From positions 1 to 64,000 of the forward strand of contig VGVR01000015.1 of the NCBI GenBank assembly GCA_016873995.1: 64,000 nt of DNA. Direction: 5' to 3'. A model generated the notes under the pieces. That model searched no databases, had not been told where the DNA came from, and saw only the letters and a program-made list of their open reading frames with translations. Positions 1 through 64,000 of this stretch are shown piece after piece. A program made the translations under genes and the position numbers. The first letter of the stretch is position 1. Each line of letters begins with the position of its first letter. Source of the DNA: Gemmatimonadota bacterium. Lineage in GTDB: Bacteria > Gemmatimonadota > Gemmatimonadetes > Longimicrobiales > Gaopeijiaceae.

Positions 1-914
<914 letters not shown>

Positions 915-1012
915 GACCCCATCCTCTCAAAGGATGCGGTCTCCGACAATCCCGGCGCAGTTCACGGTATGCCAGCGCCCACTTCTTACCGGCAACCCAG
1001 CGGGGACAAAGC

Positions 1013-1047
1013 AAAAGGGAGCGGGCCGTGTGGGCCCGCTCCCTTTT
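1013..1047. terminator. Bidirectional intrinsic terminator
   Basis: A perfect 15-bp stem (AAAAGGGAGCGGGCC, 1013-1027; GGCCCGCTCCCTTTT, 1033-1047) with a 5-nt loop and A/T tracts on both sides. It sits just 3' of the minus-strand lipoprotein gene that ends at 1073 and separates it from the IS end at 964, so it can stop transcription in both directions. Confidence 0.85.
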
Positions 1048-1072
1048 GGGTGCGTGCGGCCGAGTCGCGCCG

Positions 1073-1567
1073 TCAGCTGCCCCTGCGTGCCGGGCGGTTC
1101 GCCTCGAGCCAGGCCTTCTGCTCGGCGGTGAGTACGCCCAGGACCGACTGATAAAGGGCCAGGACGGCGGCACGAAGACTCTGCGCGATGGGGCGGGCCT
1201 CCACCATGATTGCGCGGACTTCCTCGCGCGTCTGTCCGGCGGCGCGCGCCGCCTTAGCGCGCTCCATGACAGCCTTGAGGGCCGCGAGCTGGCTGGCGCG
1301 GGCGGCCTTGAAAGCCTGGCGCAGCGCCGAGATCTGCTCCTTTTGCGCTGTCGTCAGCGCGAGTTCGGCCGGCAGGCGCCCGGGGCCCTGGGTGCGGCCA
1401 TCGTACGCATGCGACGTCTGCGGGCCAAAGGTGGTCTCCAGAACCACGCCTGGGTCACCGAACAAAACGAGCGCGTAGTCACCAGTGTCGAGCACGGGGG
1501 GCTCGGTGCCCGTGTCACAGGCCGCGAGCGTGACAGCAGCCACGGCCATCAGGTCGAATCTGCGCAT
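1073..1567 (-). CDS. LTxxQ-motif (Spy/CpxP-like) lipoprotein
   Basis: The start chosen is the internal ATG at 1565-1567 because it gives a clean lipoprotein signal, MRRFDLMAVAAVTLAAC, with the lipobox LAAC; an upstream ATG at 1600 would add 11 residues before it. The mature part is mostly helical and carries two LTxxQ motifs, LTTAQKEQI and LTAEQKAWLE, separated by an Ala/Arg/Lys-rich helix, the hallmark of Spy/CpxP-type periplasmic chaperones and metal-stress proteins. Inferred role: membrane-anchored envelope stress or metal-binding chaperone. It ends at a strong terminator and diverges from the Tat-exported PLP enzyme. The exact function is not determined. Confidence 0.75.
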   Translation of the reverse strand: MRRFDLMAVAAVTLAACDTGTEPPVLDTGDYALVLFGDPGVVLETTFGPQTSHAYDGRTQGPGRLPAELALTTAQKEQISALRQAFKAARASQLAALKAVMERAKAARAAGQTREEVRAIMVEARPIAQSLRAAVLALYQSVLGVLTAEQKAWLEANRPARRGS

Positions 1568-1604
1568 CGAAGACAGTCCTGGAGTTTGGGTATGATCCAA
1601 AAAT

Positions 1605-1634
1605 CTTGCACGTCTCTATCTTGCACGTCTCTAT
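1605..1634. repeat. Perfect tandem 15-bp repeat in a divergent promoter region
   Basis: CTTGCACGTCTCTAT occurs twice back to back (1605-1619 and 1620-1634) in the 169-bp gap between the LTxxQ lipoprotein (minus) and the PLP enzyme (plus). Its position suits a regulator-binding or promoter element, but a simple recent duplication is equally possible. Confidence 0.7.
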
Positions 1635-1736
1635 ATTTGGAGCGCAACAGGCACCGCTCCGTTAAAAGACCAGAGCGGGCGCGTGGCTTGCCCCCCTATG
1701 GGTGTCGGACCAGGCCAGTCTCGAGCAGGAGGTCGT

Positions 1737-3197
1737 ATGAATGCCCCACGGGAAGACGACACTGGTCCGGTCGGCCCATCGAGGCGACGCTGGATCGCAA
1801 CCTCGGCCGCTTTGGTCGCCGGGAGTCTGGCGGGCTGCAATACCAGAGGCGGTGCATCCGGCAACCCCGACATCACGACGCGTTCATCGGGCGAGGGGCC
1901 ACCGATGGCGCTTCCGGGCTTCGACGCCGAGCGTCGCACCGACCGGCTCACCTCGACCGTGGGGCCCGAAGAGGATCGCTTCGTTGCCTGGAACGCGGCG
2001 CTTCGCGCTTCAGCTGGGGGCCGAGAATCCGCCTTCGTCGACCTGGACGCCGTAGATCACAACCTCAGGCTGGTCGGCAGCCAGCTCGGCTCGAAGTTCG
2101 CGCTCCGCCTCTGCGACAAGAGCCTGCCGAGCCTACCCCTCCTCGAGTACATGATGCTGGCCGCCGGCACGAACCGGATCATGGCCTTCTCGGAGGAGAT
2201 GGTCCGGGAGCTGCTCGTACGCTGGGAGAGCGATGTCGACATCCTGCTGGGCCGACCGGCCTCGGTGGAGGCGCTCGCGCGCACTTTCGCGACCCTGGAC
2301 GAGCTCGGCAGCGAGCCGAACCACGCGGGTACAGTGCGGTGGCTCGTCGATACCCCCGAGCGCATGCGACAGTACGCGGCTTTCGCCGCTGAGCGGGGCG
2401 AAGCGATCAGCGTCTCGGTGGAGATCGACGTGGGGCTGCACCGCGGAGGAGCGCGCGACGCCGACCAGCTCCGAGCCATGCTGAGGACGATCGCGGAGTC
2501 CGGATTCCTGCGCTTCACCGGCTTCATGGGCTACGAAGGGCACGTGCCGTTCGTCCCCCTGGATCGAGGCACTCCGGCCGCAGAGTTCGAGGCAGTGCAG
2601 CGTCGCTATGCGGAATTCGTGCGCGTGGGACGAGAAGCACACCCCGCGCTGTTCGAGGGACCGCTCGTCTACAACAGCGGCGGGAGTCGTACGTACCACT
2701 CCTACACCGACGACCTCGACACGCCGGTCAATGACGTCGCGATGGGCTCAGTCTTCTTCTACCCGAGCAACTTCCACAACCTGCCCGAGGTAGGACTGCG
2801 CACGGCGACGTTCTTCGCGACGCCGGTGCTCCGGCGCCTGGACCCGGCCGAAACGTACCCGGACGCCGAGTTCCTGCCCGGCCTCGCCCGAGGCCAGGCC
2901 GACTTCGCGGTGTGGTACGTCATGGTCTCCGGGGGCTTCCCGGGCGATCGACACCATCCCAAGGGCCTCATCCCCAGTCCGACCTCCACCGGCGACCCGA
3001 CCCGCATCGTGAACATGATGCCGAACCAGGGCAGGTGGCTGGGTGCGCGCGACGTGCCGCTGGACGTGGGCGACTTCATCTTTTACCAACCGTGGGAAGC
3101 GGACGCCGTGCGTTGGCTCGCGTACCTGGACGTCTTCCGCGGCGGGCAGCTGCTCGATCAATGGAAGACGTCTCAACCAGGAACTCGTCTCACGTGA
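1737..3197 (+). CDS. Tat-exported fold-type III PLP enzyme (alanine racemase N-domain / D-threonine aldolase-like)
   Basis: The ATG at 1737 is preceded by AGGAGG (1727-1732) at good spacing, so it is preferred over the ATG at 1683. Residues about 15-37 form a twin-arginine signal, SRRRWIATSAALVAGSLAGC, which also ends in a lipobox. Then AFVDLDAVDHNLRLV starts an alanine-racemase-type barrel; Lys128 in LRLCDKSLPS is the likely PLP-binding lysine, and VEIDVGLHRGG, GFMGYEGH and YNSGGSRTYH match the D-threonine aldolase/D-serine dehydratase group. Export by Tat fits a cofactor loaded before secretion. The next gene overlaps its stop (GTGA), so they are probably co-translated. Substrate unknown; a D-amino acid or hydroxy-amino acid is likely. 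An envelope location is unusual for this fold. Confidence 0.75.
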   Translation: MNAPREDDTGPVGPSRRRWIATSAALVAGSLAGCNTRGGASGNPDITTRSSGEGPPMALPGFDAERRTDRLTSTVGPEEDRFVAWNAALRASAGGRESAFVDLDAVDHNLRLVGSQLGSKFALRLCDKSLPSLPLLEYMMLAAGTNRIMAFSEEMVRELLVRWESDVDILLGRPASVEALARTFATLDELGSEPNHAGTVRWLVDTPERMRQYAAFAAERGEAISVSVEIDVGLHRGGARDADQLRAMLRTIAESGFLRFTGFMGYEGHVPFVPLDRGTPAAEFEAVQRRYAEFVRVGREAHPALFEGPLVYNSGGSRTYHSYTDDLDTPVNDVAMGSVFFYPSNFHNLPEVGLRTATFFATPVLRRLDPAETYPDAEFLPGLARGQADFAVWYVMVSGGFPGDRHHPKGLIPSPTSTGDPTRIVNMMPNQGRWLGARDVPLDVGDFIFYQPWEADAVRWLAYLDVFRGGQLLDQWKTSQPGTRLT

Positions 3198-4114
3198 CCC
3201 ACGGACGACGCTCCGCGATGCGTCGAGCGCGCCGTCTATCGACTCTTGCCTGGACCGCGGCCTTGGCCGCGACCGCATCCTGCGGGACGCAAGAGACCGG
3301 CGGATCACCCCAGGCCAGTGCAGAAGCAACCACTCTCCGCCTCTACGTCCTCGACTGCGGGAGCATGACGGGCGATCTGACGCGGTTCCGTCTGCTACCG
3401 GAAGAGGTGCCGACGAACGAGATGTCGATCCCGTGCTTCCTGGTTGCGCATCCTAGGGGCATGCTGCTCTGGGACGCGGGAGCCGTGCCCGATCAGGAAT
3501 GGGTGCCCACCGGGAGTCCGGTCCGGCACCACCTCGTGCTGCCCGACGCGAGCGAGCGCGATCTCACCCTCCGGAGGCCGCTGCTCGCCCAGCTCACCGA
3601 GCTGGGGTACACGCCGTCCGGCGTCGACTACCTCGCGCTCTCGCACTACCACTGGGATCACGTCGCCAACGCGAATGCCTTTGCCGGTGCGACCTGGCTG
3701 GTGCGTCAGGTCGAGCGCGACGCCATGTTCGCCGAGGTCCCCCCGGTCACGCTGCCCGCGAACTACGCGCGGCTGAAGGACAGCAATACGGTCCTCATCC
3801 AAGACGACGACTACGACGTCTTCGGGGACGGAACCGTGATCATCAAGAGTGCGCCGGGCCACACGCCGGGCCACCAGGTCCTCTACCTGCGACTCGCACG
3901 GACGGGCGACGTGCTGCTCTCGGGCGATGTCTATCATTTCCCAGCTTCGCGGACGCTTAGGCGTGTACCGACCTTCGATTTCGACCAGGAGCAGACACCG
4001 GTGACACGCGAGGCGATCGAGGCATTCCTCGAGAGGACCGGCGCACAGCTGTGGATTCAACATGACGCCGTGGGTAACGCGCTGCTGAGGAAGTCGCCGG
4101 AGTACTACGAATGA
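3194..4114 (+). CDS. Exported metallo-beta-lactamase-fold hydrolase (N-acyl-homoserine-lactonase-like)
   Basis: The GTG at 3194 overlaps the preceding stop (GTGA); an in-frame ATG at 3218 is the alternative. The N-terminus (RRARRLSTLAWTAALAATAS then C) is a signal peptide, probably lipoprotein. The body has the metal motif HYHWDH at about residues 151-156, a later His in APGHTPGH, Asp in LLSGDVYH and a final His in WIQHDA, the complete dinuclear-zinc set of the AHL lactonase branch (HxHxDH...H...D...H). It should hydrolyse an ester or lactone outside the cytoplasm. Coupling to an exported PLP enzyme suggests a joint extracytoplasmic substrate. Quorum quenching is possible but not shown. Confidence 0.75.
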   Translation: MTHGRRSAMRRARRLSTLAWTAALAATASCGTQETGGSPQASAEATTLRLYVLDCGSMTGDLTRFRLLPEEVPTNEMSIPCFLVAHPRGMLLWDAGAVPDQEWVPTGSPVRHHLVLPDASERDLTLRRPLLAQLTELGYTPSGVDYLALSHYHWDHVANANAFAGATWLVRQVERDAMFAEVPPVTLPANYARLKDSNTVLIQDDDYDVFGDGTVIIKSAPGHTPGHQVLYLRLARTGDVLLSGDVYHFPASRTLRRVPTFDFDQEQTPVTREAIEAFLERTGAQLWIQHDAVGNALLRKSPEYYE

Positions 4115-4223
4115 GACGGTGGACCCGTCGGTGAGCTGATGGACCCCGGGCGCAAGCAGCGCGTCTTCGAGGCGTCGACCGCTGGCGTACGCAATTCCTA
4201 CAGGGTGGCTCCGCTGGTCACCC

Positions 4224-4607
4224 ATGGAGCGACATGAAATGGATCCCATGGTCCGTTCGCAGGCGGCCGACGTGCCGTACAACATGACGACCACCGGCTT
4301 CGACCTGCCCGGATATCGAATCGTGTCGTGCCTGGGCGTGGTGCGCGGCGTCGTCGTGCGGTCGCGATCCGTGTTCGGCACGATCGGCGCCGGCCTCCAG
4401 ACGCTGTTCGGCGGAACGATCTCGCTCTTCACGGAGCTCGCAGAGCGAACCCGGCAGCAAGCGTTCGACACCATGTTGCTCCAGGCGGACGTGGCCGGTG
4501 CGAACGGGGTCATCGGTATTCGCTATGACGCGACGGAGGTGATGCAGGGAGCGACGGAAGTGATCTGCTACGGGACCGCGGTGCACGTGGAGCCGGTGGG
4601 GGAGTGA
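4224..4607 (+). CDS. YbjQ/UPF0145 family protein
   Basis: The region GYRIVSCLGVVRGVVVRSRS followed by a helix (FTELAERTRQQAFDTMLLQA) and GANGVIGIRYDATEV then EVICYGTAVHVE is the complete YbjQ/UPF0145 (putative heavy-metal-binding) fold, normally about 105 residues and assembling into a pentamer. The start is uncertain: the ATG at 4224 is listed, with ATGs at 4239 and 4284 giving products nearer the family length. It follows the exported hydrolase by 109 bp and is probably a separate unit. No molecular function is established for the family. Confidence 0.8.
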   Translation: MERHEMDPMVRSQAADVPYNMTTTGFDLPGYRIVSCLGVVRGVVVRSRSVFGTIGAGLQTLFGGTISLFTELAERTRQQAFDTMLLQADVAGANGVIGIRYDATEVMQGATEVICYGTAVHVEPVGE

Positions 4608-4719
4608 GCCTGGGCGCAGGGGCGAGGCCGGGCGACGCCGATGTTCCGGTCTCGCGCGGGTGAGTCGGTCCGCACGTGGGTCCCCGTGCCGACCCTGTCA
4701 CGCACGGACGTGGTCGATT

Positions 4720-5859
4720 TCATCCTGCGAGGGCTCGAGCGACCGTACCTGAAAGGGACGCCGCGACTCCTGCGCTGAGGGGCACGCCACCCGCGTCCCC
4801 GCGGAGCCCAGCTCGCTGGACCGGCCGCCGCATGCGCTCGAGCAGCGCCCGGAACCGCGGCTGGGAGCGGAGCGGGGCATATTGGGGGAGCAGCAGATAC
4901 GGCATGTTGGGGTCGTGTGTCGCGTAGCCACGCTCCAGCCAGTCCATCGCATGTGCGAGATCGCCTGCGACCAGGTAGAGAGTGGCCACGTCGGTGGGCA
5001 CCACGTACTGCCCGGATGCCCGCGAGGCCAACGCGTCCGCCGCCTGGTGCATGGCCGCGGGGTAGCCGCTCTCAGGGAATGCCTGCGCCACGATGGCCGC
5101 GGCTTCCGGCTGGCCGGAGGCCTCCAGGTAACGCGCCGCAGCCTCCGCAGCAGCGTCGAACCGGTGCAAGGCATCGTTCGCGAGCCAGAGGGCATTGAGC
5201 GCCACCGGGTGGCCGGGGGTCATCTCGAGGGCGCGGCGCGCTTGGGCGTCGGCATCCTCCCAGCGTCGCTCGAAGACGAGGTCCGCGGCGTCGAGCGCGA
5301 GGAAGAGCGGATTCAGGGGATCAATCGCGAGCGCTTGGTCCATCTGCCGCCTCGCCTCCGTGGGACGGCCGAGGATATTGAGCAGATGCGAGTAGAAGGC
5401 GTGGGCATCGGGGAAGCCGGGGTTGATGTCGAGCGCGCGGTGGAACTCCGCCTCGGCGATGGCCCAGTCCCAATCGGACTGGATCGAGATCAGCGCCAGG
5501 TTGTAATGACCCTCGAGCAGCAGGCTGTCGAGAGCCAGCGCGCGCAGCGCCTCGGCTCGCGACTGGGACGTGGCTTCCTCCGGCGCGGCGAACCCCATCT
5601 GCAGACGGCTGATCCAGACCATGGAGAGCCCGGCGTGGCCCAGCGCGTTGAGGCTGTCCTGCCGCAGCGCGAGCTGGAAGTACTGCTCGGCGGCATCGAG
5701 GTCCTCGGGCGTGAGTCTGTAGGTGTGGAACCGGCCCCTGAGGTACGAATCGTAGGATGCCGGATCCACTTCCCGGGCGGACGCGAGTCGGGCCGCTTCG
5801 CCTGGCGTGAGCGGCGCCTCGATGCGCGTGGCGACGGCCCGGGCCACGTCGGTGTACAC
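4720..5859 (-). CDS. TPR protein, probable C-terminal remnant of a Ser/Thr kinase- or cyclase-TPR protein
   Basis: The product begins VYTDVARAVATRIEAPLTPG then SYDSYLRGRFH and continues with about seven tetratricopeptide-like units (for example LDAAEQYFQLALRQDSLNAL, WAIAEAEFHRALDINPGFPD, ARRQMDQALAIDPLNPLFLA). In soil bacteria this exact layout normally follows an N-terminal protein kinase or cyclase domain. The frame remains open upstream to about 5976 and reads SSQSDLRHVLGVYTDVARA there, matching the linker of such proteins, then ends with no catalytic domain; that stretch overlaps the divergent gene at 5904. The listed GTG start at 5859 is therefore nominal, and the gene is likely 5'-truncated. 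It would mediate protein-protein contacts if made. Confidence 0.6.
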   Translation of the reverse strand: MYTDVARAVATRIEAPLTPGEAARLASAREVDPASYDSYLRGRFHTYRLTPEDLDAAEQYFQLALRQDSLNALGHAGLSMVWISRLQMGFAAPEEATSQSRAEALRALALDSLLLEGHYNLALISIQSDWDWAIAEAEFHRALDINPGFPDAHAFYSHLLNILGRPTEARRQMDQALAIDPLNPLFLALDAADLVFERRWEDADAQARRALEMTPGHPVALNALWLANDALHRFDAAAEAAARYLEASGQPEAAAIVAQAFPESGYPAAMHQAADALASRASGQYVVPTDVATLYLVAGDLAHAMDWLERGYATHDPNMPYLLLPQYAPLRSQPRFRALLERMRRPVQRAGLRGDAGGVPLSAGVAASLSGTVARALAG

Positions 5860-5903
5860 GCCGAGGACGTGCCGCAGGTCGCTCTGGCTGGATCTCCCCG
5901 GAG

Positions 5904-6383
5904 ATGTCCAAGAAGGTCGAGCAGAGTCGCGCGCACTTCGATCGTCTGTATCTGTATCCGCGCTCGTCGCCGCCGATCACACTCGACCACCTCGGCAAGG
6001 CAGTCTACCCGCTGCTCGCGTTCTTCGCGCGCGTGCTCGAGTTCCAGTCCCAGAAGGTCTTGCGCAGGAAGCTCGACGAGGAGGTGCTCACGGCGTTGGG
6101 TAATAGCCTAACGGCCGCAGCGAGCGGGCCCTACTTCACCGACGCGGAGCTCCAGTCGCTGTTCGGGCGGAGCAGGGAGTCGATGCAGGTGGTCGCGGGC
6201 TTGTGGCCGCGCATGAACCTGGCGGCTCCGGATCTGCGGGAGTTGCTCGCGGACGTCTCGCGCGAGTTGATCCCGCGGGGCGATCCCGCCTCCGCTACCT
6301 GGAGCGAGTGGGTCGGCGCGAGTCCGGAGCAGCTCGAGGCGGCTACGGAGGTGTTCCGCAGGGTCTCGACCGGCGAGGTGTGA
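5904..6383 (+). CDS. Hypothetical protein
   Basis: A 159-residue soluble protein (MSKKVEQSRAHFDRLYLYPR...) with no signal peptide or membrane segment and a predicted mostly helical make-up (AVYPLLAFFARVLEFQSQKV, ELQSLFGRSRESMQVVAGLW). I do not recognise a family. The GGAG at 5900-5903 touches the ATG, a poor ribosome-binding arrangement, and the 5' end lies on top of the open frame of the truncated TPR gene. It could therefore itself be a fragment created at the same rearrangement. Codon usage is like that of its neighbours, supporting real coding sequence at some time. Confidence 0.45.
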   Translation: MSKKVEQSRAHFDRLYLYPRSSPPITLDHLGKAVYPLLAFFARVLEFQSQKVLRRKLDEEVLTALGNSLTAAASGPYFTDAELQSLFGRSRESMQVVAGLWPRMNLAAPDLRELLADVSRELIPRGDPASATWSEWVGASPEQLEAATEVFRRVSTGEV

Positions 6384-6500
6384 GGCACACGAGCTCGTGA
6401 TCTTCGGACTGCGGCCGAGCGGGCCGGCCAGTGACATTCGGGGCCGCCCAGCCGAAGTTGACGCCCATCCTCGACCACTACAGGTGAGACAGCGCCCCGC

Positions 6501-6572
6501 ATGACCGACATCTTTTTGGGTAAGGGCGTAGGCGAGGGCGACCAGCCCGTCGGGATGATGGGATCCACATGA
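6501..6572 (+). CDS. Possible 23-residue upstream ORF coupled to the ABC ATPase
   Basis: ATG at 6501 opens MTDIFLGKGVGEGDQPVGMM then GST, with its TGA overlapping the ATG of the ATPase gene (ATGA, 6569-6572). It could be a coupling leader or the residue of a deleted upstream gene. No homology is recognised and a clear ribosome-binding site is not visible; treat as tentative. Confidence 0.25.
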   Translation: MTDIFLGKGVGEGDQPVGMMGST

Positions 6573-7234
6573 TCAAGCTCAGCAACCTCGAGAAGTCGTA
6601 CCGCACAGGAGCGGGCGAGACGTTCGTTCTGCGCCGGATCAGCGGCGAGATCCGGAAGGGCGACTTCGTCACCATCATGGGCCCGTCCGGGGCGGGGAAG
6701 TCGACCCTGCTCGCCATCCTGGGCATGCTCGACGGCGACTGGCGCGGCGAGTACTGGCTGATGGGCGAGCCGGTGCACGCGCTCAAACCCAAGCAGCGCA
6801 TCGAGCTGAACAAGCGCTACGTCGGGTTCGTCTTCCAGCAGTACCACCTGATCGACGACCTGAACGTCTACGAGAACCTCGAGATCCCGCTGTCGTACCG
6901 GAACGTCCCCAAGAAGGAGCGCCAGGCGATCGTCGCCGACGCGCTCGACCGCTTCCAAATCGTGGGCAAGAAGGACCTCTTCCCGAGCCAGCTCTCGGGA
7001 GGGCAGCAGCAGCTGGTCGCGGTCGCACGCGCGGTGATCGCGGAGCCGTCGGTGATCCTCGCCGACGAGCCCACGGGGAGCCTGCACTCGAGTCAGGGCC
7101 GCATGATCATGGATCTGATGAAGTCGCTGAACGCGGAGGGCACCACGATCATCCAGGTGACGCACAACGAGGAGTGCGCGAAGTACGGCAACCGCGTGAT
7201 CCAGCTCAAAGACGGCTGGATCGTGGACGAGTAG
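6569..7234 (+). CDS. ABC transporter ATP-binding protein (LolD/MacB type)
   Basis: A complete 221-residue nucleotide-binding domain: Walker [10 protein letters not shown] at about residue 38, Q-loop [19 protein letters not shown], signature [14 protein letters not shown], Walker [11 protein letters not shown] and H-loop QVTHNEE. The length and the [18 protein letters not shown] stretch fit the lipoprotein-release/macrolide-export (LolD/MacB) group. The D-loop reads SLHSSQ where SLDS/ALDS is normal, so the usual Asp is a His. No permease gene is adjacent; instead a sigma-54 regulator follows 11 bp downstream, so partner subunits must be elsewhere. The domain powers export of a lipoprotein, lipid or peptide by ATP hydrolysis. 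Confidence 0.9.
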
Positions 7235-7245
7235 GGCGGCGCTCG

Positions 7246-8640
7246 GTGGCCGCGCGGGTCCTCGTCGCCGACGACCAGCCGGACGTGCTCGAGGCGCTCC
7301 GTCTCCTACTCAAGGCCGAGGGGTGCGAAGCGGTGACGGCGAGCTCACCCGCCGAGGTGCTCAAGCTCGTCGAGAAGTCTCCGGTCGACCTCGCGCTCAT
7401 CGACTTGAACTACACGCGCGACACGACCTCGGGGCGCGAGGGACTCGACCTGCTGGCCAAGCTGCGCGGGCTCGACCCGACGCTGCCCGTCGTGGTCATG
7501 ACCGCGTGGGGGAGCGTGGAGGGCGCGGTCGAGGCGATGCGTCGGGGGGCGCGCGACTACGTCGAGAAGCCGTGGGACAACGAGCGCCTGCTCGCGACCG
7601 TCCGCACGCAGGTGGCGCTCGCTCGTGCGCTCCGTCGCAGCGAGCTGCTCGAGGGCGAGAACCTGCACCTGAAGGGTGCCGAGGGGAGCAACGTGCCCGA
7701 GCTGATCGCGCGCTCGGCGGCCATGCGGCCGGTGCTCGACATCATCGAGCGCGTCGGCCCCTCCGACGCGAACGTGCTGGTGGTGGGTGAGCACGGCACC
7801 GGCAAGGAGATCGTGGCGCGCTGGCTGCACGCCGTGTCGCCCCGTGCGCCGCACGCGCTGGTGGCGGTGAACGCGGGCGGGTTCAGCGAGGGTGTCTTCG
7901 AGAGCGAGCTCTTCGGGCACGTGCGCGGCGCGTTCACGGATGCCAAGACGGACCGCGTGGGGTGCTTCGAGCTCGCCGACGGCGGCACGCTCTTCCTCGA
8001 CGAGATCGCCACGGTGCCGCTCCAGCAGCAGACCAAGCTGCTCCGCGTGCTGGAGACGCGGGAGATCCAACGTGTCGGCTCCTCGAAGGTGCGCAGCGTG
8101 GACGTGCGCGTCGTGTCCGCCACCAACGCCGACGTGGGCGGCATGGTCGCCCGCGGCGAGTTCCGCGAGGACCTCCTCTATAGGCTGAACACCGTGGAAG
8201 TTCGGCTGCCGCCCCTGCGCGAGCGGGGTGGGGACGTTCTGCTGCTGGCCGAGCACTTCCTCCGCCAGCAGGCGGCGCGCTACGGCCGCGACGTGGAGGG
8301 GTTCTCGCCGCATGCGGTAGAGGCGCTGGCGGCGCACGCCTGGCCGGGGAACGTGCGCGAGCTGCGTCATGCGGTGGAGCGCGCGGTGCTCATGTCCCGC
8401 GGCCGCACCATCGAGGCCGCGGACCTCGGGCTTCGGCGGCGGGACGACGGCTCGGCCCGCATCGAGGAGCTCACGCTCGAGGAGGCCGAGCGACTCATGA
8501 TCGAGCGTGCTCTCGAGCGCCACCAGGGGAACGTGACCAAGGCGGCCGAAGCGCTCGGCGTGAGCCGGAGCGCCCTCTACCGGCGGCTGCAGCGTCACGA
8601 AGAGGGAGAGGGGCGAGGCGAGGAGCGCGAGGAGGTATAG
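7246..8640 (+). CDS. Sigma-54-dependent NtrC-family response regulator
   Basis: The GTG at 7246 begins [20 protein letters not shown], the first strand and acidic pocket of a receiver domain; Asp53 in ALIDLNY is the likely phosphorylation site. The central AAA+ domain has Walker A GEHGTGKE, the sigma-54 contact loop GAFTDA (a variant of GAFTGA), Walker [10 protein letters not shown] and a sensor with [15 protein letters not shown]. The C-terminus is a Fis-type HTH ([20 protein letters not shown]). It should activate sigma-54 promoters after phosphorylation by the kinase encoded directly downstream. The ABC ATPase-regulator-kinase order suggests it controls the transporter or its cargo. Confidence 0.92.
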
Positions 8641-9975
8641 ATGGCGCTCGGCCACGAACGCCGCATTCTCGCGTTGGCGGTCCTGGTCGGACTCCCCGGC
8701 GTTGCCGCCGCCCTAGCGCTCCTCTGGCTGGGCGATTTCGCCCCCCGAACGGTGTGGACGGCGACCGCGCTGCTCCTGCTCGCCTGGGTCGGCGCGGCCG
8801 TCCTGCTCCGCGACCAGGTGGCGCGCCCGCTCGGCACGCTCGCCAACATGCTCGCGGCGCTGCGCGAAGGGGACTTCTCGATTCGGGCGCGCGTGCCCGG
8901 GGGTGGGGCACCCGATTCGCTCTCGCTCGCCTACGCGGAGATGAACGCCCTCGAGAGTCTCCTCCGCAACCAGCGGCTGGGGGCGGTGGAGGCCACCGAA
9001 ACGCTCAGGAAGGTGCTCGAGGAGATCGACGTCGCGGTGTTCGCATTCGATCCCGACGTCGTGCTGCGCATCGTCAACCGCGCCGGGGAGCGATTGCTCG
9101 CGCAACCGGCGGATCGCCTCATCGGGCGGAGCGCGGCGGAGCTCAGGCTCGCGGAGACGCTCACCGGCATCGCCCCGCGTACGCTCGAGCTCGCGCACGC
9201 CGGCGGGGCGGGCCGGTGGGAACTCCGCCGCAGCGTGGTGCGGCAGGAAGGGTATCCGCTCCAGCTCATTGCCCTCTCCGACCTGAGCCGGGCGTTGCGC
9301 GAGGAAGAGAGGGCAGCCTGGAAGCGCATCATCCGTGTGCTCTCGCACGAGATCAACAACTCGCTCGCCCCCATCAAGTCGATCTCGGGCAGCCTGAAGG
9401 GCATGCTCGCGCGCGAACGGCTGGCGGGCGATCTCGGCGACGACGTGGAGCGCGGGCTCGCCGTCATCCAGGGGCGGGCGGAGGCGCTCGGCCGCTTCAT
9501 GGCGTCGTACGCGACGTTGGCGCGCCTTCCGCCGCCGGAGCCGGTGGACGTGGACGTGGCGGTCCTGGTCCGCCGGGTGGCCGACCTCGAGACCCGCCTT
9601 CCGGTCGAAGTCATCGGCGGGCCCTCACTCACGCTGCGGGCGGACCAGGACCAGCTCGAGCAGGCGCTCATCAACCTGGTGCGCAACGCGGTCGACGCGA
9701 CGGTGGAGGCGGGAGGAAGCGCAGGCGTGAGCATCCGCTGGATCACGCGCACCGGCAAGCTGCATCTGTTGGTGGAGGACTGCGGGCGCGGCCTGACCGA
9801 CACGGCGAACCTCTTCGTCCCGTTCTACACAACGAAGCCGGGGGGCTCGGGGATCGGGCTCGTGCTGTCCCGCCAAATCGCCGAAGGGCACGGGGGGACG
9901 CTCGAGCTCGAGAACCGGGGGGACGGTTCCGGGGCCCGGGCGCGGATGATCCTGCCGCTGGACGCGTCGGCCTGA
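8641..9975 (+). CDS. NtrY-like sensor histidine kinase
   Basis: The ATG follows the preceding stop with no gap. Two N-terminal membrane helices (about residues 8-32 and 37-58) lead into a HAMP segment (RDQVARPLGTLANMLAALRE), a PAS-like domain (LEEIDVAVFAFDPDVVLRIV), a dimerisation helix with His236 in LSHEINNSLAP, and an ATPase domain with N-box NLVRNAVDA, DCGRGL and GGSGIGLVLSRQIAEGHGG. The INNSLAPI H-box and the lack of a large periplasmic loop match the NtrY group. It is the obvious partner of the NtrC-type regulator upstream. The sensed signal is unknown. Confidence 0.9.
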   Translation: MALGHERRILALAVLVGLPGVAAALALLWLGDFAPRTVWTATALLLLAWVGAAVLLRDQVARPLGTLANMLAALREGDFSIRARVPGGGAPDSLSLAYAEMNALESLLRNQRLGAVEATETLRKVLEEIDVAVFAFDPDVVLRIVNRAGERLLAQPADRLIGRSAAELRLAETLTGIAPRTLELAHAGGAGRWELRRSVVRQEGYPLQLIALSDLSRALREEERAAWKRIIRVLSHEINNSLAPIKSISGSLKGMLARERLAGDLGDDVERGLAVIQGRAEALGRFMASYATLARLPPPEPVDVDVAVLVRRVADLETRLPVEVIGGPSLTLRADQDQLEQALINLVRNAVDATVEAGGSAGVSIRWITRTGKLHLLVEDCGRGLTDTANLFVPFYTTKPGGSGIGLVLSRQIAEGHGGTLELENRGDGSGARARMILPLDASA

Positions 9976-10115
9976 GCCGGCGGCCGGGGCGCCGGGCCGT
10001 CGGCGGTCCGTATTGCCGCCGTGGTCACCGCGTGCACCCTTTCATTTTCATTACCTTGAGGCGACCCGCACCTCGCCGCCAGAGCGCGGCGCGGCCCCAC
10101 AACGCTTCCCCCGGG

Positions 10116-11027
10116 GTGAGCAGCTTGCAGCACCGGCCCATCAAGGTCCTGCTCGTCGAATCCGACGAGGACTACGCGGCCGAGGTGCGCGATAGCCTTT
10201 CCGGTGGAAAGGCCGCAGGCCTGGAGATCGAGGTGGCGTCGGAGCTCAGCCAAGCGCTGGCTCGCCTGAGCCAGGGCGGGGTCGATGCGATCCTGCTCGC
10301 TCTCGACTTGGCGGACAGCCGGGGGATGGTCACGTTCGACCGGGCCTTCGCGCTCGCCCCCGACTTTCCCATCATCGTCCTCACTGGTGAGCCGGACGAA
10401 GAGGCCGCGGTCGCGGCGTTGCAGGGCGGGGCGCAGGACTATCTGGTGAAGTCCGAGGTGACCCCCGGCATGCTCGTGCGCGCCGTGCGGCACGCGATCG
10501 AGAGGCACCGGCTCTTCTCCGCGCTCCGGAGCCTCTCGCTCATCGACGATCTCACCGGCCTCTACAACCGCCGGGGGTTCGCGGACCTGGGCGAGCAGTA
10601 CCTCAAGCTGGCCCGCCGCTCGGGTCGCGGCGTGACGATGGTCTACTTGGATCTGGACCGCTTCAAGACCATCAACGACTCGCTGGGCCACCACGTCGGC
10701 GACCGCGCGCTGCTCAAGGTCGCCGACATTCTGCGTGCCACGTTCCGGCGGTCCGACATCATCGCCCGCCTGGGGGGCGACGAATTCGGTGTCCTGGCGC
10801 TGGAAGCTGCCGACGAAAGCTCCGACCTTCTGGTACAGCGTTTGCGGGAGCGGGTGGTCGACTTCAACCGCAGCAGCCCGGAGCCGTATCAATTGTCGGT
10901 CAGCATCGGCATGGCCCGCCACGACGACGACCTGCGCGTGCGCCTGGATGACTTGGTCGCGGAGGCGGACAGCGCCATGTACCGTGAGAAGCACGGCAAG
11001 CGTGCCGCGGCCCTGAGGGAGAGATGA
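10116..11027 (+). CDS. REC-GGDEF response regulator (diguanylate cyclase)
   Basis: The GTG at 10116 opens VSSLQHRPIKVLLVESDED, a receiver domain (residues about 8-125). A linker helix leads into a GGDEF domain (about 140-303) with the catalytic motif GGDEF at residues 220-224 and an RRSD inhibitory site exactly five residues upstream, so product feedback is expected. DDLTGLYNRRGF and DLDRFKTINDSLGHHVGD are the standard nucleotide and metal elements. It should make cyclic di-GMP under two-component control. It overlaps the next ORF (ATGA), whose N-terminus belongs to a type IV pilus ATPase, a common partnership in this kind of bacterium. Confidence 0.92.
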   Translation: MSSLQHRPIKVLLVESDEDYAAEVRDSLSGGKAAGLEIEVASELSQALARLSQGGVDAILLALDLADSRGMVTFDRAFALAPDFPIIVLTGEPDEEAAVAALQGGAQDYLVKSEVTPGMLVRAVRHAIERHRLFSALRSLSLIDDLTGLYNRRGFADLGEQYLKLARRSGRGVTMVYLDLDRFKTINDSLGHHVGDRALLKVADILRATFRRSDIIARLGGDEFGVLALEAADESSDLLVQRLRERVVDFNRSSPEPYQLSVSIGMARHDDDLRVRLDDLVAEADSAMYREKHGKRAAALRER

Positions 11028-12427
11028 GCGAGGACACGCCGTCCGTCGAAGCCCCCACCCGGGCCGGAGCGTCGGCCGCGGATGACGCGCCGCGGGCCCC
11101 CAAAGGCGCGCTGCATTGGCTCGTCCGCATCGCGGAGCGGGCGGGGTACGCCGAGGCGCAGCGGCCCGACGTCCCGGTGGGCGCTGCGGCTCCGCTGGCC
11201 TGGAGCGAGGTCACGAAGGCCTACGGCGTCACCGATCCCCAATTGGCCGAGCTGGTCGCCGAGTACTTCCGACTGAGCGTTGCGGACATCAACCGTGCGG
11301 ATCCGAATGCGGCGCTCCTCGTGCCCGAGGTGATGGCGCGCAAGCATCACGTCTTCCCGCTCGGCGAGGACGACCGGCAGATCGCGGTAGCTACCTGCGA
11401 TCCGACCAACGTAGAGGCCGAGCGCGCGCTCGGGTTCGCCACCGGCCGCACGCCGCTCTTCAAGGTGGCCGCTCCGCGCACGATCCAGGACGCGCTCGAC
11501 CAGCGCTTCTCGCCCGAGAAGGCCGTGGACGCGCTGCTCGGCGGGCTCGCCGACGACGTCAGCGAAGACGCGGTCAAGCTGGTCGAGGAGATGGGCCCCG
11601 AGTCCATCTCGGAGGACGACGTCACGTCCACCCCGGTGGTGAAGCTCACCAACCTGATCATCCGCGACGCCATCACGCAGGGGGCGAGCGACATCCACCT
11701 GAAGGATGTAGCGGTGCTGGGGCGCGCCGCGATGGGCCTCGCATGGGTCGCAGGGTGGCTCTGCGCGCCTATCCCCACCGCGGCCCAAGACGCCACGTGT
11801 CGGCTGCTCTGTGCGCCCGACTTCAAGTTCGAGCCGACGGTCACGCTCGAGAATCTCGGCAGCCGCGCGCGCGTCGACGTAGGCGGGCAAGTCGAGCAGA
11901 CCGAGCGCGAGACGGTCCTAGAGCTCATCTTCTCGGTGGGGATTCCCACGACGATTCCACGAGTCGGGTTCACTCTCGAGGCGATCTTCGCGCCCTTCAA
12001 GGGCACGGACGAGCAGCCGTTCACGGGAGAGACGGCACAGGGCCTCGGTCGAGACGAGATCAGGGACAACCTTCCCGAGATCGAGTCCGAGCTGAACTTC
12101 GACCTGCTCACCGGTGGTGAGACCGGCGGATGGGTCTCCTCGCACGTCGACGTCGTCGACAAGTTCAGTCCCGGTGAGCTGCCTGGGGACGGCGGCGCCT
12201 ACACCCACAAGCTCAATTTCGAGTGGGATACGGCGCTGCACGTGTTCAACTTCCTGCCCGAGGGACGCTGGCTGCGAGAGCTGGAGCTCGAGTTGTCGAT
12301 CGACTACATGGCGAGTGGGATACCGAAGGCAGGGGACTTGGTTGGAGGCGAGCTCTACCTGGACGACGCGAGCCCCTGGTCGGCCTCGCTGGTGTTCGTG
12401 ATGCCTCTGGCCCCTCTGGTCCCATGA
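11024..12427 (+). CDS. Chimeric ORF: PilB/GspE N-terminus fused to an exported beta-rich protein
   Basis: Residues 1-226 are the N-terminal part of a type IV pilus/type II secretion ATPase: the MshEN-like region (LLVPEVMARKHHVFPLGEDD, IAVATCDPTN) and the start of the ATPase (TPVVKLTNLIIRDAITQG, ASDIHL). Homologues continue SDIHxEP into the Walker A core, which is absent. Instead, from about residue 227 (nt 11702) the frame changes to DVAVLGRAAMGLAWVAGWLC then APIPTAAQ, a signal peptide, and about 215 residues of outer-membrane-like sequence (FKFEPTVTLENL, FVMPLAPL at the end). A GTG at 11714 with AAGGA upstream could start that second gene alone. The ORF most likely records a deletion (or misassembly) joining two genes. 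It overlaps the cytochrome gene by 4 bp. Confidence 0.7.
   Translation: MSEDTPSVEAPTRAGASAADDAPRAPKGALHWLVRIAERAGYAEAQRPDVPVGAAAPLAWSEVTKAYGVTDPQLAELVAEYFRLSVADINRADPNAALLVPEVMARKHHVFPLGEDDRQIAVATCDPTNVEAERALGFATGRTPLFKVAAPRTIQDALDQRFSPEKAVDALLGGLADDVSEDAVKLVEEMGPESISEDDVTSTPVVKLTNLIIRDAITQGASDIHLKDVAVLGRAAMGLAWVAGWLCAPIPTAAQDATCRLLCAPDFKFEPTVTLENLGSRARVDVGGQVEQTERETVLELIFSVGIPTTIPRVGFTLEAIFAPFKGTDEQPFTGETAQGLGRDEIRDNLPEIESELNFDLLTGGETGGWVSSHVDVVDKFSPGELPGDGGAYTHKLNFEWDTALHVFNFLPEGRWLRELELELSIDYMASGIPKAGDLVGGELYLDDASPWSASLVFVMPLAPLVP
11702..11716 (+). promoter_or_regulatory. Internal ribosome-binding site and GTG start inside the chimeric ORF
   Basis: AAGGA at 11702-11706 lies 7 nt before GTG 11714-11716, in frame with VLGRAAMGLAWVAGWLC, a plausible signal peptide with cleavage after PTAAQ. 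It marks the likely original start of the downstream exported protein and falls right at the fusion point. Confidence 0.45.
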
Positions 12428-14571
12428 GCGTATCGGACGTGCACCGACCGCCAGGGGCGGGACGGACGCGGCGGCCCGCGGGCGACCGACGCTTCGTCGC
12501 GCTATCCGGGGTGCTCGCGCTGCTCGGCTGCGCGGGCGTGGCGCTGGGCGCGGCCCCGAGCGGGCAGGCCTCGTCCGGGGGCGACGGATTCTCGGGCCGG
12601 GTCACGGGCGGATCGGGTGCGTCGGGGGTGCGCGGCGCCACGGTGCACCTCGTCCCGGTCGACGGGATGGACCTGTCCAGCAACATGACCGCCAGCTCGA
12701 TCTACCTTGCACCGTATCCCGCCGAGGCGTTCGACGAGCCGCTCGAGGACGCGATTCGCGGGGCAGGCGATGACTTCCCGCGCGCGACGACCGACGCGAA
12801 CGGCGCCTTCACGATCGACCTCGTGCCCGACGGGCGCTTCTTCATCCACGTCACGCCCGCAGCGGCGGACGCCGAACACCTCCCCGGCGGCGACCAGAGC
12901 CGGCGCAGCCACGCTGCCGAAGATCTGCGCGGACGCGAGATGACCATCCGACTCTCGGACAACCCATCGCCCGCAGCCCGCGCGGTGGGGAGCTCGCGGT
13001 GTCTCGAGTGTCATGCCGAGCAGGAGCACTGGGCCCAGACCGCGCACAAGCTCGGGTGGACGCCGCCGCACGCGCCCGGAGCGCTGCAGGACTTCTCGCG
13101 GCACCCTGAGTGGGGTGCGGCTCTCGCGTCGTTTCCGGCGGTGGGCGACTACACGCGGGGCACTCGGCTCGAGCTGGGCGACTACGATGCGACGCGGGGT
13201 GACGACAAGTTCAAGCTGAGGGTGGCCGGCGATGCCCGGCTCCCCATCACGACGACGTTTGCTGACGTCTACCTGTGGAGGAGCACGAGCGATCAGCGCT
13301 TCTACATCACGCTGGTGAACCGACTCAACCCGCAGGATCCGAACAGCCCGGCCCACCTGCCGATCGAGCTCGTGTACGGGGGCGTGGTGCACGACCAGCG
13401 CTACATCGTCTCGGTCCCTCGCGGGCTCGGCGACCGGCAGGGTTGGTACACGCTGCTGCGCTACAACTCGAGCGGTCGCGACGAGCGGCTGAACCGCACC
13501 CGTCGCGTGTGGCACGACTACAAGTTCTGGATGTGGTGGTCCGCAGGCGGGGACGGCGCGTACGGGAGCGCCGACGACGTGCTCGCGGCGCCTCCCATCA
13601 ACAACAACGCCATCCAGACGATGTGCGCGGGATGCCACTTCACTGGTTGGGAGCGATACCAGGATGCGGCGTCGGGTCAGGTGTTGGCGAGGGCCGTCGA
13701 CGATCCGGCCGGCGAGGCCAACATCGACGACGACCCCGCCATGGACGAGATCAACATAGGGTGCGAGAACTGCCACGGTCCGGGTTCCGAGCACGTGGCC
13801 AACCCGGCGTCCGGGCGCATCGTGTCGCCGCAGGACCTCTCCGCGGAGCGCGCGAGCGTCGTGTGCGGTCGCTGCCACGACCGCCGGCAGGGGTACGGCG
13901 GCCCATACGTAGGGTACACGCAGGCGGTGAGCGAGACCGGCGAGATGGCGAGGCCCGGCGTCAGCCGGCACGAGCTGCTCACGCGGTACACGGATCCCGT
14001 CAAGAAGGGCCCCACCATGGCGGGCCCGGGCCGGGAGAACAACATCTGGCCCGACGACGTGCACTCGACGCAGCCGCACCAGCAGTACTCGGACTTCCTG
14101 AAGTCGACGATGTACCGCAACGACCGTATCCTCGTGACGTGCAGCGACTGCCACGAGATGCACGCCACGACGCCGTATGCGCGCTTCCTGCGCGGCGACG
14201 CAGAGGACCCGAACTCGGCGCTCTGCCAGCGGTGCCACGTGGTGGACCTGCTGCCGCACATGCAGACGAAGGCCGGCGCCACCATGAAGGGTGAAATGAC
14301 GCGCTGCATCGACTGCCACATGCCGGGCACCGCGAACACGGGTGGGATCGCGGGGGACTACGGGCGCATGCTGCACACGCCGCCGTACGCGAACGCCGCC
14401 GAGGAAGAAGCGAACGCCTACTGGGAGAGCCCCATCAACTCACACGTGTTCGACGTGCCCCGGAAGACGAACGTCGCGGTGGACGGCGTTCCACCCGGCC
14501 GGGCCATGCCGATCCCGTACACGGCGGCGTGCGGCACCTGCCACCTGGTGGACGAGCTGCCGTACCGCTAG
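12424..14571 (+). CDS. Exported octaheme c-type cytochrome with N-terminal carboxypeptidase-regulatory-like domain
   Basis: The ATG at 12424 overlaps the previous stop (ATGA). A signal segment (RRFVALSGVLALLGCAGVAL) precedes a beta-sandwich like CarboxypepD_reg (FSGRVTGGSG ... TTDANGAFTIDLVPDGRF, about residues 55-145). Eight CXXCH heme-binding motifs follow: CLECH (193), CAGCH (401), CENCH (447), CGRCH (481), CSDCH (573), CQRCH (601), CIDCH (628) and CGTCH (703). The 200-residue stretch between hemes 1 and 2 has no heme. The arrangement resembles cytochrome c554-type multiheme proteins. It should carry electrons in the periplasm or at the cell surface. Neighbours are the exported beta-rich protein upstream and a convergent porin downstream. 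Confidence 0.88.
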   Translation: MSVSDVHRPPGAGRTRRPAGDRRFVALSGVLALLGCAGVALGAAPSGQASSGGDGFSGRVTGGSGASGVRGATVHLVPVDGMDLSSNMTASSIYLAPYPAEAFDEPLEDAIRGAGDDFPRATTDANGAFTIDLVPDGRFFIHVTPAAADAEHLPGGDQSRRSHAAEDLRGREMTIRLSDNPSPAARAVGSSRCLECHAEQEHWAQTAHKLGWTPPHAPGALQDFSRHPEWGAALASFPAVGDYTRGTRLELGDYDATRGDDKFKLRVAGDARLPITTTFADVYLWRSTSDQRFYITLVNRLNPQDPNSPAHLPIELVYGGVVHDQRYIVSVPRGLGDRQGWYTLLRYNSSGRDERLNRTRRVWHDYKFWMWWSAGGDGAYGSADDVLAAPPINNNAIQTMCAGCHFTGWERYQDAASGQVLARAVDDPAGEANIDDDPAMDEINIGCENCHGPGSEHVANPASGRIVSPQDLSAERASVVCGRCHDRRQGYGGPYVGYTQAVSETGEMARPGVSRHELLTRYTDPVKKGPTMAGPGRENNIWPDDVHSTQPHQQYSDFLKSTMYRNDRILVTCSDCHEMHATTPYARFLRGDAEDPNSALCQRCHVVDLLPHMQTKAGATMKGEMTRCIDCHMPGTANTGGIAGDYGRMLHTPPYANAAEEEANAYWESPINSHVFDVPRKTNVAVDGVPPGRAMPIPYTAACGTCHLVDELPYR

Positions 14572-14573
14572 CA

Positions 14574-14602
14574 GGTGCTCGCGGAGCGACGACGCGAGCA
14601 CC
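14574..14602. terminator. Hairpin terminator between convergent cytochrome and porin genes
   Basis: A perfect 10-bp stem, GGTGCTCGCG (14574-14583) and CGCGAGCACC (14593-14602), with a 9-nt loop, begins 3 nt after the cytochrome stop codon. There is no T tract, so Rho assistance or 3' end protection is possible. Confidence 0.6.
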
Positions 14603-14687
14603 GGGGGCACGTCCCGCGGCCGGATGCCTCGGCGCCGGGGCAGGACGCCCCGCCCAGGCCGTGCCCGCGCGAGCTACCGTCGCTGCC

Positions 14688-15725
14688 TCAGATCCTGAGC
14701 TGCCACTGCACGCGGACCTGGTCCGCCGACGTCCCGTCCGTCTCGCTCTCGAGGCGTAAGTAATCCGCCTGGAGCTTCATGTTGTGACCCTGGAAGTACC
14801 GAGAGAGCGAGACGCCTTTCTCGGTCCGGTCCGACGTGACGGCGTCACGCGTGTCGGGGTCGATCGTCCCGTAGCGGCCCGCCAGCTCGTACCCCGGCCG
14901 GACCACGTATCCGGCCTGCACGTACCAGCCGTTCGTGTCACGCGTCGGATTCGTGTCCGACACGAGCTGCTCGAGCACGTACTCGCCCACGGTGTTGAAC
15001 CCCTGCACCTTGAACGCTGCCTCGAAACCCACGCGGCGCGCCGTGTACGCCGTGGTCCCGTACCGGGTACTGAGCGCCGCCACGCCCAGGGAGAGCAGCG
15101 GCGACTCGGGGTAGTCGAGCGCGCTCTCCTCGAGCGCGAAGGGCCCGAGGGGGTTCCACATCACGCGCGCAGCCTTGAGGTACTGCCCGTCGTCGTTGGT
15201 GAGCTTGAGCCCCTCGCCGTTGAAGATGCCCGCCGAGTAGCTCACGTCTCCTGCCGCACCGCTGACCCAGGCTCCCGGCTGGCGCGCCGGGTTGAAGCGA
15301 GCGTCGAGGATGCCGCGGTCGACGAACTGGAGCCCTGTGTCCGAGGTGAGCTGCTGTCTGCCGAAGGGGGCCTTGGCTTGTCCGGCGGACACGCTCAGTC
15401 GCGGGTGCAGCTCGGTGGTGATCCAGCCGTCCACCAGCCGGGTCGCGGCGCCGGCCATGTCGATCTGGATCTGATAGCTGAACCGCTCGTGCGCATCGCC
15501 GCGCAGCGTCAGGCGCGCGCGCCGCACCCGGAAGGAGCCCTGCGAAGTGCCCCCCTCGGGGGAGACCCACGCCCACTGCGGCTGGAGGTAGAAGCTCACG
15601 CCGACGGTGTTGCCGCCGACCTGGATCTGGGCCGCGATCGTCGCGGGAGCGGCCGTGAGGCCGAGCACTCCGGCGACGATGAAGAGCGGGAGACCGAAGA
15701 TCCGAGCGCGGGCGGTCGATCGCAT
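14688..15725 (-). CDS. OprO/OprP-family phosphate-selective-type porin
   Basis: A 345-residue protein with a signal peptide (FGLPLFIVAGVLGLTAAP, cleavage near TIAAQ) and a predicted 16-strand barrel. GSFRVRRARLTLRGDAHERF, YQIQIDMAG, LSVSAGQAKAPFGRQQLTS and the final VRVQWQLRI match the porin O/P family, including the usual C-terminal strand ending in a hydrophobic residue. It would form an outer-membrane channel for anions, sugars or other solutes; the phosphate preference cannot be read from sequence. It converges on the octaheme cytochrome gene, so it may be functionally linked but is not in the same operon. Confidence 0.85.
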   Translation of the reverse strand: MRSTARARIFGLPLFIVAGVLGLTAAPATIAAQIQVGGNTVGVSFYLQPQWAWVSPEGGTSQGSFRVRRARLTLRGDAHERFSYQIQIDMAGAATRLVDGWITTELHPRLSVSAGQAKAPFGRQQLTSDTGLQFVDRGILDARFNPARQPGAWVSGAAGDVSYSAGIFNGEGLKLTNDDGQYLKAARVMWNPLGPFALEESALDYPESPLLSLGVAALSTRYGTTAYTARRVGFEAAFKVQGFNTVGEYVLEQLVSDTNPTRDTNGWYVQAGYVVRPGYELAGRYGTIDPDTRDAVTSDRTEKGVSLSRYFQGHNMKLQADYLRLESETDGTSADQVRVQWQLRI

Positions 15726-15966
15726 AGGGTATGGCGCGACGGGGGTAAGGACGGCGTAAGGGACGACGGACGGCGAACCCTAGGCGACCCCGCCGGATCT
15801 GACAAGCCGCGCGGGCCGCACCCCCCGGGATCGCCCCGCGCTCCGATTGACACCTCTGGAGGCCAGCCGCAGGTTTCCCTGCTGCCGCAAGGCCTGCCGG
15901 TGCACGATGTTCGAGCCGGCGCCGCCGCGGCTCATCTCGCCGAACTTCGCTCAACTGACGCGCCGC

Positions 15967-17604
15967 ATGTTCAAGACACTCCGGGGCCGCATCGTCACCA
16001 TCGTCGTCATCGTGGCGATCGCGGCGTGGCAGCTCATCGCCCACCGGAACAACACCGGGGACTGGCTGAAGCTCGGCCTCGACCTCCAGGGGGGCATGCA
16101 CCTGGTGCTCGAGGTGGACGATCCCCAGGGGACGATGACGAGCGACGCGCGCGCAGACATGATCGCACGCGTCGAGATGATCGTGCGGACGCGCATCGAC
16201 GAGTTCGGCGTGGCCGAGCCGCTCATCCAGAGGGTCGGCAGTGAGCGCATGATCGTCGAGCTCGCCGGCGTATCGGACGAGGAGCAGGCCAAGGGAATCG
16301 TGACGCGGAATGCGTTCCTCGAGTTCAAGCTAGTGCAGCAGTCGGCGATGGATGAGACCGCGCTCCGCAGGGTCGATCGCGCCATCGTGGCTGCCTTGGG
16401 CGTCGACTCGATCCGCGCCATGGGACGCGCGGTCGAAGATCGGGGCGAGACCGTGGAGGACATCCTCTTCCGGCGCGATTCGACCGCCGCGGACAGCGCG
16501 GCAGCTGCGGCGACCGCGGCGGCCGACAGTGCCCAAGCGGCAGCGGATGCATTGCGCCCGTTCTCGTCACTGCTGGGGTACGGTGATATCCCGGGCACGT
16601 TCATGGTCGACGTCGAGGACGTGCCGGCGGCTCAGCACTTTCTGGGCCTTCCCGAGGTGCAGCGCTCGCTGCCGCGTGACGTGTCGCTGCAGTGGGGTAC
16701 CGACCTCGTGCCTCGCGGCGTGCGGAACTACCAGGCGCTCTACACGCTCACTGCGGACGCCTTCCTGACCGGTGACCAGCTCGAGAACGCGAGCGCGCAG
16801 CGCGACCCGCAGTTCAACCAATCGATCGTCAACTTCGAGCTGTCCCGTGAAGGCGGACGCGAATTCTCCAGGTTCAGCGCGGCCAACGTAGGCAACTACC
16901 TTGCGATCGTGCTCGACGGCGAAGTCATGAGTGCGCCGGTCATTCGTGACCGCATCGGCGCACGCGGCCAGATCGAGATGGGGCAGGGCACGCCACTCGA
17001 GGTCGCCCGCGATTTGGCACTCGTCCTGCGTGCCGGTGCGCTTCCGGCCCGGATCAGCATCATCGAAGAGCGCACGGTGGGTCCGTCCCTCGGGCAGGAC
17101 TCCATCGACGCGGGCGTCATCGCGGGCGTGGTCGGCACCCTCGCGGTCGTGATCTTGATGATCGGGTACTACCGGCTCGCGGGTGTGCTCGCGGTGGGGG
17201 CGCTCGCCTTCTACGTGCTGCTCATTCTCGGCGGTATGGCTGCGATAGACGCGACGCTCACGCTGCCGGGCATCGCCGGAATCATCCTCTCGATCGGAAT
17301 GGCCGTGGACGCGAACGTGCTCATCTTCGAGCGCATCCGAGAGGAGCTCCATGCCGGGCGCGCGACGCGGACTGCGGTGGACGAAGGCTTCGCGAACGCG
17401 CTGTCCGCGATCGTGGACTCGAATATCACCACGCTGATCACCGGCCTCGTGCTCTTCCAGTTCGGTACCGGTCCGGTACGTGGCTTCGCGGTTACCATGT
17501 CGATCGGCATCCTGGCTTCGTTCGTGTCGGCGATCTTCGTCACCAAGACCCTCTTCCTCGTATACCTGCAGGGGAAGAGGGCCTCGGACCCCATCAGCAT
17601 CTAG
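15967..17604 (+). CDS. secD: Protein translocase subunit SecD
   Basis: The ATG at 15967 gives MFKTLRGRIVTIVVIVAIAAW, the first membrane helix of SecD; ATGs at 15847 and 15907 would only add a non-membrane leader. GLDLQGGMHLVLEVD, a large periplasmic P1 head with an Ala/Asp-rich insertion (about residues 165-195), VLDGEVMSAPVIRDRIGARG and five C-terminal helices including SIGMAVDANVLIFERIREEL are all present. SecD works with SecF to pull preproteins from SecYEG using the proton gradient. The secF gene follows 13 bp later. No yajC is seen upstream. Confidence 0.95.
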   Translation: MFKTLRGRIVTIVVIVAIAAWQLIAHRNNTGDWLKLGLDLQGGMHLVLEVDDPQGTMTSDARADMIARVEMIVRTRIDEFGVAEPLIQRVGSERMIVELAGVSDEEQAKGIVTRNAFLEFKLVQQSAMDETALRRVDRAIVAALGVDSIRAMGRAVEDRGETVEDILFRRDSTAADSAAAAATAAADSAQAAADALRPFSSLLGYGDIPGTFMVDVEDVPAAQHFLGLPEVQRSLPRDVSLQWGTDLVPRGVRNYQALYTLTADAFLTGDQLENASAQRDPQFNQSIVNFELSREGGREFSRFSAANVGNYLAIVLDGEVMSAPVIRDRIGARGQIEMGQGTPLEVARDLALVLRAGALPARISIIEERTVGPSLGQDSIDAGVIAGVVGTLAVVILMIGYYRLAGVLAVGALAFYVLLILGGMAAIDATLTLPGIAGIILSIGMAVDANVLIFERIREELHAGRATRTAVDEGFANALSAIVDSNITTLITGLVLFQFGTGPVRGFAVTMSIGILASFVSAIFVTKTLFLVYLQGKRASDPISI

Positions 17605-17617
17605 GCTGCCAGATTCT

Positions 17618-18583
17618 ATGTTCCGCGTCTTCGAAAACGCCGACTACGCCTTCATTGCGAATCGCAAGAAGGCCTATGTAGTGTCCGCGGTAGCCACGAT
17701 CGTCACTGTGCTGGCGATGGCCTTCAACGTCGCCACCCTGGGCAGCTGGTTGAACTACGGGGTCGACTTCACGGGGGGATCACTCGTCCAGGTACGCTTC
17801 GAGGGCCCGGTCGAAGACAGCGAGCTGCGTACCGCACTCGGGGGAGCCGACGCGCCGCCGATCACGCGCTTCGGAGAAGCCGCGCAGCACGAGTTCGTGA
17901 TCCGCGCGCCGCTCGCCGAGGGCGCATCGATTACGGCGGTGGCCGAAGGAATCCAAGCGCAGATTCGGGACGGACTCCCGGGTCGCAACTTCGACGTGGT
18001 GCGCACCGAGCTCGTGGGCGCGAAGATCGGCGGGGAAATGCAGGGGCGTGCCGGAATGGCGATCCTGATCTCGTTCGTGCTGACGCTCATCTACCTCGCC
18101 GTGCGCTTCGAATTCCGCTTCGGTGTGGCGGCGGTCATTGCGACGGCGCACGACGTCATGCTGACCTTGGGAGTGCTGGCGCTCCTTCGCATGGAAGTCT
18201 CGCTCGCCACGGTTGCCGCGATCCTTACCATCCTCGGGTACTCGCTGAACGACACCATCGTCGTGTTCGACCGCATCCGCGAGAACCTGCACATGAAGGG
18301 AGCGCGCAAGCGTGACCCGCTCGAGCTCGTCAATCGGTCGGTCAACGAGACACTCCCCCGCACGGTGCTCACCGGCGGCGCTACGCTCGCGGTACTCCTT
18401 GCGCTGACGCTGCTGGGCGGTCCGGTGATCCGCGAGTTCGCCGTCGTCATGATCTTCGGCATCGTCGTGGGAACGTACTCGTCGATCTTCATCGGTTCGG
18501 CGGCGCTCATCGAGATCCAGAAACGCTGGGGGATCGGTGAGATCCGCGAGAAGCCGCCGCGTCCCGAGCCCGCGACGGCGTGA
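17618..18583 (+). CDS. secF: Protein translocase subunit SecF
   Basis: The start at 17618 gives MFRVFENADYAFIANRKKAY, the conserved SecF N-terminus. GVDFTGGSLVQVRF, GAKIGGEMQGRAG, ILGYSLNDTIVVFDRIRENL and NETLPRTVLTGGATLAVLLA are the family motifs, with six membrane helices over 321 residues, the normal size. It forms SecDF with the product of the gene just upstream. Its TGA overlaps the GTG start of tatD, so translation of the two is probably coupled. Confidence 0.95.
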   Translation: MFRVFENADYAFIANRKKAYVVSAVATIVTVLAMAFNVATLGSWLNYGVDFTGGSLVQVRFEGPVEDSELRTALGGADAPPITRFGEAAQHEFVIRAPLAEGASITAVAEGIQAQIRDGLPGRNFDVVRTELVGAKIGGEMQGRAGMAILISFVLTLIYLAVRFEFRFGVAAVIATAHDVMLTLGVLALLRMEVSLATVAAILTILGYSLNDTIVVFDRIRENLHMKGARKRDPLELVNRSVNETLPRTVLTGGATLAVLLALTLLGGPVIREFAVVMIFGIVVGTYSSIFIGSAALIEIQKRWGIGEIREKPPRPEPATA

Positions 18584-19350
18584 TCGAGTACTTCGACAGT
18601 CACTGTCATTTGACGGACGCCGCCTTCCGGGAAGACCGGGAGGCGGTGTTGCTTCGGGCCTCGGAGGCGGGGGTGAGGCGCATGGTGACCATCGCGTCGG
18701 ATGTGGCGGATGCGCGCGCCGCGCTGGAGCTCGCGCGCGGGCACTCCGGTGTCTGGTCGACGGTGGGCGTGCACCCGCACGAAGCGGGGAAGGCGTCGTC
18801 GTCGGCCGTCGAGGACGTCCGCGCGCTCGCCACGTCGCACGCCGAGGTGGTGGCGATCGGCGAGACCGGGCTCGACTTCCACTACGACCACTCGCCGCGC
18901 GACGTGCAGAGAGCGCTCTTCGATGCGCACCTCGCGCTGGGTGCGGAGACAGGGCTGCCGGTGATCGTGCACGCGCGTGAGGCCGACGCGGACATCGCGG
19001 CCGCTCTGCGCACGATGCCGCGCGGGACGATGGGCGTGCTACACTGCTTCACGGGCGGGGACGCCGCCTTCTCCGAGGCGATGTCCGCTGGCTGGTACGT
19101 ATCGTTCTCGGGGATCGCGTCGTTCGGGAGCTTCCGCGCCGCCGACCTCCTGCGCGAGGTGCCCGCAGACAAGCTCCTGGTCGAGACCGACGCCCCGTAC
19201 CTGGCGCCGGTGCCCTTCCGCGGCAAGCGGAACGAGCCCGCGTTCGTGGTGCGCGTGGTGGAGGCGGTGGCGCGCCTCCTGGAGCGGACCGCCGAGGAAG
19301 TCGCCGAGCTCACCACGGGGAACGCGCGCCGCTTCTACGGAGTCGCGTAG
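18580..19350 (+). CDS. tatD: TatD-family metal-dependent deoxyribonuclease
   Basis: The GTG at 18580 overlaps the secF stop. A 256-residue TIM-barrel amidohydrolase of normal length with metal ligands in FDSHCHL (HxH), GETGLDFHYDHSP (Glu), VIVHARE and HCFTG (His), and LLVETDAPYLAP (Asp). TatD proteins are Mg-dependent 3'-5' exonucleases acting on damaged DNA and RNA; some have other hydrolase roles. It is followed by mutL after 9 bp, placing two DNA-maintenance genes together. Confidence 0.92.
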   Translation: MIEYFDSHCHLTDAAFREDREAVLLRASEAGVRRMVTIASDVADARAALELARGHSGVWSTVGVHPHEAGKASSSAVEDVRALATSHAEVVAIGETGLDFHYDHSPRDVQRALFDAHLALGAETGLPVIVHAREADADIAAALRTMPRGTMGVLHCFTGGDAAFSEAMSAGWYVSFSGIASFGSFRAADLLREVPADKLLVETDAPYLAPVPFRGKRNEPAFVVRVVEAVARLLERTAEEVAELTTGNARRFYGVA

Positions 19351-19359
19351 GGGTCCGAG

Positions 19360-21264
19360 ATGGCACGGCGCATCCAGGTCCTGCCCGACGCGGTTGCGAA
19401 CCAGATCGCCGCCGGCGAGGTCGTGGAGCGGCCGGCGTCCGTAGTGAAGGAACTGGTGGAGAACGCGCTCGATGCGGGCGCCAAGCGCATCGAGGTCGTC
19501 ATGGAGCGCGGCGGCAAGCGACGCATGCGCGTGAGCGACGACGGCTGCGGCATGGGGCGCGAAGACGCGCTGCTCTGCTTGGATCGCCACGCCACCAGCA
19601 AGATCGCCGCCGCCGCCGACCTGGAGGGTGTACGCACGTTCGGCTTCCGCGGGGAAGCGCTTCCGTCCATCGCCGCCGTGTCGCACGTGACGCTGGAGAC
19701 GCGCGAGGGCGACGTCGCCGGTGGCGGCGAACCGGGCACGCGCGTCGTCGTCGAGGGCGGGCGTATCGTCTCCGTCGACGACATCGCGCGCCAGCGCGGC
19801 ACCACCGTCGAAGTACGCAACCTGTTCTACAACGCACCCGCACGGGCCAAGTTCTCGAAGGCGGTGGCGGCCGAAACGCGCGCGGTGAGCGAGGCGGTCA
19901 CCGCTCTGGCGCTGGCGAACCCACGCGTGGGCTTCGAGCTCGTGTCGGACGAGCGCACGCTGCTGGACCTGCCCGCGGTGGGCGACGCGGGCGCGCGCAT
20001 CGCGCAGGTGTGGGGGGGCGAGCAGGTTTCCACACTCGTGGAAGCAGGCGGGTCGGTGAGCGGGTTCGACCTCGGTGGCCTGGTGCAGCGGCCGGACGCC
20101 GCCAAGCCGGGCGTGCGCCGCGCGTATCTGTTCGTGAACGGGAGGCCGTTCCGCGCCGCGGGACTGCTGCGCGCGGCTGACCGCGGCTACCGCACGACCA
20201 TTCCGCACGCGGCGCGGCCGTGGGTCTTCCTCTACCTGAGGGTGCCGGGCGGAGAAGTCGACGTGAACGTGCACCCGACCAAGGCGGAAGTGCGCTTCCG
20301 CGACCAGGCGCTCGTGGAGCAGCTGGTCGAGGACGTGGTGCGTGGGGCGCTCGAGGGCGCGGACTCGTCGGCGACGCTCGATCGTGAGGTTGGGATGCCG
20401 CGGTTGGTCGTGCGGGATCGGCCGCTACCGGCGTCGTCGCAGTGGCCGACCGCGCCGCCGTCTCCCGCGGCAGCGTCGCCCGGGAGGTCGACGTCGTCCG
20501 CCGCATCGGCTGCCGCAGCGGCGGCCTCGTCCGTTGCGCCGGCGGCGCCCTCGTCGTCCACGCCGTCGGCGGCGGCGAGGCACCAGCGCGCCTCGCCCGA
20601 CTCCCAGATGGCGCTCTTCGTGTCCGGTGCGGCGGAGCCCTCTGGCGCCGCCGAAGTCGCCGCCGACGGCGCGCCGGCCCTCCCCGCGGGTCGCCCGCGC
20701 CTCTGGCAGGTGCTCGACACCTACGTACTCGCCGAGACGCGCGACGGGATCCTGATCATCGACCAGCACTCGGCGCACGAGCGCATCCTCTTCCAGCGCC
20801 TCATGGATGCGTTCGCGGCGGGCGGCCAGCACGGTCAGCGGCTGCTCTTTCCGCTCACGCTGCGACTCACCGCGCCGGAGGTCGCGCTGCTCGGCGACCT
20901 CGAGGGGCTCTTCCGGCGCGTAGGTTTCGAGGTGGAGCCGTTCGGGGGGGACACCGTCATCGTGCAGGCGGTACCGAACCCGCACCCCTGGTTCGACGCC
21001 GAGCGGGCGCTGCGCGAGATGGTCCACGAACTCACGCACGGCTCGGAGCTGGTGCGCTCGGCCAAGAACCAGCACGAGCGCATCGCCATGACGTTCGCGT
21101 GCAAGAGCGCGATCAAGGCGGGGCAGCGGCTCTCCGACGCCGAGATGCAGCGTCTCTTCGATCAGCTCTTCGCCACCGAGCTGCCGCACCACGACGTGCA
21201 CGGCCGGCCGACCATCGTGCGGCTCTCCGCGCGCGAGCTGTCGAGAAAGTTCGGGCGCACGTGA
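19360..21264 (+). CDS. mutL: DNA mismatch repair protein MutL
   Basis: The N-terminal GHKL ATPase is intact: NQIAAGEVVERPASVVKELV, DDGCGM, TFGFRGEALPSIAAVS, then NPTKAEVRF-type transducer sequence. A Pro/Ala/Ser-rich linker (about residues 350-420) leads to a C-terminal dimerisation domain. The endonuclease motif DQHAxxExxxxE reads DQHSAHERILFQ (from residue 468), so the last Glu is Gln, and the CPHGRP zinc motif reads DVHGRPT without the Cys. Nicking activity may therefore be weak or altered. It coordinates mismatch repair downstream of MutS, which is not in the window. Its stop overlaps the miaA start. Confidence 0.95.
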   Translation: MARRIQVLPDAVANQIAAGEVVERPASVVKELVENALDAGAKRIEVVMERGGKRRMRVSDDGCGMGREDALLCLDRHATSKIAAAADLEGVRTFGFRGEALPSIAAVSHVTLETREGDVAGGGEPGTRVVVEGGRIVSVDDIARQRGTTVEVRNLFYNAPARAKFSKAVAAETRAVSEAVTALALANPRVGFELVSDERTLLDLPAVGDAGARIAQVWGGEQVSTLVEAGGSVSGFDLGGLVQRPDAAKPGVRRAYLFVNGRPFRAAGLLRAADRGYRTTIPHAARPWVFLYLRVPGGEVDVNVHPTKAEVRFRDQALVEQLVEDVVRGALEGADSSATLDREVGMPRLVVRDRPLPASSQWPTAPPSPAAASPGRSTSSAASAAAAAASSVAPAAPSSSTPSAAARHQRASPDSQMALFVSGAAEPSGAAEVAADGAPALPAGRPRLWQVLDTYVLAETRDGILIIDQHSAHERILFQRLMDAFAAGGQHGQRLLFPLTLRLTAPEVALLGDLEGLFRRVGFEVEPFGGDTVIVQAVPNPHPWFDAERALREMVHELTHGSELVRSAKNQHERIAMTFACKSAIKAGQRLSDAEMQRLFDQLFATELPHHDVHGRPTIVRLSARELSRKFGRT

Positions 21265-22229
21265 GCGCAGGGCCGATGTTCCTGGCCGTCGTCGGGGCGA
21301 CGGCCACGGGGAAGACCGGCGTGTCGCTCGCCATCGCCGCGCGCGTCCGAGCCGAGATCGTGAGCATGGACTCGCGGCAGGTGTACCGCGGCATGGACGT
21401 GGGGACCGCCAAGGCGACAGCGGCCGAACGCGCGCTCGTGCCGCACCACGGCCTCAACCTCGTGGACCCGGACGGGCGGTACTCGGCGGGGCGCTTCGCG
21501 CGCGACGCACGCGGCTGGATCGCGGGCACCCGCGCGCGCAGGAGCCTGCCCCTGCTGGTGGGGGGGACGGGATTCTTCCTGCGCGCCGTCACCGAGCCGA
21601 TCTTCGCCGAGCCGCCGCTCGACCCTGTGCGGCAGGACGCGCTGCGCCGGTGGCTCAGGCGGCAGGACCGGGAGGTGCTGGCGCGCTGGGTGGACGCGCT
21701 CGATCCGGACCGCGCGGCGCTCGCCCGCGAGGGTGGACCTCAGCGGCTTTCGAGGACGCTCGAGGTGGCGCTCCTCACCGGGAGACCGCTCTCCTGGTGG
21801 CATCGACATGCCCTGCCCGAGGCCGACGGGCTTCCTGGTGTGATCGTGGTGCTCGATCTTCCGCGCGACGAGTTGGATCGCCGCATCGACGTTCGCGTGG
21901 CCTCGATGCTGGAGGGCGGCTTGGTGAACGAGGTGCGCGCGCTCCTGGACGCCGGGTACGGCGAAGACGCCCCCGGCATGACGGGGACCGGGTACCGCGA
22001 GATTGCAGCACACCTGCGGGGAGAGGTGTCGCTGGAGGACGCGGCGGAGCGAGTCCGAATGAGCACACGGCAGTACGCCCGGCGGCAGCTCACCTGGCTC
22101 CGCCACCAGCTTCCGGGGAGTGCGGTGCGTTTGGATGCGACGGCGTCCCTGGAACAGCTGGCGGAAGCGGCGCTCGCGGCGTACGAGCAGGCGGGGGGCG
22201 TGGTGTCACGACGGGAGGCGAGGACGTGA
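21261..22229 (+). CDS. miaA: tRNA dimethylallyltransferase MiaA
   Basis: Starts at GTG 21261, overlapping the mutL stop (GTGA). The P-loop GATATGKTGVS, DSRQVYRGMDVGTAK, GGTGFFLRA and the basic C-terminal STRQYARRQLTWLRH are the family landmarks over 322 residues. It adds an isopentenyl-type group to A37 of tRNAs reading UNN codons. The mutL-miaA order is widely conserved in bacteria. Its stop overlaps the bshA start in the same way. Confidence 0.95.
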   Translation: MSAGPMFLAVVGATATGKTGVSLAIAARVRAEIVSMDSRQVYRGMDVGTAKATAAERALVPHHGLNLVDPDGRYSAGRFARDARGWIAGTRARRSLPLLVGGTGFFLRAVTEPIFAEPPLDPVRQDALRRWLRRQDREVLARWVDALDPDRAALAREGGPQRLSRTLEVALLTGRPLSWWHRHALPEADGLPGVIVVLDLPRDELDRRIDVRVASMLEGGLVNEVRALLDAGYGEDAPGMTGTGYREIAAHLRGEVSLEDAAERVRMSTRQYARRQLTWLRHQLPGSAVRLDATASLEQLAEAALAAYEQAGGVVSRREART

Positions 22230-23356
22230 AGATCGGGATCACATGCTATCCGACCTACGGCGGCTCGGGCGCCGTGGCCACGGAGCTCGGGCTCGCGCTG
22301 GCCGAGCGGGGTCACGAGGTGCACTTCGTGACCTACGCGCAGCCGTTCCGCCTGGTCGGGCTGCACGAGCTGGTCTTCTATCACGAGGTCGAGATGGAGG
22401 ACTACCCGCTCTTCGAGTACCCGCCGTACTCGCTCGCGCTCGCCGTGGCGCTGCACGACGCCGCCCGCCGCGAGGAGCTCGACGTCCTCCACATGCACTA
22501 CGCGATCCCGCACGCGGCCGCGGCGTACCTCGCCAAGCAGATGCTCGCCGCCGAGCGCGACATCAAGATCGTGACCACGCTGCACGGGACCGACATCACG
22601 CTGGTCGGGCTGCACCCCTCGTTCCGGGCGATCACGCGCTTCTCGATCCTGCAGTCCGACGGACTCTCGGCGGTCTCGCAGTTCCTGAAGGAGGAGACCG
22701 TGCGGCACTTCTCGGTGCCGCCGCACCGCATCGAGGTGATTCCCAACTTCGTCGACATCGACGTGTGGCGCCGCGACCGCGAGCCGTGCCACCGGTCGAA
22801 GCTGGCGCCCGAGGGGGAGAAGATCGTCATGCACGTGTCGAACTTCCGCGCCGTGAAGCGCGTGCAGGACGTCGTGGAGGTGTTCGCCAAGATCCGCGCG
22901 AAGGTGCGAGCGCGTCTCGTGCTGGTGGGTGAGGGGCCCGAGCGGCCGCGTGCGCTCGAGCGGGCCGCCGAGCTGGGCCTGGGAGACGACGTGCGCTTTC
23001 TGGGCCGGCACGCCTCGGTCGAGGAGCTGCTCGCCTGTGCCGACCTCTTCCTGCTCCCATCGGCTTCCGAGTCGTTCGGCCTCGCGGCCCTGGAGGCGAT
23101 GGCGTGCGGAGCGCCCGTCGTCGCGTCGAGGGCGGGCGGCATTCCCGAGGTGGTGGAGGACGGCGTGTCGGGGTACTTGCTCCCCGTCGGCGCCGTCGAC
23201 GCCATGGCGGAGGCGGGCATCCGGATTCTGTCGGACGACGCGCACCGCACGCAGCTATCGGCGCAGGCGCGCCAGGTCGCAGTCGAGCGCTTCTCGGCCA
23301 GCGCGATCGTGCCGCGGTACGAGGCGCTGTACGAGCGCGTCTTGGCCGACAAATGA
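22226..23356 (+). CDS. bshA: N-acetyl-alpha-D-glucosaminyl L-malate synthase BshA
   Basis: The GTG at 22226 lies 7 nt after GGGAGG and overlaps the miaA stop. It begins VKIGITCYPTYGGSGAVATE and contains HEVHFVTYAQPFRL, DYPLFEYPPYSLALA, HMHYAIPHAAAAYLAKQM and the GT4 donor-site region SASESFGLAALEAMACG. These are specific to BshA among GT4 glycosyltransferases. It transfers GlcNAc from UDP-GlcNAc to L-malate, the first step of bacillithiol synthesis. bshB and bshC are not in the window. Length (376 residues) is normal. Confidence 0.92.
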   Translation: MKIGITCYPTYGGSGAVATELGLALAERGHEVHFVTYAQPFRLVGLHELVFYHEVEMEDYPLFEYPPYSLALAVALHDAARREELDVLHMHYAIPHAAAAYLAKQMLAAERDIKIVTTLHGTDITLVGLHPSFRAITRFSILQSDGLSAVSQFLKEETVRHFSVPPHRIEVIPNFVDIDVWRRDREPCHRSKLAPEGEKIVMHVSNFRAVKRVQDVVEVFAKIRAKVRARLVLVGEGPERPRALERAAELGLGDDVRFLGRHASVEELLACADLFLLPSASESFGLAALEAMACGAPVVASRAGGIPEVVEDGVSGYLLPVGAVDAMAEAGIRILSDDAHRTQLSAQARQVAVERFSASAIVPRYEALYERVLADK

Positions 23357-24132
23357 CCTATCTCGAAGCCCTCGTCCTCGGGTTCGTGCAGGGCGCGACC
23401 GAGTTCCTGCCCGTGTCGAGCTCGGGGCACCTCGTGATCGCCCAGACGCTCCTCGGCGTGGAGGCGCCCGGTATCGTCTTCGAGGTCGCCGTTCACCTCG
23501 CCACGCTGGTGTCGATCCTGGTCGCGTACCGGACGCGCGTATGGGACCTCGGCCGCGGCGCACTCGCGCGCGACCCGAGCGCGCTGCGCTACCTGGCGTT
23601 CGTGGTGTTCGCGAGCGTGCCGGCGGGTCTCGTGGGTGTCTTAGCGAAGGACCAGGTGGAGGCGCTCTTCGAGAGCCCGGTGGTCCCCGGCGTCGGGCTT
23701 CTGATCACCGGCGTGCTGCTCTGGAGCTCGCGCTCGGCGCTCCCGCGCGCGAGCGGCACCGTGTCGACGTGGACCATCGCCCTCGCCATCGGGGTCGCGC
23801 AGGCGTTCGCGATCACCCCCGGCGTGTCGCGCTCGGGTACGACGATCGTCGCGGCGCTCTGGCTCGGTGTGGAGGCGCGCGAAGCCGCGGCGTTCTCGTT
23901 CCTGATGGCGATCCCCGCGATCGCCGGCGCGGCGGTCCTCGAGCTGCCGGACCTGTCGGGGGCCGGACTCGACTGGGGCGTGCTCGCGCTGGGCAGCGTG
24001 GTCGCGGCCGTCGTGGGCATCCTCGCGATCCGGACGCTGGTGGCGCTCCTCGCGAGCCGCTCGTTCCACGCGTTCGCGCCGTACTGCTGGGCGGTGGGGG
24101 CGCTCTTCTTGATCTACCTGGGGGTGCGGTGA
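23353..24132 (+). CDS. uppP: Undecaprenyl-diphosphatase UppP (BacA type)
   Basis: ATG 23353 overlaps the bshA stop (ATGA). Start MTYLEALVLGFVQGATEFLP continues with PVSSSGHLVI (the catalytic (E/Q)xxxE plus PGxSRSG family signatures are seen as QGATEFLPVSSSGH and TPGVSRSGTT). About eight membrane helices in 259 residues, the usual size. It recycles the lipid carrier for peptidoglycan and other wall polymers by removing one phosphate from undecaprenyl diphosphate, and its gain confers bacitracin tolerance in other bacteria. The next gene overlaps its stop. Confidence 0.94.
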   Translation: MTYLEALVLGFVQGATEFLPVSSSGHLVIAQTLLGVEAPGIVFEVAVHLATLVSILVAYRTRVWDLGRGALARDPSALRYLAFVVFASVPAGLVGVLAKDQVEALFESPVVPGVGLLITGVLLWSSRSALPRASGTVSTWTIALAIGVAQAFAITPGVSRSGTTIVAALWLGVEAREAAAFSFLMAIPAIAGAAVLELPDLSGAGLDWGVLALGSVVAAVVGILAIRTLVALLASRSFHAFAPYCWAVGALFLIYLGVR

Positions 24133-24881
24133 AGGGGGCGCGGCCGCTCGAACGCTGGGACGGCGCGCCCGTCGAGTCGTGGCGGACTGCTTGGGGGGTG
24201 CCGCGGCTCGAGGTCTACGCGAGCATCGGATCGACGAACGACCGGGCGCTCGAGCTGGCGGCCGACGCGTCGCACGCCTTTGCCGTGGTGATCGCCGACG
24301 AGCAGACCGCGGGGCGGGGCAGGCGGGGCGCCGGCTGGCACTCACCGCCGGGGTCGGGGCTCTGGATGTCCGTGGTGCTCCCCTGGTCTCGGCCGGCCCC
24401 CTTCGTGACGCTCGTCATCGGGCTGGCGGCCGCGGAGGCGGTCGAGATGGCGGCGGGGGACGGCGTGCGGATCGGGCTCAAATGGCCCAACGACCTGTAC
24501 GTCGGGGGGCGCAAGCTGGGCGGCGTGCTCTGCGAGTCGGCGGGGGCGGCGGCGGTAGCCGGCCTCGGGATCAACCTCAGACCCGTCGTGGTCGACCGTG
24601 CGACGTCGCTCGAAGCGGAGAGCGGTAGACTGTTTTCTGCCAGCGTGTTGGCCGGATCCATCGTAGCTTCGCTCAAGCGGTGTTCGGCGCCGGTGGGCGC
24701 GCTCGATGGCGCGACGCTGGCTGGGCTCGGGGCGCGCGACGCCCTCGCCGGCCAGGCCGTGGAGACCGACGAGCAGGGCCCCGGGACCGCCCGTGGGATC
24801 GACCGGGACGGTGCGCTCGTCCTGGAGCGGCCCGATGGATCCCGGGTACGCGTGGGGGCTGGAAGCGTCCGCCTGCTCTAG
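24129..24881 (+). CDS. birA: Biotin-[acetyl-CoA-carboxylase] ligase, class I (no HTH)
   Basis: GTG 24129 overlaps the uppP stop. IGSTNDRALELA, TAGRGRRGAGWHSPPGSGLW, KWPNDLYVGGRKLGGVLCE and GLGINL are the ATP/biotin-binding motifs, followed by the small C-terminal SH3-like domain (GTARGIDRDGALVLERPDGS). The N-terminal DNA-binding domain of the bifunctional BirA repressor is missing, so this is a single-function ligase. It makes biotinyl-AMP and attaches biotin to carboxylase carrier proteins. The biotin ligase-pantothenate kinase pairing (with coaX next) is common. Confidence 0.93.
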   Translation: MKGARPLERWDGAPVESWRTAWGVPRLEVYASIGSTNDRALELAADASHAFAVVIADEQTAGRGRRGAGWHSPPGSGLWMSVVLPWSRPAPFVTLVIGLAAAEAVEMAAGDGVRIGLKWPNDLYVGGRKLGGVLCESAGAAAVAGLGINLRPVVVDRATSLEAESGRLFSASVLAGSIVASLKRCSAPVGALDGATLAGLGARDALAGQAVETDEQGPGTARGIDRDGALVLERPDGSRVRVGAGSVRLL

Positions 24882-24930
24882 TCTTCCTGCACTCGATCGC
24901 TCAGCACTGATCCTTCGCCTCGGAGACCCC

Positions 24931-25716
24931 GTGCAGCTCGTCGTCGACGTCGGCAACACCGAGACCGTGGTCGGGGTGGCGCCCCGAGTCACCGAGATCA
25001 GCGCGTTCTGGCGCATCAGCTCCAACGTGCCGCGCACGGCCGACGAGCTCACAGCGCTCTTGCGCGCCCTCATGGCGGGAGATGCGGTCGATGCCACGAA
25101 GATCCGGCGCGGGGTGATCGGCTCCGTGGTTCCGTCGCTCAACCAGGTGTGGTCCGAGTCGCTCAGCAAGGTCGTGCGCGGCCCCGTCGTGTCCGTCGGC
25201 CCGCGCTCGGAGTTGCCCATCCGGCTCGACGTGGACGAGCCGCTCACCGTCGGCGCCGACCGCATCGCGAACACTTTGGCCGCGCGCGAGATCTATCAGC
25301 GCGACACCATCGCGGTCGACTTGGGCACCGCGACCACGTTCGACTGCATCACGCGCGAGGGCGTCTTCGTGGGCGGCGTGATCTCGCCTGGGCTCCAGGC
25401 CGGCCTCGACTGGTTGGCAGCCCGCACCGCCAAGCTCCCGCGTGTGGAGCTCCAGCCGCCCAAGTCCGTGATCGGACGGCGCACCGAGGCGTGCATCCAG
25501 AGCGGCGTCTTCTACCAAGCGGTAGACGCGGTTGACGGCATCGTGCGGCGCATCAAGGAGGAGTGGAAGAGGCCCGACGCCTTCGTCGTGGCGACCGGCG
25601 GGTTCTCACACGTGATCGGGCCGCACCTCACCACCGTGGATAAGCTGGAGCCCCACCTCACGCTCTACGGCCTCGCCATGGCGGGAGAGCGCATCGGCGG
25701 CACGGGAGGCGGCTGA
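24931..25716 (+). CDS. coaX: Type III pantothenate kinase
   Basis: The GTG at 24931 is preceded by GGAG (24922-24925) and begins VQLVVDVGNTETVVGV, the phosphate-1 motif of the ASKHA fold. PLTVGADRIANTLAAREIY, TIAVDLGTATTFDCI and GGVISPGLQAGLDWLAARTA are the family signatures in 261 residues. It phosphorylates pantothenate in the first step of coenzyme A synthesis and, unlike type I, is not inhibited by CoA. The last 52 bp overlap the 3' end of the opposite-strand regulator gene. Confidence 0.94.
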   Translation: MQLVVDVGNTETVVGVAPRVTEISAFWRISSNVPRTADELTALLRALMAGDAVDATKIRRGVIGSVVPSLNQVWSESLSKVVRGPVVSVGPRSELPIRLDVDEPLTVGADRIANTLAAREIYQRDTIAVDLGTATTFDCITREGVFVGGVISPGLQAGLDWLAARTAKLPRVELQPPKSVIGRRTEACIQSGVFYQAVDAVDGIVRRIKEEWKRPDAFVVATGGFSHVIGPHLTTVDKLEPHLTLYGLAMAGERIGGTGGG

Positions 25717-26120
25717 GCCGCGGCCGCGAGTCGCTGCGCCGCGTAGCGTCCGGCGACCGTGAGGCGCACCGCGACCTTCCGGCGGTCGTACATCGTCCAG
25801 GGTGCGCGGAAGACGAGGCCCGCCTCCACGAGCGCGTCCAGGTGATACGCCATCGTCGAAGGTCGCACGCCGAGTAGGCTCTTCAACTGGCGTGCGGAGA
25901 GCCCGTAGCTGGTTGCGTTGGCCAGGCGGGCGAGGATGAGGACGCGGACAGGGCCGAACGGTACCGGCCAGCCGTGCCCGCGCGCGATCAGGTCGAAGCG
26001 ATCGGAGGCCAGGCGGAGGACGCGCCAGGCGTGCTCGAGCTCGTCGACGTCGACGCGCTCGCGGGCGGGTCGAAAGTTGGCCGGCCCCACGTCTGCTGCC
26101 GCCACCGTCGGGACGTCCAT
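25665..26120 (-). CDS. Winged-helix (ArsR/MarR-like) transcriptional regulator
   Basis: The ATG at 26118-26120 is preceded by GGAGGAGG and gives MDVPTVAAADVGPANFRPAR, preferred over a start 20 residues upstream. Residues about 55-125 form a winged HTH: PVRVLILARLANATSYGLSA, RQLKSLLGVRPSTMAYHLDA (recognition helix) and EAGLVFRAPWTMYDRRKVAV (wing). No metal or ligand-binding motif is evident. The upstream region carries two strong palindromes (26155-26170 and 26270-26287), plausible autoregulatory operators. Its 3' end runs 52 bp into coaX on the other strand. Confidence 0.8.
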   Translation of the reverse strand: MDVPTVAAADVGPANFRPARERVDVDELEHAWRVLRLASDRFDLIARGHGWPVPFGPVRVLILARLANATSYGLSARQLKSLLGVRPSTMAYHLDALVEAGLVFRAPWTMYDRRKVAVRLTVAGRYAAQRLAAAAQPPPVPPMRSPAMARP

Positions 26121-26148
26121 GCCTCCTCCACAGCCATTTTGGGAATGA

Positions 26149-26170
26149 TTCGAAAGTCGAACGATCGACT
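26149..26170. promoter_or_regulatory. Overlapping inverted repeats upstream of the winged-helix gene
   Basis: TTCGA-AAG-TCGAA (26149-26161) overlaps AGTCGA-ACGA-TCGACT (26155-26170), both perfect. They sit 29-50 nt upstream of the regulator start codon, where an operator would be expected. Confidence 0.5.
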
Positions 26171-26269
26171 GTTGCCGCACGGAGGGGTGCCTGCGGCGGC
26201 TCCGCAGCGCTCACCCATCAAGCTGCGATTCGCGGCGGGGCGCGAGGATAGCCAGATGGGTCGGGTCCT

Positions 26270-26287
26270 GAAGTTCGTTCGAACTTC
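26270..26287. promoter_or_regulatory. 18-bp palindrome, possible operator
   Basis: GAAGTTCG-TT-CGAACTTC is a perfect palindrome, followed by two CGAAACG direct repeats (26287-26293, 26298-26304). It shares the TTCGAA core of the site at 26149-26170. It lies in the 226-bp non-coding gap between the regulator and the 3' end of the DUF5916 gene; nothing else is seen in that gap. Confidence 0.45.
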
Positions 26288-26346
26288 GAAACGTTCTCGA
26301 AACGGTTGCGGGGGACCCCCCTAGGGTCCATCTCCTTCGCCCACTC

Positions 26347-28881
26347 CTACCGATTCAGCCAGTAGGACACCTTCAGCAGGAACGTGTCGTCGGCCCGCAG
26401 GTCGAAGAGCTGGCCGAGGTCTTCGAGCCAGGGCCGTCGCTGCTCGTCTGGAGTGTACGCCTCGCGGCCGTGGGCCCACACCAGGAAGAGCGTGGATCCC
26501 GGTCGATACTCCCAGCGCAGCACCGTGTTGGTCTTGAGCTGGCGATACGAGAACGACATGGCGGTGCCGGCGGGCGCCGTGTATGCCTGGAAGCGGGCGT
26601 CGTACGCCGCAGCCCCGGGAGTGGTCGAAATCTCCCGCACGTCGGAATACCTGCCGCTGCTCACGAACGGCTCCGCATAGAATTCGACGGTGAGGTTCGG
26701 CGTGGCCGTGTAGTTCACACGCGTGTTCAGGGAGATCGTGCGCTGGTCGAGGTGTGCGAAGGCGTGGTGGGTCGCGCCGAGTGAGTCGGCGAAGTTGCCG
26801 AGCCACTGCGAGTCATCGTCGGCGCGCTAGAGGTTGCCGCCGACCTGCAGCGAGAGGCGGGTCGAAAATCGGGAGTTGAGATAAGGCCCGAGGGAGGACG
26901 AACGGCTCCGTCCGCCGTCCCATCGGCCGAGGTTCACCCACATACCCGGCTGCACGGTGCGACGAGCGTCCCCGTTGAATCCGAACCACGGATAGAGCCC
27001 GGGGGAGCGCCGGAGCAGAGGACCGCCACGCGTGCAGCGATCGCAGTACGTTGCGCCGAAGCCCGAGTAGGTGCCGCCGCCGTGCACGTCCCAGTTGTTG
27101 TGGAGCCCGACGTGGCCGTTGAGGTTCACGGCGCTCTCGAGCCTGTCGCCAGACGTGTTCCAGCGGTGCCAGGTGTTGGCGTTGAACGAAGCCCATCGGT
27201 AGACGCTGGTCGGAGACTGGAACGAGAGCGAGCCCCACGTGCTCCAGTCACGTACGTCGGCGCGGCGCAGGAATCCCAGGTCGTTGACCTCGAGCCCAGC
27301 CGACTGATACACGAAGCTCGACTCGAAACGGGTGATGCCTCCGCCGTACTTGCCGAGCTTGAGCTGAGCGCCCACTCCGCCGAGCGAGGTAGCGCTGGTG
27401 TCGACGCTCAGCGCATCGCCTGGCTGCTGGTAGTAATGGGCCGATCCCCGCTGCGTGCGCGTGATGGCTGCAGGCGAGCCGGCCACGCGTGATGCCGTGA
27501 CGGAGCCGACCAACTCGAAGTTGCGATTCCCGAACCTCGTCCGTCCCGACAGCCCCGTGACATACGCGCTCTCGTGCAGGTACGGCGTCGTGGAGGGGTC
27601 CAGGGAGCGATTCACCGCCGTCCCGATCCACCCGATTCCCGCGTCGCCGTTCCGGAAGTCCTTCTGCACGCGCGCGACCGCGTAGTTCGTGCGCGGCTCG
27701 GCGGTCAGGCCGCCGACGCCCTCCACGGGACGGGTGACGGCGTCCAGCACGCCGAAGGAGAGGCCACCCGCGCGCTGACCGGTCAGCTTCACCGCCGCCA
27801 TGATCGGCGTGGCGGTGGGGGTGCGCCCGTCGCCGTTCTGAGAACGGAGCGCCGGCCTCCGCCCCATGCGCCGCGAGTAGAAGAGCCCCTCGTTGGTGCC
27901 GCAGTCGACCACGATGTAACAGTTGAGCTCGAACCTGTAGAGGCCGGTCCCTGCCACGAAGAACGGACGGCGCTCGCCGAAGAACGACTCGAAGGCCGTC
28001 AGGTTCACCTCGGCCGGGTCCGCCTCCACCTGACCGAAGTCGGGGTTCACGGTCGCGTCGAGGGTCAGGTTGGGGGTGATCCCGATCTTCACGTCGGCAA
28101 CGGCGTCGAGCTCCTGCGGATGCTCGAAGCCGCCGCTGTTCTGCGCGCGCGTCACGTTCTTGGTGACGACGTAGGGCGTGATCTCGACGCTGTTCGAGCG
28201 GCCGAGCCCCACCAGCCCCTCGAGCGTCCCTAGCTGCGACATGGCGCCCGGGGTATTGCGGTCGTAGTGCGGCCAGCTCACGGCCTCCGGGAGGCGCTCG
28301 ATGACGCGCCGCACACCGAGCCCGAACGTGTGGCGGTCGGCGGCCTGGTAGCGGAGCTGCGACAGCGGGATCCGAAACTCCGCCGTCCACCCGCGGTCGT
28401 CGACCCGGGTGGCGACGTCCCAGACCCCGTCCCACGACTGGTCCTCGCTCGCGTCGTTCGAGATCGCGACGTCCCTCTTCACGCCATCCGGGTTCACCCA
28501 GAACGCGTAGCCCGAGCGGCGGTCGTGATAGGAGTCGATCATGAGGCCGATCTGGTCCGACGGGCCGCGCACGTCGCGGCGCGTCAGCGCCCGCACGATG
28601 GAGTCCGGACTCGAGTCGAACGCGCGCACGAAGACGTAGAGGTTCTCGTCATCGTACGTGACCGCGAACTCGGTTCGCTGCGACGGGGGCGCGTCCAGCT
28701 CGGGGTCGTGCTGGCGGAACGCGCTCACCGCGGTCGAGGCGCGCCACGCCGCGTCGTCGTCGAGTCCGTCGAGTGTGACGTTCCCGGTGGCCCGCGCCGC
28801 AGTCGCTACGCTCGACTGTCCCGAGAGCTCGCCCCAAGCGAACGACGAAGCCACCAGGGCCACCATCACCGATCGCCGCAT
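26347..28881 (-). pseudogene. DUF5916 / CBM9-like outer-membrane-type protein split by an in-frame amber codon
   Basis: From ATG 28881 a signal peptide (VMVALVASSFAWGELSGQ) leads into a CBM9-like domain (VTLDGLDDDAAWRASTAVSA, DQIGLMIDSYHDRRSGYAFW, residues about 30-220) and then a DUF5916 beta-barrel region. A TAG at 26827-26829 stops the frame after QVGGNL, but the same frame continues RADDDSQWLGNFADS and runs to 26347 with the normal family C-terminus (NYTATPNLTVEFYAEPFVSS, LRWEYRPGSTLFLVW, FLLKVSYWLNR). The full protein would be 844 residues plus the stop codon. A TAC/TAT (Tyr) to TAG change, a sequencing error or readthrough would explain it. Loss of 160 residues of barrel should inactivate it. 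Family role: outer-membrane protein of unknown substrate. Confidence 0.85.
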
Positions 28882-28976
28882 CGTCCCCTCCCGTCGTGTG
28901 CTCGGGTCGTCTCACGACCTTGGACGGGGCCAGCCGCCAAATGGTTTCCCCGGGGGGGCTGGGCTAAGTTATCCGA

Positions 28977-30056
28977 ATGACGCTCTCCCCTGTCTTCCGC
29001 TCCCGCGAGGCCGTTGCCCTGCTCGAGCAGCAGGGTGTCTGGGCGCGGCTCGCGCCAGACATGGGGGCGCAGGCGGATGCGGTGCGCGCGGTCTACGGCG
29101 ACCTCGACGTCGTGCTGGGGGCCGAGTTCCGGACGAGGGCCAAGCACGTGCCGGGCGCGGCCGAGATAAGCACGGCTGCCGGGCTCGAGTTCCTGCAGGA
29201 CTACTTCTTCCTGATCCTCTTCCGCTCGATCTTCGGCTCGCTCGGCGTCGGGCGTGATCGGCTCCGGACGTACACGGAGCTGAACTTCTGCATCAAAGGC
29301 ACGATCACCGCCGCGGACAACCTCTTCGACGATCAGGCGAAGTCGCTCCTGCCTCTCGACGAACGCGCCGGCGCGCGCTTCATGTCGATCCTGCAGCTGA
29401 TGGCCTTCGAGCGGCTCGGGCGCCGCGTGCTCGACCGCGGTGAGGCGGCAGGCGCGCTCACGGCGGCCGAGCGCGACCGCGTGCAGCGCGGCCTCCTCGA
29501 CCGCATGGCGCGCATCGGCACGCTGGAGGGCTCCGAGGAGGGCGGCGTCGGCGACGTGCCCACCCCCGAGGAGATGATCGAGGGGGTGCATCGCGTGCGC
29601 GGCGGGGCGCTCTTCGCGCTCGCGTTCGTCGCGCCCAGCGTGCTCGAAGAGGGGGAGGTGGCCCGCAGGCTGGCAGAGGCCGAAATCGCCGTCGCCCAGC
29701 TCGGCACGGCCTTCCAGATCGTCGACGACCTCACGGACTTCGAGTTCGACCTCGGGCGCCGCTCGCACAACCTGCTGGTGTCGCAGGTCCACCATTGCGG
29801 CACCGCCGACGAGCGCGCCACGCTCGAGCGGCTGGGCGCGGACGGCGACGGCCCGCACGGCGACCTCGTCGAGCAGCACTTCAAGGAGTCGGCGCGCGTC
29901 GTGTTGGAGCGCGCGTACGCCGAGGCGCGGGCCTCGTTTCGGGGGCTGCAGGCGCTCGGGTTCTGGCTCGAGCCGGAGCTCGCGGAGGATGTGGTCCACG
30001 CCATCGTGGGCCTGGACGGCACGCGCCGCATGGAGGCGCTGACCTCGCCCAGCTAG
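28977..30056 (+). CDS. Class I isoprenoid-synthase-fold protein (polyprenyl synthetase-like)
   Basis: A 359-residue helical protein. AADNLFDDQAKSLLPLDE around residues 112-130 resembles the first Asp-rich region and GTAFQIVDDLTDFEFDLG around 246-263 the second (DDxxD) of trans-prenyltransferases. The first motif lacks the strict DDxxD spacing, and the N-terminal 90 residues (MTLSPVFRSREAVALLEQQG) are not typical of FPP synthases. It may therefore be a divergent synthase or cyclase, or a non-catalytic relative. No terpene or carotenoid genes are adjacent. A clear ribosome-binding site is not visible before the ATG. Confidence 0.65.
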   Translation: MTLSPVFRSREAVALLEQQGVWARLAPDMGAQADAVRAVYGDLDVVLGAEFRTRAKHVPGAAEISTAAGLEFLQDYFFLILFRSIFGSLGVGRDRLRTYTELNFCIKGTITAADNLFDDQAKSLLPLDERAGARFMSILQLMAFERLGRRVLDRGEAAGALTAAERDRVQRGLLDRMARIGTLEGSEEGGVGDVPTPEEMIEGVHRVRGGALFALAFVAPSVLEEGEVARRLAEAEIAVAQLGTAFQIVDDLTDFEFDLGRRSHNLLVSQVHHCGTADERATLERLGADGDGPHGDLVEQHFKESARVVLERAYAEARASFRGLQALGFWLEPELAEDVVHAIVGLDGTRRMEALTSPS

Positions 30057-30093
30057 GCGCGGCACAGCTGGACGTTTCGACTCGGAGACGAGC

Positions 30094-31548
30094 ATGCGCG
30101 CACGTACATCCTTCGACACGCTGAGCCGGGTGCGCCGCCTCACGCTTGCGCTTCTCCTTCCCGCGTTGGCCCACGCGACCGCCGCACAGGCCCAGGTGCC
30201 AGCCTCGCTGGACTGGGGCGCCATCGAAGCAGAAACGATGCGCCACTTCCAGACACTCCTCCGCTTCGACACGAGCGATCCGCCGGGCAACGAGCGGCCG
30301 GCTGCGGAATACCTCCGTGACGTCCTCGCGGCCGAGGGGATCGAGGTCGAGCTGTACGAGCTCGAGCCGAATCTGGTGAACGTCGTCGCGCGGATCCGCG
30401 GAAACGGGTCGAGACGGCCGCTGCTCCTGATGGCGCATACGGACGTCGTGAACGTCGACCCCGCCAAATGGACGCACCCGCCCTTCAGCGCCACGCGCGA
30501 GGGCGGCTACGTCTACGGTCGCGGCACGGTGGACGACAAGGACAACGTCGTCACCGCGTTGATGCCGATGCTGCTGCTCCAGCGGACGGGGGTGGCGCTG
30601 GGCCGGGACGTGATCTTCCTCGCCGAGGCGGGGGAAGAGGGCACCACGCGCGTGGGCATCCAGTACATGGTGAAACAGCACTTCGACCTGATCGATGCCG
30701 AGTTCTGCCTCGCCGAGGGCGGGGGCATGACCCGCGAAGGGGGTGAGGTGCGCTTCGCGTCGGTGCAGCTGGAGGAGAAGATCCCTCGGGCGATCGAGCT
30801 GGTCGCGCGCGGGGCCTCCGGGCACGGCTCCGTACCGCTGGAGACCAATCCGCTCGTGCGGCTCTCGAACGCGCTCGGACGAGTCGCGGCGTGGTCGCCG
30901 CCGCTGCGCATGAACGAGACGCTGCGGTCCTATTTCACCCGACTGATCGGGATCTCGTCGCCGGACCAGGCGATGCGCTACGCGAGCCTCCTCTCTTCGT
31001 CCGCCGAATCGCAGGCCGCCGCGGTCGATTGGCTCTTCCGGAACGAGCCGCGGCACGCGGCCATGGTGCGGCCGACGCTCACCCCGACGATGATCGACGC
31101 AGGGTATCGTGTGAACGTGATCCCATCCGAAGCGACGTCGACTATCGACGTTCGCCTGCATGCCGACGAAGATCCGACGCGCTTCCTCGACATGGTCCGC
31201 GCGGTGGTCGCGGACTCGAGCGTCGAGGTCCGCTACGGCGCGCGCGACGTGCGGCCCGGGGCGAGCAATGGAAGCATCGGCTCGCAGGCGTTCACAGCGA
31301 TCGAGCGCGCCGTCAGGACCCACTATGGCGTGGTGACGCTACCCACGATGAGCACGGGCGCCACGGACATGGCCTACCTCCGCGCCAGGGGCGTCGAGTG
31401 CTACGGCATCGGTCCCGCCACCGACGTGGAAGACGGCCCGCTGGGCTTCGGGTCGCACAGCGACCAGGAGCGCATCCTCGAGAGCGAGCTGCACCGGTTC
31501 GTCCGCTTTCACTGGGACGTGGTGACGGATTTGGCGGGGGCTCGGTAG
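30094..31548 (+). CDS. Exported M20-family metallopeptidase
   Basis: A 484-residue protein with a signal peptide (RVRRLTLALLLPALAHATAA, cleavage near AAQAQ). The di-zinc catalytic set is present: LLLMAHTDVVNVDP (His, Asp), YGRGTVDDKDN (bridging Asp), LAEAGEEGTTRVG (Glu-Glu) and later GATDMAYLRARG and SHSDQERI (His). A lid/dimerisation domain lies at about residues 220-350. It should hydrolyse peptides or acyl-amino acids outside the cytoplasm. A GGAG sits about 5 nt before the ATG. A second, broken M20 gene lies at 44.9-46.1 kb but is a different subfamily. Confidence 0.88.
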   Translation: MRARTSFDTLSRVRRLTLALLLPALAHATAAQAQVPASLDWGAIEAETMRHFQTLLRFDTSDPPGNERPAAEYLRDVLAAEGIEVELYELEPNLVNVVARIRGNGSRRPLLLMAHTDVVNVDPAKWTHPPFSATREGGYVYGRGTVDDKDNVVTALMPMLLLQRTGVALGRDVIFLAEAGEEGTTRVGIQYMVKQHFDLIDAEFCLAEGGGMTREGGEVRFASVQLEEKIPRAIELVARGASGHGSVPLETNPLVRLSNALGRVAAWSPPLRMNETLRSYFTRLIGISSPDQAMRYASLLSSSAESQAAAVDWLFRNEPRHAAMVRPTLTPTMIDAGYRVNVIPSEATSTIDVRLHADEDPTRFLDMVRAVVADSSVEVRYGARDVRPGASNGSIGSQAFTAIERAVRTHYGVVTLPTMSTGATDMAYLRARGVECYGIGPATDVEDGPLGFGSHSDQERILESELHRFVRFHWDVVTDLAGAR

Positions 31549-31583
31549 GGTCGAAGAACGCCCATCCCACGGGCGGTTTCCCG

Positions 31584-31589
31584 TTGACA
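31584..31589 (+). promoter_or_regulatory. Probable -35 element of groESL
   Basis: TTGACA matches the sigma-70-type -35 consensus and lies 32 bp before the CIRCE operator. A matching -10 box is not clear, so the transcription start is unassigned. Confidence 0.4.
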
Positions 31590-31620
31590 CGTGAGTTTGT
31601 CCCCCCGAGCTTTCCCCTTC

Positions 31621-31647
31621 TTGGCACTCAGTTCATCTGAGTGCCAA
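31621..31647. promoter_or_regulatory. CIRCE operator (HrcA binding site)
   Basis: TTGGCACTC-N9-GAGTGCCAA is a perfect 9-bp inverted repeat with the exact 9-nt spacer of CIRCE (consensus TTAGCACTC-N9-GAGTGCTAA, one symmetric change). It lies 48 nt before the groES start, so HrcA-type heat-shock repression of groESL is expected. Confidence 0.95.
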
Positions 31648-31694
31648 CAGTGGTCCGTCACACACATTGGCCCCAATCGCAGGAGGCAGGCCTG

Positions 31695-32003
31695 ATGGCT
31701 AAGGGAAAGACGAAGGTCACGGTGAAGCCACTCGCCGACCGCGTCGTCGTGAAGCCGCTCGAGGAAGCCGAGCAGATGCGCGGCGGTCTGTACATCCCGG
31801 ACACCGCAAAGGAGAAGCCCTCGCAGGGCGAGATCGTCGCGGTTGGACCAGGAAAGGTCTCGGACGATGGCGAGCGCGTCGCCCCTGAAGTCGAGGTCGG
31901 CGACCGCGTGCTCTATGGAAAGTACAGCGGGACGGACGTCACGCTCGACGGTGTGGAGTACCTGATCCTCCGCGAGTCGGACATCCTCGCGATCATCCCC
32001 TGA
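31695..32003 (+). CDS. groES: Co-chaperonin GroES
   Basis: The ATG at 31695 follows AGGAGG (31681-31686); an earlier ATG at 31641 falls within the CIRCE operator and is rejected. [20 protein letters not shown] shows a slightly extended N-terminus. The mobile loop [20 protein letters not shown] and the beta-barrel core [20 protein letters not shown] are intact in 102 residues. It caps GroEL during folding. groEL follows after 33 bp and both are under the CIRCE site. Confidence 0.96.
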
Positions 32004-32033
32004 CCCGACGAATCGGAGACTAGGAGACTATAG

Positions 32034-33674
<1,641 letters not shown>

Positions 33675-33746
33675 CGGGTTAGCGACACCGCCGGTCCGCT
33701 GGCTGACCTCTCATAGGCGGCCGGCGGCGGCCTCGCTAACCCGGCC

Positions 33747-33781
33747 GGCGGATTGCCGACACTGTGCGTCGGCAATCCGCC
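33747..33781. terminator. Strong hairpin downstream of groEL
   Basis: GGCGGATTGCCGAC (33747-33760) pairs perfectly with GTCGGCAATCCGCC (33768-33781) across a 7-nt loop, 72 bp after the groEL stop. Few T residues follow. It probably ends or protects the groESL transcript; the remaining gap to 33915 holds nothing else I can identify. Confidence 0.6.
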
Positions 33782-33915
33782 TCGTATTCGGCATGCATCC
33801 GCACGTCGCAAACGGAGCACAACAGGGGGGCTCGGTCACCTCGAGTGGTGGCCGGGCCCTTCGCTCGTCGGGGGCCCGATGGCGATTCAGCATGTCGAGG
33901 CACTAACATCACGGC

Positions 33916-34347
33916 ATGCCCGATCTGTCCTGTCCGCGCTGCACGTCCCCGGATGTGCGACGGTTCGCGATTCTCCACAAACAGGGCGTGACGAACAGCG
34001 ACTCGACGTCGTACGCCATCGGTTCGGTCGGGTCGGACCTCGCTTCCGGCACGATCAGCACCTCGACGGTGTCGACGACGAAGCTCGCGCGCGAGACCGC
34101 CCCGCCCGCGCGCAAAGACGTCGTGACCCCGGGCTTCTTCACGATCCTGTCCGCGCTGGGGCTGTTCTCGACCTTCGGCATGCCGGGACCCTGGCGGGTC
34201 CGGTGGCTCGTGATCCTGCTCGTCTCGGCCCCCATCTTCTTCTGGCGTAGGCGCTACAATCGCGACGTGGTGCCCGGCTTGATGAGCAAGTGGGATCGAT
34301 CGTTCCTCTGCATGCGTTGTGGAGAGTCGTTCGAGCAGGTGACGTGA
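33916..34347 (+). CDS. Zinc-ribbon membrane protein of unknown function
   Basis: A 143-residue protein with CPRCTSPDVRRF at residues 6-17 and CMRCGESF near the C-terminus, likely forming one split zinc ribbon. Between them lie two membrane helices (TPGFFTILSALGLFSTFGM and RWLVILLVSAPIFFW). The cysteine knuckles flanking a helical hairpin resemble small uncharacterised zinc-ribbon proteins; no enzymatic motif is present. It ends 8 nt before a hairpin terminator. Function unknown. Confidence 0.6.
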   Translation: MPDLSCPRCTSPDVRRFAILHKQGVTNSDSTSYAIGSVGSDLASGTISTSTVSTTKLARETAPPARKDVVTPGFFTILSALGLFSTFGMPGPWRVRWLVILLVSAPIFFWRRRYNRDVVPGLMSKWDRSFLCMRCGESFEQVT

Positions 34348-34355
34348 AGAGACGG

Positions 34356-34378
34356 CCGGTCACCTAAAGGGTGGCCGG
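34356..34378 (+). terminator. Intrinsic terminator candidate
   Basis: CCGGTCACC (34356-34364) pairs with GGTGGCCGG (34370-34378; one G-T pair) across the loop TAAAG, followed by the pyrimidine stretch GTCTTCCTCC. It lies 8 nt after the zinc-ribbon gene. Confidence 0.55.
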
Positions 34379-34451
34379 GTCTTCCTCCGTTGCCCTCCCG
34401 GCGTCCCCGGGTTACCTGGGGTGCAGCTATTCGCCTGCCCAGGAGGAGTTC

Positions 34452-35552
34452 ATGCGTCGCCCACGGATCGCCCTCGGAGTCGTCTCGCTCACGCTCGTCC
34501 TCGCGGGAGGGCTCGCCGGAGGGCTGACCTCAGGCCTCGCCGCGCAGAATGCACCCGCGGCACCGGCGGCCGCGGCCCCCGCGGGCGGGGCGATGGCGGG
34601 CTCTCCCTACCTGGGCAAGATCCTTCGCGAGGACCTCTACGCCGACGTCTGGGAACGCCCGGGGCTCGCCCCGCGCGACCGCAGCTTGATCACGATCGCG
34701 GTCACGCAGTCGCTCTACGCCACGGAAGAGATCCGCGCGCACGTCACGCGCGGGCTGAACAACGGGCTGACGCAGGCGGAGATCTCCGAGCTGATCGCGC
34801 ACGTGCTGGTCTACTCGGGCTTCCCGACGGGCGTGAACGCGGCGCGCGTAGCCACCGAGGTCTTCCAGCAGCGCGGGCTCCCCGCGGTGCCGCCCTCCTC
34901 GCCTCGGAACCGCAACCCGATCGGGCCACCGGCCTTCCCGACGGCGTTCCCGGCCACGCCGTACCTCGCCGCGCTGTTGAACGAGTGGGTGTACGGCGAG
35001 GTGTGGGAGCGCCCGGACCTGTCCAAGCGGGACCGCAGCCTCGCCACGATCGCGGTGGCGCAGGCGATGGGCGCGGCGTCCGAGCTGCGCTCGCACATCA
35101 CGCGCGGGCTCGACAACGGGGTCACGCAAGAAGAGATCGGCGAGGTGATCACGCACGTCGCCTTCTACACGGGCATTCCGGGGGCCGTCAACGCCGCGCG
35201 CGTGGCCGCCTCGGTGTTCGAGGCGCGTAACCTGCCCATGCCGCGGTCAGACATCCCGGCCGCACCGTATCTCGACTCGATCATCGACGGGCTGCTCGCG
35301 GCTACCTGGGAGCGCTCGCCGCTCACCCCGCGCGAGCGCACGCTGATCACGGTGGCGGTCATGCAGACGCTCTACTCGACCGACGAGCTGCGCGCCCAGA
35401 TGGGGCGGGCGCTCGACATGGGCGTTACCCCGCAGGAGCTCTCCGAGCTGATCGCGCACGTGACGCTGTACGCGGGCTTCCCGATGGGGGTGAACAGCTC
35501 ACGCACGGCCGGGGCGCTCTTCCAGGAGCGCGGCGTGGAGATGCCGCGGTAG
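34452..35552 (+). CDS. Exported protein with three tandem carboxymuconolactone decarboxylase-like domains
   Basis: AGGAGGAG (34441-34448) precedes the ATG at 34452. A signal peptide (RIALGVVSLTLVLAGGLAGG, cleavage near GLAAQ) is followed by three CMD repeats of about 105 residues. Each has the pattern WERPxLxxRDRSLxTIAVxQ, then LRxHxTRGLDNGxTxxEIxE and HVxxYxGxPxxVNAAR. None has the CxxC of AhpD peroxidases, so they are the decarboxylase-like type. CMD proteins normally form trimers or hexamers of single domains; three fused copies could fold as a pseudo-trimer. Export is unusual for the family. Substrate unknown. Confidence 0.8.
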   Translation: MRRPRIALGVVSLTLVLAGGLAGGLTSGLAAQNAPAAPAAAAPAGGAMAGSPYLGKILREDLYADVWERPGLAPRDRSLITIAVTQSLYATEEIRAHVTRGLNNGLTQAEISELIAHVLVYSGFPTGVNAARVATEVFQQRGLPAVPPSSPRNRNPIGPPAFPTAFPATPYLAALLNEWVYGEVWERPDLSKRDRSLATIAVAQAMGAASELRSHITRGLDNGVTQEEIGEVITHVAFYTGIPGAVNAARVAASVFEARNLPMPRSDIPAAPYLDSIIDGLLAATWERSPLTPRERTLITVAVMQTLYSTDELRAQMGRALDMGVTPQELSELIAHVTLYAGFPMGVNSSRTAGALFQERGVEMPR

Positions 35553-35618
35553 GCGGGGTCGACATGACCAGGGTCGCCGTCGCCGCGGGTCCGCGGGCGT
35601 AGGCCGGAGCCTCCCCCC

Positions 35619-35870
35619 ATGCCCCTCTTCGAGTATCGCTGCTCCGCCTGCGGGCACGAGTCCGAGCACCTCGTGCTCCGCCCGGACGAGCGCGTCGTGT
35701 GCCCGTCGTGCGAGAGCCCCCGGCTCGAGCGGCTGATCTCGCGGCCCGCGGTGAGCTCGGAAGAGGGGAGGCGCCGCGCGTCGCGGGCCATTCGGGCGAA
35801 GAATCGCTCGACCCGGCGGGACCAAGCGGAGGCCGAGGCGGCGCGCATCCGGGCCCACGACGACGAGTAG
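35619..35870 (+). CDS. FmdB-type zinc-ribbon protein
   Basis: MPLFEYRCSACGHESEHLVL followed by CPSCESPRLERLISRPAV is the CxxC...CxxC FmdB/putative regulatory zinc ribbon. The C-terminal half is a charged helix (RRASRAIRAKNRSTRRDQAE) in place of the usual Ser/Gly-rich tail. 83 residues is normal. Members are thought to act as small regulators or adaptors; no specific role can be assigned. It stands alone between two unrelated units. Confidence 0.8.
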   Translation: MPLFEYRCSACGHESEHLVLRPDERVVCPSCESPRLERLISRPAVSSEEGRRRASRAIRAKNRSTRRDQAEAEAARIRAHDDE

Positions 35871-35899
35871 CGAGACGACGGGCTCGAGGGCGACCGGTC

Positions 35900-36060
35900 C
35901 GAGGCAACGGGTCCCGGGCCGACGGGCCGCGGTACGACCGACCTCGGTGCGGCCGGGCGCGGGATGACCGGTCCCCGGGCCGACCAACTTCGGTGCGGCC
36001 GGTCCCGAGGCGGCCACGGTCCCCGGGGCGACGGGTCCCCGGGCCTTCCCAAGGCCCATT
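35900..36060. repeat. GC-rich degenerate repeat tract
   Basis: Within this 273-bp gap, short units such as TTCGGTGCGGCCGG / CTCGGTGCGGCCGG (starting near 35942 and 35990) and GGTCCCCGGGCC recur in varied form, with self-complementary GC blocks. No ORF or clear promoter is seen apart from the ribosome-binding site of the next gene. It may be a decayed repeat or a transcription-stopping structure. Confidence 0.4.
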
Positions 36061-36143
36061 CCCAACGCTGGTGCGCGACGCGCGTCTCTGGTAAGCTGTC
36101 GACGGGGAGCGGGCAACACACACGCCGGCGGAGGGAGTCCCCC

Positions 36144-38657
36144 ATGGCGCGAGCGCGGAACGTGAGGGAGCGTGCGGGGCACGCGACCCTCGTCGCTGTG
36201 CTGCTCGCTTCGGGTGTCGCCGCCACCCTGCTGGGCGCCCGCCCATCGCCCGTGCCAGCCCCGCACCCGGCGAGCTTCGCGTCCGCGGATCCGGACCAAG
36301 TCGAGTCGATCCTCACCACCTACTGCGTGGGGTGCCACAACGAGCGCCGCCGGAGCGGCGGGCTCGCGCTCGACGCCCTGGACGTGCGCTCGCCCGCGGC
36401 CGACGCCGATCGCTGGGAGCGCGTGATCCTCAAGGTTCGCACGGGCACGATGCCCCCGGGGGGCGAGCCGAGACCCGATCCTGGGCAGTACGACGTGGTG
36501 GCGGAGTGGCTCGAGAAGGAGATCGACCGCGCCGCGGCGCGGGGCACGGCAGATCCGGGCACCACGAACCCGGTGCATCGCCTGAACCGCCTCGAGTACA
36601 ACAACGCCGTCAACGACCTGTTCGGCCTGGACGTCGACGTGCGCTCGCTGCTCCCGGGCGACGAGACCGCGGACGGCAGCTTCGACAACTTCGCGGACGC
36701 GCTCTCGATCACGACCACGCACATGGAGCGTTACCTGTCGGTGGCCAGGCAGGTCACACGCCTCGCCACGGGCCTGCCGCCCACGGCGCCCGCGGTGCTC
36801 ACCTACGAGGTGCCGCTGCACGTCGTGCAGGACCAGCGCCAGGACGAAGAGCTTCCCTTTGGATCCCGAGGGGGCGTCGCGGTGCGCTACGACTTCCCGG
36901 CCGCGGGCGAGTATCTGATCAAAGTGCGGCTGCGCCGGCAGTACCAGGACTACCTCATGGGCATGGGCTGGCCGCAGCTGCTCGACGTTCGCCTCGACGG
37001 CGCGTTGGTCGAGCGCTTCACGGTGGGAGGCGGCGCCCTCGGCTTCCGGCCGGCGGCCGCCAGCTACGCCGGCTCGGGCGAGCCGGGTTCGTTCGGCTCG
37101 CCGGAGTGGGAAGAGTACATGCAGCTCACGGGAGATGCGCACCTCGAGCTGCGAGTGCACGTGGAGGCGGGCCCGCAGGTCATCGGCGTCTCGTTCGTGC
37201 GCGAGCAGTTCGAGCCCGAGGGGCTCCCGCAGCCGCTGCAGCGGGGTCGCGTGCTCACGAACGACCAGATCTATATGGACCGGGCGAGCGTGCACTCGGT
37301 CCAGATCGGCGGGCCGTACGAGACCGAAGCATCCGCAGTGGATACGCCGAGCCGGCGCCACATCTTCGTGTGCCGCCCGGGGGCCGGCGCGTCCGAGGAG
37401 GCGTGCGCGAGCCAGATCCTCTCGCGCATGACGCGCCAAGCGTACCGGCGCTCGGTGACCGAGCAGGACGTGACCTCGCTGCTCGAGTTCTTCCGGCAGG
37501 GGAGGGCGGAGGGAGGGAGCTTCGACGCGGGCATCCAGCTCGCGCTCGAGCGCCTCATCGTGGATCCGGAGTTCCTGCTGCGCATCTCGCGCACGCCGCC
37601 CGGGGTGCATGCCGGCGACGTCTACCGACTCGACGACCTCGAGGTCGCCTCGCGGCTCTCGTTCTTCCTGTGGAGCAGCATTCCGGACGACGAGCTGCTG
37701 ACGCTGGCCGAGCAGGGCCGCCTCACCGAGCCCGCGGTCCTCGACGCGCAGGTGCGCCGGATGCTCGCGGATGAGCGCGCCAGGGAAGCGCTGGTGCAGG
37801 GGTTCGCCTCGCAGTGGCTCAACCTGCGGCTGCTCCCCGAGAAGCTCGCCGACCCCGACAAGTATCCCGACTTCGACGACAGCCTGCTGGACGCGTTCCG
37901 GCAGGAGACCGAGATGCTGGTGGCGAGCACGCTGCTCGAAGACCGCCCCATCCCGGAGCTCCTGAGCGCCGACTACACGTTCGTGAACGAGCGGTTGGCG
38001 CGGTTCTACGGCATCCCCGGCGTCTACGGAAGCCGGCCGCGGCGGGTCGCGCTCCCCGATCCGGAGAAGCGCGGCGGCCTGCTCGGGCACGGCGGGTTGA
38101 TGGCCCTGAGTTCGTATCCCGACCGCACGTCGCCGGTGCTCCGCGGCAAGTGGCTCCTCGACAACATCCTCGGCGCCGACCCGCCGCCGCCCCCGGCCAA
38201 CGTCGACACGAGCCTCGACCAGAGCGGCAGCGTCGCCAACCTCACCATCCGCGAGCGGCTCGACCGCCATCGCGGCGAGCGGCTCTGCATGGGATGTCAC
38301 GCCCTCATCGATCCCCTCGGATTCGCGCTCGAGAACTACGACGCCACCGGGCAGTGGCGGGATCTGGACGAGCGCGGCGAGCCGGTTGATACCCGCGGCA
38401 CGCTCCCGAGCGGGGTCGAGCTGGGCGGCGTGGCGGCCCTCCGCGAGTACTTGCTCGCCAACGACGACCAGTTCGTGCGCACGGTCACCGAGAAGCTGAT
38501 GTCCTACGCGCTCGGCCGTCCGCTCGAGCCCTTCGACCAACCCACCGTGCGGAAGATCGTGCGCGACGCCGAGGGCCAGCAGTATCGTTGGTCCGCGATC
38601 GTGCTCGGCATCGCCCGCAGTCCGGCGTTCCTGTCGCGCCGGGCTCAGGAGATCTAA
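36144..38657 (+). CDS. DUF1592-family exported c-type cytochrome protein
   Basis: GGAGGGAG (36130-36137) precedes the ATG at 36144. A signal peptide (HATLVAVLLASGVAATLLGA) is followed by a cytochrome-like heme motif CVGCH (ILTTYCVGCHNERRRSGG), then the DUF1587 (HRLNRLEYNNAVNDLFGLDV), DUF1595, DUF1592 (RLDDLEVASRLSFFLWSSIP), DUF1588 (SYPDRTSPVLRGKWLLDNIL, with a second CMGCH) and DUF1585 modules in the normal order. Proteins of this architecture are abundant in Planctomycetes, Verrucomicrobia and Acidobacteria and are linked to polymer or organic-matter use, but no reaction is proven. It is paired with the DUF1552 gene downstream, as usual. Confidence 0.88.
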   Translation: MARARNVRERAGHATLVAVLLASGVAATLLGARPSPVPAPHPASFASADPDQVESILTTYCVGCHNERRRSGGLALDALDVRSPAADADRWERVILKVRTGTMPPGGEPRPDPGQYDVVAEWLEKEIDRAAARGTADPGTTNPVHRLNRLEYNNAVNDLFGLDVDVRSLLPGDETADGSFDNFADALSITTTHMERYLSVARQVTRLATGLPPTAPAVLTYEVPLHVVQDQRQDEELPFGSRGGVAVRYDFPAAGEYLIKVRLRRQYQDYLMGMGWPQLLDVRLDGALVERFTVGGGALGFRPAAASYAGSGEPGSFGSPEWEEYMQLTGDAHLELRVHVEAGPQVIGVSFVREQFEPEGLPQPLQRGRVLTNDQIYMDRASVHSVQIGGPYETEASAVDTPSRRHIFVCRPGAGASEEACASQILSRMTRQAYRRSVTEQDVTSLLEFFRQGRAEGGSFDAGIQLALERLIVDPEFLLRISRTPPGVHAGDVYRLDDLEVASRLSFFLWSSIPDDELLTLAEQGRLTEPAVLDAQVRRMLADERAREALVQGFASQWLNLRLLPEKLADPDKYPDFDDSLLDAFRQETEMLVASTLLEDRPIPELLSADYTFVNERLARFYGIPGVYGSRPRRVALPDPEKRGGLLGHGGLMALSSYPDRTSPVLRGKWLLDNILGADPPPPPANVDTSLDQSGSVANLTIRERLDRHRGERLCMGCHALIDPLGFALENYDATGQWRDLDERGEPVDTRGTLPSGVELGGVAALREYLLANDDQFVRTVTEKLMSYALGRPLEPFDQPTVRKIVRDAEGQQYRWSAIVLGIARSPAFLSRRAQEI

Positions 38658-38696
38658 CATGTCCATCACTACGGCCACCCCCTCGGGAGTCGCTCC

Positions 38697-40037
38697 ATGA
38701 CGACGTTCCTCACCGGGTCAGCAATGCCCCGCCGCACCATGCTGAAGGGGCTCGGTGCTAGCCTCGCGCTCCCCCTCCTCGACGCCATGGTCCCGACCGG
38801 CCTCCGCGGCCTGTCAGCGGCCACGCCCGTGCACCGGTTCCAGACGTTCTACGTGCCCAACGGCATGGCGATGGACTACTGGACCCCGCAGGTCGTCGGG
38901 CGCGCCTTCGAGCTCACGCCGGTCCTCGAGCCGCTCGCGGCGTTCCGCGAGCAGATGCTCGTGCTCTCCGGCCTACGCGCGAACTGGGTGCAGATCCACG
39001 CGGGCGCGTCGGGGTCGTTCCTCACGGGTATCCCGCAGGGCGGCCGAACGGAGACCGAGATCTTCGCGGACGTCTCCATGGATCAGCTGCTCGCGCGCGA
39101 GTTCGGACGCGAGACGCAGGTGGCCTCGCTCGAGCTCTCCATGGATGCCCCGGCCAACGCCGGCGCGTGCAGCAGCAACCTGAGCTGCGTCTACACGCAC
39201 ACGCTCTCCTGGCTCGGTCCGCATCAGCCGCTCCCCACCGAGTACAACCCACGCGCCGTGTTCGAGAGGCTCTTCGGCGACGCGGGCTCCACGGAGCGCG
39301 GCGCGCGCGAGGAGCGGCTCCGGCAGCAACGCAGCATCCTCGACTCGGTCAACGACAAGCTGCGCATGCTGAGCATCCAGCTCGGCGGCGAGGACCAGGC
39401 CAAGGTCGAGCAGTACACCGAGGCGATCCGGGACATCGAGCGGCGCATCCAGCGCGCCGAGTCGCAGATCGATCTCGAGCTCCCCGAGTTCCCGCAGCCC
39501 GAGGGCGCGCCCGCCGAGTTCGAGGACCACTTCGAGCTCATGATGGACTTGCAGCTGGTGGCGCTGCAGGCCGACCTGACGCGCGTGATCACGTTCATGA
39601 TCGGCAAAGAGCAGAGCCCTAGGCCCTATCCGCAGATCGGCGTGCCGGAAGCGCACCATCCGCTCTCGCACCACAACGACCAGCCCGAGCTGGTCGAGCG
39701 CATGTCGCGCATCAACCGGTACCACACCGAGCTGTTCGCCAGGTACCTCGGCAAGCTGCGCGCGACACCCGACGGAGACGGCAACCTGCTCGACTCCATG
39801 ACACTCCTCTACGGCTCGGGCATCTCGAACAGCACACGCCACTCCGGCAACAACCTGCCGCTCCTCCTGGTCGGCGGTGGGGCAGGTACCCTGCGTGGTG
39901 GGCGCCACCTCCAATACGACGACGAGCCCGGCATGGCCAACCTGCTCGTCACGCTCATGGACAAGATGGGCGTGTCCGTCGACCACATCGGCGCGAGCGA
40001 CGGGTCGGTCGAGCTCGACACTCTGGCGGACATGTGA
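38697..40037 (+). CDS. Tat-exported DUF1552 protein
   Basis: A twin-arginine signal, PRRTMLKGLGASLALPLLDA, starts at about residue 11. The body (FQTFYVPNGMAMDYWTPQVV, AGASGSFLTGIPQG, ACSSNLSCVYTHTLSWLG, HHPLSHHNDQPELVERMSRI, LLYGSGISNSTRHSGNNLPL) is a complete DUF1552 domain, which structurally resembles the sulfatase/alkaline phosphatase-like DUF1501 group. Its many conserved His and Asp residues suggest a metal enzyme. It lies 39 bp after the DUF1592 gene; Tat export implies a folded, perhaps metal-loaded, product acting with the DUF1592 cytochrome outside the membrane. Confidence 0.88.
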   Translation: MTTFLTGSAMPRRTMLKGLGASLALPLLDAMVPTGLRGLSAATPVHRFQTFYVPNGMAMDYWTPQVVGRAFELTPVLEPLAAFREQMLVLSGLRANWVQIHAGASGSFLTGIPQGGRTETEIFADVSMDQLLAREFGRETQVASLELSMDAPANAGACSSNLSCVYTHTLSWLGPHQPLPTEYNPRAVFERLFGDAGSTERGAREERLRQQRSILDSVNDKLRMLSIQLGGEDQAKVEQYTEAIRDIERRIQRAESQIDLELPEFPQPEGAPAEFEDHFELMMDLQLVALQADLTRVITFMIGKEQSPRPYPQIGVPEAHHPLSHHNDQPELVERMSRINRYHTELFARYLGKLRATPDGDGNLLDSMTLLYGSGISNSTRHSGNNLPLLLVGGGAGTLRGGRHLQYDDEPGMANLLVTLMDKMGVSVDHIGASDGSVELDTLADM

Positions 40038-41386
40038 GGCACCCGAGCGTGCGGGCGGCCGCGCTCGCGCTCCTCGTGTGTCTGCTCGGCGCGCGGAGCA
40101 CCCAGCTGCCGCCTTTGGTGGAAGCAGCCAGAACGCAGGACTGGGACGGCGTGCGGCGGCTGCTCGAGGCGGGAGCAGACGTGCGCGCGACCGCGCCGGA
40201 CGGAGCCACCGCGCTGCACTGGGCCGCCTACTGGGACAACGCGGACGCCGCGGCGCGCCTCGTCCGGGCGGGTGCGCCCGTGAACGCCGCCAACGATCTC
40301 GGCGCCACCCCCCTCTGGAACGCGAGTATGAACGGGAGCGCCCCCATGGTGCGTGCCCTGCTTGCCGCCGGAGCCGATCCGAACCTCGCGCTCTTCTCGG
40401 GCGAGACGTCCGTCATGACCGCGGCCAGGACCGGCGTCCCCGAGGTGCTCGAGCTCCTCCTCGCCGCCGGTGCCGACCCGAACGCGAGCGGGACGCGCGG
40501 CCAGACCGCGCTCATGTGGGCGGCGTCGCAGGGACATGCCGAGGCCGTGCGCGTGCTCCTGGCGCATGGAGCCGACGTGCGTGCGCGCTCCGAGACCTGG
40601 AGCCAGGTCATGGCCGTGCCGCCGCATGCCGACCCGGCCAACCAGCAGGACGTGCCCCACGGCGGCAACACCGCGCTCCTGTTCGCGGCCCGGGTAGGCG
40701 ACGTGCCGTCTGCGCGGCTTCTCATCGAGGCCGGCTCGGACCTCGACGCCGAGGATGCGTGGGGCCTGACGTCGACCGTGCTCGCCGCGCACTCCGGCTT
40801 CGGTGAGCTCCTCCAGCTCCTCCTCGATGCGGGCGCGAACCCCAACCTGGCGCGGGCAGGGTTCTCACCGCTCCACCTCGCCGTCCTGCGGCGAGACGAG
40901 GCAGCCGCGCGCATGTTGCTCGCGCACGGCGCCGACCCCAACGCGCGCATCACCAACTGGACGCCCACGCGCAGGGCCTCGGCCGACTGGAGCATCCACC
41001 CGTCGTTGGTGGGGGCCACCCCGTTCTGGCTCGCCGCGCGGCTGAGCCAGCCCCAGACCATGCGGCTCCTCGCCGAGCACGGCGCTGACCCGCGCTTCGT
41101 GCACCACGTGCGCTACGTGGGCAACGCCGGCTCGTTCGGTTCGGAGTGGAAGGAGGAGGCGAGCACCGCCCTCATGGCGGCCGTCGGCATGGGCGGACCC
41201 AACGGCCTCGCGTTCGTGGAGCCGCCTCGCCGAGACGTTCCGGCCCTCGCGCTCGAGGCGGCCAGAGTCGCGGTCGAGCTCGGCGTCGACGTGAGCGCCG
41301 TCGACCTCGAGGGCCGCAACGCCATCGAGGGATCCCGCTACGAGGCGATCGTCGAGTACTTGACCGGACTCACCGCCGGCCGCTGA
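40034..41386 (+). CDS. Exported ankyrin-repeat protein
   Basis: The GTG at 40034 overlaps the DUF1552 stop (GTGA), so translation is coupled. After a signal peptide (RAAALALLVCLLGARSTQLP) come about nine ankyrin repeats, with consensus pieces such as LHWAAYWDNADAAARLVRAG, LMWAASQGHAEAVRVLLAHG and LHLAVLRRDEAAARMLLAHG, each ending in GADPN-type turns. The C-terminal repeat block includes an insertion (NWTPTRRASADWSIHPSLVG). It should act as a periplasmic protein-binding scaffold, most simply for the two upstream proteins. The DUF1592-DUF1552-ankyrin trio recurs in related phyla. Confidence 0.85.
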   Translation: MRHPSVRAAALALLVCLLGARSTQLPPLVEAARTQDWDGVRRLLEAGADVRATAPDGATALHWAAYWDNADAAARLVRAGAPVNAANDLGATPLWNASMNGSAPMVRALLAAGADPNLALFSGETSVMTAARTGVPEVLELLLAAGADPNASGTRGQTALMWAASQGHAEAVRVLLAHGADVRARSETWSQVMAVPPHADPANQQDVPHGGNTALLFAARVGDVPSARLLIEAGSDLDAEDAWGLTSTVLAAHSGFGELLQLLLDAGANPNLARAGFSPLHLAVLRRDEAAARMLLAHGADPNARITNWTPTRRASADWSIHPSLVGATPFWLAARLSQPQTMRLLAEHGADPRFVHHVRYVGNAGSFGSEWKEEASTALMAAVGMGGPNGLAFVEPPRRDVPALALEAARVAVELGVDVSAVDLEGRNAIEGSRYEAIVEYLTGLTAGR

Positions 41387-41407
41387 CGCACGCGGCGCGG
41401 ACGACGC

Positions 41408-42259
41408 CTACGGGCGCGCCTCCGCTGCCGCTGCCGACGAGCGCGCCGCGTTCCACCCCCGCTCGAGCAGCTTCGCGTCTCCGAGCTTCTCCGCCCAGCC
41501 CGCGAAGTCAGCACGCGGCCCGCGCCAGCGTAGCTCCTCCACGTCGTCGAAGAGCGCGGCGTCCGTGCGCAGCGTGGCCAGCCGCTTGAAGAGCAGGGCG
41601 TCCTCGCGACTCGCCCCGAGCACCCCGGGCGGGAACGACTCCAGCGGCCCGTGCTGTGTGATCAGCTGCGCGGCCGTGACCCGCCCGATCCCGCGTACGC
41701 CCGGATAGCCGTCCTGCGCGTCGCCCACCAGGGCGAGGAAGTCCGGGATGTGCTCCGGTGCCACGCCGAACTTCTTGCGCACGCCGTCCACGTCCAGGAC
41801 CTGGTTGCCGCGGCGGATCACCTGCACGACGCGCGCGGCGCGCACACACTGCGCCAGGTCCTTGTCGTTCGCCCAGATGCACACCTTCTGCACGCGCGGG
41901 TCCGCGGCCGAGAGCTGCGCCGCCGAAGCCAGGCCATCGTCGGCCTCCAGCTCGACCATCGGCCAGACCACGATGCCCATCGCACCCAGGGCTTGCTCCA
42001 GAGGGTGGAACTGCGCCCAGAGAGAGCGCTCGATCCCCTCGCCCGTCTTGTACTCCGGCCAGAGATCGTTGCGGAACGACTCGATCACGTGGTCCGTGGC
42101 GACGCCGACGTGCGTGGCGCCCTGCTCGATCATCTCCAGCACCGAGTGCAGCACGCCGACCACGGCGCCGAAGCGCGCAGTCTCCGGCTTCTCGAACCGT
42201 TTCCGCCCGTAGAACTGGCGAAAGAGCTCGTACGTGCCGTCGATCAGGTGGACGATCAT
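41408..42259 (-). CDS. Stand-alone 5'-3' exonuclease (FEN-like, Pol I N-domain family)
   Basis: MIVHLIDGTYELFRQFYGRK starts a 283-residue PIN/FEN-type nuclease. Acidic ligands are seen in LIDGTYELFR, ELEADDGLASAAQLS and IWANDKDLAQCV, and the H3TH DNA-binding region is DFLALVGDAQDGYPGVRGIG followed by RVTAAQLITQHG. It lacks polymerase and 3'-5' domains, so it is a separate flap/RNA-primer exonuclease. It diverges from the tyrosine recombinase 68 bp away. It could serve replication and repair, or belong to the neighbouring mobile region. Confidence 0.85.
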   Translation of the reverse strand: MIVHLIDGTYELFRQFYGRKRFEKPETARFGAVVGVLHSVLEMIEQGATHVGVATDHVIESFRNDLWPEYKTGEGIERSLWAQFHPLEQALGAMGIVVWPMVELEADDGLASAAQLSAADPRVQKVCIWANDKDLAQCVRAARVVQVIRRGNQVLDVDGVRKKFGVAPEHIPDFLALVGDAQDGYPGVRGIGRVTAAQLITQHGPLESFPPGVLGASREDALLFKRLATLRTDAALFDDVEELRWRGPRADFAGWAEKLGDAKLLERGWNAARSSAAAAEARP

Positions 42260-42327
42260 CAGGGAAGCTCACGCGGATCGACCCATTCAGCCATCGCAGT
42301 GCCCCTCCCGATCACCAGGTTGGTGGC

Positions 42328-43599
42328 ATGAGCACCGACTTCATCGTGTCGATCCGGGTGCGCGAGGGGAGGGCCGAGATCGCACTCCGCGGCGAGTATC
42401 GCGGTGCCCCCTTGGACGCCGTCCGCTCCCTTCCGGGGCGAAAATGGGATCTGCTCCGACGAGTCTGGGTCGTCCCGCGACCCGACCAGGTCATCGCGAC
42501 CCTGAGGAACCGGCTCGGGGAGGAGCACGTCCAGGTCTCGGGGGAGGTGAGCCCGACGCTTCGAGTGCCCCAGCGCCCGAGCGCTCCCGGTGAGCCCCAG
42601 GCCGGCACCGCAGTCGCTCCGGGCGCTCCGGGGGAGCACCGGGCCGGCACCGCAGTCGCTCCGGCCGCTCCGGCTGACGCGGGTTCTCGAGCCGCTGCCG
42701 CGCACCCTGCTGCCCCAGTCCCTCCGGCCGCCGCAGAAATGCCGGGGGCGCCCGGCGATCCCCTCGATCGTGTCCGGGTGGCGCTCACCCTGCGCGGGTA
42801 CAGCCCGCGGACCCGCAAGGTCTACCTCGGGCACTTGCGTCGGTTCATCGCGTGGTGCGGCGGAGACGTGGCGCGCGTTCCTGAGGAAGCCGCCGCACAG
42901 TGTCAGGCCTACCTGATCGAGCTCGCCGACCGGCGAGAGGTGTCGCGGAGCTATCAGAATCAGGTCGTGAGCGCCATGCGCTTCCTGTGTGAGTCCGTGC
43001 TGGGTCAGCCTGCGCTCGCGCTCCGTGTGCCCCGTCCCAAGAGGGATAGACGGCTGCCGGCCGTGCTGAGTCCCGGCGAGGTGATGCGCCTACTCACGCG
43101 GGCCCGCAACCCCAAACATCGCGCGCTCCTGATGCTCCTCTACTCGGCAGGCCTCAGGGTGGGAGATGTCGTGCGCTTGAAGGCGGCGGACCTCGATGTC
43201 GCGCGCGGGCTCGTGCGCGTGCGGAGGGGGAAGGGGGACAAGGATCGATACACCCTGCTTTCCAAGCGTGCCCTCGAGGCCGTTCAGATCTATCTGGCAG
43301 CCTATCCCACGGAGGAGTGGCGCTTCCCCGGTGCCCGCCCCGAGCGACACCTCACGTCCCGCACCGTCCAGCACGTCCTCAAGAGAGTGGCCAAGCAGGC
43401 GGGTCTGCCCAAGGAGGTCACGACGCACACCCTGCGGCACAGTTTCGCGACCCACCTGTTGGAAGGCGGCACGAATCTGCGCGTCATCCAGGAGCTCCTC
43501 GGCCATCAGAGCGCACGCACCACGCAGATTTACACCCACGTGGCCAACTCCACTCTGGAAGCCGTCCGCAGCCCCATCGACAACCTCGAGGAGCGCTAG
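42328..43599 (+). CDS. Tyrosine recombinase with unusual N-terminal module
   Basis: The ATG at 42328 opens a 423-residue protein. Residues 1-75 (FIVSIRVREGRAEIALRGEY, GRKWDLLRRVWVVPRPDQVI) form a small module resembling HARP-type nucleic-acid-binding repeats, followed by a Pro/Ala linker to about residue 145. A SAM-like core-binding domain (RVALTLRGYSPRTRKVYLGH) and a catalytic domain follow with R277 (SAGLRVGDVV), K302-305 (RGKGDKDRY), H367-x-x-R370 (THTLRHSF), H393 (LLGHQSARTT) and Y402 (IYTHV), so it looks active. The end VRSPIDNL resembles IntI, but the IntI-specific insertion between K and HxxR is absent. Downstream are repeats and an attC-like palindrome. Confidence 0.85.
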   Translation: MSTDFIVSIRVREGRAEIALRGEYRGAPLDAVRSLPGRKWDLLRRVWVVPRPDQVIATLRNRLGEEHVQVSGEVSPTLRVPQRPSAPGEPQAGTAVAPGAPGEHRAGTAVAPAAPADAGSRAAAAHPAAPVPPAAAEMPGAPGDPLDRVRVALTLRGYSPRTRKVYLGHLRRFIAWCGGDVARVPEEAAAQCQAYLIELADRREVSRSYQNQVVSAMRFLCESVLGQPALALRVPRPKRDRRLPAVLSPGEVMRLLTRARNPKHRALLMLLYSAGLRVGDVVRLKAADLDVARGLVRVRRGKGDKDRYTLLSKRALEAVQIYLAAYPTEEWRFPGARPERHLTSRTVQHVLKRVAKQAGLPKEVTTHTLRHSFATHLLEGGTNLRVIQELLGHQSARTTQIYTHVANSTLEAVRSPIDNLEER

Positions 43600-43831
43600 G
43601 GCACGCAGCCTAACGCCCACGCGACTAGCTTGCGTCGCGACAGTGGGCGGTCAAACTTGGCGGGCAGGCCCGCGGGCGCGACACCCGCCCAATTAACCCG
43701 AAACGCCACGGCCACAACCCCCGGGGCCGATGGAGCCACAGCACACCGGTTCCATCCCCAATAGGGAGTTATCCGAAACGGGCACGACCGTATGTGGTTC
43801 GGTCGGCGCCGAACTTCAACCGCATCAGTTG

Positions 43832-44095
43832 CGCGCCGCTCGATGGTCCAAGTCAGCAGGCGCAATGGCGCCCCTCAGGGTCAGTGAGACGATCGTGATC
43901 CTAGCGCGCGGCTGCGCTTCACTTGGGTCGATGATGTCCGTTTCTGGCTCGTGCGGCACCTCGTCGTTCGGCGCCTGGGCCGGCGCCGGATTCCAGCAGC
44001 TTCTTCGCGCCGCTCGATCGTCCAAGTCATCGACCGCAATGGCGCCCCTCAGATCCAGAGTGAGGGCGATACGTTCTCGAGCGGCGCCTCCCCGA
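43832..44095. repeat. Diverged direct repeat, 174-bp period
   Basis: CGCGCCGCTCGAT(G/C)GTCCAAG starts at 43832 and 44006, and GCAATGGCGCCCCTCAG occurs exactly at 43862 and 44036. Copies are about 60 bp well matched, with weaker similarity on both sides (GGCGCC blocks upstream, CAGTGAG/CAGAGTGAG downstream). They lie 230-500 bp after the recombinase. The 43600-44720 interval has no credible coding sequence; long ORFs here are low-complexity readings of the repeats. Confidence 0.75.
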
Positions 44096-44405
44096 CGGCC
44101 GTTGCCATGCAATGTGGGCTCTGTGCCGCGTCGGGAGTCCGGCGCCTGCCATCGAGTCTTCACGTATATCCTTGTGCCTCGGTCGAGTGTTTGGGTCGGC
44201 GGTTTGGGCGGCTGCCGTCGGCGGATGTACGTGATGGGAGGCGCGCGTACGTATTTCGACTCGTCGACGCTCGTGCCGCGGAGATCTCGGTGGACTCGTC
44301 TCGCGCCTTGATGAGGACCGCGCCGCGACCGGGTCGCACGCCGACGACCGGCTCCTGGGCGAGCGAAGGAAGTTGGGTGCGTATGGCTGATAAGGTGCCC
44401 GCATC

Positions 44406-44566
44406 GTATAACAATGTGGTTCGCGCCTCCGCGCGCCTGCGGCGCGCTCCGGAGTACACGGCGCATAGTTTCTGGTGCGCGGTGGACGGTGAGGGCGTAG
44501 TTTGGCGGTACATGGCTCGGAGCCGTTCGTGCCTGGCGCCGCGTCGCGAACCTCTGAACGTTATAC
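44406..44566 (+). repeat. attC-like palindromic recombination site candidate
   Basis: The left arm is GTATAAC (44406-44412), AATGT, GGTTCGCG (44418-44425); the right arm is CGCGAACC (44545-44552), TCTGAAC, GTTATAC (44560-44566). The two 7-bp ends and the two 8-bp inner boxes are perfect inverted complements with 5- and 7-nt spacers, the R''-L''...L'-R' layout of integron attC sites. The 119-nt centre contains a further hairpin (GCGCGCC-TGC-GGCGCGC, 44431-44447). R boxes deviate from GTTRRRY at one position, and total length (161 bp) is long. A GCCTAAC box at 43609-43615, just after the recombinase, is another R''-like sequence. Confidence 0.5.
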
Positions 44567-44723
44567 GACAGTTGACTCCATGGACGATACGCCTGGTGAG
44601 CCGAGGTAGGCGGCGGCACATTGTCGCTCTGCCAGCTGGGTCCGCGCCGCGGCGAGGGCCTCGCCTGATGGCCATCGGATCCACAAGGCAGTCAGAACCT
44701 CCCACCCCATCTCGCACACATTC

Positions 44724-44945
44724 CAGTTAGTCTGCTCAAGTCCAAGCAACGTGTCGCCGACCACGCGGAAGTCTTCACCCCGTCTTGTTTGGTCGAGGCA
44801 ATGCTCGACCTGGTGAAAGGGGAGACGGAGCGCATTGATTCGCGCTTCCTCGAGCCCGCGTGCGGGAGCGGGAATTTTCTCGTAGCAATCCTGCGGCGCA
44901 AACTCGCAGCTGTTGAGCTCAAGTACGGGAGCGGTCCGTTCGACC
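44724..44945 (+). pseudogene. Fragment of an N6-adenine DNA methylase
   Basis: The frame reads SLLKSKQRVADHAEVFTPSC then LVEAMLDLVKGETERIDSRF, LEPACGSGNFLVAILRRKLA and AVELKYGSG. This is the region around SAM-binding motif I (PACGSGNF) of Eco57I/type I-like N-6 methylases. Neither the true N-terminus nor the catalytic NPPY motif follows; after about 44945 the frame turns into a peptidase sequence. It is a short relic of a restriction-modification or phage-defence methylase, truncated at both ends. Confidence 0.75.
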
Positions 44946-46088
44946 CCTGCCTGGTGACTCCCGCGGGCACGGTCGACCTCGAAGCCGTTACGGGTCGCTT
45001 CGACCCTGAGTGGCGCGTCTTATGCTCGTTCCTCCTCGGACGACAAGGGACCGATCGTTGCGCTCCTCAATGCGGTTGATGCCTTACGCGCGACGGGGCG
45101 GCAACCGGCTTGGAATCTGCGCGTAGTCGTGGACGGACAGGAGGAAGGGGCGCCACCGCCAAACCATTTCCGTCGGTTCATGGCGGATCGAGGCGCGAGT
45201 TTGGGCGCCGACGTGGCCATAACGCTGGACGGGCCTCGACATCCCAGCGGAAGGCCGACCATCTACCACGGGGTTAGGGGCGGCGTCACCGTTCGGCTCA
45301 CCGTCTTCACCGCGTCCGGGGACCTGCACAGCGGCAACTACGGCAACTGGGCCCCCGACCCGTCGGTTCGACTCGCTCATCTCCTGACCAGCATGAAGGA
45401 CGAGGACGGCAACATCCTGATCTCGGGATTCTACGACGATGTGATTCCGCTCACACCGGCGGAGCAGGAAGCGCTCGAGGCCATACCGAATGTGGAGGCC
45501 GCACTCGCTGAGACCTTCGGGATCGCCCAACCCGAACAGGCCTCGGGGCGACTCGAGGTGAAACTGAACCGGCCGACGCTCAACGTTCTTGCCATGGAAT
45601 CCGGGGGCGGATTGAGCGGGGCCGTACCCGCAATACCGGCTTGGGCAGGAGCGGCAATTCAGATGCGACTCGTCAATGGCCTCGATCCTGAGAAGCAGAC
45701 GGCTCTCGTGGTCGAGCACGTTCGCAGTCGAGGATATCATGTCTTGACCGATCGCGATCCGACGGACGAGAAACGACGCCGCTACCCTCGGCTCGCCCGC
45801 GTGTCGTCGAATGGTGGGACTCGTGCAGCACGCGTGCCCATGGAAGGGCGGCTGAGCACAGTCCTGACAGAAGCGCTCACCGTCGACGGTGTGCCCCCCG
45901 TACGTTTGCCGACGCTCGGCGGGAGCCTCCCGTTCGCGGAGCTCAGTGAGGGTCTCGGGATTCCGACTGTCGGTGTCTCCTTGGTGAACCACGACAACAA
46001 TCAGCACGCATCGAACGAGAACCTACGCCTTGGTAATCTCTGGCAGTCCATTGAACTGCTGGCGAGAATCTTGGTCATGCCACGCTGA
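44946..46088 (+). pseudogene. M20 dipeptidase remnant, 5'-truncated and frameshifted
   Basis: From about 44946 to 45020 one frame reads TVDLEAVTGRFDPEWRVL; the next frame then carries on YARSSSDDKGPIVALLNAVD (the catalytic Asp region), VVVDGQEEGAPPPNHFRRFM (Glu-Glu), GNYGNWAPDPSVRLAHLLTS and IPTVGVSLVNHDNNQHASNE to the stop at 46088. These match M20 CNDP/PepV-type dipeptidases. The first half, with the HxD zinc ligand, is missing and a +1/-1 shift near 45019-45022 breaks the rest. A GTG at 45129 could start a 319-residue product, but it would lack the active site. Confidence 0.75.
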
Positions 46089-46190
46089 AGCGCTGAGTGC
46101 GAGCTACCTCCTATCAATGCGGTCGTCGCCTCCGCGCGTGACGCGCCGGACGAAGGATCAACGCGCCCAGGAACAGGGACGGTGACGGCA

Positions 46191-46757
46191 ATGGCGGACA
46201 ACGCCTCCTGCGTGACGATTCACATGGCGGCCAGCCTCGACGGCTTCATTGCCCGTAAGGACGGGAGCGTCGACTGGCTGGAGACCTCGGACACCTTCGA
46301 AGACGGTGAGACCCTGGATCCCGCGTATGCCGCGGAGTCCCTGAAGACGATCGACTGCTACGTGATGGGCTCCCGCACCTACGAGACTGCCCTGGACTTC
46401 GAGGCAAAGGGCTTCGGTTGGCCCTACGGTGACAAACCCACGTTCGTTCTGACGCACCGCGAGCTACCGAAGCTGAGGAATACGGTCGAGTTCTATTCGG
46501 GAGATCTCGGAGAGCTGGTGAACCGACGGCTGAGGCCGACGTTCCGCTCGATCTGGTTCGTGGGCGGCGGCAAAGTCTCCGGAGAGTGCCTTCGACTGGG
46601 GCTCGCCGACGAGATCCGCTATTCGATCCTGCCGATCCTGATCGGTGAGGGTATTTCCTTCTTCGACGGGCTCGACCGCGACGTGCCGCTCCACCTCGTC
46701 GAGGTGAAGGCCTACGAGAGCGGGATGATCGCGCTGCGCCACGAGGTCCGGCGGTAG
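46191..46757 (+). CDS. Dihydrofolate reductase-family (RibD C-domain-like) protein
   Basis: [20 protein letters not shown] starts a RibD_C/YwjB-like fold; an in-frame GTG at 46182 is an alternative start. [62 protein letters not shown] and [20 protein letters not shown] are typical. The family reduces pteridine- or pyrimidine-like substrates using NAD(P)H, but the single-domain members are mostly uncharacterised and often occur beside mobile elements. No folate or riboflavin genes are adjacent. Confidence 0.85.
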
Positions 46758-46920
46758 TCTCGCCGCAAGGCGCCCCGCCACCGCATCGCCGCCCGCCGCC
46801 ACGTGCGGCGCGCTCTCGGCTGGCGGGGCGGGCCTGCGGTTTCCTCCCGGTTGCCTGAAAGCCCTCGCCAGCCGAACGTCATGCCTCTCGAAGCCAAACT
46901 CAGATCAGGGAAGGGCACCA

Positions 46921-47643
46921 GTGGGACGCATTTTCGAGACCCGGAAGGCGACGATGTTCCGCCGTTGGGACCGGATGTCCAAGCAGTTCGCTCGCATCGG
47001 CAAGGACATCGCGATCGCCGTGAAGTCGGGTGGCCCGATCGCGGAGAACAACCCGGCGCTCCGGCGCGTCATTCAGAACGCGCGCGCGTTGAACATGCCG
47101 AAGGACAAGATCGAGGCGGCGATCAAGCGCGCCTCGGGGCAGGGCGCCGAGGCCTATGAGGAGATCCTTTACGAGGGATACGCGCCCAACGGTGTGGCCG
47201 TGCTGGTGCAGACTGCGACGGACAACCCGACGCGCACCGTCGCCAACTTGCGCTCCCACTTCAGTCATTTGGGCGGGAGCCTGGGCTCCTCGGGGAGCGT
47301 CGGCTTCGCCTTCAAGCACATGGGCGTCTTCCGGCTGAATCCCGCCGGCATCGACCCCGAGTCGCTCGAGCTCGACCTCATCGACCACGGTCTCGAGGAG
47401 ATGGGCGAGAGCACGGGTGAGAAGAATGAGCCGCAGCTCCTGATCCGCTGCGGATTCCAAGACTTCGGCCACATGCAGCGCGCGCTCGAGGAGCGCGGCA
47501 TCACGCCCGTGTCGGCCGAGGTCGAGTACATCGCCACCAACCCGATGTCGCTACCCGAAGACAAGGCGACCCAGGCCCTGGAGCTGGTGGACCGGCTCGA
47601 GCAGGACGACGACGTCCAGAAGGTGTTTCACAACCTGGCGTAG
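46921..47643 (+). CDS. yebC: YebC/PmpR-family protein
   Basis: A GTG start at 46921 after [88 protein letters not shown] and [20 protein letters not shown] are the family signatures over 240 residues. YebC proteins bind DNA as regulators in some species; recent work ties YebC-type proteins to ribosome rescue at proline stretches. Here ruvC/ruvA, the common neighbours, are absent. Confidence 0.93.
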
Positions 47644-47691
47644 CTGCTGCCCGAACACCCGTCGCAGGGTGCCGCGGCCTGATTCGCCGCC

Positions 47692-48918
47692 TCAGGGAGT
47701 CGGCGACGCCACCACCCTCCTCACCGTCCCCTGCGTCAGGCTGACGATGTACAGCTCGCCGCGCCCGTCCTCGCCAAACCATGACGTGCCTTGCGCGGGC
47801 CCGGCCGTGGAGGTGTGGTCGCGCAGGTCTACGGCGACCCCGTTGTCGACCCTGAAGCTCCGCAGCCACGTGCCGCAGAAGTCGGCGAAGAAGTAGCGCC
47901 CCTGGAGCGCGGGATAGGCGCTCCCCAGGTAGACATAGCCACCCGTCACGGAGCACCCCTCGGAGGTGGCGTAGTCGTAGATGGGAAGCGTTAGCCCGGA
48001 GGTCGGGCACCCGGTCGACGGGTTGTAGCAGCGGGTCCCTTCCATGATGCGCCAGCCGTAGTTCTCCCCTCCGGTGCTGGCCGCGGGTTGGTAGTCGATC
48101 TCCTCGCGCGAGTTCTGCCCCACGTCGGCGATGTAGAGATCCCCGTTGCCCGCGTCGAACGAGAAGCGCCATGGATTGCGAAGTCCGGACGCCCAGATCT
48201 CGTTGGCGATGGAGAGGGCACCTACGAATGGGTTATCCGCGGGAATGGCGTAGGGCACCCCGGCATCCACATCGAGGCGGAGCATGTCGCCGAGCACCGT
48301 CATGCGATTCTGACCGTGGTTCTGCGGATCTCCCCCGGACCCCCCGTCTCCCATGCCGACGTACAGCATTACGTCGTTGGGGCCGAACGCGATCATCCCC
48401 CCGTTGTGATTGGAGTAGGGTTGCTGGACGGTCAGGACGGGAGTCGCCGACCCGGCGTCGGCCACGTCGGGGTCGGCCGAGACCTGGTATCGCACGACCT
48501 GGGTGTGCCCGATGGTGTCGGTGTAATTGACGAAGAAGCGGCCGTTGATGGCGTAGTCGGGATGGAACGCCATGCCGAGTAGGCCTCGCTCGCCCCCTGC
48601 AGCGATACGGGTCCCCACGTCGAGGAAGGGTGTCGAGAGCACGCTGCCGCCGCGCACGATGCGGATCCTTCCCCCGCGCTCCACGACGAAGAGGCGCTGG
48701 AAGTCGCCCGGCGGAGCGGTGAGAAAGAGTGGTGAGCTGAAGCCTTGAGCGACCGGCTCGAGCGAAACCGACACAGCGACGCCCGGATCGGGGCCGGCGG
48801 GCTGGTCGCTACAGGCTGAAGCCACGACGAGCAGGACTGCGATCAGCGTCGTCCAGGTGATGCCCCCACGCTCCGGCGCGTGCTGCCGCTGCCCGCCCCC
48901 CCACGAACGGCCGCGCAT
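47692..48918 (-). CDS. PQQ-type soluble aldose/sorbosone dehydrogenase-like lipoprotein
   Basis: The ATG at 48916-48918 gives MRGRSWGGG... and a lipoprotein signal (TTLIAVLLVVASAC). FSSPLFLTAPPGDFQRLFVV, ERGLLGMAFHPDYAINGRFF, SNHNGGMIAFGPNDVMLYVG, DGGSGGDPQNHGQN, GLRNPWRFSFDAGNGDLYIA, DVGQNSREEIDYQPA and ENYGWRIMEG are the six-bladed propeller motifs of the GSDH family. The His in SNHNGG and Arg in GLRNPWR are the usual catalytic and PQQ-contact residues. It should oxidise sugars at the membrane surface if PQQ is available. 408 residues. Confidence 0.88.
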   Translation of the reverse strand: MRGRSWGGGQRQHAPERGGITWTTLIAVLLVVASACSDQPAGPDPGVAVSVSLEPVAQGFSSPLFLTAPPGDFQRLFVVERGGRIRIVRGGSVLSTPFLDVGTRIAAGGERGLLGMAFHPDYAINGRFFVNYTDTIGHTQVVRYQVSADPDVADAGSATPVLTVQQPYSNHNGGMIAFGPNDVMLYVGMGDGGSGGDPQNHGQNRMTVLGDMLRLDVDAGVPYAIPADNPFVGALSIANEIWASGLRNPWRFSFDAGNGDLYIADVGQNSREEIDYQPAASTGGENYGWRIMEGTRCYNPSTGCPTSGLTLPIYDYATSEGCSVTGGYVYLGSAYPALQGRYFFADFCGTWLRSFRVDNGVAVDLRDHTSTAGPAQGTSWFGEDGRGELYIVSLTQGTVRRVVASPTP

Positions 48919-49165
48919 GCGGCACGCACGACCGCGGATCAATTCCTCCAGCCCTCTGAGCGCATCTCCGCGAGCACCTGGAAGGACGGAGGCGAGAGAG
49001 TAGATCGGCTGCAGGCGGGGCACGGTGGTTTCGCGGAAGCGGGCGCCGGCGGGGAGGGGTATCCGCAGAGTACGGAGGGCCGGAGCCGCGCACCAGGCCA
49101 CGCGGTTGACTCGCGAGCCCTCCCGCGTCCTCTTTCGGGCCCGCAACTGCGTCTCAGAGTCGAAG

Positions 49166-51088
49166 ATGGCCGCGTCCACGATCCGCTTCACGCTCCCCGA
49201 CGGTAAGGTCCTCGAGCTCGCGCGCGGGTCTACGGCTCTGGATCTCGCCGCGGTGATCGGGCCGCGGCTCGCCAAGGCCGCGCTGGCCGCCGTGATCGAT
49301 GGCCAGACGGTGGGGCTCATGGAGCCGCTCGAGGAGGGCGGCGCAGTCCGGATCCTCACCGAGAAGGATGCCGCGGCGCTTCCGGTGCTGCGCCACTCGG
49401 CGGCGCACGTCCTGGCGACGGCGGTGCGCGAGCTTCGACCCCGTGCAGGGATCGGCTTCGGGCCCGCGATCGAGGACGGCTTCTACTACGACTTCGACGT
49501 CGCGGAGCCGTTCACGCCCGAGGACCTCGCCGCCTTCGAGGCGAAGATGGCCGAAGTCGTGGCCAAGGACATGCCGTTCGGCCGGCGTCGCGTCGACAAG
49601 GCGGAGGCGCGTGCGCTCTTTGCCGACGATCCGCTCAAGCTCGAGCGGCTGGAGGAGTTCTCGGACGACGAGGTGATCACGGTCTACCAGAACGGACCGT
49701 TTCTCGACCTCTGCAAGGGTCCGCACGTGCCCAGCACGGGGCGGCTGAAGCACTTCAAGCTGCTCTCCGCGGCGGGTGCGTATTGGCGCGGCGATCACCG
49801 TCGGCAGATGCTGCAGCGTATCTACGGCACGGCGTTCCACACGAAGGCCGAGCTGGACGAGCACCTGCACCGGCTCGAGGAGGCACGGCGTCGCGACCAT
49901 CGGAGGCTCGGTCGCGAGCTCGACCTCTTCCAGTTCTTCCCGGTGTCACCCGGCGCCGCCTTCTGGACTCCCCGCGGCACCACGCTCTACAACACGCTGG
50001 AAGCGTTCGTGCGTGAGCGGCAGCGCGACGCGTTCCTCGAGGTGAAGACCCCGCTGCTCTACACCAAGGCGCTCTGGGAGCAGTCGGGACACTGGGGGAA
50101 GTACCGGGAGAACATGTTCCTCGTGCTCGACAACGAGTCGGGCGAGCACGACATGTCGCTCAAGCCGATGAACTGCCCGTCGCATCACCTCTATTATGCG
50201 TCGGCCACGCACTCGTACCGTGAGCTGCCCGTCCGGTACGCCACACTCGACGTACTGCACCGGAACGAGGTGTCGGGTGCGCTCTCGGGCCTAACCCGCG
50301 TGCGGCAGTTCGCGCAGGACGACTGCCACGTCTACCTGCGCGAGGATCAGATCGCGGACGAGGTGAAGTTCCTCATGGACTTCATCTTGGGCCACTACGA
50401 GACGTTCGGGCTGAAGTCGAGCCTCAAGTTCGCCACTCGGCCCGAGCAACGCATCGGGAGCGACGAGCAGTGGGACCGCGCCGAAAATGCGCTGCGCGCC
50501 GCGCTCGAGGCGACCGGGCGCGCATACGAGGTGCAGGCCGGGGACGGCGCCTTCTACGGGCCGAAGATCGACTTCCACGTGACCGACTCGATCGGCCGGC
50601 ACTGGCAGCTCGGCACCATCCAGCTCGACTACATGGCGCCCGAGCGGTTCGAGCTGGAGTACGTGGGTGAAGACAATGCGCCGCACCGCCCCGTGGTCAT
50701 CCACCGCGCCGTGTGCGGCTCCTTCGAGCGCTTCATCGCCATCCTCATCGAACACTTCGCGGGCGCGTTCCCCACCTGGCTCGCGCCGGAGCAGGTGAGG
50801 GTGCTCCCCGTGTCCGAGAAGTGGACCGCGAGCGGTGCCGAGCTGGTGGCACAGCTCAGGGCGGCGAGCATTCGCGCCGAGCTCGTCGACCGTGAGACGC
50901 TCCCGTATCGCATTCGCGAGGCGGAGACGCTGAAGCTGCCCTACATGGCCATCGTCGGCGAGCGGGAGGCGGGCGACGGCACCGTGGCAGTACGGAAGCG
51001 CGGGGCGGAGAAGAAGCAGGAGGTCATGAGCCGCGACGCGTTCGTGGCGACGCTGCTCGAGGAGATCCGGACGCGGTCGCTGGGCTGA
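49166..51088 (+). CDS. thrS: Threonine--tRNA ligase
   Basis: ATG 49166 begins MAASTIRFTLPDGKVLELAR, the TGS domain, followed by the editing domain (HSAAHVLATAVRELRP, GPAIEDGFYYDFD; HxxxH and C/H zinc site), the class II catalytic core (TPRGTTLYNTLE, MNCPSHHLYYAS, RNEVSGALSGLTRVRQFAQD motif 2, GSFERFIAILIEHFAGAFPT motif 3) and the anticodon-binding domain. 640 residues, normal. The 247-bp upstream gap has no T-box; I see only a possible TTGACT (49106) -35 element. It opens the thrS-infC-rpmI-rplT-pheST order. Confidence 0.97.
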   Translation: MAASTIRFTLPDGKVLELARGSTALDLAAVIGPRLAKAALAAVIDGQTVGLMEPLEEGGAVRILTEKDAAALPVLRHSAAHVLATAVRELRPRAGIGFGPAIEDGFYYDFDVAEPFTPEDLAAFEAKMAEVVAKDMPFGRRRVDKAEARALFADDPLKLERLEEFSDDEVITVYQNGPFLDLCKGPHVPSTGRLKHFKLLSAAGAYWRGDHRRQMLQRIYGTAFHTKAELDEHLHRLEEARRRDHRRLGRELDLFQFFPVSPGAAFWTPRGTTLYNTLEAFVRERQRDAFLEVKTPLLYTKALWEQSGHWGKYRENMFLVLDNESGEHDMSLKPMNCPSHHLYYASATHSYRELPVRYATLDVLHRNEVSGALSGLTRVRQFAQDDCHVYLREDQIADEVKFLMDFILGHYETFGLKSSLKFATRPEQRIGSDEQWDRAENALRAALEATGRAYEVQAGDGAFYGPKIDFHVTDSIGRHWQLGTIQLDYMAPERFELEYVGEDNAPHRPVVIHRAVCGSFERFIAILIEHFAGAFPTWLAPEQVRVLPVSEKWTASGAELVAQLRAASIRAELVDRETLPYRIREAETLKLPYMAIVGEREAGDGTVAVRKRGAEKKQEVMSRDAFVATLLEEIRTRSLG

Positions 51089-51166
51089 CCTTCTCGCGGA
51101 CGCGGCGCCTGGCGTATACTGTCGACATCCCCGAGCCCCCCCACCTCGCCGACTCGGAGGAAGGTC

Positions 51167-52444
51167 GTGCCGTTCACGAAGGACGACATCGACGCGGTCT
51201 CCATCACGTTGCTCGTGAATGAGGACACCGCGTTCCAGGTGTATCTGACGCGCGGCGGGCTCACGCAGCGCATGGGGTTCAGCGAGCGCGCCGATCCTGC
51301 GGCGATCCTGCTCAAGGGGGGCACGGACGCATTCGAGCCCTACCTGGGCACGATCCCGGACTCGCTGCTGGCGGGGGAGGGTGGCCTTCTGGACGCAGGT
51401 CCGGGAGACGGACCGAAGCACGACTGGCGTTTCGAGCTCGCGGGTGGCATGAACTCGCTGGTCTACGACGTCAGCTATCACGCTGGGTCGGCGAGCCTGC
51501 CGGACGAGTTCGCGGACATGGTCGTCCACGCCGAGCGGCTGACGCACTCCTGGTACACGGCGCTGCTCGCCGAGGAGACCCGAACGCCTCTGCCATCATC
51601 GCAGGTCGAGGTGGCGCCTCCCGCGCCGAGGGCCGCGCCGGCATCGAAGGGGAAGCCACGCGGGAAGTCCGCGTCGGCGTCGCCCACGTCGACGCCGGCG
51701 AAGGCGGGCGCATCCAAGTCTGCTCCGCAGGCCAAGAGCGCTCCGTCCAGCCGGGGCGGCACACTGCGCACCGGCTCGGGCCCCGCGCTCCCGATCACGC
51801 GCGAGCGCCTCGGCCTCGCCATCCTGCTCGACTTCATCGCTTGGATGATCCCCTGGCAGTTCCTCGCCTGGATCATAGGCGGGGGCGGCGAGCGAAGCGG
51901 TCCGCCCGGCGCGAGCATCGTGGTCTTCGCGGTCATCGAGTTCGTGCTCCTGCAGGTACTCCGCAAGTCACCGGGATACTGGCTGCTCGGCATATCGTCC
52001 CCGCACGGAAGCAAGCCGCTGGTGGATTCGATGTGGCCCGCGCGCGAATCGAAGGAGACGCAGGCGTTCGGCGTGGCTCTGTGCGCGCTCGGGGTCGCCG
52101 GCCTCACATCGTGGACGCTCTATCGCACGCCTGTGCCGTATTTCGGCCTGGGGTTCCCGCTCTGGCTTTCGCTCCCGCTGGCCGTGGCTGGCAGCGCGGC
52201 GCTCGTGCTTGCCGGTGCGCTCGCGTGGGAGCGCTGGGGTGGCTTCGTGGACGCGGCCGTCGCAGCCCGAAGCGCGTACGAGGGCTCACCGGTGGGTCAG
52301 GGACTCCTCGGGATCCTGCTCGACCTGGTGCAGATCCTCGCCGTGGCCATCCCCGTGGCTCTGGGCGTGGGGGCGTTCCTCAGCTGGAAGCGGCTGGCCG
52401 GTCCGGCCTCGGCGCAGGCAACCTCCGCTCGCGCAGGGAGTTGA
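51167..52444 (+). CDS. RDD-like membrane protein with N-terminal globular domain
   Basis: GGAGG (51156-51160) precedes GTG 51167. Residues 1-145 form an unrecognised soluble domain (DAVSITLLVNEDTAFQVYLT). An Ala/Ser/Lys/Pro-rich linker (about 145-205) leads to a C-terminal membrane part with an RDD-like start (RERLGLAILLDFIAWMIPWQ, FVLLQVLRKSPGYWLLGISS) and about five helices. RDD proteins are poorly understood; some affect ion or alkali tolerance. It is inserted between thrS and infC, which are usually adjacent, and is followed by a leader with two hairpins. Function unknown. Confidence 0.65.
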   Translation: MPFTKDDIDAVSITLLVNEDTAFQVYLTRGGLTQRMGFSERADPAAILLKGGTDAFEPYLGTIPDSLLAGEGGLLDAGPGDGPKHDWRFELAGGMNSLVYDVSYHAGSASLPDEFADMVVHAERLTHSWYTALLAEETRTPLPSSQVEVAPPAPRAAPASKGKPRGKSASASPTSTPAKAGASKSAPQAKSAPSSRGGTLRTGSGPALPITRERLGLAILLDFIAWMIPWQFLAWIIGGGGERSGPPGASIVVFAVIEFVLLQVLRKSPGYWLLGISSPHGSKPLVDSMWPARESKETQAFGVALCALGVAGLTSWTLYRTPVPYFGLGFPLWLSLPLAVAGSAALVLAGALAWERWGGFVDAAVAARSAYEGSPVGQGLLGILLDLVQILAVAIPVALGVGAFLSWKRLAGPASAQATSARAGS

Positions 52445-52581
52445 CCCATCCAGCCCTCGCGTCCATCTTCCTCGGTCCCCAATCAGGAGAGTTCGGGGGC
52501 ACGACATCATGGAAGTGGGCCGCAGACCGGCGGCCCCACCTTCAGGGCTCGGACGGGCCGATGTGAGGGTCGCAGAAGCGG

Positions 52582-52646
52582 CACCCCGGATGACGGGGTG
52601 AACGTCGCGGTTGCGGCCCGAGTAGTTTGTCGGGCCTTTTCCTTTT
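52582..52646 (+). terminator. infC leader with hairpin and intrinsic terminator/attenuator
   Basis: A first hairpin, CACCCCG-GATGA-CGGGGTG (52582-52600), is followed by GGCCCGA (52615-52621) pairing with TCGGGCC (52630-52636) and then TTTTCCTTTT (52637-52646). The second is a textbook Rho-independent terminator ending 50 nt before the infC start. It may simply end the upstream gene, or work as an attenuator for infC-rpmI-rplT. The rest of the 252-bp gap is otherwise featureless. Confidence 0.75.
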
Positions 52647-52696
52647 GCGGGTAGGAAGGGCGTGCGAGACCTGGTCCTCAGACGGAGGTAGGAGCA

Positions 52697-53215
52697 ATCA
52701 GCGAAAAGAGAGTCCGCGTCAACGAGCAGATCAGGATCAGCCCTGTGCGGCTGATCCAGGACGATGGCGAGCAGATCGGCATCGTCTCCATCGACGAGGC
52801 CCGCGAGCGGGCCAAAGATCGTGGGATGGATCTGGTGGAAGTCGCGGCGGAGGCCCGGCCCCCCGTAGTGAAGATGATGGACTACGGGAAGTACAAGTAC
52901 GAGGCCGCGCGTGCCGCCCGCGAGGCGCGGAAAAAGCAGCACACGATCAAGGTCAAAGAGGTGAAGTTCCGGCCGGGGATCGAGGACCACGACTACGACT
53001 TCAAGGTGGGCCACGCCCGGCGGTTCCTCGACGAGGGAAACAAGGTCAAGCTGACCATGATGTTCCGGGGGCGGCAGATCACCCATCCGGAGCTCGGCCT
53101 GGAGGTCCTCCAGCGCATTACGGAGGATCTCAAGGACGTGGCGAAGGTGGAGCAGCACGCCAACATGGAAGGGCGCGCCATGTCGATGGTCGTCGCGCCA
53201 ATCAAGATGAAATAG
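52697..53215 (+). CDS. infC: Translation initiation factor IF-3 with AUC start codon
   Basis: The conserved N-terminus [20 protein letters not shown] begins at ATC 52697. No ATG, GTG or TTG occurs in frame between the upstream TAG (52652) and this point; the first conventional start would be GTG 52745, which cuts off [21 protein letters not shown] (52684-52694) sits just upstream. infC is known to use AUU, AUC or AUA in many bacteria so that IF3 represses its own translation, and this fits. The rest ([60 protein letters not shown]) is a full 172-residue IF3. Confidence 0.9.
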
Positions 53216-53219
53216 ACCG

Positions 53220-53259
53220 GAGCCCGACCCACCACCTGCGGTGGCGGGTGCCCCGGCTC
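53220..53259 (+). promoter_or_regulatory. rpmI leader hairpin, possible L20 autoregulatory site
   Basis: GAGCC (53220-53224) pairs with GGCTC (53255-53259), and ACCC-A-CCACC (53227-53236) pairs with GGTGG-C-GGGT (53240-53249) across a TGC loop. It fills the infC-rpmI gap, where L20 represses rpmI-rplT in other bacteria. The pairing is visible; the L20 link is inferred. Confidence 0.45.
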
Positions 53260-53273
53260 GACTGAGACTAGAT

Positions 53274-53474
53274 ATGCCGAAGATGAAGACGCACCGCGGC
53301 GCGAAGAAGCGTCTGAAGAAGACCGCCAGCGGGAAGCTGAAGAGGATGCGCGCCTACAAGAGCCACATCCTCACCAAGAAGACGAAGAAGCGTAAGCGGC
53401 GCCTACGGAAGCCCGATCTCGTGTTCAAAGGCGAAGCCAAGCGCCTGAACAAGATCCTCCCCTACGGCACCTGA
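53274..53474 (+). CDS. rpmI: 50S ribosomal protein L35
   Basis: [20 protein letters not shown], then [20 protein letters not shown], is a complete L35 of 66 residues, ending LNKILPYGT. Highly basic as expected. GAGACTAGAT lies just before the ATG, a leader sequence also seen before rplT and groEL. It lies between infC and rplT as in most bacteria. Confidence 0.97.
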
Positions 53475-53486
53475 GGAGACTAGACC

Positions 53487-53852
53487 ATGCCTCGTGCAAC
53501 ATCCGCCCCGGCGCGGAAGAAGCGTAGGAAGAAGCTGTTCAAGGCCGCCAAGGGGTACTTCGGTGGCCGAAAGAACCTGTACGTCGCTGCGAAGGATGGA
53601 GTCGAGAAGGGATGGGAACATGCCTACCGCGATCGCAAGAAGAAGAAGCGGAACTTCCGCGCTCTCTGGATTGCGCGCATCAACGCGGCGGTGCGTACCC
53701 ACGACCTCTCGTACTCGCGCTTCATCGCGGGCCTCAAGTCGGCCGGCGTGGAGCTCGACCGCAAGGCGCTCGCCGACCTGGCGGTGCGCAATCCCGAGGC
53801 GTTCGGAGCGGTGGTGGAGCGGGCCAAGGAGGCCCTCACCGCGAAGGCCTGA
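53487..53852 (+). CDS. rplT: 50S ribosomal protein L20
   Basis: [60 protein letters not shown] and [20 protein letters not shown] are the normal L20 blocks over 121 residues. L20 helps early 50S assembly and represses its own operon in other species. GGAGACTAGACC precedes the ATG, 12 bp after rpmI. Confidence 0.97.
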
Positions 53853-53903
53853 TGAGGCAAGCGGGCGGCCCGTGCGACTGGCAGGGCCGCCCGCTCCATC
53901 GTC

Positions 53904-54926
53904 ATGACTGACACGGACCTGATCGGGGCGCTCAGGACCCTCGAGCGCGAGGCGCTGGCCGCAGTCGCAGCCGCCGGCGACGAGGCCGCGCTCGAGACGG
54001 TGCGCGTCGCTTATCTGGGGCGCACCGAAGGGAGCATCTCCAAGGTGCTGCGCGGCCTCGGCGCACTCTCGGCCGACGCACGCCCGGCGGTCGGGCAGGA
54101 AGCCAACCGCGTGAAGGGCGCGGTGAGCGAGGCGCTCGAGCAGAAGGGCGCGTCCCTCGCGAGCTCGGCGCGCGGCCCGAGCGAAGACCTCACGCTGCCG
54201 GCGCGGACGCCTTGGAGAGGTGGGCTGCATCCGATCACGCAGGCGGTCGACGAGATCTGGCACATCTTCCGCGACATGGGCTTCACCCGGGCGCGCGGGC
54301 CGGAAGCGGACACGACCTGGTACAACTTCGAGGCGCTCAACACGCCGCTCGACCATCCGGCCGCCGACGAGCAGGATACGCTCTACCTGGTCGATTCGGT
54401 GCTGCTCCGCAGCCACACCTCGCCGGTGCAGGTGCGGACGATGGAAGCATACGAGCCGCCCATCCGCATCGTGGCTCCCGGTTGGGTCTACCGGCGCGAC
54501 ACCTACGACGCAACGCATACGCCCGCGTTCATGCAGATCGAGGGCTTGGTGATCGACGAGGGGGTCACGTTCGTCGACTTCAAGGCCACGCTCGCCGAGT
54601 TCGCGCGGCGCTACTGGGGATCGGACACGCAGGTGCGCTTCCGCCCCTCGTTCTTCCCGTTCACGGAGCCCTCGGCGGAGGTCGACGTGAAGCGCGTGGT
54701 CACCAAGCCGGACGGCACGAAGGTGGAGACCGACTGGCTCGAGGTCATGGGCGCCGGGATGGTGGACCCCGCCGTGCTCGAGAACGTCGGCTACGACTCC
54801 GAGCGCTACACCGGCTGGGCCTTCGGCATGGGTCCGGCCCGCATCGCCATGCTCAAGCACGGCGTGGACGACCTGCGCAAGTTCTTCGAGAACGACATGC
54901 GCTTCTTGGCGCAGTTCGCCGAATGA
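53904..54926 (+). CDS. pheS: Phenylalanine--tRNA ligase alpha subunit
   Basis: An N-terminal coiled-coil (about residues 1-85) is followed by the class II core: GGLHPITQAVDEIWHIFRDM, FTRARGPEADTTWYNFEALN (motif 1 region), HTSPVQVRTM (motif 2), GWVYRRDTYDATHTPAFMQI and FRPSFFPFTEPSAEVDV, ending GMGPARIAMLKHGVDDLRKF (motif 3). 340 residues, normal. It forms the heterotetramer with PheT, encoded 85 bp downstream, and charges tRNA-Phe. Confidence 0.97.
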   Translation: MTDTDLIGALRTLEREALAAVAAAGDEAALETVRVAYLGRTEGSISKVLRGLGALSADARPAVGQEANRVKGAVSEALEQKGASLASSARGPSEDLTLPARTPWRGGLHPITQAVDEIWHIFRDMGFTRARGPEADTTWYNFEALNTPLDHPAADEQDTLYLVDSVLLRSHTSPVQVRTMEAYEPPIRIVAPGWVYRRDTYDATHTPAFMQIEGLVIDEGVTFVDFKATLAEFARRYWGSDTQVRFRPSFFPFTEPSAEVDVKRVVTKPDGTKVETDWLEVMGAGMVDPAVLENVGYDSERYTGWAFGMGPARIAMLKHGVDDLRKFFENDMRFLAQFAE

Positions 54927-55011
54927 GCAGCGCGGACTCGAGGTTGGCCGCGTGCGACCTGGGTGAGCGTACGCCCGGTGCGCGGGCCACGCGCGCCCAG
55001 CGGGCCGCGCG

Positions 55012-57426
55012 ATGAAGGCCTCCGCGCGCTGGCTCCGCGAGCTCGTTCCCGGGCTCAACGCATCCGCTGAGGAGATCGCAGACCGTCTCGCGCTGCGCGG
55101 CGCACCCGTCGAGTCGATCGTGGCGCTCGCCGAGGGGCTCGAGCACGTGGTCGTCGCCAAGGTGATCACGGCCGAGCGGCACCCGAACGCCGATCGGCTG
55201 TCTCTCTGCACGGTGGACGGCGGCCAGGGCGTCGTGTCCGTGGTGTGCGGCGCCCCCAACGTGAAGTCGGGCGGGTGGTACCCGTTCGCGCCGGTCGGCG
55301 CCGTGCTCCCGGGCGGGCTCGAGATCAAGAAGGCGAAGATCCGGGGTGAGACGTCGAATGGCATGTTGTGTTCTGCCAAAGAGTTAGGGCTCAGCAGCGA
55401 CCACGCTGGCATCCTCGAGCTGAGCGGCCAGTTCACGCCGGGGGAGCCGTTCGTCGCAGCCATGGGGCTCGATGACGCCACGCTCGACGTCGAGATCAGC
55501 GTGAACCGCGGCGACCTGCTCTCGCACGTCGGGCTCGCACGCGAGCTGGCGACCGACGCGGCCGGGGACGTGGCACGGAGAGAGATCCCCGGCGCTCCCG
55601 CCGTGGCGTTCCGGTACGAGCCGGGGACGCCGGAAGTCCGTGTGGGCGGGGTGTCCGTACGCATCGACGACCCGGACCTCTGCCCGCGCTACTTGGGTGC
55701 CGTCATTCGCGGCATCCGTGTGGGGCCTTCGCCCGCCTGGCTGCAGGAGCGGCTCCGCGGGGCAGGCGCGCGCCCGATCAACAACGTGGTCGACGCCACC
55801 AACTACGTGATGCTCGAGCTCGGCCACCCGCTGCACGCGTTCGACCTGGGTCGCATGGCGGGGTCCGCGGTCGTGGTGCGGCGCGCGAGGACCGGCGAGT
55901 CGAAGTTCACGACGCTCGACGGGGTGGAGCGCGCGCTCACATCGGACATGCTGATGATCTGCGACGCCGAGAAGCCGGTGGGCGTCGCGGGCGTCATGGG
56001 CGGCCTGCACTCGGAAGTGGAGCCCGACACGACCGACGTCCTCCTCGAATGCGCGCTCTTCTCGCCCAAGTCGATCCGCGCGACCCGGAAGGCGCTCGGC
56101 ATGTCGACCGACGCGTCGTACCGCTTCGAGCGCGGTGTCGACCCGGAGGGCATGCGACATGCCACCGAGCGCTGCGTGACGCTCATTCTCGCCACCGCCG
56201 GGGGCACGCTCGACGGGCCCGTGCTCGACTGCTCGCCTTCGGTGTTCGAGCCCCAGGTGATCGAGCTCCGGTTGGCGCGCATCGAGCGGTTGCTGGGGAT
56301 TCCGTTCACGGCGGACGCGGTGCGCGGGCTCCTGTCGCCGCTCGGCTTCCAGGTCCTCGGAGCCGCGAGCGGAGGGGCCGCGGCCACACTGCGCGTGCGC
56401 GTGCCGGGGTTCCGCAGCTGGGACGTCAAGCGCGAGGTGGACCTCATCGAGGAGATCGCGCGCACCCACGGGTTCGACAAGTTCCCGTCGCAGCTCGGCC
56501 CGTATCGGGCTGGGACCGTGCCAGACCATCCTCTCTTCCAGCTCGAGGACTCGCTCCGGGCCGCGCTCGTGGGCCGCGGCCTCTTCGAGGCGCATACCCC
56601 TGCGTTCGCACCGGAAGACGAGGGGGACGTCGAGGTATCGTATCCGCTCTCCGCGACGGAACGCTTCCTGCGTCGGTCGCTCGTTCCCGGGCTGCTCAGG
56701 CGCGTCGAGCACAACTTCGCCCACCTCAACCGCGACGTGCGCCTCTTCGAGATCGGGACGTCGTTCCGGAGGGCCGGCAAAGGTGAGCCGCCCCGCGAGG
56801 CCACGTGCCTCGCCGCCGTGTTGACCGGGCTCCGCACGCCCTCGCACTGGTCCGCGGAGGACGAACCGTTCTCGGTCTGGGACCTGAAGGGGCTGCTCGA
56901 GGACGTGGCCGGGCGCGTATACGGTGCCGACGCAGCCGTGACGCCTGGGTGCAGCGACGCTCGCTTCGACGGCGCCGCCTCGTTCAAGGTGAGCTCGAGC
57001 GGCGGAGCCGAAGTCGGACGGGGTGGCCGTGCGGCCAAAGGTGCAGTGGATGCGCCGGTTTGGGCGGGTGACGTATGGGCGCTCGAGCTGGAGCTGCCGG
57101 CGGTGCCGGCGGCGTCGGCTCCGGTGTCGCACCGCCCGCTGCCGACGCTCCCGCCGATCGACCGTGATCTCGCGTTGATCGTCCCCGCGTCTCTGTCGGC
57201 GGGCGCACTGGAAACCGCCATCGTGGCGGGTGGGGGGCGGCTGCTGGAGAGCGTCACGCTCTTCGACGTGTACGCCGGCCCGGGAATTCCCGCCGGCACG
57301 CGGTCACTGGCATTCCGCTTGCGCTTCCGCGCCTCAGAGCGAACCCTCAAGGACGCCGAAGTCGACAAGGCCGTGACCTCGCTGCTCGCGACGCTGGAGG
57401 ACCTGGGTGTCGGACCCCGTGGCTGA
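55012..57426 (+). CDS. pheT: Phenylalanine--tRNA ligase beta subunit
   Basis: An 804-residue protein with the usual order: MKASARWLRELVPGLNASAE, an OB-fold tRNA-binding module (VVVAKVITAERHPNADRLSL), B3/B4 editing domain (PINNVVDATNYVMLELGHPL, HAFDL), B5 (LIEEIARTHGFDKFPSQL), the inactive synthetase-like core and a C-terminal ferredoxin-like anticodon-binding domain (RPLPTLPPIDRDLALIVPAS ... TRSLAFRLRFRASERTLKDA). A short loop rich in Gly/Ala (near residues 663-680) is slightly longer than usual. It overlaps the next small gene. Confidence 0.97.
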   Translation: MKASARWLRELVPGLNASAEEIADRLALRGAPVESIVALAEGLEHVVVAKVITAERHPNADRLSLCTVDGGQGVVSVVCGAPNVKSGGWYPFAPVGAVLPGGLEIKKAKIRGETSNGMLCSAKELGLSSDHAGILELSGQFTPGEPFVAAMGLDDATLDVEISVNRGDLLSHVGLARELATDAAGDVARREIPGAPAVAFRYEPGTPEVRVGGVSVRIDDPDLCPRYLGAVIRGIRVGPSPAWLQERLRGAGARPINNVVDATNYVMLELGHPLHAFDLGRMAGSAVVVRRARTGESKFTTLDGVERALTSDMLMICDAEKPVGVAGVMGGLHSEVEPDTTDVLLECALFSPKSIRATRKALGMSTDASYRFERGVDPEGMRHATERCVTLILATAGGTLDGPVLDCSPSVFEPQVIELRLARIERLLGIPFTADAVRGLLSPLGFQVLGAASGGAAATLRVRVPGFRSWDVKREVDLIEEIARTHGFDKFPSQLGPYRAGTVPDHPLFQLEDSLRAALVGRGLFEAHTPAFAPEDEGDVEVSYPLSATERFLRRSLVPGLLRRVEHNFAHLNRDVRLFEIGTSFRRAGKGEPPREATCLAAVLTGLRTPSHWSAEDEPFSVWDLKGLLEDVAGRVYGADAAVTPGCSDARFDGAASFKVSSSGGAEVGRGGRAAKGAVDAPVWAGDVWALELELPAVPAASAPVSHRPLPTLPPIDRDLALIVPASLSAGALETAIVAGGGRLLESVTLFDVYAGPGIPAGTRSLAFRLRFRASERTLKDAEVDKAVTSLLATLEDLGVGPRG

Positions 57427-57718
57427 CGAAGTACGACCCGATGGCGCGGCTTTCGACGCGCTGGAGCACGCGATCGACGAAGTGCTCGACCGTCTCGCGT
57501 GGCTGCATGAGCGCGCGGCTCTCGCGGAGGAGAAGGGCGAGGATCTGCAGAACCTCCTCCATCGGTTCACGGGTGCGGAGGTCGACCCGGCACAGATGAT
57601 CGCCCGCCTCCGGAAGCTGGAGGTCGAGAACGCCGATCTGCTGAGCCGCCTGGAGCAGGGGAGGGCGACGGTCGATCGACTGCTCGCGAAGATCAAGTTC
57701 CTGGAGGGCCAGCAATGA
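57407..57718 (+). CDS. Small coiled-coil protein next to zapA (ZapB-like)
   Basis: A 103-residue cytoplasmic protein that is almost entirely helical: AFDALEHAIDEVLDRLAWLH and AQMIARLRKLEVENADLLSR, LEQGRATVDRLLAKIKFLEG show clear heptads. The GTG at 57407 overlaps pheT by 20 bp; a GTG at 57419 would shorten it by four residues. Its stop overlaps the zapA start (ATGA). In many bacteria a similar coiled-coil gene precedes zapA and is considered a division-associated ZapB-like factor; that role is inferred from position. Confidence 0.65.
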   Translation: MSDPVADEVRPDGAAFDALEHAIDEVLDRLAWLHERAALAEEKGEDLQNLLHRFTGAEVDPAQMIARLRKLEVENADLLSRLEQGRATVDRLLAKIKFLEGQQ

Positions 57719-58026
57719 ATGGCGATAAGACTTCCGTCACGGTTCGTATCGCGGGGGAGGAGCACACCATCCGCGCGAGCGCGGAGGCGGCGTACACCCG
57801 CCGCTGCGCCAAGTTGGTCGACGACCGGATCCACCAAATACGCCTTCAAGCGGGCCTGATCGAGGGGCACAAGGCGGCGATTCTGGCGGCCCTCTCGATC
57901 GCCGACGAGTGCTTTCAGGCCCAGGAGGAGCTGGAGCGGATCCGGAAGGAGACCGCGGCCCGCGCCTCCGGCCTCGCCCGGCGCATCCGGGCCGTGACGG
58001 AAGGGGCCGCCGTCAGGGACGGCTGA
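57715..58026 (+). CDS. zapA: Cell division protein ZapA
   Basis: MNGDKTSVTVRIAGEEHTIR starts the ZapA N-terminal sheet; the charged helix (RCAKLVDDRIHQIRLQAGLI) and long coiled-coil (AILAALSIADECFQAQEELE) complete the family pattern in 103 residues. ZapA bundles FtsZ filaments at midcell. It overlaps the coiled-coil gene upstream and precedes rny, a common order outside the Proteobacteria. Confidence 0.88.
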   Translation: MNGDKTSVTVRIAGEEHTIRASAEAAYTRRCAKLVDDRIHQIRLQAGLIEGHKAAILAALSIADECFQAQEELERIRKETAARASGLARRIRAVTEGAAVRDG

Positions 58027-58048
58027 CGGGGCACTTCGCTGCCAACTT

Positions 58049-58069
58049 GCGGGGGTGTTCGGACCCCGC
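58049..58069 (+). terminator. Hairpin downstream of zapA
   Basis: GCGGGG (58049-58054) pairs with CCCCGC (58064-58069) around GTGTTCGGA. It follows zapA by 22 nt in a 155-bp gap before rny. There is a weak T-containing tail (TATTCTCTCG). It may end the pheT-zapA transcript or be part of a structured RNA. Confidence 0.4.
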
Positions 58070-58181
58070 CTATTCTCTCGTCGACAAGGGACCCGCCCCA
58101 CGGTGTGGGTACCACGCTGACCGGTGACGGGCATTTCGCTCACCTTCGGCTGCTCGAGACAGCCGATTCTGGAGTCCATAC

Positions 58182-59753
58182 ATGATCACCGCGCCTCTGT
58201 TGTGGGCGGCGGTGGGCGTCGTCCTCGGAGCGCTGCTCGGGTTCGCGGCGTCCACGGCGCGAGAACGAGCGCGGCGGCGACTGGAGAAGGCGCGCGCACA
58301 GGACGAAGCCTCCCGCATTCTGGAGCGGGCGAAGGACCAGGCAGACAGCGTTCGCAAGGCAGGTGAGCTCGCGGGGCGCGAGGAAGGGATCCGCCTCCGC
58401 GAGGCCTGGGAGAAAGAGGAAGACCGTCGGCGCGAGGAAGTGGAGCGCGCCGAGCGCCGCGCGGCCGAGAGGTCCGACGCTCTCGACCGTCAATTCGAGC
58501 GCCTGAACACTCGCGAGGCCGAGCTGGACGAGCGCGGCGGGGTGCTGAAGCGCCGCGAGGCCGAGGTTCAGGTCGAGGCCGGCCGAGTCGAGGCGCAGCG
58601 GGGAGAGGTGACAGAGCGCCTCCACAAACTGGCGGGCATGAGCCCCCAAGACGCGAAGAAGGAGCTCATGGAGGCGATGCGCGACACCGCGCGCGCCGAG
58701 GCTGCGAACTCCATCCGCGAGATCAAGGAGCAGGCGCAGCGCGAGGGCGAGCGGGAGGCCCGTAAGATCGTCGCGCTCGCAATCCAACGGATGGCCGCCG
58801 ACCTCACCGCCGAGACGACCGTGGCGGTGGTGCAGCTCCCGTCCGACGAGATGAAAGGGCGCATCATCGGACGCGAAGGGAGGAACATCCGTTCGTTCGA
58901 GCAGGCTACCGGCGTCGACGTCATCATCGACGATACGCCGGAGGCCGTGGTGCTCTCCGCCTTCGACCCCGTACGGCGGGAGGCCGCGCGCATCGCGCTC
59001 GAGCGCTTGGTCGAGGACGGGCGTATCCACCCGGGCCGCATCGAGGAGGTGGTGACGAAGGCAGCGGAGGAGGTCGAGCAGTCGATGGTGCAGGCGGCCG
59101 AGGAGGTGCTCTACGAGCTCGGTATCCACAACGTGCACCCCGAGATCGTGAAGACGCTCGGGCGGCTCAAGTTCCGCACCTCGTACGGGCAGAACCAGCT
59201 GCTGCACGCGAAGGAGGTGGCGATTCTCGCCGGCAACATGGCCGCCGAAATGAAGCTCGACGTGCAAGCGGCGAAGCGAGCCGGAGTACTGCACGACGTG
59301 GGCAAGGGAATGACGCACGAGCACGAGGGCACGCACGTCGAGCTGGGTTATCGCCTCTGCAAGAAACACAACGAAGGCGAGGTCGTACTGAACGCCATCA
59401 AGGCGCATCACGACGAGGAGCCGCACTTCTTCGCCGAGACGTTCCTGGTGTCTGCCGCCGACGCGATCAGCGGCTCCAGGCCAGGTGCGCGCCGAGAGAT
59501 GTTCGAGGGATACGTGAAGCGGCTGGAGAAGCTCGAGGAGCTCGCCATGGAGCATCCCGGCGTGGAGCGTTGCTTCGCCATCCAAGCCGGGCGTGAGCTC
59601 CGCGTGATGGTCGAGCCCGAGAAGGTGAGCGACGGCGAGATGGCGCAGATCTCGGAGGCAGTCGCCCGCCGCATTGAGAGCGAGTTGCAGTACCCCGGCC
59701 AGATCAAGGTCGTGGTCGTGCGCGAGACGCGCGCGATCGACTTCGCGAGGTAA
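58182..59753 (+). CDS. rny: Ribonuclease Y
   Basis: An N-terminal membrane helix (PLLWAAVGVVLGALLGFAAS), a long charged coiled-coil (about residues 25-200), a KH domain (LPSDEMKGRIIGREGRNIRS, FEQATGVDVIIDDTPEAVVL) and an HD domain (GVLHDVGKGMTHEHEGTHVE, IKAHHDEEPHFFAE) are in the standard order over 523 residues. RNase Y is the membrane-bound endonuclease that starts mRNA decay where RNase E is absent, which suggests the decay machinery of this organism. Confidence 0.96.
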   Translation: MITAPLLWAAVGVVLGALLGFAASTARERARRRLEKARAQDEASRILERAKDQADSVRKAGELAGREEGIRLREAWEKEEDRRREEVERAERRAAERSDALDRQFERLNTREAELDERGGVLKRREAEVQVEAGRVEAQRGEVTERLHKLAGMSPQDAKKELMEAMRDTARAEAANSIREIKEQAQREGEREARKIVALAIQRMAADLTAETTVAVVQLPSDEMKGRIIGREGRNIRSFEQATGVDVIIDDTPEAVVLSAFDPVRREAARIALERLVEDGRIHPGRIEEVVTKAAEEVEQSMVQAAEEVLYELGIHNVHPEIVKTLGRLKFRTSYGQNQLLHAKEVAILAGNMAAEMKLDVQAAKRAGVLHDVGKGMTHEHEGTHVELGYRLCKKHNEGEVVLNAIKAHHDEEPHFFAETFLVSAADAISGSRPGARREMFEGYVKRLEKLEELAMEHPGVERCFAIQAGRELRVMVEPEKVSDGEMAQISEAVARRIESELQYPGQIKVVVVRETRAIDFAR

Positions 59754-59762
59754 TCGCGGACC

Positions 59763-61406
59763 ATGGCGTCGCGCTCGCTTCTTGTCATGGCGCTCGTTGC
59801 CCTCGCCTCTTGCGGCGGAGTCGACGCGCCCGCGTTCTCCGTAGTCGAGGCCACCATCCCCGAGATGCAGCGTGCCTTGGAGGAAGGACGCGTGACCTCA
59901 CGCGGACTCGTGGAGGCCTACCTGCTGCGCATCGCGACGTACGAGGAGCTTCTCAACGCCACGATCGCCGTGAACCCGAACGCGCTCGCGGTAGCGGACT
60001 CGCTCGACCGGGAGCGGGCGGCCGGGCGCGTGCGAGGCCCGCTGCACGGCATCCCGGTCGCGCTGAAGGACAACGTCCACACGACCGACATGCCCACCAC
60101 GGGCGGCGCGCTGGCGTTCGAGGACTACGTGCCGCCGTACGACGCGACGCTGACGCAGCACCTGCGCGACGCGGGCGCGGTCATTCTGGCCAAGACGGTG
60201 ATGACGGAGCTGGCCAACTACGTCGCGGTTGCAATGCCCGGCAATTACAGCTCCCTCGGCGGCTACGGCATGAACCCGTACGACCCGCGGCGCGACCCAC
60301 GCCTGGAGCAGGGCGACGGCCGACCCGTGATGGGCACCGGTGGATCGAGCTCGGGCATCGGCACTGCGGCCAACTTCTGGGCCGCGAACGTCGGCACGGA
60401 GACGTCCGGATCGATCCTCTCCCCCGCGAACGCCACCATGCTGGTGGGCATCAAACCCACGGTGGGACGCATCAGCCGCTGGGGTGTGATCCCGATCACG
60501 GCTGACCAGGACACGCCCGGGCCCATGGCACGCACGGTGACGGATGCGGCGATCCTCATGGGCGTGCTCGAGGGCGCACCCGACGCCAATGATCCGGCCA
60601 CGACGCGGTGCACCCCACCGACCGGGGGCGACTACACGCAGTTCCTGCGCACGGATGGGCTGCGCGGCGCGCGCATCGGCATCCCGCGTGCGTTCTACTA
60701 CGACTCGCTACGGCTCCCGGGGGAGAGCGAGGCGGCGGGAGGTCTGGCGCCCGAGCGGCGCGCCGCCATGGACGAGGCCATCGCGGTGCTCCGCGCCCAA
60801 GGTGCGACCGTAGTCGACCCCGCGGACGTTCCCAGCGTGCTCGCCACCGATCGGACACAGAACGTCCTGACCGTCCAGAGCTCCGTCCTCGACTACGGCA
60901 TGAAGCGCGACTTCAACGCCTGGCTCGCGACGCTCGGTGACGGCGCCCCGGTGGCTTCCCTGACCGAGCTCCGCGAGTGGAACGTGGCGCACGAGCGAGC
61001 GGGCACACTCAAGTATGGACAGGCCCGACTGGACGCGGCGGACGAGCTCTCGCTCGAGGGAGGCGACCGCGAGCGCTACGAGGCCGACCGTGCACGAGAC
61101 ATCGAGCTCAACGGCACGCGGGGCATCGACGAAGTCATGGACGCGCTCGACCTCGACGCGCTCCTGTTTCCGGGATCGAGTGGCGCCGCCCTGTCGGCCC
61201 GCCCGGGGTATCCGACGGTCATCGTGCCGTTCCGGCGCGTGGCAGTTACACCCCCGCCCGAGTTTCCGGAGGGGTTCGACCCGCTCCCCGTGCCGATGGG
61301 CGTAAGCTTCGCCGGCAAAGCGTGCAGCGAGCCGCGCCTGATCGAGCTCGCCTACGCGTTCGAGCAGGCGACGCGCGGCCGGGTGCCCCCGGAGTCCGCG
61401 CCTTAG
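59763..61406 (+). CDS. Amidase-signature-family lipoprotein
   Basis: ATG 59763, 9 bp after rny. A lipoprotein signal (LLVMALVALASC) precedes a complete amidase signature domain: catalytic Lys in PVALKDNVHTTDMPTTGGAL, the cis-Ser and Ser nucleophile in GTGGSSSGIGTAANFW and VGTETSGSILSPAN, then KPTVGRISRWGVIPITADQD. 547 residues, normal. It hydrolyses amide bonds of unknown substrate on the outer face of a membrane. A strong hairpin follows its stop. Confidence 0.88.
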   Translation: MASRSLLVMALVALASCGGVDAPAFSVVEATIPEMQRALEEGRVTSRGLVEAYLLRIATYEELLNATIAVNPNALAVADSLDRERAAGRVRGPLHGIPVALKDNVHTTDMPTTGGALAFEDYVPPYDATLTQHLRDAGAVILAKTVMTELANYVAVAMPGNYSSLGGYGMNPYDPRRDPRLEQGDGRPVMGTGGSSSGIGTAANFWAANVGTETSGSILSPANATMLVGIKPTVGRISRWGVIPITADQDTPGPMARTVTDAAILMGVLEGAPDANDPATTRCTPPTGGDYTQFLRTDGLRGARIGIPRAFYYDSLRLPGESEAAGGLAPERRAAMDEAIAVLRAQGATVVDPADVPSVLATDRTQNVLTVQSSVLDYGMKRDFNAWLATLGDGAPVASLTELREWNVAHERAGTLKYGQARLDAADELSLEGGDRERYEADRARDIELNGTRGIDEVMDALDLDALLFPGSSGAALSARPGYPTVIVPFRRVAVTPPPEFPEGFDPLPVPMGVSFAGKACSEPRLIELAYAFEQATRGRVPPESAP

Positions 61407-61413
61407 CGGAGGT

Positions 61414-61438
61414 GGGCCAGGCGCGCCGTGCCTGGCCC
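61414..61438. terminator. Hairpin terminator after the amidase gene
   Basis: GGGCCAGGC (61414-61422) and GCCTGGCCC (61430-61438) form a perfect 9-bp stem with a 7-nt loop, 8 nt after the stop. No T tract follows. Confidence 0.6.
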
Positions 61439-61598
61439 TCCGTGTCGGACCGGCGGTGCCCGAAGCACCTCGCGAGCCGGGGGTCAGCGGCGGTGATCCC
61501 AGCGTCGGTAAGGGCCGCAAGAAGCGAGAGGAGGGGCGTCACTCGTGTTATCTTCCGGCCCCCGCAGCGAGGCGGCGACCCTCACCAACCCCAGGCGC

Positions 61599-62495
61599 AT
61601 GTCCGCACAGATCATCTCCGGCCGCGTCATCGGTGAGCACATCCGCGCGGAGCTGAGAGAGCGCATCGCAGCGCTGAAGGCGGAGGGCGTCACGCCTGGC
61701 CTGGCCACGGTGCTCGTCGGCGCGAACCCGGCCTCCCAGATGTACGTCGGCATGAAGAACAAGGCCGCACAGGAGATGGGTCTCCACTCGCGCCAGATCA
61801 ACCTCGCGCCGGACATCGACGAGGCGGAGCTGCTCGGGATGGTGGCCGGCCTCAACGCCGACCCCGGGATCCACGGCATTCTGGTGCAGCTTCCGCTCCC
61901 TGGGCACGTTGACGAGGGCCTGGTGCTCGAGACGATCCACCCGTCGAAGGACGTGGACGGGTTCCATCCGATGAACGTGGGCAGGCTCGCCACCGACTCG
62001 GGCGACTTCTTCGCGCCCTGTACGCCTGCCGGCGTGGTCGAGATGCTGCTGCGCAGCGGACACGATCCGGCGGGTAAACACGTCGTGGTCGTGGGGCGCT
62101 CGAACTTGGTGGGGCGGCCGCTCGCCTCGCTGCTGCTCCGCAAGGGTCGCGGTGGGGACGCGACCGTGACGGTGTGCCACTCGCGCACCGAGGATCTCGG
62201 GGCGGTGACGCGCGCGGCAGACATACTCGTGGTCGCAATGGGACGGCCGGAGTCGATCACGGCGGACATGGTGCGGCCGGGCGCGGTGGTCATCGACGTG
62301 GGCACGCACCGCGTGGATGATCCGCACGCCGAGAAGGGCTACCGCGTCTGCGGCGACGTGCTCTTCGACGAGGTGAAGGACGTCGCGGGTGCGATCACGC
62401 CGTCGCCCGGAGGCGTGGGGCCGATGACGATCACCATGCTGCTCGCCAACACGGTGACGTCTGCGGAGCGCGCATTAGAGGGACGGCGGAACTGA
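61599..62495 (+). CDS. folD: Bifunctional methylenetetrahydrofolate dehydrogenase/cyclohydrolase FolD
   Basis: The ATG at 61599 begins MSAQIISGRVIGEHIRAELR; an ATG at 61545 would only add a non-conserved leader. YVGMKNKAAQEMGL (catalytic Lys), GILVQLPLPGHVD, PSKDVDGFHPMNVGRL, PCTPAGVVEML, VVVGRSNLVGRPLASLLL and ITPSPGGVGPMTITMLLANT are the family motifs over 298 residues. It interconverts methylene-, methenyl- and formyl-THF. xseA and xseB follow, a widespread arrangement. Confidence 0.96.
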   Translation: MSAQIISGRVIGEHIRAELRERIAALKAEGVTPGLATVLVGANPASQMYVGMKNKAAQEMGLHSRQINLAPDIDEAELLGMVAGLNADPGIHGILVQLPLPGHVDEGLVLETIHPSKDVDGFHPMNVGRLATDSGDFFAPCTPAGVVEMLLRSGHDPAGKHVVVVGRSNLVGRPLASLLLRKGRGGDATVTVCHSRTEDLGAVTRAADILVVAMGRPESITADMVRPGAVVIDVGTHRVDDPHAEKGYRVCGDVLFDEVKDVAGAITPSPGGVGPMTITMLLANTVTSAERALEGRRN

Positions 62496-62497
62496 CG

Positions 62498-63805
62498 GTG
62501 GCCGACCAGGACCCGGAGCTCGACCTGTTCGAGGGCGGAGCGGGGAGCGACGCTCGTCCGGCACCTTCGCCGACCGCGCCGCGGCCGAAGGTCTGGACGG
62601 TCTCGCAGGTCAACCGCGCTGTGCGCGGCCTGCTGGAGCAGAGTGTCGAGCCTCTCTGGGTGGGTGGGGAGGTCGTGGGCTGGACACGCTCGCGCGCCGG
62701 ACACTGCTACTTCGGCCTCAAGGACGAAAAGGCGCAGATCCGCTGCGTGATGTTCGCCCGCGAAGCGAGCCAGCTGCCCACCGACCCGGAAGAGGGGATG
62801 CAGGTGCGCGTGTTCGGCGCGCTCACGCTCTACGAGGCCAAGGGCGACTACCAGCTCGTGGCGCGCCGCCTGGAGGCCGAGGGCGCGGAAGGGCTCTGGC
62901 GCCTCGCGTTCGAGAAGCTGCGCGCCAAGCTCGAAGCCGAGGGGCTGCTCGCGCCCGAGCGGAAACGCCGCCTGCCGCGCATGCCGACTTGCGTGGGGGT
63001 GGTTACCTCCAAGGACGGCGCGGCCCTCCGGGACATTCTCTCGGTGCTGGCGCGGCGGGCACCGTGGACGCGCGTGGTGCTGCGCGCGACCAAGGTGCAG
63101 GGCGAAGGAGCGGCACTGGAGATCGCGGCCGCACTGGACGCCCTCGGCGAGTGTGGCCTCGCCGACGTGATCATTGTGGGGCGGGGCGGGGGTGCGGTGG
63201 AGGACCTGTGGGCGTTCAACGATGAGCCCGTCGCGCGCGCGATCGTGGCGTGCCCGGTGCCGGTGGTGTCGGCGGTCGGCCACGAGATCGACGTGACCAT
63301 ATCGGACCTGGTGGCGGACCTGCGGGCCCCCACACCCTCCGCCGCGGCCGAGGCGGTGGTGCCGGACTCGAGCGTCGTGCTCGAGACGCTGCGGCGTGCG
63401 CCGGAGCGTTTCGGTCGCGCCTTGAGCGGAGCGACCGAGCGTCGTCGCGCCGGTGTCGAGCAGCGCGTGCGCCGTCTGGAGCGCGCGGTGGAACGGCGGC
63501 TCGGTCCGGTGCGGCAGGCGCTGGACACGCGCTCGGTACGACTGGAGCGGTCGGTGGTGTCGGGCGTGGAGCGCAGACGCGCCAGACTCGCTACGCTCGG
63601 CGGCCGCCTGGATGCGCTCTCCCCGCTCGCGACGCTCCGCCGCGGGTATGCGGTGGCGTCGACCCCGGTGGGGGAGGTGGTTCGCACGGTGACCGACCTG
63701 CCGGCGGGGAGCCGTTTCCATTTGAGGCTCGCGGACGGCATGGTTGCGGCGGACTCCGTCGGTGCAGTGAGGCCATCCGAGGAGCACGGAGGTGAACGTG
63801 GCTGA
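62498..63805 (+). CDS. xseA: Exodeoxyribonuclease VII large subunit
   Basis: A GTG start at 62498, 2 bp after folD. An OB-fold (VSQVNRAVRGLLEQSVEPLW, VGGEVVGWTRSRAGHCYFGL, KDEKAQIRCVMF) is followed by the catalytic domain (GVVTSKDGAALRDILSVLAR, DVIIVGRGGGAVEDLWAFND, PVVSAVGHEIDVTISDLVAD, RAPTPSAAAE) and a coiled-coil arm. 435 residues. With XseB it degrades single-stranded DNA to oligonucleotides. Its end overlaps the xseB start. Confidence 0.95.
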   Translation: MADQDPELDLFEGGAGSDARPAPSPTAPRPKVWTVSQVNRAVRGLLEQSVEPLWVGGEVVGWTRSRAGHCYFGLKDEKAQIRCVMFAREASQLPTDPEEGMQVRVFGALTLYEAKGDYQLVARRLEAEGAEGLWRLAFEKLRAKLEAEGLLAPERKRRLPRMPTCVGVVTSKDGAALRDILSVLARRAPWTRVVLRATKVQGEGAALEIAAALDALGECGLADVIIVGRGGGAVEDLWAFNDEPVARAIVACPVPVVSAVGHEIDVTISDLVADLRAPTPSAAAEAVVPDSSVVLETLRRAPERFGRALSGATERRRAGVEQRVRRLERAVERRLGPVRQALDTRSVRLERSVVSGVERRRARLATLGGRLDALSPLATLRRGYAVASTPVGEVVRTVTDLPAGSRFHLRLADGMVAADSVGAVRPSEEHGGERG

Positions 63806-64000
63806 TCGCGATACCAAGGACGTGCCGCTCGAGGCACGCCTGCGGCGGCTCGACGAGATTCTCGCCCGTATGGAGTCGGACGACGTGCCGCTCGAGGAGG
63901 CGCTCCGTCTGTTCGAGGAGGGTGTAGCCCACGTGCGCGAGGCGGAGCGCGTGCTCGCCGCCGCGGAGCTCCGCGTGGAGGAGCTGCTCTCCAGCGGACG
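63798..64000 (+). CDS. xseB: Exodeoxyribonuclease VII small subunit, 3' end beyond the window
   Basis: The GTG at 63798, 5 nt after GGAGG (63788-63792), opens VADRDTKDVPLEARLRRLDE then ILARMESDDVPLEEALRLFE and EGVAHVREAERVLAAAELRV, the helical hairpin of XseB. A GTG at 63792 is possible but overlaps the ribosome-binding site. The gene is cut at the right edge after about 67 codons. It overlaps xseA by 8 bp. Confidence 0.9.
   Translation, partial: MADRDTKDVPLEARLRRLDEILARMESDDVPLEEALRLFEEGVAHVREAERVLAAAELRVEELLSSG

Follow-up and report, generated by a model that had tools for sequence, protein, structure and literature searches.

A probable chromosomal integron of a variant class in a Gemmatimonadota bacterium, with an I2-less recombinase that carries a HARP-like module

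We analyzed a 64,000-nucleotide stretch of Gemmatimonadota DNA (the window) in which a tyrosine recombinase gene is followed, in the same direction, by an attI-like core, one gene cassette and an attC site. Judged from its sequence features, this locus is very probably a small integron of the chromosome that belongs to a variant class; its recombinase carries a HARP-like N-terminal module and lacks the I2 insertion of integron integrases (IntI). The features of the class that the sequences show are the attI core, a family of attC sites, a rule for cassette ends, co-direction of integrase and array, the absence of I2, attC sites that are mostly without extrahelical bases, and the lack of an I2-bearing IntI in most array-bearing host genomes. 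The recombinase would insert circular cassettes at attI, a double-stranded site 169 nt beyond the end of its gene, with a cut at G^TT, and would excise them by attC x attC recombination, attC being folded from one strand. Cassettes would build up along the direction in which the integrase gene is transcribed. The array of the window genome has a single cassette left. We infer that the cassettes are moved by the adjacent recombinase, for which a duplicated cassette in the related genome G008 gives indirect support, and that the substrate of recombination is the bottom strand in folded form. The preliminary description of the locus had proposed a distinct, non-IntI cassette system; the I2-less recombinase and its same-direction arrays agree with that proposal, but integron variant is the better name.

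The recombinase and its N-terminal module

The recombinase gene occupies positions 42328-43599 of the forward strand and encodes 423 amino acids, including a SAM-like core-binding domain (42763-43011, PF13495) and a catalytic domain (43066-43548, PF00589, 3.6e-41). The enzyme had been described as catalytically complete, and the whole catalytic set (R277, K302, H367, R370, H393 and Y402) is indeed conserved. Its best match in the PDB, by fold and by sequence, was the integron integrase 2a3v, and its best NCBIfam match was the integron-integrase profile TIGR02249, which it matched in two separate stretches and with 220.9 bits, under the cut-off of 265. The alignment to IntI4 (2a3v) is likewise split, with ~22 recombinase residues facing ~64 in IntI4, and therefore the I2 or patch insertion between the beta-hairpin and HxxR is missing. 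Profile, alignment and structure model concurred on this absence, which the preliminary description had also recognized. The match to NF040815 (XerA type) was just under the cut-off. A catalytic domain without the insertion is shared with XerA and with archaeal and bacterial Xer proteins, but Xer has neither a cassette array nor a HARP-like module. The window genome holds other Xer-like genes.

The different N-terminus remarked on earlier proved to be a HARP-like beta-alpha-beta-beta-alpha-beta module in the AlphaFold model (aa 5-72; 42340-42543, forward strand; motif G-R-x-W...W-x-x-P), predicted with a pLDDT of ~79. Foldseek ranked the XPB N-terminal domain and the SMARCAL1 HARP domain highest, with a weak match in either case (E ~0.1). 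Fold and motif are thus alike at a remote level of similarity, and the module is fused to a tyrosine recombinase here but to a helicase in SMARCAL1 and XPB. Pfam HARP matches were obtained for 4 of 18 homologous N-terminal modules (up to 5e-7), and one full protein, homologue L123, was over the PF07443 cut-off (26.2 vs. 25); the window recombinase's own module had no match to PF07443. The HARP-like module is common to most array-linked I2-less recombinases. HARP is known to act on forked and branched DNA, and HARP domains fused to other SNF2 proteins confer annealing-helicase activity (PMC4035279). Either this module or the side hairpin of the attC site described below may replace I2 and extrahelical bases in recognition.

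The attI core, the cassette and the attC fold

An attI-like core, CCCAATAGGGAG^TTATCCG (43750-43780, forward strand), was recognized by a motif in homologous loci, and its predicted cut, G43768^T43769, lies 169 nt past the recombinase stop codon. Cores of the type CAA(T)A..GAG^TTA are common to nine homologous loci, where they are found ~140-375 nt past the stop codon, at the point where the first cassette joins. The GCCTAAC box pointed out in the preliminary description is present at 43608-43614, but it was rejected as attI, the conserved insertion point being 43768^43769. The core sites delimit a single gene cassette of 792 bp (43769-44560, forward strand), whose start, GTTATCCGA, complements its own R'' (TCGTATAAC) at 8 of 9 positions. 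The cassette has no credible ORF, and between 43600 and 44780 there is no credible gene, which upholds the initial remark that more than 1 kb 3' of the recombinase is without one. Two repeats spaced by 174 bp had also been reported. They are real, being 58-bp direct repeats of 83% identity (43832-43889 and 44006-44063, forward strand), but both lie inside the single cassette and are cassette content; neither they nor the cassette has another copy in the same genome.

Right past attC, at 44789-46088, are pieces of two genes, for a DNA methyltransferase and an M20 peptidase, which may be cassettes in decay or scars of insertions. The preliminary description had likewise listed fragments of other genes beyond the palindrome. 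The methyltransferase fragment (44789-45079, forward strand) is of the MmeI type and below the Pfam cut-off. Past 44568 no second cassette boundary was found, with no matching R'' up to window position 50000, and no second attC. Homologues of the flanking genes were not found beside the relatives' recombinases, and there is no conserved gene neighbourhood. With one ORF-less cassette, gene fragments downstream and no second attC, the window locus could be a decayed integron remnant, functional only in relatives. Such decay would be compatible with the variant class as a whole; the recombinase is intact with all its catalytic residues, however, and so are attI and attC, and we see decay as a minority possibility, if an appreciable one.

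The attC site itself (44404-44568, forward strand) was recovered by a scan for R and L arms, by a covariance model and by covariation of its fold. The palindrome had been credited with attC-style end boxes, and these exist: the R arms, TCGTATAAC/GTTATACGA (R'' 44404-44412, R' 44560-44568), pair perfectly over 9 bp, and the L arms, GGTTCGCG/CGCGAACC (L'' 44418-44425, L' 44545-44552), over 8 bp. A side hairpin, CTCCGCGCGCC..GGCGCGCTCCGG, sits on the L'' side, and L'' has no extrahelical base. This was the sole site in a strict R+L scan of the 64 kb, three dinucleotide shuffles giving 1, 0 and 0 matches; folding energy alone was unremarkable (z = -1.4). A covariance model trained on five G008 sites and one G022 site, with the window site left out, scored the latter at 78.5 bits (E = 4e-18). 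The next-best window match had E = 0.17, so the attC-model check that had been put forward places the site far above background. An Rfam search returned no match. Matches on contig C6 of the same genome were rejected as further attC sites, having no R/L arrangement.

The attC family folds into a three-way junction. Its R arms are followed by an unpaired spacer and a 9-bp L stem, and there is an inner stem as well as a side hairpin on the L'' side. In a set of 60 matches (50 distinct), 22 of 28 pairs showed compensatory changes, with a covariation score of 0.387 vs. 0.114 for shuffled data. The alignment had been fitted to the model and is thereby biased toward the structure, but slid and shuffled controls were far below. 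These changes bear on whether attC sites might recombine as ordinary double-stranded sites, in an XerA-like reaction for which the inverted repeats would serve only for binding. The nearest enzymes without I2 are XerA-type double-strand recombinases, which speaks for such a reaction. Double-strand recognition would nevertheless not require compensatory changes all along an extended three-way-junction fold, at a distance from the cut, and the bottom-strand pairs have a slight excess of G-U over A-C (30 vs. 12, a weak signal among related sequences). We consider a double-strand reaction improbable.

Strand choice at canonical attC sites is directed by extrahelical bases on the L'' arm (PMC2727003), and I2 docks these bases (PMC7790495). 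Within the attC family they are present in 6 of 50 members. Arrays beside I2-bearing IntIs (G034, Methylobacillus and a class 1 plasmid) have attC sites with extrahelical bases, whereas behind I2-less enzymes the L arms are mostly bulge-free, either perfect or with 1x1 mismatches. The Bacteroidia array L096, with bulges in some sites, is an exception. The strict, bulge-free scan missed canonical arrays and a bulge-tolerant version was used for this comparison; at loose thresholds it also gives spurious sites, and its totals were not used as statistics. The best reading is that structure recognition in the variant class would be independent of I2. At locus L079 (15423-18038) of G034, a genome of the same family, an I2-bearing IntI is accompanied by a co-directional downstream array with canonical attC sites that have two extrahelical bases.

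Cassette arrays in relatives and in other phyla

The recombinase was found in 18 of 59 related genomes. In 13 of 14 homologous loci the contig breaks off no more than 1.3 kb downstream of it, and no contig breaks off in the 4 kb upstream, a pattern that a repetitive or variable region behind the recombinase would produce. In the complete genome G008, a cassette array comes directly after the recombinase orthologue and runs in the same direction, encoding GrpB, ParE-, Gp49- and PIN-type proteins with attC-like sites between them. Cassette starts complement R'' of their own attC over 7-10 bp in every case tested, and seven chained attC pairs were counted vs. none in three shuffles. One G008 cassette is duplicated, with a copy at the first position, and the identical stretch is bounded exactly by core sites. 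Of 26 consecutive pairs on array contigs of G001, of the same genus as the window genome, and of G033, 15 obeyed the cassette rule, compared with 13% at random. Recurrence of the palindrome beside homologous recombinases and variable cassettes downstream of them, both envisaged in the preliminary description, were thus observed in relatives. By covariance model, the attC family occurs in 11 of the 59 genomes, 8 of which belong to the 18 that carry the recombinase (Fisher p = 0.0018). Same-family sites are also scattered off the main array of G008:C1 (2438851, 2440671, 3026661, 3749391 and 3755896). Behind a related I2-less recombinase that is without the HARP-like module, locus L056 (G024:C1) has a larger array, of at least 12 cassettes, whose attC type is different.

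A wider sample from genome and viral collections comprised 160 loci with related recombinases, 90 of which were tested for cassette links. Sixty-five links lay downstream (450 kb) vs. 11 upstream (664 kb), and shuffled sequence gave 0.16 per 10 kb. Array-linked I2-less recombinases were seen in Bacteroidota (Flavobacterium enshiense, Rufibacter, Algibacter onchidii, Natronoflexus, Seonamhaeicola and Winogradskyella), in Paenibacillaceae (Saccharibacillus kuerlensis) and on two viral contigs. The IMG/VR contigs L167 and L168 each show an I2-less recombinase and then a cassette array.

Conceivably, conventional I2-bearing integrases made such arrays, either in trans or before being lost, and the I2-less recombinase beside them is a bystander with, for example, an Xer-like role in dimer resolution. 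I2-bearing IntIs are held by 6 of the 18 relatives with the recombinase, and G007, which has no close I2-less homologue, combines the same attC type with an I2-bearing IntI. In G010, G022 and G034, which have both enzyme types, an IntI might act in trans. By contrast, no I2-bearing IntI above the TIGR02249 cut-off was found in G000, G001, G008 and G033, nor in any of the 12 genomes of other groups tested from the wider array-linked set. The recombinase stands immediately before attI in independent lineages, separate Xer genes are present in these genomes, and extrahelical bases accompany the I2-bearing IntIs (G034, Methylobacillus) but are mostly absent from the other arrays. We judge construction by conventional integrases very improbable. 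That the palindrome is a chance structure or a terminator, with no cassette system in the window, would suit the unexceptional folding energy and the ORF-less cassette, but is already contradicted by the independent covariance model (E = 4e-18), the conserved attI core and the cassette-end rule, and retains next to no probability. Points that do count against a variant integron are the published view that cassette capture requires I2, G007 with its IntI, the two enzyme types in G010, G022 and G034, G024 without the HARP-like module and the single cassette of the window.

Relation to known integrons and the origin of I2

IntI integrons of the class 1 and Vibrio type have in common with the putative variant the G^TT cut at attI, tandem cassettes, attC sites with R and L boxes, the cassette-end rule and toxin-antitoxin-type cassettes. 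The variant differs from them in having no I2, in falling outside the IntI clade, in its HARP-like N-terminus and in mostly lacking extrahelical bases. Furthermore, intI diverges from the array in the classical layout, whereas the variant integrase is co-directional with it. The preliminary description had stressed a recombinase in the same direction as its array; this was seen in relatives, but orientation alone is already known from Treponema integrons, in which intI is transcribed toward attI in the direction of the cassettes (PMC3607928). We found no statement that the Treponema IntI is without I2.

I2 is held to have allowed recombination of single-stranded attC (PMC7790495), and cassette capture is held to require it (Messier and Roy 2001, as cited in PMC7790495); its presence has served as a criterion for picking integrases (PMC2426708). 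In the openly licensed literature we found no account of array-bearing integrases that lack I2. Integron definitions rely on an I2-bearing integrase, and I2-less arrays would be missed or called integrase-less clusters. A search for I2-bearing IntI would report them as such clusters (CALIN, attC clusters without intI); unlike CALIN, they adjoin a recombinase, which scores under the integrase profile cut-off. Missed arrays of this kind may partly explain why Bacteroidota and Bacillota are reported with almost no complete integrons (PMC9024848).

In our tree, 11 I2-bearing IntIs formed one clade (SH-aLRT 100) with the window recombinase outside, and the array-linked I2-less enzymes fell into two groups outside that clade, as placed by a quick tree method with several deep branches open. 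The tree speaks against a recent loss of I2 from within IntI, whether or not the ancestor had the insertion. More tentatively, and with slightly less than even confidence, we propose that a broad, separate integron lineage uses neither I2 nor extrahelical bases when it recombines folded single-stranded attC, the HARP-like fork- or junction-binding domain (or the side hairpin) acting as the structure reader. Such a lineage would either predate I2 or mean that single-strand cassette recombination arose twice. The variant class makes the origin of integrons testable, since it allows one to ask if a natural I2-less enzyme acts on folded attC, and what takes the place of I2. As a separate observation, the I2-bearing IntI at L082 (G031:C178:8434-9372) has the same kind of N-terminal HARP-like module.
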